A DNA stretch of 32,855 bases from an uncultured Afifella sp. (lineage in GTDB: Bacteria > Pseudomonadota > Alphaproteobacteria > Rhizobiales > Afifellaceae). Under the pieces are notes generated by a model. That model did no database searches and was not told the DNA's origin. It saw only the letters and a list, made by a program, of their open reading frames with translations. A program made the position numbers and the translations under genes. Below are positions 1 through 32,855 of this stretch, in pieces. Every line of letters begins with the position of its first letter. Position 1 is the first letter of the stretch. The stretch is taken from assembly GCA_945787495.1 (NCBI GenBank), contig CALZIL010000063.1, forward strand, positions 1 through 32,855, in the 5' to 3' direction.

Positions 1-302
1 GATGCGCCATGCTGTGGTGGTGTGCTTCGCCGTTTGCCGGGCCCGAGAGTGAAGGACTGGAAGCCCAAAACCGCCGCAACGGGGCGCCGGATGGCGCACG
101 TTTAAAGTTCGGCAGCGTCTTTCGGCGCCCCGACCTCTCGTATCACTCCGGGCCGCAAGGCGGCGGAGGGTTTTGGCGTGGCTGCCATGCACCTGCCGTG
201 ATCTGCCTTGATCAAGCGGTTCAGTCGGTTAGGTTGCAAAAGATGCCGGCTCGCAAAGGCCGCAAGTGAAATGCCAAAACGAAGGGCAGGGGTGAAACGG
301 CC
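1..302. other. Leader region before lpdA, no gene recognised
   Basis: I see no convincing gene here. An 86-codon plus-strand frame (9-269) is open but its translation is rich in Gly, Arg and Pro and resembles no family I know. A perfect palindrome CTTGATCAAG lies near 208-217. The last bases hold a purine-rich stretch, AGGGG at 288-292, ten bases before the lpdA ATG, which can serve as its ribosome binding site. In related genomes this position usually follows the E2 gene of pyruvate dehydrogenase, but no E2 end is visible in the window. Confidence 0.5.
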
Positions 303-1742
303 ATGGCCGAGTCCTACGACATAATCATTATCGGTGGCGGGCCGGGCGGCTATGTTACCGCCATCCGCGCCGCCCAGCTTGGCCTCAAGGCTGCCGTCGT
401 GGAGCGCGAACATCTCGGCGGCATCTGTCTCAACTGGGGCTGCATACCGACCAAGGCGCTGTTGCGCTCCGCCGAAATCTACCACTACATGCAGCATGCC
501 GCCGATTACGGCCTGAGCGCGGAGAAAGTCGGCTTCGATGCCGGCGCCATCGTCAAGCGCTCGCGCGGCGTCTCCGGCCAGCTCAACAACGGCGTCGGGT
601 TCCTGCTCAAGAAGAACAAGGTCGACGTCATCTGGGGCGAGGCCAAGATCACCAAAGCCGGCGAGGTCACCGTCGCCAAACCGGCCAGGAAAGCCATGGA
701 GCCGGCCCATCCGGCGCCGAAGGGAACGCTTGGCGAGGGCGCCTACAAGGCCAAGCACATCATCGTTGCGACCGGCGCCCGGCCGCGCGTGCTGCCCGGC
801 ATCGAACCCGACGGCAAGCTGGTCTGGACCTATTTTGAGGCGATGGTGCCGGACAAGATGCCGAAATCGCTGCTGGTCATCGGCTCCGGCGCGATCGGTA
901 TCGAATTCGCCTCCTTCTACCGCACCATGGGCGTCGAAGTGACAGTGGTGGAAGTGCTGCCGCAGATCCTGCCCATTGAAGATCACGAAATCGCCGCGCT
1001 GGCGAGGAAACGCTTTGAGAAGGCCGGCATTGCCATCCACACCGACGCCAAGGTGACCAAGCTCGACAAGGGTGCGGACAATGTCACCACGACGATCGAA
1101 CTGAAGGACGGCAAAAGCGAGAGTATGACGGTCGACCGGGTGATTTCCGCCGTCGGCGTTACCGGCAATGTCGAAGGGCTCGGCCTGGAGGAGCTTGGCG
1201 TCAAGAGCGACCGCGGCACGGTTCTCATCGACGGTTTCGGCCGCACCAATGTCGCCGGCATCTATGCCATCGGCGATGTCGCCGGTCCGCCCATGCTGGC
1301 CCACAAGGCCGAGCATGAGGGCGTCATCTGCGTTGAGAAGATCGCCGGGCTGGACGTTCATGCCATGGACAAGGCGAAGATCCCCGGCTGCACCTATTGC
1401 CACCCGCAGGTCGCCTCCGTCGGCATGACCGAAAATGCCGCCAAGGAGGCCGGCCGCAAGGTCAAGATCGGGCGTTTTCCGTTCATCGGCAATGGCAAGG
1501 CGATCGCGCTGGGCGAGCCGGACGGTCTGGTCAAGACGATATTCGACGCTGGCACCGGCGAGCTTCTCGGCGCCCATATGGTCGGCGCGGAAGTGACCGA
1601 GCTGATCCAGGGCTTTGTCGTTGCCATGAATCTGGAAACGACCGAAGCGGAGCTGATACACGCAATCTTCCCGCATCCGACGTTATCGGAGATGATGCAT
1701 GAAAGCGTGCTCGACGCTTATGGCCGGGTCATTCACACATGA
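303..1742 (+). CDS. lpdA: Dihydrolipoyl dehydrogenase (E3), pyruvate dehydrogenase type
   Basis: This cytoplasmic FAD enzyme reoxidises dihydrolipoyl groups on the E2 subunit of a 2-oxoacid dehydrogenase and passes the electrons to NAD+. The 479-residue product has the usual family length. The FAD-binding GGGPGG motif is at residues 11-16, the redox disulfide CLNWGC at 42-47, the NAD-binding GSGAIG motif in the middle, the second FAD motif ending in AIGDVAG, and the catalytic HPT of the C-terminal dimer domain with His458 and Glu463. An extra loop near residues 120-150, containing APKGTLGEG, is typical of the alphaproteobacterial E3 that belongs to pyruvate rather than 2-oxoglutarate dehydrogenase; that assignment rests on family memory. 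The start has an AGGGG element ten bases upstream. lipA, which makes the lipoyl cofactor, lies 450 bases downstream. Confidence 0.97.
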   Translation: MAESYDIIIIGGGPGGYVTAIRAAQLGLKAAVVEREHLGGICLNWGCIPTKALLRSAEIYHYMQHAADYGLSAEKVGFDAGAIVKRSRGVSGQLNNGVGFLLKKNKVDVIWGEAKITKAGEVTVAKPARKAMEPAHPAPKGTLGEGAYKAKHIIVATGARPRVLPGIEPDGKLVWTYFEAMVPDKMPKSLLVIGSGAIGIEFASFYRTMGVEVTVVEVLPQILPIEDHEIAALARKRFEKAGIAIHTDAKVTKLDKGADNVTTTIELKDGKSESMTVDRVISAVGVTGNVEGLGLEELGVKSDRGTVLIDGFGRTNVAGIYAIGDVAGPPMLAHKAEHEGVICVEKIAGLDVHAMDKAKIPGCTYCHPQVASVGMTENAAKEAGRKVKIGRFPFIGNGKAIALGEPDGLVKTIFDAGTGELLGAHMVGAEVTELIQGFVVAMNLETTEAELIHAIFPHPTLSEMMHESVLDAYGRVIHT

Positions 1743-1912
1743 GGGGCACACATGATGGGCTGCCGCGCCCAACGGCTGCAATTGAGCCGATCGCTTGACG
1801 CTCGCGGCCGCGTTGGCCACCTATAGGCGAAAAAATTGACAGACTCAGATAAGTTACCGGCGCCGCATTGCGGCAAAACAGGAATGATTGGACTTAAATA
1901 AGGAGCAGCGAA

Positions 1913-2167
1913 ATGGTCGGAGTTGGTTGGATCATGACGATCATTATCGGCGGGTTGGCTGGTTGGATCGCTGAAAAGGTGATGAAGGCGGACCATGGCC
2001 TTTTCAGGAATGTCCTGCTTGGCGTGCTCGGCGCGGTCATTCTCAACGCCTTGCTGATCAATCTGACGGGCAGCGCCTTCGGCGGATTTTTCGGACAACT
2101 GATCACCGCGGTGATCGGTGCCTGCATCCTGATCTTCGGCTATCGGGCCGTTAAGGGCCGCAGCTGA
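1913..2167 (+). CDS. GlsB/YeaQ/YmgE family small membrane protein
   Basis: This 84-residue, very hydrophobic protein has the three-helix pattern and glycine spacing of the GlsB/YeaQ/YmgE (transglycosylase-associated) family. Visible marks are [13 protein letters not shown] at about 14-26, a middle helix with [11 protein letters not shown], and a last helix ending in a short basic tail. Members sit in the inner membrane and are often linked to stress or envelope function, but no biochemical activity is established, so I give no role. A strong ribosome binding site, AGGAG at 1901-1905, lies seven bases before the ATG. The gene sits between lpdA and lipA and ends 26 bases before lipA, so it is probably co-transcribed with lipA. 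The 170-base gap before it contains a TTGACA at 1836-1841 but no matching -10 box at a usual distance. Confidence 0.88.
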
Positions 2168-2193
2168 CGTCGTTATCGGCGCCAGGAGAATTC

Positions 2194-3168
2194 ATGGCCC
2201 AGGTCACCCTCATCGACACTGTCAGTCCCGCAGCGGATGGCGCGGCGCGTCCGCGCCATCCGGAAAAGGCACACCGGCCCGATGCGCCGGTCAAGCGCAA
2301 GCCCGCCTGGATCCGCGTCAAGGCGCCGGGCTCGCCGGTCTGGGCCGAGACCCGCAAGATCGTCCGCGACAACAACCTCGTCACGGTCTGCGAGGAGGCC
2401 AGCTGCCCGAATATCGGTGAGTGCTGGTCGCAGCGCCACGCCTCCTTCATGATACTCGGCGACACCTGCACCCGCGCCTGCGCCTTCTGCAATGTGCGCA
2501 CCGGCATGCCCGGCCCGGTTGACGACGCCGAGCCGGAAAATGTCGCCGATGCCGTTGCCAGGATGGGTCTTGAGCATGTCGTCGTCACATCGGTCGATCG
2601 CGACGATCTCGATGATGGCGGCGCCGGTCATTTCGCCCGGGTGATCACGGCGATCCGCACCCGCGCGCCGGCTACGACGATCGAGGTGCTGACGCCTGAT
2701 TTCCTGCGCAAGGATGGCGCGCTGGAGACGGTCGTTGCCGCCCAGCCGGACGTCTTCAACCACAATCTGGAGACGGTGCCCTCGCTCTATCTGACCGTTC
2801 GTCCCGGCGCCCGTTATTTCCACTCCATTCGTCTGCTGCAGAAGGTCAAGGAGCTCGATGCCGGCATGTTCACCAAATCCGGCATCATGGTCGGGCTGGG
2901 CGAGAGCCGCAACGAGGTGCTGCAGGTCATGGACGATTTGCGCTCCGCGGATGTCGATTTCCTCACCATCGGCCAGTATCTGCAGCCGACGCGCAAGCAT
3001 CATGCCGTTGCCGATTTCATTACGCCGGACGCCTTCAAGGCCTATGAGACGACGGCCTATGCCAAGGGTTTTCTGCTCGTCTCCGCCAGCCCGCTGACGC
3101 GCTCCTCGCACCACGCCGGCGAGGATTTCGCCCGCCTGCGCGCGGCCCGCGAAAGTCGCGCGGCATAA
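2194..3168 (+). CDS. lipA: Lipoyl synthase
   Basis: This radical SAM enzyme inserts two sulfur atoms into octanoyl groups bound to E2 or GcvH proteins, making the lipoyl cofactor. The 324-residue protein carries both iron-sulfur cluster motifs. The auxiliary cluster cysteines are C66, C71 and C77 in [12 protein letters not shown]. The radical SAM cluster cysteines are C92, C96 and C99 in CTRACAFC. The C-terminal RSSHHA at 303-308 matches the RSSxxA motif whose serine ligates the auxiliary cluster. An AGGAG at 2184-2188 sits five bases before the ATG. It follows the GlsB-like gene closely and precedes the RatA-like gene by 30 bases. Placement near lpdA fits a shared role in 2-oxoacid dehydrogenase function. 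Confidence 0.98.
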
Positions 3169-3198
3169 AAGCCTCATTTCGGAACAACGGGCGGTTCC

Positions 3199-3675
3199 AT
3201 GCCGCAATTCGAGACGACGCACCGTGTCGCCCATTCCGCCCAGGCGATGTTCAATCTTGTCGCCGATGTGGAAGCCTATCCGCAATTCGTGCCTTTGTGC
3301 GAGCGGCTGGTCGTGCGCGCGCAGCGCGAAGAAGGCGAAAAACGGATCCTCGTTGCCGATATGACGATCGGCTACAAGATGATCCGCGAAACATTTACCA
3401 GCCAGGTGACGCTCGACCGTCCGGCGCTGCTGATCCGCGCCGATTATCTCGATGGCCCGTTCCGGTTCATGGAGAACCTCTGGACCTTTGTCCCGGCCGG
3501 TGAGGGGCAAAGCGATATCGGATTTCACATCGCCTATGAGTTCAAGAGCCGGGCTTTCGGCATGCTGATGGGTGCGATGTTCGACCGCGTGTTCCGGACC
3601 TACTCCGATGCATTTGAGAAGCGCGCCGATGTCATCTACGGCAAGTCGGAGGCAGCGCGGGAAGGCAAACCTTAA
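3199..3675 (+). CDS. RatA/Coq10-type START-domain protein
   Basis: The 158-residue protein is a single SRPBCC (START-like) fold of the Coq10/RatA family. The opening region, with HSAQAMFNLVADVEAYPQF at about 12-30, and the later stretch around EFKSRAFGMLMGAMFD are characteristic. In mitochondria and probably in alphaproteobacteria, family members bind ubiquinone or its precursors and support respiration. The E. coli relative RatA was described as a ribosome-association toxin. With no toxin-antitoxin partner beside it and lipoate genes upstream, a quinone-binding role is the likelier inference. The start ATG lies 30 bases after lipA. The order lipA then ratA is common in this bacterial order. 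Confidence 0.9.
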   Translation: MPQFETTHRVAHSAQAMFNLVADVEAYPQFVPLCERLVVRAQREEGEKRILVADMTIGYKMIRETFTSQVTLDRPALLIRADYLDGPFRFMENLWTFVPAGEGQSDIGFHIAYEFKSRAFGMLMGAMFDRVFRTYSDAFEKRADVIYGKSEAAREGKP

Positions 3676-3730
3676 GACCTTTTTGATAGGCGGTTCTGGA
3701 TTTTTCGCAGAAAGAAATCAGGTCCAGATC

Positions 3731-5869
3731 ATGTCCATGCCAGTGCAGCAGACGGTATCGCCTGCCAACACGGCCCGTCCAGTCGGGCTCGCCGGCACGC
3801 TTGTTCTGTTCGGCGCGACCTTGTTCCTCAGCGCGCTTCTTCTGTTCTCCGTGCAGCCGCTTTTTGCCAAGATGGTGCTGCCACGGCTTGGTGGCACGCC
3901 GGCGGTCTGGTCCGTCGCCATGGTTTTTTTCCAGGCCATGCTGCTCGCCGGTTACGCCTATGCCCACGCCATCGTACGGTTTGCCGGTCTGACCGCTGGT
4001 TTTGTGATTCATATTGCCGTACTGGCGATTGCCGTGATCTGGCTGCCGTTCCAGATCGCGTCCGGCTTCGAACAGCCGCCGGAATCCGGCGTCGCCTTTT
4101 GGCTGCTCGTGTTGTTTTTCGTTTCCATCGGCGTGCCGTTCTTCGCCGTTTCGGCCAATGCGCCACTACTCCAGGCGTGGTTTTCCAGGACTGGACACCG
4201 CCATGCCCATGATCCCTATTTTCTCTATGGCGCCAGCAATCTCGGCAGTTTTTTCGCCCTGTTGTCCTACCCTGTTTTGTTTGAGCCGGCATTTGCGGTC
4301 GGTGAACAGTCGCAATTGTGGTTCGCCGGATATATAGCGCTGGGCATTGGCGTCGCCATTTGCGGGCTTGCCGCTCGGTCGCTGTCCAACAGCCGGACCA
4401 ATGCGGCGGACCAGGATACGCCGGCGGTTGCGACGCCACGGCCGGTGCCAACGGCACGGTCGAGGGTGAGCTGGATTGCCTTTGCGTCCATTCCTTCCGC
4501 TCTACTTGTCGCCGTCACCGCGCACATCTCGACCAATGTCGCCGCGGCGCCGTTTTTATGGGTCATGCCGCTGGCGCTGTTCCTGCTGACATTCGTCATA
4601 ACTTTTCAGCGCCGGCCGATTATCCCGCATCGCTGGATGCGCGCTGCGCTGCCGATCACGACCGTCGCTGCCTCGGTCTCGTTGATGGGTTATCTGCCAA
4701 TTGGCATCGTTGTTGAAACGGCAATCCACCTGGTTGCCTTTTTCGTCGCCGCCATGATCTGCCACGGCGAACTCATCGCCCGCCGGCCGGACGCATCGCA
4801 TCTGACGGAATTCTATCTGGCCATGTCGCTGGGCGGCGTCCTCGGTGGCGCGTTCACGACGCTGCTTTCGCCGGTCATTTTCACCACGGTCCTGGAATAT
4901 CCGATCCTGATCGGCGCAGCTTTGGTGGCCATGCCGGAAATGCGGGCACTGATTGGCCGCCGACCGGTGATCGTCGCCCCGGCCGTGCTGATTGTCGCCA
5001 TCGCGCTGTGGTCGGGCGGCAGAAGCGTCATTGACCGCGATCGCAGCTTCTTCGGCGTCCTGACCGTTTCAATCAGCCCCGACGGACGCCATGCGATCCT
5101 GATCCACGGCACCACCATCCATGGCGCCCAGCGCATCTCCGACATGGCGGCAAGTGCCGGCCGGCCGGAACCGCTGACCTATTACACCGCCGAAGGTCCG
5201 CTGGCCTCCGCCATCACCGGTCATCGCGACCGGCTAGGCCGGCCCGTCAATGTCGGCGTTGTCGGCCTTGGTGCCGGCAGCTTGGCCTGTTACGCCGGCC
5301 AAGGCGATAATTGGCGCTATTACGAGATCGATCCGGCGGTCGTCCGTGTCGCCGCCGATCCGCAGCGTTTCCGCTATTTGTCAGCCTGTACGCCGGACGC
5401 GCCGATCATTGTCGGCGATGCCCGCCTGACGGTCATGCGCGAACCGGACGGCCTGTTCGACGTACTGGTGATCGATGCCTTTTCCTCCGACGCCATTCCC
5501 GTGCATTTGATGACGCGCGAAGCGATCACCGGATATTTCTCCAAACTGGCGCCCGGCGGCATCCTCGTCATGCACATTACCAACCGTTACATGGAGCTGC
5601 GCAGTATCCTTGCGGCAATCGCGGCAAGCGAAAGACTGGCCGGCGCCGGATTGTTGCACCATCGATCCGCCGCGGAAATCAAAGCGCTGCGCACCACGTC
5701 CGAGGCCGTCGTGCTGGCCCGCTCGCCGGACGATATCGGACAATTCGTTGATAGCGGCTGGCAGCCATTCGACGCCAGGACCGCTGGCGGCGTTCGGGCG
5801 TGGACGGATGACTATTCCAACATCATCGCGGCGATCATGCGGCATCACAACGGAAAGCCGCCGCTATAA
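3731..5869 (+). CDS. Multi-spanning membrane protein fused to a spermidine-synthase-like domain
   Basis: The roughly 712-residue product has two parts. About the first 460 residues contain some twelve or thirteen hydrophobic segments in pairs, starting with a helix before VQPLFAKMVLPRLGG. The C-terminal quarter, from about 500 on, is a Rossmann methyltransferase fold of the spermidine synthase type: VGLGAGSLACYA (cofactor glycine loop), YEIDPAVV (acidic end of strand 2), GDARL, and DAFSSDAIP (catalytic Asp region). Fused MFS/spermidine-synthase proteins are a known family, but the product is seldom demonstrated, so I do not claim spermidine synthesis. I place the start at ATG 3731; an upstream in-frame ATG at 3572 would lie inside the ratA gene and gives no helix. 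ATG 3737 is also possible. Its stop overlaps the convergent cinA stop. It looks like an insert in the usual lipA-ratA-cinA order. Confidence 0.88.
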   Translation: MSMPVQQTVSPANTARPVGLAGTLVLFGATLFLSALLLFSVQPLFAKMVLPRLGGTPAVWSVAMVFFQAMLLAGYAYAHAIVRFAGLTAGFVIHIAVLAIAVIWLPFQIASGFEQPPESGVAFWLLVLFFVSIGVPFFAVSANAPLLQAWFSRTGHRHAHDPYFLYGASNLGSFFALLSYPVLFEPAFAVGEQSQLWFAGYIALGIGVAICGLAARSLSNSRTNAADQDTPAVATPRPVPTARSRVSWIAFASIPSALLVAVTAHISTNVAAAPFLWVMPLALFLLTFVITFQRRPIIPHRWMRAALPITTVAASVSLMGYLPIGIVVETAIHLVAFFVAAMICHGELIARRPDASHLTEFYLAMSLGGVLGGAFTTLLSPVIFTTVLEYPILIGAALVAMPEMRALIGRRPVIVAPAVLIVAIALWSGGRSVIDRDRSFFGVLTVSISPDGRHAILIHGTTIHGAQRISDMAASAGRPEPLTYYTAEGPLASAITGHRDRLGRPVNVGVVGLGAGSLACYAGQGDNWRYYEIDPAVVRVAADPQRFRYLSACTPDAPIIVGDARLTVMREPDGLFDVLVIDAFSSDAIPVHLMTREAITGYFSKLAPGGILVMHITNRYMELRSILAAIAASERLAGAGLLHHRSAAEIKALRTTSEAVVLARSPDDIGQFVDSGWQPFDARTAGGVRAWTDDYSNIIAAIMRHHNGKPPL

Positions 5870-6376
5870 GAGCGCGCCGATAAGCGCGAATGCACGGCGC
5901 ACGGTCAGCAGTCTGATGTCCCGCCGCGACCGGTCACCGAAAAGCTGCTTGTCCTGGACAAGGTCGCCGCCACGCCGCGCCACGGCCAGATGGACCAGAC
6001 CGACCGGCTTGTCCGCCGTTCCACCGCCAGGACCGGCAATGCCGGTAACGGCAATTGCGATAGCAGCGGGCGAGGCGGCTAGAACGCCCTCCGCCATAGC
6101 CCGCGCCACCGGTTCGCTGACCGCGCCATCGACGTCGATCAACGCCTCCCGCACACCGAGAAGATCGGTCTTGGCCTGGTTGGAATAGGTCACGAAACCG
6201 CGCTCCACGACATCCGACGATCCCGGCACCTCCGTCAGAATCGCCGCAATCAACCCGCCGGTGCAGGATTCCCCGGTCGCCAAGGTCACACCGGCCGTCC
6301 GGCATCGGTCAATGAGCACCGCGGCTTCGCCCGTCAAGGTATCGAAGGTCAATCTATCGGAGGCGACGCCTGTCAT
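5864..6376 (-). CDS. CinA-family protein, PncC-type nicotinamide-nucleotide amidase
   Basis: The 170-residue protein corresponds to the stand-alone C-terminal (PncC) domain of CinA, which deamidates nicotinamide mononucleotide to nicotinate mononucleotide in the pyridine nucleotide salvage cycle. Visible marks are TGESCTGG at 34-41, a conserved AVTGIAGPGGGTADKPVG stretch and a downstream basic segment around GDRSRRDIR. There is no N-terminal molybdopterin-binding domain, so it is the short form. Its ATG overlaps the ispDF stop as ATGA, showing translational coupling. Its stop (complement of 5864-5866) abuts the stop of the membrane-spermidine-synthase gene on the other strand, so the two genes overlap tail to tail over 5864-5869. 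Confidence 0.93.
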   Translation of the reverse strand: MTGVASDRLTFDTLTGEAAVLIDRCRTAGVTLATGESCTGGLIAAILTEVPGSSDVVERGFVTYSNQAKTDLLGVREALIDVDGAVSEPVARAMAEGVLAASPAAIAIAVTGIAGPGGGTADKPVGLVHLAVARRGGDLVQDKQLFGDRSRRDIRLLTVRRAFALIGALL

Positions 6377-7560
6377 AGTGCCGGGAGCTGTATCGTCGCC
6401 GTCGCCAGCGCCGCGACCCCTTCGCCGCGCCCGGCAAAGCCGAGGCGCTCGCTTGTCGTACCCTTGACGCTGACCCGGCGCGGGTCGATGCCGGCAATCG
6501 TTGCGATCGCCTGACGCATGGCCTCCCGGTGCGGGTCGATCTTAGGCGCCTCACAGATGACGGTCACGTCGAGATTGTTGATCCGGCCACCGCGCGCTTC
6601 AAGCCGGGCAATCGCCTCACGCAGAAAGATCGCCGAATCCGCGCCGCGCCAGTTTGGGTCGGAGGGCGGAAAATGGTGGCCGATATCACCTTCGCCGAGC
6701 GCGCCGTAAAGCGCGTCCGTCAAGGCGTGCAGGGCGGCATCGGCGTCGGAATGTCCCTTCAGCCCGCGTGTATGGGGGATTTTAACGCCGCACAACATGA
6801 CGTGATCGCCTGGTACCAGGGCATGGACGTCAAAGCCTTGTCCGGTCCAGGTTTCCATGGATTTTGAGACCATCGCCTCTGCATAGCGGAAATCGTCAGG
6901 GTCCGTCAGCTTGATATTGCGGCGGTCGCCGCAAACGGTGCGGACCGCCAGCCCGGCATGGGCGGCGACTGCGTCATCGTCGGTCAGATCCGTCTGATCG
7001 GCCGCGGCGGCACGGTGGGCGTCAAGGATGGCGGTGAAATCAAATCCCTGCGGTGTCTGTGCCAGATGAAGACCGGAACGGGAAACGGTTTCGACGACCC
7101 GCTCCGCCTCGGCCCGCTTTACGGTCTCCGAAATGGCAAGGACCGGTATCGCGCCGGCATCGGGGCGGATCGCCGAGCAAACTGCCGTGATAAGATTTTC
7201 GCAAACGAAGGGCCGCGCGCCATCGTGAATGAGCACCTGATCCGGTATCGAGGGCGATTGCGCCAGATGCTCAAGACCGGCGAGCACCGACGCTTGCCGC
7301 GTTTCACCGCCGAACACCGGCGGCAGAAGTTTTTCATGATCGGCTGCGGCTTGACGGTATAGCGGTTCGTCGTCGCGATGAATGACGACGAGCACGGCAT
7401 TGATGCGTGGATGACCGGTGAAGGCTTCGACCGTTCGGGCCAGAACGGTTTTTCCAGCCAATGGTTCAAATTGCTTTGGACCCGGGCGCTCGGCCCGGAC
7501 GCCGCGACCGGCGGCGACGATCAAGGCCGCAATTCTGTGCTGTTTGCTGGTATCGGGCAT
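6373..7560 (-). CDS. ispDF: Bifunctional IspD/IspF isoprenoid enzyme
   Basis: This 395-residue fusion catalyses two steps of the non-mevalonate (MEP) isoprenoid pathway. The N-terminal IspD domain couples CTP to methylerythritol phosphate: the CTP-binding AAGRGVRAERPGPKQ lies at about 16-30, with HDGARP and the NIKLTDPDD segment further on. The C-terminal IspF domain, from about residue 237, makes the cyclodiphosphate: metal ligands are Asp244 and His246 in GFDVHAL and His278 in LHALTDALYGAL. The intervening IspE step must be encoded elsewhere. The fused form is typical of alphaproteobacteria and some epsilonproteobacteria. The start ATG is the first in frame; the gene is divergent from dusB across 129 bases and overlaps cinA by ATGA. 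Confidence 0.98.
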   Translation of the reverse strand: MPDTSKQHRIAALIVAAGRGVRAERPGPKQFEPLAGKTVLARTVEAFTGHPRINAVLVVIHRDDEPLYRQAAADHEKLLPPVFGGETRQASVLAGLEHLAQSPSIPDQVLIHDGARPFVCENLITAVCSAIRPDAGAIPVLAISETVKRAEAERVVETVSRSGLHLAQTPQGFDFTAILDAHRAAAADQTDLTDDDAVAAHAGLAVRTVCGDRRNIKLTDPDDFRYAEAMVSKSMETWTGQGFDVHALVPGDHVMLCGVKIPHTRGLKGHSDADAALHALTDALYGALGEGDIGHHFPPSDPNWRGADSAIFLREAIARLEARGGRINNLDVTVICEAPKIDPHREAMRQAIATIAGIDPRRVSVKGTTSERLGFAGRGEGVAALATATIQLPAL

Positions 7561-7623
7561 GGTGGAATGTCGAATGTGTCAAAGCCTGCTCATAGCATAG
7601 CGATTTCGCGCCGTCCGCCCCTG

Positions 7624-7653
7624 TTGCCCGTAGTGCTATGACTACAATATAAG
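7624..7653 (+). promoter_or_regulatory. Candidate sigma-70 promoter for dusB-ntrB-ntrC
   Basis: TTGCCC (7624-7629) and TATAAG (7648-7653) are separated by 18 bases and lie 37 bases before the dusB ATG. The spacer holds a short inverted repeat, GTAGT (7630-7634) and ACTAC (7641-7645), which could be an operator half-site pair. This is sequence resemblance only. Confidence 0.4.
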
Positions 7654-7689
7654 CAGCTGGACAAGTGCCCGTTTTTTGTTCAATCAGCC

Positions 7690-8697
7690 ATGACCGCTAA
7701 CAATCCACCAATCATGATCGATCGGGTGACAATCCCGCGCCGCGCCTTTCTGGCGCCGATGTCGGGCGTTTCCGATCTGCCGTTCCGCCGGCTGGCGGCC
7801 CGTTTTGGTGCCGGGCTGGTTTTCTCCGAAATGGTCGCTGGAGAGGAGGTTGCGCGCGGCTCTGAGGAGGCGCGATTGCGGGCGGAAGGTGAGGGGTTGG
7901 CGTGTCACGTTGTGCAACTGGCCGGCCGCGACGCCGACGCCATGCGCCAGGGCGTCAGGATCGCCGAGGCCGCCGGCGCTGCGATCATCGACATCAATAT
8001 GGGTTGTCCGGCCAAGCGCGTCATCAACGGCTATGCCGGCTCCGCCCTGATGCGCGATCTCGATCATGCGCTCCGGTTGATCGACGCGACCATCTCGGCG
8101 GCATCGGTGCCGGTGACGCTGAAGATGCGCCTGGGCTGGGATGCTGGTTCGATCAACGCGCCGGAACTTGCTGCAAGAGCGGAGGACGCCGGCATCGCCA
8201 TGGTCAGCGTGCACGGTCGCACGCGCTGCCAGTTCTACAAGGGCGCGGCGGACTGGGCGGCGATCAAGGCCGTCAAGCAAGCGGTATCGATCCCCGTTAT
8301 CGCCAATGGTGATCTGACCGATCCGTTTGCCGCACCGGGCATGCTGGCCCGCTCCGGCGCCGATGCGGTGATGATCGGCCGCGGCGCCTATGGACGGCCA
8401 TGGATTGTCGGCCAGGCTGCTGACGTACTGGCCGGCAAGACGCCGGTCGCCGATCCTGACGGCGACGAGCTTCTGGCCATCGTCCTGGAGCATTACGATG
8501 CTATCTTGAGCCATTACGGCCTGGTTCCGGGCATCCGCGTCGCCCGCAAGCATCTTGGCTGGTATCTGCACGGCCTTGGCAAGCACCCGGGCATTGCCGG
8601 CTTGCGACGCGCCACCCTGACGGGCGTCGATCCTGCCGCCGTTCGGCAGGCCCTGACGGCGGCGTTTTCACTCGCTGCGGAAAGAGCGGTGGCATGA
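7690..8697 (+). CDS. dusB: tRNA-dihydrouridine synthase (DusB/NifR3)
   Basis: The 335-residue flavoenzyme reduces uridines in tRNA to dihydrouridine. The N-terminal FMN-binding barrel begins with [15 protein letters not shown] at 21-35. The catalytic cysteine is C106 in [25 protein letters not shown] and PVIANGDL follow in family order, and a small helical domain closes the protein. In alphaproteobacteria this gene was first called nifR3 because it lies in front of ntrB and ntrC, exactly as here. Its stop overlaps the ntrB start as ATGA (8694-8697), so it is probably the first gene of a dusB-ntrB-ntrC operon. No strong Shine-Dalgarno sequence precedes its ATG. Confidence 0.97.
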
Positions 8698-9839
8698 GCC
8701 TTCCCGCGCACCATGACGCTGTCAGTTCAACAAGTTCGGCGATCCTCAACGCGCTTCCCCATCCGGTTGTGCTGGTTGATGCGGACGATGCGATCACCGG
8801 CGCCAATCAGGCTGCCGAACAGTTCCTGCAGGCCGGTGCCGCGGTGCTCAACCGCCACAAGCTCGATCATTTCATCCCCTTCGGCAGTCCGATATTCGGC
8901 CTTCTGGAGCAGGTCCGGGCGCGCCGATCGACGGTGACCGAATACCGCGTCGACATCAGCTCGCCACGCATTGGCGCTGACCGTGTCGTCGACATTTACG
9001 CTTCGCCTGTCGCTGAACATCCGGGCCACGTCACCATCATGTTCCTGCCGCGCTCGGTGACTGAAAAGATCGACCGCCAGCTGACCCACCGTGGCGCCGC
9101 GCGATCCGTCACTGGTCTGGCGGCGATGTTGGCGCATGAGATCAAGAACCCGCTATCGGGTATTCGCGGTGCGGCTCAGCTTCTGGAAGCAGGTGCCGAT
9201 GAAAATGACCGGACGCTGACCCGGCTCATCTGCGATGAGGCCGACCGCATTGTCGGTCTCGTTGACCGCATGGAGGTTTTTGCCGACGACCGGCCGGTGC
9301 CGCGCGAACCGGTCAATATCCATGTCGTGCTCGGCCGCGTGAAAACCCTGGCGGCCTCCGGCTTTGCCCGCGGCGTCCACATCAGGGAGGATTATGACCC
9401 GTCCCTGCCGCCAATTCATGCTAACCGCGACCAGCTCATTCAGGCCTTCATTAATCTTGTGAAGAACGCCGCAGAATCTGTTGCCGAACAAGATAATCAG
9501 GAGATTGTTTTTCAAACCGCTTTTCGACCGGGCATTCACCTTTCCGTGCCTGGCAGCGCCAGCAAGGTCAGTCTGCCGCTGGAAATTTCGGTCACCGACA
9601 ACGGGCCGGGCGTTCCCGACGACATGCAGCCCTATCTGTTCGATCCCTTTGTGACCTCCAAGGCCAACGGCAGCGGTCTCGGACTGGCTCTGGTCGCCAA
9701 GATCATTGGCGACCATGGCGGCGTGATTGAATGCAAATCAAAGCCGCACAAGACGACGTTCCGCATGCTGATGCCGGTCCATTCCGGCCCCGTCGAGTCG
9801 GGCATGGCGGGCGAAACCGATGTCGGAGACCTGCCATGA
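8694..9839 (+). CDS. ntrB: Nitrogen regulation sensor kinase NtrB
   Basis: The 381-residue soluble histidine kinase/phosphatase is controlled by PII proteins and phosphorylates NtrC when nitrogen is short. A PAS domain spans about residues 15-120. The phosphoacceptor is His148 in [19 protein letters not shown]. The ATPase domain shows the N box ([11 protein letters not shown]), the G1 box (DNGPGVPDD) and the G2 box (GSGLGLAL). No membrane segment is present, as expected. The start overlaps the dusB stop. The stop lies in an unusual repeated junction before ntrC, described separately. Partners are ntrC immediately downstream and the ntrY/ntrX pair after that. Confidence 0.97.
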
Positions 9840-9860
9840 TCCCCGGAGGCCTGCCATGAT
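9831..9860 (+). repeat. 20-bp-offset direct repeat at the ntrB/ntrC junction
   Basis: CTGCCATGATC occurs twice, beginning at 9831 and at 9851. The first copy contains the ntrB stop in ATGA form (9836-9839). The second contains the likely ntrC start and again reads ATGA (9856-9859). Between them lies the ntrC ribosome binding site GGAGG. The first ATG opens a seven-codon frame (Met-Ile-Pro-Gly-Gly-Leu-Pro) that ends at the TGA overlapping the ntrC start. Confidence 0.8.
9845..9849 (+). promoter_or_regulatory. Ribosome binding site deciding the ntrC start
   Basis: GGAGG at 9845-9849 is six bases before ATG 9856. It supports that start over the in-frame ATG at 9820, which lies within ntrB and would add twelve residues that do not belong to a receiver domain. 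Confidence 0.75.
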
Positions 9861-11298
9861 CAAAGGCACCATTCTCGTCGCCGACGATGATGCAGCGATC
9901 CGTACAGTGCTCAACCAGGCGCTGTCGCGCGCCGGCTATACGGTGCGCCTGACCTCCAATGCCGCAACTTTGTGGCACTGGGTGGCGGAAGGCGAGGGCG
10001 ACCTGATCGTCACAGATGTGGTGATGCCCGATGAGAACGCCTTCGATCTGTTGCCGCGCATCAAGCGGGCCCGGCCGGATCTGCCGATCATCGTCATGAG
10101 CGCCCAGAACACCTTCATGACGGCGATCAAGGCGTCGGAGAAGGGCGCCTATGAATACCTGCCCAAGCCCTTCGATTTAAAGGAACTGATCGCCATTGTC
10201 GGCCGCGCCATGAGCGAACCGCGCGGCGGTGCCGCCACGCCGGTCGAGGACGAGCAGGTCGAGGCCATACCGCTGGTCGGCCGTTCCGCCGCGATGCAGG
10301 ACATCTACCGGATGCTGGCGCGGCTGATGCAGACCGATCTGACGGTCATGATTTCCGGCGAATCCGGCACCGGCAAGGAACTGGTCGCCCGCGCGCTGCA
10401 CGATTACGGCAAGCGCCGCAACGGCCCTTTCGTCGCCGTCAATATGGCGGCGATCCCGCGTGAACTCATTGAATCAGAGCTTTTCGGCCACGAGCGCGGC
10501 GCTTTCACTGGCGCCCAGACGCGGGCCTCCGGTCGCTTTGAACAGGCGGAAGGCGGTACACTTTTTCTCGATGAGATCGGCGATATGCCGATGGATGCGC
10601 AAACCCGCCTCCTGCGGGTCCTGCAACAGGGCGAATACACCACCGTCGGCGGCCGCACGCCGATCCGCACCGATGTTCGGATTGTTGCCGCGACCAACAA
10701 GGATCTGCACCAGCAAATCCGTCAGGGTTTGTTCCGCGAGGATCTGTTTTTCCGGTTGAACGTTGTGCCGGTTCGACTGCCGCCGCTGCGCGAGCGCGCC
10801 GACGATATCCCCGATCTGGTGCGGCATTTCCTCTCCCGGGCCGAGAGCGAAGGCTTGCCGGTCAAGACCATCGACGCCGATGCGCTTCAGGCGTTGCAGC
10901 TTTATCGCTGGCCGGGAAACATACGCGAACTGGAAAATTTGATCCGCCGCCTGACGGCGCTTTATCCGGGTGAGACCATTGCCGCCGCCTTGATCGATGC
11001 TGAACTCAATCCGCTGCAGCCGAGCGCACCGGAAAATCCAATATCGGATGAAGAAACCCTGCGCGGCGCCGTCGAGCAGTATCTGTCATATTATTTTGCC
11101 GGTTTCGGCGATGATCTTCCGCCGCCGGGTCTTTATCACCGTGTTTTGCGCGAAATCGAGTTACCGCTGATCGCCGCCGCCCTCGGAGCAACCCGCGGCA
11201 ATCAGATCCGCGCTTCCGACTTGCTGGGGCTAAACCGCAACACTCTGCGCAAGAAAATCCGCGATCTGGACCTGCAAGTGGTGCGTGGTCAGCGCTGA
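9856..11298 (+). CDS. ntrC: Nitrogen regulation response regulator NtrC
   Basis: The 480-residue sigma-54 activator turns on nitrogen-assimilation promoters when phosphorylated by NtrB. The receiver domain has its acidic pocket at Asp10-Asp12, the phosphoacceptor Asp54 in [10 protein letters not shown] and the conserved Lys in YLPKPFD. The AAA+ domain contains the Walker A loop GESGTGKE, the sigma-54-contacting GAFTGA loop and the Walker [12 protein letters not shown] Fis-type helix-turn-helix closes the protein around [20 protein letters not shown]. All key parts are intact, unlike NtrX, which has no GAFTGA. It is the last gene of the dusB-ntrB-ntrC set; 79 bases separate it from the ntrY remnant. 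Confidence 0.98.
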
Positions 11299-11377
11299 CC
11301 TGTTTTTCGCCTGATTTGTGGCATAATCGTCACGGCTGTTGCGTGAATGCATCTGATTTGGCACCATCGGATCGGCA

Positions 11378-13535
11378 ATGCTTGCGAACCAGGATCGGCT
11401 GAACACGATGACCTTGACCGCTGCGGACGAACCGCAAATCGGCCAACGCGACACCGCTTTCCGCGAGCACAACCGAATCGCACGCGCTATCGGCCTTCTG
11501 GTCGTACTGATTGCGCTGGCGGCCTCGGCGGGTTCGTTCCTCGTTTTGACCGGCGGCACCCAAATTGAACCGACACCGTCGGTCGTTCGCAATGCCGGCA
11601 TCATCAACGGCATTGTCGTTTTCGGACTTATCGCCGTTCTTGGCTATGAAGCTTATGGCCTGTGGCTGGCGCGTCAACGTGGCCGCGCCGCCGCCCGCTT
11701 GCATGTGCGTATCGTCGCTCTTTTTTCCATCGTTGCCGCGCTTCCCGCGATCCTTGTTGCGATCATTGCCTCCATCACGCTCGACAAGGGCCTCGACCGC
11801 TGGTTTTCAGATCGCACCCTGGCGATCATCGACACCTCCCGCAACGTTGCCCAGGCCTATATCGCGTCGCGACCGCGCCGTGATTTTGGAAGGCAAGACC
11901 CGGACCAATCTCGCCGTGCCGCCGCCGCCGGAAAAAATCTTCACCGAAGCCGATAAGGGTGATCCCTCGCTGATCGCGCCTGGAACGACCAACCTCGTCG
12001 GCGGCGTGCTCAAGCTGGCCAATTTCGACGACGTCTACCTTTATCTTGCCCGTCCAATCGACCCGCGCGTCACGCGTCACGTCAGGCTGACCAATGAAAA
12101 TGCCGAGGAATACCGCAAGCTTCTGGAAAACCGCTTCGGCGTCCAGGTCGCCTTCGCCATACTCTTCGTCGGTATGGCGCTGGTTGTCTTCTTGTCCGCG
12201 ATATGGATTGGCCTCGGCTTCGCAAATCGGCTTGTTGCGCCCATCCGGCGCCTGATTTCCGCTGCCAGTGACGTCTCCACGGGCAATCTCGACGTACAGG
12301 TGCCGGTCCACGGCGCCACCGGCGACATCGCCTCGCTGGCTGACACGTTCAACACCATGACCAGCCAGCTGAAAACCCAGCGCAACGACGTTTTGACCGC
12401 CAATACGCAGCTTGATGAAAGGCGACGTTTTACCGAAGCGGTGCTGTCGGGCGTATCGGCCGGGGTGATCGGCCTCGATCCGGCGGGCAAGGTCACGCTG
12501 GCCAACGAGCCGGCTCTGGTGGCTTTGGGGCTGCAGGAATCGGATCTGATCGACCAGCGCCTTGCCGATCTGGTGCCCGAATTCACTACGCTTATCGACG
12601 AGGTTCGGTTGCGCGGCCGCGGACCGGCACTGGGTCAGGTCCAGCTGGCCGGCGCAGGCGGCCAGCGCACTCTCAACGTTCAGGTGACGCAGGAATGGGC
12701 CGACCACAGCGACGATGGCATGGTGGTGACGCTGGATGACATCACCGATCTTGTGGGTGCCCAGCGGCGGTCGGCTTGGGCCGATGTGGCACGCCGCATC
12801 GCCCATGAGATCAAGAACCCGCTGACGCCGATTCAGCTGTCGGCGGAAAGGCTGAAACGCCGCTACGGATCGCGCATTGCCGAAGACGACCGCGGTGTAT
12901 TCGATCAATGCACCGATACCATCGTTCGTCAGGTCGGAGATATTCGCCGCATGGTCGATGAATTCTCCGCCTTTGCCCGCATGCCCAAGGCCGTCATGGA
13001 ATACCGTGACCTCCGCGAGGTCGTGCGTGAAGCCGTATTTCTGCAGGAAGTAGGCAATCCCGATATCCGCTTCCAGCTTGACAGCCCGCCCGATCCCGTC
13101 ATGGCACGGGTTGACCATCGTCTCGTGACTCAGGCGCTGACGAACATCGTCAAGAACGCCACCGAGGCAATCGAGGCAGTGCCACAGGCCGAGCGCGAAG
13201 CTGGCCTGATCGTGATCCGGATTCGGCCGCAGGAGGACACGGCGATCATCGAAGTGGAAGATAACGGCAAGGGATTGCCCAAGCATGATCGAGACAGCCT
13301 GCTTGAGCCTTATATGACGACCCGCGAGAAGGGCACCGGGCTCGGCTTGGCGATCGTCCGCAAGGTTATGGAAGAGCACGGCGGTACGATCGACCTGCTT
13401 GACGCGGTGCCGGCGGAAAATGGCAATCGAGGCGCTGTGGTGCGACTGACCTTTCCCGATGGGAAGGTGACGGTCAGCGACGCTGACGAAGGTGCTCAAT
13501 CCGGTGAGGGTATGGATGTGAGGGAGGTGGTCTAG
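11378..13535 (+). pseudogene. ntrY: ntrY sensor kinase, frameshifted and with part of the sensor region missing
   Basis: NtrY is the membrane histidine kinase that pairs with NtrX. The N-terminal part reads in one frame from ATG 11378 (or 11408) and contains three membrane helices, ending sensibly at about 11863 (NVAQAYIA), then runs into junk and a stop at 11954-11956. The rest reads in the +1 frame from about 11871: AVILEGKTRTNLAVPPPP, the periplasmic end, a fourth helix (VAFAILFVGMALVVFLSAIW), HAMP, PAS, the His box [15 protein letters not shown], the N box NIVKNATEAI and the G boxes DNGKGL and GTGLGLAI. Comparing the order with typical NtrY, roughly 50 residues of periplasmic sensor between the helix end and AVILEG seem absent. 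So the break looks like a deletion not divisible by three, not only a one-base slip. A sequencing or assembly error cannot be excluded. An internal GTG at 11880 could start a soluble kinase half. Confidence 0.82.
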
Positions 13536-13538
13536 CCC

Positions 13539-14900
13539 ATGGCAACCGATATTCTGGTCGTCGATGACGAAGCCGACATCCGTGACCTCGTTTCCGGCAT
13601 TCTGGAAGACGAAGGCCATGGAACCCGGGCAGCCGGCAACAGCGATTCAGCGCTGGCTGCCATAGCAGCGCGCCGCCCGAGCCTGGTGTTTCTCGACATC
13701 TGGCTGCAGGGCAGCCGGCTTGACGGACTGGCGCTCCTCGATGTCATCCATGAGCAGCATCCGGATTTGCCGGTGGTCATCATTTCCGGCCATGGCAACA
13801 TCGAAACAGCGGTCTCGGCCATCAAGCGCGGTGCTTATGACTACATTGAAAAGCCATTCAAGGCGGACCGGCTTGTGCTGCTCGCCGACCGGGCGCTGGA
13901 AGCCTCCAGGATGCGCAAGGAAATTGCCGATCTGAAGCACAAGTCCGGCGAGATCATCGGTCTGATCGGCTCGTCGAGCGCGATGAATCAATTGCGCGGT
14001 GCCATCGAGCGCATCGCGCCGACCAACAGCCGGGTCATGATTTTCGGCCCATCCGGCGCCGGCAAGGAACAGGTTGCACGCGCCATACATGCGGCTTCAT
14101 CGCGGGCGCAAGGGCCGCTCGTGGCTCTCAATGCGGCGGCCATTACGCCGGAGCGGATGGAACATGAGCTGTTCGGCACCGAAACCGTCAACGGGTCCGG
14201 TGGCAAGGTCGGTGCGCTTGAGCAGGCGCATGGCGGCACCTTCTATCTTGATGAAATCGCCGATATGCCGCGCGAAACACAAAACAAGATCCTGCGCGTT
14301 CTTGTCGACCAGACCTTTGAGCGCGTCGGCGGCTCCACCAATGTCACGGTCGATGTCAGAATCCTCTCATCGACGGCGCGTGACCTTGAGGTGGAGATCA
14401 ATGAGGGCCGCTTGCGTGAAGATCTTTTCCATCGCCTGAACGTGGTTCCGCTACGTGTGCCCTCGCTGGCTGAACGCCGCGAAGATATTCCCCAACTGGT
14501 GGCCCATTTCGTCGAGCAGGTTTCCGTGTCAGCCGGGCTTCCGGTCCGCGGGATCGGCGATGACGCCATGGCTGTTCTCCAGGCGCATGACTGGCCAGGC
14601 AATCTGCGCCAGCTGCGCAACAATGTTGAGCGGTTGATGATTTTGGCGCGCGGCGATCCGGAAGCAACGATATCGGCCGAGATGCTGCCGCCGGAGATCG
14701 GCGAGATTCTTCCTGCCACGCCGGCGCAGGGTGCGGCGCAAATCATGTCGCTGCCGCTTCGTGAAGCACGGGAAGTGTTTGAACGCGAATATCTTCAGGC
14801 GCAGATCAATCGCTTTGGCGGAAATATTTCGCGCACCGCCGAATTTGTCGGCATGGAGCGATCGGCCCTGCACCGCAAACTGAAAAGTCTCGGCGTCTAG
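13539..14900 (+). CDS. ntrX: Response regulator NtrX
   Basis: The 453-residue regulator is the partner of NtrY and governs nitrogen, redox and envelope genes in alphaproteobacteria. The receiver has Asp10/Glu11 and phosphoacceptor Asp53 in VFLDIWLQG. The AAA+ domain has Walker A GPSGAGKE and Walker B FYLDEIADMP. Where sigma-54 activators carry GAFTGA, this protein has TETVNGSGGKVGALEQ, so it probably does not engage sigma-54, as is usual for alphaproteobacterial NtrX. The C-terminal Fis-like helix-turn-helix contains GGNISRTAEFVGMERSALHRKL. A GGAGG at 13523-13527, inside the end of ntrY, precedes the ATG by eleven bases. The gene is intact although its kinase gene is broken. Confidence 0.97.
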   Translation: MATDILVVDDEADIRDLVSGILEDEGHGTRAAGNSDSALAAIAARRPSLVFLDIWLQGSRLDGLALLDVIHEQHPDLPVVIISGHGNIETAVSAIKRGAYDYIEKPFKADRLVLLADRALEASRMRKEIADLKHKSGEIIGLIGSSSAMNQLRGAIERIAPTNSRVMIFGPSGAGKEQVARAIHAASSRAQGPLVALNAAAITPERMEHELFGTETVNGSGGKVGALEQAHGGTFYLDEIADMPRETQNKILRVLVDQTFERVGGSTNVTVDVRILSSTARDLEVEINEGRLREDLFHRLNVVPLRVPSLAERREDIPQLVAHFVEQVSVSAGLPVRGIGDDAMAVLQAHDWPGNLRQLRNNVERLMILARGDPEATISAEMLPPEIGEILPATPAQGAAQIMSLPLREAREVFEREYLQAQINRFGGNISRTAEFVGMERSALHRKLKSLGV

Positions 14901-14953
14901 GTCGCGGGCTTGTAGATAGGGCTGCCATTAGGGCGCAGGGGGACACCAGGGCG

Positions 14954-16330
14954 ATGCGTGTTATCATTTGCGGAGCGGGCCAGGTTGGATCCGGCATCGC
15001 CGAAAAACTGTCGGCGGAAAACAATGATGTAACGGTGGTTGATACATCAACTCGGCTGGTCAACAGGATCCGCGACACGCTCGACGTGCGTGGTTTTGTC
15101 GGCCACGGCGCGCATCCCGACGTGCTGGCCCGGGCCGGCGCCGGCGAAGCCGACATGATCGTCGCCGTCACGCTTTATGACGAAGTCAACATGGTTGCAT
15201 GCCAGGTCGCCCATTCGCTTTTCAACGTGCCGACCAAGGTCGCCCGTGTGCGCGCGCAAGGGTATCTGGCCAAACATTACCGCAACCTGTTTTCCCGCGA
15301 GCACATGCCGATCGACGTCATTATTTCGCCTGAAGTCGAAGTCGGTGAAATGGTTCTGCGGCGGCTGGCCCAGCCGGGTGCGATCGAGACTATACCCTTT
15401 GCCGACGACAAGGTGACGGTGCTCGGCATTGCGTGTGACGATGATTGCCCGATCATCGACACGCCGCTGCGCCAGCTGACGGAGCTGTTTCCCGACCTCA
15501 CGGCGACGGTTGTTGGTATCCTGCGCAATGACAGCCTTTTCGTGCCGCGATCGGCCGATCAGATGATGGCCGGCGACATCGTCTATGTGATGACATCGAC
15601 CGAACGCGTGAAGCGCACGCTCACCATATTCGGCAAGGAAGAGCAGACCGGCTCGCGGATCCTGATCGCCGGCGGCGGCAATATCGGCCTCTATGTGGCC
15701 GAAAATCTTGAACAGCGCAGCAGCCGGGCAAAGATCAAGATTATCGAGCTCAGCCATCCGCGGGCTGTCGAGATTGCCGAACGCCTCGATCGGACGGTCG
15801 TGCTGAACGGTTCGGCCATGGACGCTGCGATTCTGCACGAAGCCGATATCGGCGAGGTCGACACGATGGTTGCGCTGACCAACGACGACAAGGTCAACAT
15901 CCTGTCCTGTGTCATGGCCAGGAAACTTGGCGCCCGTCGAAATCTTTGCTTGTTGAACGATGCAGCCTTTCCACCACTGGCTGGCACGATGGGGATTGAC
16001 GCTGTTATCAATCCCCGGTCCGTGACAATCTCGCGGATCCTGCAGCATGTCCGGCGCGGGCGCATTCAGACCGTCCACACCATCCAGGACGGGGCGGCCG
16101 AGGTGATCGAGGCCGAAGCTCTTGAAACCTCGCCGCTGGTTGGCCGGCCTCTGCGCTCGCTTGATCTGCCGGGCGGCATGCGGATTGGCACCATCGTGCA
16201 CAAGGGAGAGGTGATTACGCCGACAGGTGAAAGCCAGATCGCCCCCGGTGACAGGTTCATCATATTCGCGACCGCCGACCAGGTTCCAAAAGTGGAGCAG
16301 ATGGCGCGTGTCAGTCTTGAATATTTCTGA
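14954..16330 (+). CDS. trkA: Trk potassium uptake regulator TrkA
   Basis: The 458-residue cytoplasmic protein is the NAD(H)- and ATP-binding gating subunit of the Trk potassium transporter. It consists of two RCK units in tandem. The first nucleotide-binding glycine motif is GAGQVG at 7-12 and the second is GGGNIG at 240-245, each followed by a Rossmann fold and a small C-terminal RCK_C domain (DDKVTVLGIA and the last 80 residues). Both halves keep their acidic residue after strand 2 (VVD at 28-30). The membrane partner trkH follows 19 bases downstream. The gene sits 53 bases after ntrX, and an ntrYX-trkA order is common in alphaproteobacteria, so co-transcription with ntrX is likely. Confidence 0.97.
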   Translation: MRVIICGAGQVGSGIAEKLSAENNDVTVVDTSTRLVNRIRDTLDVRGFVGHGAHPDVLARAGAGEADMIVAVTLYDEVNMVACQVAHSLFNVPTKVARVRAQGYLAKHYRNLFSREHMPIDVIISPEVEVGEMVLRRLAQPGAIETIPFADDKVTVLGIACDDDCPIIDTPLRQLTELFPDLTATVVGILRNDSLFVPRSADQMMAGDIVYVMTSTERVKRTLTIFGKEEQTGSRILIAGGGNIGLYVAENLEQRSSRAKIKIIELSHPRAVEIAERLDRTVVLNGSAMDAAILHEADIGEVDTMVALTNDDKVNILSCVMARKLGARRNLCLLNDAAFPPLAGTMGIDAVINPRSVTISRILQHVRRGRIQTVHTIQDGAAEVIEAEALETSPLVGRPLRSLDLPGGMRIGTIVHKGEVITPTGESQIAPGDRFIIFATADQVPKVEQMARVSLEYF

Positions 16331-16349
16331 GCGGTTCTGAAGCAGCGCA

Positions 16350-17810
16350 ATGTCGGCCGTAATCCGCCATTTGGCGATCGTGCTGATCGGGCTTTCCGTC
16401 CTGATGGTCTTGCCGGCCTTGATGGCGCTTGCCGATGCGGACCGGTCTGCCGCAGCGGCCTTTATCACGCCAGCGATTTTGATCGCCGGTCTGGCAGGCA
16501 GTGTCATTGTTGCATTGCGCGACCTGACGCCGCCGCTCAGTCGGGTCGGCAGCCTCCTTCTGATAATCGTGACTTGGCCGTGCCTGTCTCTGGTCGCCGC
16601 ATTGCCGCTTGCCCGCATATCCGCGCTGACTTTCGGATCATCGGTCTTTGAATGCCTGTCGGCTTTAACGACCACCGGAATGTCTCTCATTATTGATCTG
16701 GATTCCCAGCCCGTGGCTCTGCTGTTCTGGCGTGCCTTGCTACAGTGGTATGGCGGCGCGCTGACGCTTGTGATGATGGTGCTTTTGCTGGCTCCGATGG
16801 CGGTCGGCGGGCTGCCCCATCGCCGCATTTCCCTGGTCAGCCGCACCCGCACGCGCTTTGGCGGACGTATTGCCAATCAGGTACGGATTATCCTGGTTGC
16901 CTACGTATTTACGACGCTGGCCTGTATGGTCTGGCTGGTTGCATCCGGTGTCGGTCCGGCCGAGGCCGTCTTTCTCGCCCTTTCAACCATATCCACCGGT
17001 GGCATGACGCCGCGCGACGGGCCGCTTGACAGTTACATTCCGATGTTCGGGCAAATTGGCCTGATTGTCTTCATGATCCTCGGCGCGACCAGCATTCTGT
17101 GGCAGGGCATGATCTTGCGCCGCGATGGTCATCAGCTGCTGCGCCACCGTGAGAGCTACGCGGTAATTGGCGCGGCTGTCGCCGTCGGTCTTGTCCTTGC
17201 GGAGCTTTATTATCTGGCCGCGGGCAAGGGTCTTGCCAATTTGCCGACCTCTTTGCTCGAAGGCTTGTTTGCTGGAGCCTCGTTGATTTCCACGTCCGGC
17301 TTCCATGTCCGTGAGGAGAGTTTTTCCGTCTTGCCGCTGGCCGTATTGTTCTTGTGCGCCCTGGTCGGCGGCGGCGCCATGTCGACCGCCGGTGGTTTGA
17401 AAATGTTTCGGATCGGCGTGCTCCTGCGCCAGGCGGAGCGCGAGCTTTCAAAATCGCTTTTCCCCCATGGCGTCAAGACAACGCGCGCCGGGGGCCACGT
17501 GTGGATCGACGACGACGTCAGGGGCATTTATGCTATGGTTGTGGCGTCGATATTAGTTCTCGCCTTGACCAGTGCCGGTCTCGCATTGGCCGGGTTGCCA
17601 TTTGCCCCGGCGATTGCTGCTGCCCTGGCCGCTTTTTCCAATATCGGGCCCCTTTACGGCGCCGGACCTATCGCCGCCGAACCCTGGCCGGCGCTGTCCA
17701 GTCTGCCGGCGCATGGTCTTGGGTTCTTGGGGCTTGCGATGGTTGCCGGGCGGATCGAGGTTCTGGCCTTGTTCGGCATCCTGAACATTGCATATTGGCG
17801 CAATCGCTGA
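16350..17810 (+). CDS. trkH: TrkH-family potassium transporter membrane subunit
   Basis: The 486-residue protein has about ten to twelve hydrophobic helices and the four selectivity-filter-like loops of the Trk/Ktr/HKT superfamily: SALTTTGMS at about residue 106, STISTGGMTP near 213, ASLISTSGFHV near 313 and FSNIGPLYG in the C-terminal part. The filter glycine is present in each. Potassium enters through this subunit and TrkA gates it from the cytoplasm. The start ATG lies 19 bases after the trkA stop, so the pair is one operon. The first helix begins at about residue 8 with no signal peptide. Confidence 0.96.
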   Translation: MSAVIRHLAIVLIGLSVLMVLPALMALADADRSAAAAFITPAILIAGLAGSVIVALRDLTPPLSRVGSLLLIIVTWPCLSLVAALPLARISALTFGSSVFECLSALTTTGMSLIIDLDSQPVALLFWRALLQWYGGALTLVMMVLLLAPMAVGGLPHRRISLVSRTRTRFGGRIANQVRIILVAYVFTTLACMVWLVASGVGPAEAVFLALSTISTGGMTPRDGPLDSYIPMFGQIGLIVFMILGATSILWQGMILRRDGHQLLRHRESYAVIGAAVAVGLVLAELYYLAAGKGLANLPTSLLEGLFAGASLISTSGFHVREESFSVLPLAVLFLCALVGGGAMSTAGGLKMFRIGVLLRQAERELSKSLFPHGVKTTRAGGHVWIDDDVRGIYAMVVASILVLALTSAGLALAGLPFAPAIAAALAAFSNIGPLYGAGPIAAEPWPALSSLPAHGLGFLGLAMVAGRIEVLALFGILNIAYWRNR

Positions 17811-17827
17811 TTTGAGAGTGAAACGTC

Positions 17828-18685
17828 ATGTCGCGGATTGCCTATGTAAACGGACGCTATCTTCGCCATGGAGATGCCAGTGTTCATGTCGAGGACCGCG
17901 GCTATCAGTTCGCCGACGGGGTCTATGAGGTTTGCGAAATCTGGAATGGCATGATCGTTGATGAGCGCATGCATCTGGACCGGCTGGAGCGCTCATTGCG
18001 CGAAATGGCGATCGAAATGCCGGTGGCGCGCGACGCCCTGAAAATCATCTTGCGTGAAATCATAGCCCGCAACCGGATCGGCGACGGCCTTGTCTATCTG
18101 CAGATCACCAGGGGCGTGGCAAAACGCGATCATGTCTTCCCGCCACCCGACACGCCGCCGGCACTCGTTGTTACCGCCAGGAGGACGTCGCGGGCTGCCA
18201 GCGACAAACTGGCGGAGGAGGGCGTTTCGGTCATCACCATGCCGGACAACCGCTGGGACCGTGTCGACATCAAGACCGTTTCGCTGTTGCCCAATGCGAT
18301 CGCCCGGCAAAAGGCGAGGGAAGTTGGGGCAAAGGAAGCCTGGTTCATCGATGCCGATGGCTTCGTCACCGAGGGTGCGGCAACGACCGCCTGGATCGTG
18401 ACCAAGGACGGGACGCTTGTGACCCGGCCGGACGGAACCGGCATCCTGCCGGGCATCACGCGGCGAACCGCCGCAGTGGTTGCGGAAAGACAGGACCTGA
18501 CTGTTGAAGAGCGCAAATTCACCGCAGACGAAGCCCTTGCAGCGCGCGAGGCCTTCATGACGGCGGCAAGCACCGTGGTGATGCCAATCGTTGAAATCGA
18601 CGGCAGGCCGGTTGCCAATGGCAGGCCGGGATCAATCGCAACCGCCTTGCGGGCGGCGTTTCATGACGTTGCGGAACTGTCATAG
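17828..18685 (+). CDS. dat: D-amino-acid aminotransferase (class IV PLP enzyme)
   Basis: The 285-residue enzyme belongs to the fold-type IV aminotransferases with branched-chain aminotransferase and 4-amino-4-deoxychorismate lyase. The PLP lysine is Lys149 in DIKTVSLLPN and the pyridine-nitrogen Glu is Glu182 in TEGAATTAW. The alpha-carboxylate-binding pair Arg100 and His102 in AKRDHVFP matches the RxH of Bacillus D-alanine aminotransferase, which supports D-amino acid specificity over branched-chain substrates. A likely role is exchange of amino groups between D-alanine and D-glutamate for the cell wall. The start lies 17 bases after trkH with a GAGAGTG element in front, so it probably belongs to the trkAH transcript. 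hfq follows after 117 bases. Confidence 0.9.
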   Translation: MSRIAYVNGRYLRHGDASVHVEDRGYQFADGVYEVCEIWNGMIVDERMHLDRLERSLREMAIEMPVARDALKIILREIIARNRIGDGLVYLQITRGVAKRDHVFPPPDTPPALVVTARRTSRAASDKLAEEGVSVITMPDNRWDRVDIKTVSLLPNAIARQKAREVGAKEAWFIDADGFVTEGAATTAWIVTKDGTLVTRPDGTGILPGITRRTAAVVAERQDLTVEERKFTADEALAAREAFMTAASTVVMPIVEIDGRPVANGRPGSIATALRAAFHDVAELS

Positions 18686-18742
18686 AGTCTTCGCCTGATT
18701 GCGATATCCCCAAGTCGTTCATATGTGTGGGGTGACAGCTGC

Positions 18743-18771
18743 TTGCCAAAGAGGTTAGCTAGGATTATCGA
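18743..18771 (+). promoter_or_regulatory. Candidate promoter for hfq-hflX
   Basis: TTGCCA (18743-18748) and TATCGA (18766-18771) are 17 bases apart and lie 31 bases before the hfq ATG. The -35 matches five of six consensus bases, the -10 four of six. An AT-rich stretch with TATCGATA follows. In the same gap, CCCCA and TGGGG arms (about 18711-18735) could form a weak hairpin after dat. Confidence 0.4.
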
Positions 18772-18802
18772 TAAAAACCGATAACAAAGGCCGAACTCCC
18801 AA

Positions 18803-19075
18803 ATGGCTGATAAATCACAAAATTTGCAGGACACATTCCTGAATCATGTACGGAAAGCGAAAATTCCTCTCACGATTTTTCTTGTGAACGGGGTGAAATT
18901 GCAGGGAATTGTCACCTGGTTTGATAATTTCTGCCTTTTGCTCCGGCGCGACGGACATTCGCAGCTTGTCTACAAGCATGCGATTTCCACGGTCATGCCG
19001 GGACAGCCCGTCCAACTTTTCGACGGTGGCCCCGACGATGGCACCGAAGAGGCAGGCGAGGCGACAGAAACCTGA
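18803..19075 (+). CDS. hfq: RNA chaperone Hfq
   Basis: The 90-residue protein forms the hexameric Sm ring that pairs small RNAs with mRNAs. The Sm1 region with [14 protein letters not shown] (30-43) and the Sm2 motif YKHAIS (57-62) are complete, and the RNA-contact residues Gln9, Phe43 and Lys58/His59 are in place. The C-terminal tail after about residue 70 is short and acidic, as in other alphaproteobacteria. The gene lies behind dat and directly before hflX. Its TGA is followed at once, in the same frame, by the hflX reading frame. Confidence 0.99.
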
Positions 19076-20482
19076 TTGCGCCATAACCAGCGCGGCCAAT
19101 ACGAGCCGGAAGACAGACTGAAAACCGGTCCGGCCGATCGCGGATCCGCCGGATCGGAAAGGGCTGTCATTTTACTGCCCTCGCTGCGGGCGAAGGCGGG
19201 TGGCGAAGCACTGAAGCCTCAGCAGCGTGACGCCGAGACGCGGCGGGGCGAAGCCATCGGGCTGGTCGACGCAATCGGTGTCAACGTCGCCGCGACGATC
19301 GACATACCACTTCGCAATGCTGTGCCGGCGACCTTGATCGGCGCCGGCAAGATCGATGAAATCGCCGCTCTGGTGCGGATCAACGAGGCCGGCCTCGTCA
19401 TAATCGATCATCCGCTGACACCGGTGCAGCAGCGCAATCTGGAAAATGCCTGGTCCGCCAAGGTCCTTGACCGGACCGCACTGATCCTGGAAATTTTCGG
19501 CGAGAGGGCGCAAACCAAGGAAGGCCGTCTTCAGGTCGAGCTTGCCCATCTCAATTACCAGAAAAGCCGTCTCGTCAGGTCATGGACCCATCTGGAGCGT
19601 CAACGCGGCGGGTTCGGTTTTCTCGGCGGTCCCGGCGAAACACAGATCGAGGCCGACCGGCGGCAAATTCAGGCCCGGATCAAGAAGATCGAGAAGGCGC
19701 TCGCCGGTGTCCGCAACATGCGCCAGGTTCACCGGGCAAAGCGCAAGCGCGTGCCGCAGCCGGTCGTCGCCCTGGTCGGCTACACCAATGCCGGCAAGTC
19801 GACCCTGTTCAACCACATGACCGGCGAGGGCGTGCTGGCAAAGGACATGCTGTTTGCAACGCTGGACCCGACATTGCGGCGGGTATCGTTGCCGCATGGC
19901 GAGGAGATCATCGTCTCCGATACGGTCGGTTTCATCTCCGACCTGCCGACAACGCTCGTCGCCGCGTTTCACGCCACGCTCGAAGAGGTCGTCGAAGCCG
20001 ACGTGATCCTGCACATACGCGATATCACGTCGCCGGAAACCGATGCTGAGGCGCGCGATGTTTATGCCGTGCTTGCCGAACTTGGTCTTGAGCCCGCCGC
20101 GGACAAACGGATCATCGAGGTCTGGAACAAGATCGACTTGCTTGACGACGATGGCCATAAATCGCTGCTTGCCCGCGCTGCCCGCTCCGATCCGGAGGCG
20201 ATACCGGTTTCAGCCGTGACGGGTGAGGGGGCCGATCACCTTCTTGCCGCTGTCGAAGAAAAGGTCATGGAGCAGCGCCCGCGCATGACCGTTACCCTTG
20301 GTGCCGATGATCTTTCGGGCCTGCCGTGGATTTATGAGAACCTGGAAGTCCTTGAGCGCGACGAAAACGCCGGCGACGGATCGGTGACCATGCTGGTGAG
20401 GGTGCCGGAAAAACGCCGCGACGCCTTGACACGCTGGGCGCGCGAGGCCGGGATCACGTTGCGCCAGGCCAGGCGCGCCTGA
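19076..20482 (+). CDS. hflX: Ribosome-associated GTPase HflX, apparent TTG start
   Basis: The GTPase binds the 50S subunit and rescues or splits stalled ribosomes. Counting from TTG 19076, the HflX N-terminal domain covers about 29-180, the glycine-rich linker GFGFLGGPGETQIEADRR is at 179-196, the G1 P-loop GYTNAGKS at 235-242, G3 DTVGF at 282-286 and G4 NKID at 351-354; total 468 residues. No ATG or GTG exists in frame between the hfq stop and the conserved N-terminal domain. TTG 19076, touching the hfq TGA, is the only standard start; a CTG near 19112 behind GGAAG is an alternative. The gene continues the hfq frame, so translation is probably coupled to hfq. The end is convergent with mazG. 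Confidence 0.92.
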   Translation: MRHNQRGQYEPEDRLKTGPADRGSAGSERAVILLPSLRAKAGGEALKPQQRDAETRRGEAIGLVDAIGVNVAATIDIPLRNAVPATLIGAGKIDEIAALVRINEAGLVIIDHPLTPVQQRNLENAWSAKVLDRTALILEIFGERAQTKEGRLQVELAHLNYQKSRLVRSWTHLERQRGGFGFLGGPGETQIEADRRQIQARIKKIEKALAGVRNMRQVHRAKRKRVPQPVVALVGYTNAGKSTLFNHMTGEGVLAKDMLFATLDPTLRRVSLPHGEEIIVSDTVGFISDLPTTLVAAFHATLEEVVEADVILHIRDITSPETDAEARDVYAVLAELGLEPAADKRIIEVWNKIDLLDDDGHKSLLARAARSDPEAIPVSAVTGEGADHLLAAVEEKVMEQRPRMTVTLGADDLSGLPWIYENLEVLERDENAGDGSVTMLVRVPEKRRDALTRWAREAGITLRQARRA

Positions 20483-20483
20483 C

Positions 20484-20501
20484 GCCCGGATCCGAGCGGG
20501 C
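20484..20501. terminator. Short hairpin between convergent hflX and mazG
   Basis: GCCCG (20484-20488) and CGGGC (20497-20501) can pair around an eight-base loop in the 18-base gap between the two convergent stops. No T-run follows on either strand, so a terminator role is only suggested by position. Confidence 0.3.
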
Positions 20502-21337
20502 TACTCCATATCCTTGGCAGCCTGCCAATGCGCTTCCATCTCATTGAGCGATGCGGCGTCCAGGCTCTGTCCGCTGGCGCGCAGCCTGTCCTCGATATGG
20601 CCGAAACGCCGCCGGAACTTGGCGTTGGTTCGCCGCAACGCCGCTTCCGGTTCGATTTTCAGGTGCCGTGCAAGATTGGCCACCGCAAACAGCAGGTCGC
20701 CGATCTCGTCCTCCAGCCGGTCGCGGCTGGCGGGCAATCCGGCAAGCTCGGCTTCGACTTCGCCGAGTTCCTCGCGGATTTTGTCGATCACCGCTACCGT
20801 TTCCGGCCAATCGAAGCCGACGCGGGCGGCTTTTTTCTGCAGCTTGAGGGCGGCGAGCAGCGCCGGCAGGGCGACCGGGACGGCGTCGAGAAACCGCTCG
20901 TCATCGGCCGCCAGACCTTTGCCGGCGCGGCGTTCGGCGCGTTCGCGGCTTTCCTCGGCCTTTATCGTCTCCCACTGGGCCTTGACCGCATCGGGGGCAT
21001 CGGCCTGGCCGTCGCCAAAGACATGCGGGTGGCGCCGCACCATCTTGTCGGAAATCGCCGCGGCAACGTCATCGAAGTCGAATGCGTCGGCCTCCGTGGC
21101 CATCTGGGCGTGAAACACGACCTGAAGCAGCAGGTCGCCAAGTTCGTCCTTCAAGTCATCGAGATCACCGCGCTCGATGGCATCGGCAACCTCATAGGCT
21201 TCCTCGATCGTGTAGGGTGCAATCGTCCCAAAAGATTGCTCCAAGTCCCACGGGCAGCCGGTGACAGGCGCCCTGAGCGCCGCCATGATTTCCAGCAGCC
21301 GGTCGATAGGGCGCTCACCAGAATTCATTGCGGCCAT
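20501..21337 (-). CDS. mazG: Nucleoside triphosphate pyrophosphohydrolase MazG
   Basis: The 278-residue protein hydrolyses (d)NTPs to monophosphates and pyrophosphate, a house-cleaning role. It has two MazG helical units. The first carries the magnesium ligands Glu45, Glu46 and Glu49 in EEAYE and Glu65/Asp68 in DELGDLL; it begins with the typical GCPWDLEQ. The second, from about residue 165, has EELGEVEAEL and EDEIGDLLFAVANLARHL. ATG 21337 is chosen because an ideal AGGAGG (complement of 21343-21348) lies five bases upstream; a TTG one codon earlier and an ATG at 21328 are less favoured. Its tail faces hflX 18 bases away. Confidence 0.96.
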   Translation of the reverse strand: MAAMNSGERPIDRLLEIMAALRAPVTGCPWDLEQSFGTIAPYTIEEAYEVADAIERGDLDDLKDELGDLLLQVVFHAQMATEADAFDFDDVAAAISDKMVRRHPHVFGDGQADAPDAVKAQWETIKAEESRERAERRAGKGLAADDERFLDAVPVALPALLAALKLQKKAARVGFDWPETVAVIDKIREELGEVEAELAGLPASRDRLEDEIGDLLFAVANLARHLKIEPEAALRRTNAKFRRRFGHIEDRLRASGQSLDAASLNEMEAHWQAAKDME

Positions 21338-21342
21338 CAATT

Positions 21343-21348
21343 CCTCCT
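21343..21348 (-). promoter_or_regulatory. Ribosome binding site of mazG
   Basis: The minus strand reads AGGAGG here, five bases before ATG 21337. This perfect Shine-Dalgarno sequence fixes the mazG start. Confidence 0.85.
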
Positions 21349-21652
21349 GCCATCGTCATGCCAGCGGTCCGATGCCGTCGCATAGCAGGGATGGGCTGAC
21401 AACCGGAAGGCGATAGATCTTCACAAGTCAGGTGAGTGGATTCTTCGCGTGTAGGCACTCCGACGAATTTTGCCGGCGGGCTAGAATGGAAATCTGATTT
21501 GCGAAGCGCGCCTTGAGCACTGCCTGGGCGCACTGAGGGAGGTGCGCCAGCGCCTGATCAACCCGGAACGGCTGGTCAATATTGATATGCAATAATCGCA
21601 TAAGATATATTATGGAACATAAATTACAGATATAAATTATCAAGAACACGCG
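21349..21652. other. Intergenic region with an AT-rich island, no firm gene
   Basis: The mazG-proximal half has ordinary GC. A 37-codon plus-strand frame from 21485 to the TAA at 21593-21595, ending in LINPERLVNIDMQ, looks protein-like but has no start codon and follows a TAG, so it may be a gene remnant. From about 21580 to 21655 the DNA becomes very AT-rich. It holds the imperfect palindrome CATAAGATATATTATG (21599-21614, one mismatched pair) and a plus-strand promoter-like pair described separately. A 73-codon minus-strand frame (21428-21649) covers the area but resembles no family. Confidence 0.5.
21582..21611 (+). promoter_or_regulatory. Promoter-like element in the AT-rich island
   Basis: TTGATA (21582-21587) and TATATT (21606-21611), 18 bases apart, each match five of six sigma-70 consensus bases. 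It points into the tail of the minus-strand operon, so a transcript would be antisense to the DUF2798 gene. The AT-rich setting makes chance matches likely. Confidence 0.3.
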
Positions 21653-21901
21653 TTATCCCATTGGAATGACAACGAATTTCAACAAACGCCGAACCAGAGG
21701 CGTGGCAACAAGCGCCGCTATGAATGCGGCCGGCCAGGAAGGCAGCCAGACTTCGATCCACGGATTCATGGCAAAATCCGCACCGAAATGCAGTGCCGTC
21801 GCAATTCCCGTCACAAAGAACGACATCAAGCCTGACAGCAGGAACGCGAACAGCAGCGGCTCCAGCCGCGATGGAACGAATGGCTTAACCAAGGGCTTCA
21901 T
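21653..21901 (-). CDS. DUF2798-type small membrane protein
   Basis: The 82-residue protein has two hydrophobic helices (about 15-40 and 50-70) and the pattern of the DUF2798 family: FAFLLSGLMSFFVTGIATA, then W-rich WIEVWLPSWPAAFIAALVATP and the closing LVRRLLKFVV. The function of this family is unknown; it is probably in the inner membrane. Its ATG overlaps the stop of the MBL-hydrolase gene as ATGA (complement of 21898-21901), so it is translated with the housekeeping operon and forms its last gene. The AT-rich island starts right after its stop. Confidence 0.8.
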   Translation of the reverse strand: MKPLVKPFVPSRLEPLLFAFLLSGLMSFFVTGIATALHFGADFAMNPWIEVWLPSWPAAFIAALVATPLVRRLLKFVVIPMG

Positions 21902-22707
21902 GAATTCGTCTCCACAACCATTCCGTCAAATGCCGGTTCGACCAGATCCGGCAGCGACCGGCGCAGCGTCTCATAGTCGAGGTCGACATGCATGTGGGTC
22001 AGGATCGCCCGTTTCGGCCCGATCCGGTCAATCCATGCCAGCGCCTCTTCGAGGGAAAAATGGCTCGGATGCGGCTTGTGGCGTAAAGCATCAACGATCC
22101 ACACATCGAGGTCCTGCAGCGCTGCTACAGCGTCGTCGGGCAGCCCGTTGACGTCGGGGCAATAGGCCAGATTGCCGATCCGGAACCCGAGCGAGTGAAT
22201 GCTGCCATGGTTTTGCAGGACGGGTAATGCGGTGAGGGCGCCCCCTGCCCCGCTGATCGTCACGCTTTCGCCAGCCACAATGTCATTGCCGTTGAGAATG
22301 GGCGGATAATCACCACCCGGCGGCGTTGCAAAGCAGTAGTCGAAACCGCTTTTCAGTCGCGCCATGGTCGATTTGTCGGCATAGATGTCGACGCGCCGCC
22401 GCATATTCATCGCAAAGCCACGCAGGTCGTCGATGCCGTGGACATGATCGGCATGGCTGTGGCTGTAAAGCACGGCATCGAGCGAACCGATGCCGGCGCG
22501 AAGCACCTGTTCGCGCATGTCCGGGCTGGTGTCGATGAGAATACGGGTCGGCTCGTCGCCCGTGCCGAATTGCTCGGCAAGCAGGGAACAGCGCGTCCGC
22601 CGGTTTTTCGGGTTGTTGGGGTCGCAGGCGCCCCAGTCGCCGCCGATCCGTGGCACGCCGGTCGACGTTCCGCAGCCAAGGATGGTGAATCGCAACCGGT
22701 TCGCCAT
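21898..22707 (-). CDS. PhnP-like metallo-beta-lactamase-fold phosphodiesterase
   Basis: The 269-residue protein has the metallo-beta-lactamase fold with the two-metal site HSHADH at 83-88. The N-terminal GCGTSTGVPRIGGDWGACDP and the segment NRRTRCSLL are typical of the PhnP/RNase Z-like branch. PhnP itself hydrolyses cyclic phosphodiesters, but without phosphonate genes nearby the true substrate here is unknown. It lies directly behind tatD (11-base gap) and overlaps the DUF2798 gene. A metG-tatD-MBL order is conserved in alphaproteobacteria, which suggests a general nucleic-acid or nucleotide housekeeping role. Confidence 0.9.
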   Translation of the reverse strand: MANRLRFTILGCGTSTGVPRIGGDWGACDPNNPKNRRTRCSLLAEQFGTGDEPTRILIDTSPDMREQVLRAGIGSLDAVLYSHSHADHVHGIDDLRGFAMNMRRRVDIYADKSTMARLKSGFDYCFATPPGGDYPPILNGNDIVAGESVTISGAGGALTALPVLQNHGSIHSLGFRIGNLAYCPDVNGLPDDAVAALQDLDVWIVDALRHKPHPSHFSLEEALAWIDRIGPKRAILTHMHVDLDYETLRRSLPDLVEPAFDGMVVETNS

Positions 22708-22718
22708 TGCCCGGAGCC

Positions 22719-23501
22719 TTACGGTCGCGGCACTTTTGAAAACAGGCGAAAGAAATTCTCGCTGGTCTGCTCGGCGATCGCCTCGAGCGATACGCCGCGG
22801 GTCTCGGCCAGAACCGCCGCGGTGTGCGCCACGAAGGCCGGCTCGTTGCGTTTTCCGCGATGCGGCGTCGGCGCCAGGTAAGGCGCATCGGTTTCAACCA
22901 GGATCCGGTCGGCCGGAAGATCGCTGGCTATGGCCCTCAGTTCATCGGACTTTTTGAATGTCAGGATGCCGGAAAACGACACGTAATGGCCAAGCGCGAT
23001 GCCTGTTTCAGCCAGGCCCTTTCCGGATGAAAAACAGTGCAGAACGGCCGGAAAGGTGCCCCTTTCGCTCTCCTCGCGCAGGATTGCCGCCATATCCGCG
23101 TCGGCATCGCGGGCATGGATCACCAGCGGCAGCAGCCCGGTCATCCGCGCCGCCGCGATATGGGTTCTGAGACCTTGCGCCTGCGCTTCGCGCGGGGCGT
23201 TGTCGTAAAAATAGTCCAGCCCCGCCTCGCCGATCGCCACGACCTTGCGATGCTCGCTGAGGGCAACCAGCCGCTCGGCCGTGACGTCCAGTTCTTCATC
23301 GGCGTTGTGCGGATGCGTGCCGACGGAGCAAAAAACCGGATCGAAGCGATCGGCGATCGCCAGAACTCGGTCAAAATTGTGCACCCGCGTCGAAATGGTC
23401 ACCAGGCGTTCAACACCGGCATCGGCAGCCCGCTGCACGACGGCGTCGAGTTCCTCGGCGAAATCGGGAAAATCGAGATGACAGTGGCTGTCGACCAGCA
23501 T
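22719..23501 (-). CDS. tatD: TatD-family metal-dependent hydrolase/DNase
   Basis: The 260-residue TIM-barrel amidohydrolase carries the TatD metal ligands: His6 and His8 in DSHCHLDF, the Glu of GEAGLDY, the His in IHARDAD, the His in HCFSS and the Asp in VETDAPYL. TatD proteins act as 3'-5' exonucleases on DNA or RNA in the cytoplasm; this may be the YcfH subtype that usually neighbours holB and tmk. The start is ATG 23501, overlapping the metG stop as TGATG; a GTG one codon earlier would overlap as GTGA. Either way translation is coupled to metG. Confidence 0.95.
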   Translation of the reverse strand: MLVDSHCHLDFPDFAEELDAVVQRAADAGVERLVTISTRVHNFDRVLAIADRFDPVFCSVGTHPHNADEELDVTAERLVALSEHRKVVAIGEAGLDYFYDNAPREAQAQGLRTHIAAARMTGLLPLVIHARDADADMAAILREESERGTFPAVLHCFSSGKGLAETGIALGHYVSFSGILTFKKSDELRAIASDLPADRILVETDAPYLAPTPHRGKRNEPAFVAHTAAVLAETRGVSLEAIAEQTSENFFRLFSKVPRP

Positions 23502-25084
23502 CACGCCGCTCCCGCTTCCTCTGCGTCAGCCTCGGCCCCTGACTCGGCTTCCACATAGCGCGGAAACACTGGCTGCGGTTTCGGCAGCGCTGCGCCGGCT
23601 GCAAGCCGTCCGATCGGGCCGAGCGACGCAAAGGTGCGGTCCGGTTCCGCCACAACCAGAAGATCGAGCAACGTGGCGGACGCTGCCGGCATCACCGGTT
23701 GCGTTAAAATGGCGATCTGCCGGATGACCTCTGCCGTCACATAAAGCACCGTTGCCATGCGCGCCGGATCGGACTTGCGCAGCACCCAGGGTTCCTGCGC
23801 CGCGAAATACCGGTTGGTGTCGCCAACCGCCTTCCAGATCGTCGCCAGCACCGTATGCAGCGCCTGCTGGTCCATGGCGGTGCGGCACTGTTCGATCAGG
23901 CCGTCGGCGGTCTCCAAAAGGGCCTGGTCGTTCGAAGTGAAGGCACCGGGCTCAGGAATCACGCCGCCGGCATATTTGCCGATCATCGACAAGGAGCGCT
24001 GCGCCAGATTGCCCAGATCATTGGCCAAATCGGCGTTGATCCGGCCGACGATCGCCTCATGATTGTAGGAGCCGTCCTGGCCGAACGACACTTCGCGCAG
24101 GAAAAAATAGCGCATGGCATCGACGCCATAGTGCTCCGCCATGATGAAGGGATCGACGACATTGCCGGTCGATTTCGACATCTTCTCGCCGCGGTTGAAC
24201 AGGAAGCCGTGACCGAATACGCGCCTGGGCGGTTCAACGCCGGCCGACATCAGGAATGCCGGCCAGTAGACGGCGTGGAAGCGGACGATGTCCTTGCCGA
24301 TGATGTGCAAGTCAGCCGGCCAGAACCGCCAAAGCGGATCGCCGTCGTCGGGAAAGCCGACGCCGGTGATGTAATTGGTCAGCGCATCGACCCAGACATA
24401 CATGACGTGATCCGGATCGCCCGGCACCGGTACGCCCCAGTTAAACGTCGTGCGCGATATGGAAAGGTCCCTCAGCCCGCTTTTGACGAAGCTGATGACC
24501 TCGTTGCGCCGCTCTGCCGGCCCGATGAACTCCGGGTGCGCCTCGTAATGGGCAAGCAGGCGGTCCTGAAAGCCGGAGAGCCGGAAGAAATAGCTCTCCT
24601 CCTCGACCCAATCCACCGGCGTGCCCTGCGGCCCGACGCGCACGCCGTCGGTGTTCAGCGTCGTTTCGCTTTCCGCGTAATAGGCTTCATCACGCACCGA
24701 ATACCAGCCGGCATAGACGTCCTTGTAGATGTCGCCGGCCGCTTCCATCCGCCGCCAGATCTCCTGGCTGGCACGAAAGTGGCGTTCCTCACGGGTGCTG
24801 ATGAAATCGTCAATGGAGCAGTTGAGCACCCGCGCCATGTCCTCAAAAAGCGGCGTGTTGCGGTCGGCCAGCTCGGCGGCGCTGATTCCCTCATCGCGCG
24901 CCGTCTGCAGCATCTTGATGCCGTGCTCGTCGCTGCCGGTCAGAAAATAGACATCGTGGCCGTCGAGCCGCATGAAGCGTGCGATCGCATCCGTCGCGAT
25001 GATTTCATAGGCGTGGCCGATATGCGGTTTTCCGTTCGGATAGGAAATCGCCGTCGTGATGTAAAAGGTCCGCTTGTCGCTCAT
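23501..25084 (-). CDS. metG: Methionyl-tRNA synthetase
   Basis: The 527-residue class I synthetase charges tRNA-Met for initiation and elongation. HIGH is at 21-24 and KMSKS at 301-305. The connective region reads [13 protein letters not shown] with no CxxC zinc knuckles, so it belongs to the compact, zinc-free MetG2-type form usual in this order. The anticodon-binding helical domain fills the last 180 residues and there is no C-terminal tRNA-binding (EMAP-like) extension. It starts 42 bases after holB and its stop overlaps tatD. Confidence 0.98.
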
Positions 25085-25126
25085 GACATATCCTGCAATC
25101 GGCGTCCGGCAGATCGACCCAGCAGA

Positions 25127-26239
25127 TCAGGCCGCGGCCGGCGGTCGCCGGTTCGCTCCCGGGCTGACAGCAGCGGCATGGCGTTCCAGAAGGTCAAGAA
25201 CAAAGGCCTTCCGGTCGAGATTGTAGATATCCACGTCGCTGGCTGAACGGGCGGCCTTTTCCCACAGCTCCGCCCAGGTGACAAGCGGCAACAGCGGTGG
25301 TTCATGGCCGCTGCCCGGCTCGGCTTGCCCTTTGACACGCCGGTGCAGATAACCGGCATAAAGGTCGAGCAATTGGCCAAGTGTCTCGCCGCGCGGATCG
25401 GCGCATTTGTCGGCGAGAGAATGGAACGCCAGCGGGTCGCATGTTTTCAGGCCATTGATGAGCTCGCCATAGAGAGCCTCGGAATTTTGACCGTTGTGTT
25501 CCAGCGCCCGTCTCGGGCTTCCCTCGGCAAGAGCCGTTATCAATCGGCCCTTGTCCTGATCGCCCGGCGAAAAGTCCGTATCAAGATGAGCGAGCGCTGC
25601 GCTCAGGTCGCTCATCCCAAGCGGGCGAAGCGGCAGTGTCCGGCAGCGCGACCGGATGGTCGCCAGCAGACGGCCCGGTGTTTGCGATACCAGCACGAAC
25701 ACTGTCCGGACCGGCGGCTCTTCAAGGGCCTTCAGCAGTGCATTGGCGGCACTGCGGTTCATTTCGTCGGCCGGGTCGACAATAATGATGCGCCAACCGC
25801 CCTCGCCCGCGGTCGTGCCCAGAAACGGCACGATCCGGCGCACCGTGTCGACAGAGATTTCGGTCCGGTACCGCTTGGTCTTCTCGTCCCACGGCCGCTG
25901 CAGGTGAAGAATATTGGGATGAATGCCATGGGCGATCTTGCCGATCAGCCCTTGCGGCGCATCGACGCCGAGATCATCTGCCGTAGCGAGGCTTCCGCGC
26001 GCCGGATCGGGATTTGCCAGAATGAAGCGGGCAATCCGGAAGGCCAGCGTTGCTTTGCCGATGCCTTCCGGTCCGGTGATCAGCCAGGCATGGTGCATGC
26101 GCCCGGACCGGTAGGCGTTGAGCACGACCCGTTCTGCCGCCTCGTGTCCGAACAGCCGCAGATTTTCACGCGGCAGGGCTATGCCGGGAATCTGGTCCGG
26201 CGGCGTCAGCGAATCCGGGGATTTCGGCGATCGGGCCAT
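25127..26239 (-). CDS. holB: DNA polymerase III subunit delta-prime
   Basis: The 370-residue protein is the stator subunit of the clamp loader. It has an AAA+ fold with a Walker A-like GPEGIGKA at 56-63 and the typical stretch DEMNRSAANALLKALEEP followed by SRCRTLPLRPL, which contains the SRC motif. The zinc-finger cysteines seen in E. coli HolB are absent; the equivalent region is NPDPARGSLATADDL, as is common in relatives. The start follows the tmk stop by six bases. Tmk and HolB are neighbours in most bacteria. Confidence 0.96.
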   Translation of the reverse strand: MARSPKSPDSLTPPDQIPGIALPRENLRLFGHEAAERVVLNAYRSGRMHHAWLITGPEGIGKATLAFRIARFILANPDPARGSLATADDLGVDAPQGLIGKIAHGIHPNILHLQRPWDEKTKRYRTEISVDTVRRIVPFLGTTAGEGGWRIIIVDPADEMNRSAANALLKALEEPPVRTVFVLVSQTPGRLLATIRSRCRTLPLRPLGMSDLSAALAHLDTDFSPGDQDKGRLITALAEGSPRRALEHNGQNSEALYGELINGLKTCDPLAFHSLADKCADPRGETLGQLLDLYAGYLHRRVKGQAEPGSGHEPPLLPLVTWAELWEKAARSASDVDIYNLDRKAFVLDLLERHAAAVSPGANRRPPAAA

Positions 26240-26245
26240 GACTTC

Positions 26246-26890
26246 TCAGCCCGCGTCCGGCAGATAAGCACCAAGCCGAGCCCTGACGGAGTCCTGAACG
26301 GCTTTTGCCACCTTGTCCGGTGTACCCGAAGCATCGATGACAACGCACCGTTCCGCTTCGACCCGGGCAATGTCGAGGAATCTCTGCCGCCGGGCTTCCT
26401 GGATCGCAATATCATCGGCTTCAAAGCGATCGACCGGCCCGGATCTGGATTGCGCGCGGTAGAGGCCCACCACCGCCGGAAGATCAAGGATCAAGGTCAG
26501 ATCGGGCCGGTCGGCGCCGATCGCCAGATTTTCAAGCCGATTAATCTCTTCCGGGTCAACCCCGCTAGCGCCCTGATAGGCGCGGGTGGAATCGATGAAC
26601 CGGTCGCAGATAACCCAGGCGCCACCTTCAAGGGTCGGCCTGATCGTCTCGTTCATATGGTCGGCCCGTGCAACCGCGAAAAACAGCGCCTCGGCCTCTG
26701 CCCCAAACGGCGCGACCAGACCTGACAGAAGCAGCTCGCGCAGCACTTCTGCCCGCGGGCTTCCGCCCGGTTCGCGGGTTTGAACGGCTTCAACGCTCAG
26801 TTCGGCCAGCCAGTCGGCGAGCAGGCCGGACTGGGTCGATTTGCCGGCGCCCTCGCCGCCCTCAAGCGTGATGAACCGTCCGCGGGTCAC
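26246..26890 (-). CDS. tmk: Thymidylate kinase, GTG start
   Basis: The 214-residue kinase phosphorylates dTMP to dTDP. The P-loop GGEGAGKST is at 11-19, the DR(Y/F) motif is in CDRFIDSTRAYQG and the lid region is around RSGPVDRFE. The start is GTG at 26890, whose GTGA overlaps the stop of the upstream D,D-carboxypeptidase gene; no better ATG exists before the P-loop. The coupling places dTMP kinase in one operon with the cell-wall gene and the clamp loader subunit. Confidence 0.97.
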   Translation of the reverse strand: MTRGRFITLEGGEGAGKSTQSGLLADWLAELSVEAVQTREPGGSPRAEVLRELLLSGLVAPFGAEAEALFFAVARADHMNETIRPTLEGGAWVICDRFIDSTRAYQGASGVDPEEINRLENLAIGADRPDLTLILDLPAVVGLYRAQSRSGPVDRFEADDIAIQEARRQRFLDIARVEAERCVVIDASGTPDKVAKAVQDSVRARLGAYLPDAG

Positions 26891-28065
26891 AGCCAGCCGA
26901 GCAGCAGCTCTTTGAGCGCGCCGAGCGCACGCTGGTGGAGTTCGCCTTCGCCAACCGATTCAGCGGTGTAAAGCGGCGTTTCCTGAATCAGCCGATCACC
27001 CTGCCAGACCTTCAGGACCCCAACACGTAGCCCTTCCTTGACGGGCGCCTCAATTGGCCCCTGATAAACGGCGCGCGCCTTCAACGGATCGCGATTGGTT
27101 CGCGCCACCAGAACGTGCAGCGGCCCATCGGCGCGCAGAGCGACACGGCCTTTCTCGCCGCCAAAGACCGACGCCTCGGCAACTGTTTCGTCGGCCCCAA
27201 ATATGGTGACCTGGCGAAACGAGCGGAAACCCCATTCCAACAGTTTCCGCGCCTCGCCGGCTCGTTCACGCGGGGTTTTGAGACCGTTGACCACCACAAT
27301 CAGCCGTTGGTCGTTGGATATTGCCGATGCGGCAAGGCCGTAGCCCGATTCTTCCGTGTAGCCGGTTTTCAGGCCGTCGGCGCCGATCCCGGCATTGAGA
27401 AGCGGATTGCGGTTGCGTTGCAGGATGTTGTTCCAGGTAAAATCCGGCTCGGCAAAAATCTTATAAAGGTCAGGGAAATTGCGCACGATGTGACGCGCCA
27501 GAATGGCCAGGTCCCGCGCGGTCACCCGTTGATCTGGATCCGGCAATCCCGTCGCATTGCGGAACGTCGAGCCGGTCAGTCCGATGTCGCTAACATGGTC
27601 GTTGAGAAGATCGGAAAACGCGATTTCCGACCCGGCAATACCTTCGGCAATGGCGATCGAGGCATCGTTGCCGGACTGGACGATAACTCCGCGGAGGAGG
27701 TCGCCCAGCGATACCCGCGAATCCAGCACCGCAAACATCGTCGATCCGCCCGATGCCGCGCCGCCGCGCCGCCAGGCATTTTCCGATATGACGAATTCGT
27801 CGGTCAGCGACATACGCCCTTCGGCGATCGCGGTGAAGACGTAGTCGACGAGCCCCAGCTTTGCCATGGACGCCGGCGCCATCAATTCATCGGCGTTCTT
27901 TTCAAAAAGCACCGTGCCGCTGCTGGCATCCATGAGGATTGCGAACGGCGAGCTTGTGTCGAAAACCTGCGCCCGTGCTGGTGGCGATCCAGGTAGCAGC
28001 AATACGCAGGCAAGCAGCACCAACAGACGTAACGATATCCGGATGATGTCCATGAATCCCGGCAT
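26887..28065 (-). CDS. D-alanyl-D-alanine carboxypeptidase (PBP5/6-type, DacF/DacC family)
   Basis: The 392-residue protein trims the terminal D-alanine from peptidoglycan stem peptides. A signal peptide (hydrophobic core about 12-28, ending in PPARA) exports it. The penicillin-binding motifs are SMAK at 66-69, SGN at 131-133 and KTG at 233-235. The C-terminal region is the PBP5_C beta domain followed by an amphipathic end, LGALKELLLGWL, which probably anchors it to the inner membrane. I choose ATG 28065 with GAAGGGG upstream; ATG 28053 would also leave a signal peptide. The longer open frame to 28119 starts with TTG and is less likely. The stop overlaps tmk. Confidence 0.95.
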   Translation of the reverse strand: MPGFMDIIRISLRLLVLLACVLLLPGSPPARAQVFDTSSPFAILMDASSGTVLFEKNADELMAPASMAKLGLVDYVFTAIAEGRMSLTDEFVISENAWRRGGAASGGSTMFAVLDSRVSLGDLLRGVIVQSGNDASIAIAEGIAGSEIAFSDLLNDHVSDIGLTGSTFRNATGLPDPDQRVTARDLAILARHIVRNFPDLYKIFAEPDFTWNNILQRNRNPLLNAGIGADGLKTGYTEESGYGLAASAISNDQRLIVVVNGLKTPRERAGEARKLLEWGFRSFRQVTIFGADETVAEASVFGGEKGRVALRADGPLHVLVARTNRDPLKARAVYQGPIEAPVKEGLRVGVLKVWQGDRLIQETPLYTAESVGEGELHQRALGALKELLLGWL

Positions 28066-28196
28066 GCGGTTTTGCGCCCCTTCACCCGGACATAAAACCC
28101 GGACGAACGGCGAAATCAACCGGGAGCGTCAGTTACGGTTAGAATCCCCGGATTAGAGCAGCAGATCGCGGGCAAATTCAGGTCAATTTTGGCGAA

Positions 28197-29129
28197 TCAG
28201 TCGATCAAACGGTCGATGGCGGCGAATGCAGCGTTGCCGGGGCGTTCAGCGGCATAGGACCGGCGGACGAATTGACCACTGGACAGCGGCGTTGCGGTAT
28301 CGAAACCAGCCTGCCTTATCGGCATGCGCCCGAACCGCCGCGACGCGGTCTTCGCGCCATGACCATCTGTCAGTGCCAGATAAGGATCAAACGGCGTTCC
28401 CGATGTCAGGATTTCGGCGCTGACCTGTTCGCCCCGACTACGTGGCGGCTGCGCATAGGCAGCAACGATCCGTTTGCTGCCGGAGGTCACGGCCGGGACG
28501 TCCGGGCCATTATACGACGCCAGAAGATAGGAACTGTCCTGACCGTCGATCGGCGCCTTGTCGATATATTCGACGCGGACTTTCGCCGTTCCGGAACGAA
28601 TGAATCCGAGCAATTGCGCCGTCTGCTTTGACAGATCGATCAGCCGGTTATGGGCAAAGGGACCACGGTCGTTGACGCGGACGATGACAGACCTGTCATT
28701 GTTCAGGTTGGTGACGCGGGCATAACTGGGCAGCGGCATCGTCGGATGCGCCGCCGTCAGCGAATTCATATCGTAGATCTCACCGTTGGCGGTCAGCCGG
28801 CCATGGAAGTCGCGGCCGTACCATGAGGCGGTTCCGACGCGATCATAATCGGGATCGGCTTTCGGGCGGTACCAATTGCCGGCGATCTGGTAGGGCTTGC
28901 CGATCTGATAGCGGCCGCCACCCTTGCGCAGCGGCTTCTCAGTCTTGGCCACCGCCACGGCGACGACCGGGCTGGGTGCGACGCCGAGTTTAGGATCAAC
29001 AGTCGGCGCCTGCGCTACGGGTGCGGTCGTCTGCGTCGCGCAGCCGGCGGCGAGAACGCACAATATTGCGACCGAACATGACCTCACCCGCGTAAAGCCC
29101 GATGCGGACCGGCAATTCCTTATCGTCAA
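28197..29129 (-). CDS. rlpA: RlpA-family septal-ring lytic transglycosylase lipoprotein
   Basis: The protein, up to 310 residues, has the double-psi beta-barrel of RlpA: GTASWYG, then HGRLTANGEIYDMNSLTAAH, RVNDRGPF and NRLIDLSKQTAQLLGF. These enzymes cleave peptidoglycan strands lacking stem peptides at the septum. There is a lipoprotein signal with the lipobox LAAGC. No C-terminal SPOR domain is recognisable. The start is uncertain. TTG 29129 gives the longest form; GTG 29087 gives a tidy lipoprotein leader beginning with fMet-Arg-Ser-Cys. No ATG precedes the lipobox. It is first in the minus-strand series and the carboxypeptidase gene follows after 131 bases. Confidence 0.92.
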   Translation of the reverse strand: MTIRNCRSASGFTRVRSCSVAILCVLAAGCATQTTAPVAQAPTVDPKLGVAPSPVVAVAVAKTEKPLRKGGGRYQIGKPYQIAGNWYRPKADPDYDRVGTASWYGRDFHGRLTANGEIYDMNSLTAAHPTMPLPSYARVTNLNNDRSVIVRVNDRGPFAHNRLIDLSKQTAQLLGFIRSGTAKVRVEYIDKAPIDGQDSSYLLASYNGPDVPAVTSGSKRIVAAYAQPPRSRGEQVSAEILTSGTPFDPYLALTDGHGAKTASRRFGRMPIRQAGFDTATPLSSGQFVRRSYAAERPGNAAFAAIDRLID

Positions 29130-29224
29130 TGCGTCGCCCCAAATTATCTGTCAGCACCGGACAAATCGCCGAAAACAACCGGTGCCAGTCATCGCGGACC
29201 AGCGTTAGCATGCCGCTAAGGATC

Positions 29225-29232
29225 ATGGTTAA
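29225..29232 (-). promoter_or_regulatory. CtrA-type half site upstream of rlpA
   Basis: The minus strand reads TTAACCAT, the 8-base CtrA motif of alphaproteobacteria, about 95 bases before the longest rlpA start. A cell-cycle link would suit a septal enzyme, but an 8-base match can arise by chance. Confidence 0.3.
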
Positions 29233-29260
29233 CGGCGCCTTAGAATTTATTCAAGGGCCA

Positions 29261-29283
29261 GAAACAGGCCAAAATTGGGCCTG
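29261..29283 (-). terminator. Hairpin after the DegT-type aminotransferase gene
   Basis: On the minus strand CAGGCC and GGCCTG (29278-29283 and 29265-29270) form a six-base-pair stem with a seven-base loop, followed by TTTC. It lies 16 bases after the aminotransferase stop. The stem and T-tract are short, so it is at best a modest Rho-independent terminator. Confidence 0.4.
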
Positions 29284-29298
29284 AGTCGCCTTATGCGG

Positions 29299-30471
29299 CT
29301 AAATGACCGCCCTGAGTGCCGCAATCACCCGGTCCGCTTCCCTGTCCGTCAGGTCAGGATAGATGGGCAGGCTCAGGACGTCCCGCGACAATTGCTCGGC
29401 GACCGGATGGGAGTCATCCGGCGACACCCATGGCTGGAATGCACCGTGGCGGTGAAGCGGTGTCGGATAGAAAAGTCCGGTCTGAATGCCGGCGTCCGAC
29501 AAGCCCTTCCGTACCCGATCGCGGTCCGGAACTCTCACGGTGTAGAGCGCCCAGGCCGACCGGTAACCGGCGGCAATATCGGGCGTCGACACCACATCTG
29601 CCAGACCCGCCGTATAGTGCTCGGCAATCTGCTGCCGCCGCACCATTTCGTCGGCGAAGACCTCGAACTTCGCCAACAGCACCGCCGCTTGGATTGTATC
29701 GAGGCGGCCCGTCATACCGAGCCGCAATGCTTCGTCGCCGGCGCCGCTGCGGCCATGGCTGCGGATCTCCCGCACCGTTTCCGCCAAGGCGTCATCATTG
29801 GTCAGCACCGCGCCGCCATCGCCATAGGCGCCGAGCGGCTTGGTCGGATAAAAGCTCACCGCCGAGATCGGCGCCAGCGAGCCGACCGGGCCGGCCGGCG
29901 CGGCGCCGCCAAGGCTCTGGGCGGCATCGGCAATAATGTGAAGCCCCTCGCGCGCGGCAATGGCGCCGATTTCCTCATAGTCCGCCGGCAGGCCGTAAAG
30001 GTCGACCGGCATGACCGCTTTTGGCTGCAAACGGCCTTCGCTCCGGATATTGGCAATAGCCGTTTCCAGCGCCGCCGGGTCCATGTTGAACGTTGCCGCA
30101 TCGACATCGACGAAGACCGGCACGGCGCCGACGGAGGCAACCGAACCGGCCGTGGCGGAAAACGTGAATGCCGGCACGAAAACCGCATCGCCGGGCCCGA
30201 CGCCGAGCGCCATCAGCGCCATGATCAGGGCATCGCGCCCGCTGGAGACGCCGATCGCGTGCGGCACGCCGCAATAGTCGGCAAGCTCGGCCTCCAGCGC
30301 CGCCACTTCCGGGCCGAGGACGAACTGGCCGTGATCGAGAACCCGGTCCATCCCTGCCCTGAGCGTGGCTTCGATACGGGCACGCTGCCGGTCAAGCGCA
30401 TAAAGCGTCACCGGTGCGAGGTCGTCTTGCGGCGATACGGCCGGGCTTGGCATGGGTACGGTCACGGTCAT
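29299..30471 (-). CDS. DegT/DnrJ/EryC1 sugar aminotransferase, probable GnnB
   Basis: The 390-residue PLP enzyme belongs to the nucleotide-sugar aminotransferases. The PLP lysine is Lys211 in FYPTKPLGAYGDGG, with GVSSGRDAL (phosphate cup) near 74-82, FTFSATA near 102 and DAAQSLGG near 182. Its ATG overlaps the stop of the Gfo/Idh-type gene. This pairing, oxidoreductase then aminotransferase, is what GnnA and GnnB use to turn UDP-GlcNAc into UDP-GlcNAc3N, the donor for 2,3-diamino-2,3-dideoxyglucose lipid A found in several Hyphomicrobiales. The link is inference from family and order; WlbA/WlbE-type O-antigen sugar synthesis is the main alternative. Confidence 0.9.
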   Translation of the reverse strand: MTVTVPMPSPAVSPQDDLAPVTLYALDRQRARIEATLRAGMDRVLDHGQFVLGPEVAALEAELADYCGVPHAIGVSSGRDALIMALMALGVGPGDAVFVPAFTFSATAGSVASVGAVPVFVDVDAATFNMDPAALETAIANIRSEGRLQPKAVMPVDLYGLPADYEEIGAIAAREGLHIIADAAQSLGGAAPAGPVGSLAPISAVSFYPTKPLGAYGDGGAVLTNDDALAETVREIRSHGRSGAGDEALRLGMTGRLDTIQAAVLLAKFEVFADEMVRRQQIAEHYTAGLADVVSTPDIAAGYRSAWALYTVRVPDRDRVRKGLSDAGIQTGLFYPTPLHRHGAFQPWVSPDDSHPVAEQLSRDVLSLPIYPDLTDREADRVIAALRAVI

Positions 30472-31457
30472 TCCTGTTGGCTAGTGCTTGCAAGCGAGGA
30501 TTCAACCCGGCTGCGGTGTGTTCTGAGGCTGTCATTGATCAGATTGGCGACGCGCAGCGCCTCCTTGCCGGCATGGCCGTCGACGATCGGCGTCCGGCCG
30601 CTGCTGATGCAATCAAGGAACTCGGCGATCTCGTTGCCCAGGCTGTCCTCCTGCGGCAGGTCGGCGGCGCGATGCTCGATCGCCGCCAGGCCTTGCGTTG
30701 CCGGGTCGCCGCGCTTGATGAAATGCGCCAGCCGCGAGCGGGTGAAATCGCAGACCAGATAGCTGTCGGGCTGGAAGACCCGCATGACGCGCTCGGTCTT
30801 GCCGCTGATTCGGCTCGCCGTGACATTGGCGACGCATCCGCTTTTGAAAATGATGCGCGCATTGGCCATGTCCTCGGTCGGATTGAGGATCGGCGCGCCG
30901 ACCGCGTGAACGCTTTCGACCGGGTCGTTGACCAGCCCCATGATGATGTCGATGTCGTGGATCATCAGATCGAAGACGACATCCACCTCCCCTGCCCGCC
31001 CAGTCCACATCGAAATCCGGTGGCTTTCAATATAGAGCGGTCGCGTGATCTCCTTGACCAGCGCCTTGTAGGCGGCGGAGAAGCGCTCGATATGTCCGAC
31101 CTGCAGGATCCGGTCCGCCGCCTCGGCCTGTTTCACCAGCGCTTCGGCGCTGGCGACATCGTCGGTGATCGGCTTTTCCACCAGCACATGCACGCCGTTG
31201 CCAAGCATTTCGCCGGCTACGGCGAAATGCGCCGGCGTGGAGACCGCGACACTGGCCGCCGCGATCCGGCCGTTCAGGGCGGTGTGATCGGTGAGCGCCT
31301 CTTCGGCGCCGAATTCGTCCGCCACGGCGCGGGCCCGCGCCAGATCCTGATCGACCACGGCGACAAGCCGGGCATCGGGATTGGCGGCGTAGTGTTTGGC
31401 GTGGAAGCGGCCAAAATAGCCTGCGCCAATAACGGCCACTGGAATGGGAGATCGCAT
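30468..31457 (-). CDS. Gfo/Idh/MocA oxidoreductase, probable GnnA
   Basis: The 329-residue NAD(P)-dependent oxidoreductase has the nucleotide-binding GAGYFGRFH at 11-19, the EKP motif at 94-96 with its catalytic lysine, and the C-terminal sheet domain with DLMIHDIDI supplying the second active-site histidine. If paired with the following aminotransferase it would oxidise the 3-position of UDP-GlcNAc, as GnnA does. ATG 31457 is chosen because it places the glycine motif ten residues in; a GTG at 31505 would add 16 unrelated residues. The stop overlaps the aminotransferase ATG as ATGA. No strong Shine-Dalgarno sequence is visible. Confidence 0.9.
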   Translation of the reverse strand: MRSPIPVAVIGAGYFGRFHAKHYAANPDARLVAVVDQDLARARAVADEFGAEEALTDHTALNGRIAAASVAVSTPAHFAVAGEMLGNGVHVLVEKPITDDVASAEALVKQAEAADRILQVGHIERFSAAYKALVKEITRPLYIESHRISMWTGRAGEVDVVFDLMIHDIDIIMGLVNDPVESVHAVGAPILNPTEDMANARIIFKSGCVANVTASRISGKTERVMRVFQPDSYLVCDFTRSRLAHFIKRGDPATQGLAAIEHRAADLPQEDSLGNEIAEFLDCISSGRTPIVDGHAGKEALRVANLINDSLRTHRSRVESSLASTSQQE

Positions 31458-31578
31458 TGCAATTTCGCTTGCAGGATGTGTTGACCGGGCGATGTTCGGT
31501 TCCACCCGCGGTCAGGTTGCGTCCCTATAGCACCGACCCGCCGCAATAAGAAACAGTCCTTACGTTACGGGAACGGCA

Positions 31579-31626
31579 GATCGCCGCAGGCGATCAAGAC
31601 GCCCGCCGGCTTCTGATCAGGCGGGC
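31579..31626. repeat. Two perfect hairpins in tandem
   Basis: GATCGCC/GGCGATC (31579-31585 and 31589-31595, loop GCA) is followed five bases later by GCCCGCC/GGCGGGC (31601-31607 and 31620-31626, 12-base loop). Both have seven perfect pairs. They sit between the Gfo/Idh gene start and the tRNA gene, where no ORF is expected to end. Neither has a T-run. Confidence 0.6.
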
Positions 31627-31726
31627 TTGTCGGTCGATTGCCGTTGATGATACGACCCGCCAACCGAAGCTTTGACAGACAGGCTCGTTCGCACCGCTTC
31701 GCCTGATCTGTTGAACGGCCTTGAAT

Positions 31727-31816
31727 GGATGGGTGGCCGAGTGGTTGAAGGCACCGGTCTTGAAAACCGGCAGGCGGGAGACCGTCTCGTTGGTTCGAAT
31801 CCCACCCCATCCGCCA
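31727..31816 (+). tRNA. tRNA-Ser (anticodon UGA), CCA encoded
   Basis: The acceptor arms GGATGGG (31727-31733) and CCCATCC (31806-31812) pair perfectly, followed by discriminator G and an encoded CCA (31814-31816). The D arm is in GGCCGAGTGGTTGAAGGC. The anticodon stem CCGGT/ACCGG encloses CTTGAAA with anticodon TGA at 31761-31763, reading UCA and other UCN serine codons. A long class II variable arm with GGGAGACC follows. In the T arm, GTTGG pairs with CCCAC around TTCGAAT except for one T-C mismatch at its centre (31791 with 31803). Confidence 0.96.
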
Positions 31817-32008
31817 ATCTGTCCGGATAACAGTTCGCCATCACCCGAGGCGATTAAAACCTCTTGGGCGGCAGTTCGGCTCAGTCTGCGTTAAGCAGCA
31901 AATCCTCTCGCGGTGTATCGAATTGCCGGCGCGAAAAAGTTTTGAATGCGACCACTAGCGGACGCAAGACGCCGCTGCCACGCATGTCGATTTGGTGCCG
32001 TAGCGGAC

Positions 32009-32037
32009 TTGGAGAGAGGCTTTGGCATTGTTAGAAT
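32009..32037 (+). promoter_or_regulatory. Candidate promoter of the substrate-binding protein gene
   Basis: TTGGAG (32009-32014) and TAGAAT (32032-32037) are 17 bases apart, about 80 bases before the start codon. The -10 matches five of six consensus bases, the -35 only three. The -10 overlaps the left arm of the inverted repeat at 32035-32067. Confidence 0.4.
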
Positions 32038-32067
32038 GATTGAACGGTGCAACACCGTGTAATCATT
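32035..32067 (+). promoter_or_regulatory. Long inverted repeat in the leader of the transport gene
   Basis: The arms AATGATT (32035-32041) and AATCATT (32061-32067) are exact complements, as are the inner arms ACGGTG (32044-32049) and CACCGT (32053-32058), around a CAA loop. Only a two-by-two internal mismatch (GA against GT) interrupts the stem. No T-run follows, so it is not a simple terminator. It may be an operator over the start of transcription or a structured leader. Confidence 0.6.
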
Positions 32068-32106
32068 GGAAAATGCTGGTCTTTGGAAGTTTGACTCTCA
32101 CATTAC

Positions 32107-32112
32107 AGGGGA
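32107..32112 (+). promoter_or_regulatory. Ribosome binding site supporting a TTG start
   Basis: AGGGGA at 32107-32112 lies six bases before TTG 32119 and is the only good Shine-Dalgarno sequence near the start of the open frame. Confidence 0.65.
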
Positions 32113-32118
32113 AATCAT

Positions 32119-32855
32119 TTGGCAACGATCAATATTCAATTCACATTGTTCTCGGCATTTTATTCGCCGCTGATTTCGATGATGTCGGGCGGCTTCCTCA
32201 AGTCAGAAGGGCTTGAACCCGATTGGTCCGTTGCACCGCCGGGCGTGTCTGCGATCGCCGCCCTGGAGGACGGCACCGCCGACGTCGTTCAATCGGCATT
32301 GAGCCAGGGGTTTACGTCGCTGGCTGAGGGCAAGGATCCGGTGGCTGTGCATTTCGCGCAAATCAATGAAATGGACGGGTTTTTCATTACCGGCCGTGAC
32401 GCCGATCCGCAGTTTGCATGGAGCAAGCTCGAAGGCTCGGACGTGATTTTGTTTGGCGGCGGTCAGCCTTTGGCGATGTTCAAATATGCCTGTCACAAGG
32501 CCGGCATCGACTTTGACAAAATCAACGTTGTCAATGTCGGCGGCGCGGCGGATATGGACGCCGCGTTCCGTTCCGGGCAAGGCCAATATGTCCAGCAGCA
32601 AGGCCCGTTCCCGCAGCAATTGGAGGCCGATGGGGTTGGCCATATCGTGGCGCAAGTCGGCCCACAGATCGGACCTTGCGGATTTTCGAGCCTGGCGGCA
32701 ACGCGCCAATGGCTTGAAACGAACATGGCGAAAGCGTTCATGCGGGCCTACAAAAAGACGCGCGCCTATATGAACGACACGCCGGCTGCCGAGATTGCCA
32801 GAGCCGAAAAGGAATATTTCCCCAACATTGATGAAAGCGTCCTAGCGACGTGCAT
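32119..32855 (+). CDS. ABC transporter substrate-binding protein, NMT1/THI5-like (partial, runs off the window)
   Basis: The frame is open from TTG 32119 to the last base, about 245 residues without a stop. The sequence begins ATINIQFTLFSAFYSPLISM, then has a GVSAIAALEDGTADVVQSA stretch, QINEMDGFFITGR, GGGQPLAMFKYACHKAG and AKAFMRAYKKTRAYM. This is the pattern of a branch of the NMT1/THI5-like (type 2 periplasmic-binding fold) proteins. Relatives bind pyrimidine, sulfonate, nitrate or similar small organic ligands; which one applies here cannot be read from the sequence. There is no signal peptide, which is odd for a periplasmic binding protein but recurs in this branch as I remember it. The first ATG lies about 19 codons in, beyond conserved residues, so TTG is the better start. 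Permease and ATPase genes would be expected beyond the window. Confidence 0.88.
   Translation, partial: MATINIQFTLFSAFYSPLISMMSGGFLKSEGLEPDWSVAPPGVSAIAALEDGTADVVQSALSQGFTSLAEGKDPVAVHFAQINEMDGFFITGRDADPQFAWSKLEGSDVILFGGGQPLAMFKYACHKAGIDFDKINVVNVGGAADMDAAFRSGQGQYVQQQGPFPQQLEADGVGHIVAQVGPQIGPCGFSSLAATRQWLETNMAKAFMRAYKKTRAYMNDTPAAEIARAEKEYFPNIDESVLATC

Follow-up and report, generated by a model that had tools for sequence, protein, structure and literature searches.

A frame break in ntrY of an uncultured Afifella draft genome is most likely an artefact of assembly

NtrY is described as a kinase of the membrane that has a periplasmic domain as well as HAMP and PAS domains on the inside (PMC5892882). 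The ntrY gene in a stretch of 32,855 nucleotides from an uncultured Afifella sp. (hereafter referred to as the window; contig C63 of the draft genome) is divided between two reading frames, which raises the question of whether the organism has lost part of the sensor of this kinase or whether the break was introduced during assembly. An earlier sequence-only reading of the window had described ntrY as broken, which would leave NtrX without its membrane kinase or with a soluble half of it. The locus was compared with its counterparts in the family and the order, and the same assembly was searched for comparable breaks in other genes.

The gene order at the locus is ntrB-ntrC-ntrY-ntrX-trkA, and the assignment to NtrY rests on homology and on the place of the gene in this ntrBC-ntrYX-trkA cluster. 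The two reading frames of ntrY lie across positions 11378-13535 of the forward strand, as had been recognised from the sequence alone, and the switch between them can be placed at 11863-11865. The features of the locus are as follows.

8694 to 9839, forward strand: ntrB, intact, 72% identical to a relative
9820 to 11298, forward strand: ntrC, intact, 81% identical to a relative
11378 to 11863, forward strand: N-terminal part of ntrY, which matches the relatives as far as AYI and comprises three membrane helices plus the first portion of the periplasmic domain
11863 to 11865, forward strand: ntrY junction, with 1 nt against 51 codons in nine family relatives, and a frame shift
11865 to 13535, forward strand: C-terminal part of ntrY in the other frame, comprising the last portion of the periplasmic domain, membrane helix 4, HAMP, PAS, HisKA and HATPase_c
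13539 to 14900, forward strand: ntrX, intact, 80% identical over 453 aa to the relative G008
14954 to 16330, forward strand: trkA, intact, 80% identical over 458 aa

The two downstream genes, ntrX and trkA, are intact, as stated earlier. Within the N-terminal part of ntrY, which carries three hydrophobic segments, homology to the relatives ends with the last codon of AYI (ATC, 11861-11863); the open reading frame itself extends over 11378-11956 (192 aa), running out of register past 11863 until the stop at 11956. The motif RRDRAVILEG opens the C-terminal homology from 11865, and this part, which ends with the stop codon at 13533-13535, is 71% identical to G008. The Pfam family NtrY_N (PF19312, 291 positions) is matched by the N-terminal part over positions 4-130 and by the C-terminal part over 211-290, the latter match falling slightly below the curated cut-off, while an intact relative covers positions 3-290 in one piece. 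Positions 131-210 are thus uncovered in the window, and a complete NtrY_N followed by HAMP, PAS, HisKA and HATPase_c was not found there in a single frame.

The size of the loss was estimated from an alignment with nine Afifellaceae relatives carrying ntrY, all of which have exactly 51 residues, in one frame, between AYV and (R/H)RD. A single nucleotide stands in place of these 51 codons in the window, so that about 152 nt are absent, assuming that the ancestor of the window had the usual 51 codons; the earlier figure of roughly 50 residues was accurate. Three does not divide this length evenly, so that the frame of ntrY shifts, in agreement with the kind of deletion that had been proposed. 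The region has approximately the same length and an uninterrupted frame in the genomes of the wider order included in the same alignment.

The occurrence of split ntrY genes was also surveyed across the order, where 388 of 398 genomes have an ntrY match. Among the approximately 150 best matches listed, that of the window alone is split. When split and partial matches were followed up, ntrY was found in different frames of the same contig in the window and in two further genomes, G397 (fragmented, 80% complete) and G375 (one contig, 88% complete); in G331, of the same order, the match is cut short, and the remaining split or partial cases consist of separate contigs, paralogues or weak matches. 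Two of the three genomes G397, G375 and G331 are incomplete drafts. Within the order, split ntrY genes are rare. The short form of the sensor in one frame was absent from the aligned genomes and from the best listed matches of the survey. The closest matches in a scan of named genomes were those of three Afifella relatives, and through such Afifella members the single family to which the nearest relatives of the window belong was recognised as Afifellaceae. In one member of this family, G005, neither NtrY nor NtrX has a match as strong as expected of an orthologue (the best hit for NtrX has 35% identity); either the genes are truly absent or they fall in a gap of its 280-contig draft.

The junction itself is blunt, with no N and, in relatives, no long repeat at its edges. 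The palindrome TCGCGA (GTCGCGAC), pointed out earlier as a plausible slippage site, is indeed present at the junction; its role in slippage does not hold, since it sits inside the conserved RRD codons, where CGCGAC is found in most relatives as well, and slippage there would leave the 152-nt loss unexplained. The palindrome is ordinary coding sequence. Deletion between direct repeats was also considered and set aside, as the words shared by the two edges are just 5-8 nt long in the relatives, from which they had to be judged because the lost sequence of the window is not open to inspection.

The draft to which the window belongs comprises 3.87 Mb in 432 contigs (95% complete, 1.8% contamination). 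Seven short N runs of 3-56 bases occur in the 951 kb of it that were read, none of them in the window, and indicate that the contigs were scaffolded. A search for frame breaks was performed with tblastn, comparing these approximately 951 kb (about a quarter of the genome) with 1.6 Mb of the relative G008, which allowed 192 gene loci, a few of them spurious open reading frames, to be tested. Besides ntrY, three genes were found to be frame-split with strong homology on both sides, namely fusA, rplK and sufS. In fusA, encoding EF-G (contig C42, 14105-16176), 16 nt are lost out of frame; apart from it, the genome has a single full-length EF-G-like hit, of just 33% identity, which leaves fusA as the sole close EF-G gene. 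In rplK (contig C42, 1315-1721), 19 nt are lost, again out of frame, and no second copy was found in the genome. In sufS (contig C27, 1096-2338), the frame is broken by a tandem duplication whose period is 31 nt, and cysD (contig C32, 5696-6610) contains an exact 48-nt tandem duplication and, further along, a 56-base N gap. On the contig that carries sufS, an exact 57-nt tandem duplication is also present from position 2761, where another reading frame begins. The remaining genes that had been flagged were discarded as antisense open reading frames, wrong start extensions or N gaps.

In fusA, rplK, sufS and ntrY alike, the sequence on either side of the break differs from the relative predominantly at third codon positions, as in live genes, which shows that these genes have not decayed. 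When approximately 130 genes of four relatives were put through the same test, no true break was found. Three places were flagged in this control, one of them a paralogue match and the other two lacking the third-position pattern in their upstream part, as would be expected of a wrongly extended open reading frame. Four of about 190 loci (approximately 2%) are thus frame-split in the draft against none of about 130 in the relatives, a comparison that is small and suggestive, its weight being carried by fusA and rplK. At this rate, one break in a window of 33 kb is unsurprising. EF-G is hardly dispensable for a living cell, and at least some of the breaks in the assembly must therefore be technical; breaks like that of ntrY in near-indispensable genes of the same assembly, as would be expected of an assembly artefact, are found in both fusA and rplK.

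On this evidence the break in ntrY is most likely an artefact of assembly and not a lost sensor, and the possibility of an assembly collapse, which the sequence-only reading had mentioned in passing, becomes the favoured one. In the scaffolded draft, the pieces on either side of the middle of the region coding for the periplasmic domain would have been joined directly; the direct join would drop about 152 nt and thereby shift the frame, while the organism itself would very probably encode an ordinary, intact NtrY kinase beside NtrX. The ntrY break fits among the other joins: it is blunt, the gene shows no other decay and the genes around it (ntrX, ntrB, ntrC and trkA) are intact, and we infer that the same technical cause lies behind it. 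Pseudogenes born of assembly are a documented problem (Cooley and Wright 2024, PMC11017572); as in the cases described there, the draft is fragmented and a conserved gene has a broken frame in it alongside near-indispensable genes, whereas the loss of about 152 nt at once has the look of a bad join and not of a single-base indel. Compared with the alphaproteobacterial NtrY of the NtrYX system, the gene order is the same and all domains are recognisable in the window, but some 51 periplasmic residues are missing and two frames are used.

The principal alternative, which we regard as improbable though well worth weighing, is that the sequenced lineage really did lose about 152 bp, and recently, which would inactivate NtrY while NtrX and NtrBC are kept. 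A three-helix membrane fragment would then be made, perhaps with a poorly initiated, membrane-anchored kinase fragment, and NtrX would be phosphorylated by other donors. The clean junction is compatible with such an event, as is the size of the loss, which exceeds that of the other two deletions in the assembly and, with the lack of an N gap in the window, also speaks against a bad join. The missing segment was searched for elsewhere in the same genome and was not found (best hit, E 0.74), and the state of G005, itself a draft, suggests that members of the family may be able to do without the system. Against a real deletion stand the comparable breaks in fusA and rplK, the rarity of split ntrY in the order and the condition of the rest of the gene, in which the signs of a natural pseudogene (further stops, frame breaks, lost third-position bias) were not found, although a very recent deletion would look alike. 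With frame-breaking joins in the sole close EF-G gene and the sole rplK of the same assembly, it does not follow from the break that the organism has NtrX without its kinase.

It is very unlikely that a mixed population contained both intact and deleted ntrY and that the assembler took the deleted form; this could happen if the draft came from a mixed sample, with which the number of contigs is compatible, but the breaks in fusA, rplK and sufS and the duplication in cysD would need the same unlikely choice each time. A functional NtrY with a shortened sensor, made in two parts or decoded by frameshifting, can practically be dismissed: coding-type divergence is kept in both parts, but about one-third of the sensor region is gone even though the last helix is retained, the short form occurs in no relative, no slippery run is obvious by eye at the junction and no Shine-Dalgarno sequence is evident for starts in the second frame near it.

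The observation of a broken ntrY is thus correct, and its best explanation is an ordinary one, namely that pieces of the draft were wrongly joined. The finding calls for caution, in that lost signalling genes should not be read from a draft in which fusA and rplK are among the frame-split loci. If the deletion were true, the lost part would fall in the sensor domain, given the periplasmic-domain architecture of NtrY (PMC5892882), and the N-terminal product would be a membrane fragment of 192 aa ending at 11956. A product begun at GTG 11880 would not be the soluble kinase half proposed earlier, as both HAMP and membrane helix 4 (at residues about 90-108) would be retained in it. The locus would then represent a natural case, of modest interest, of NtrX being kept without its kinase.
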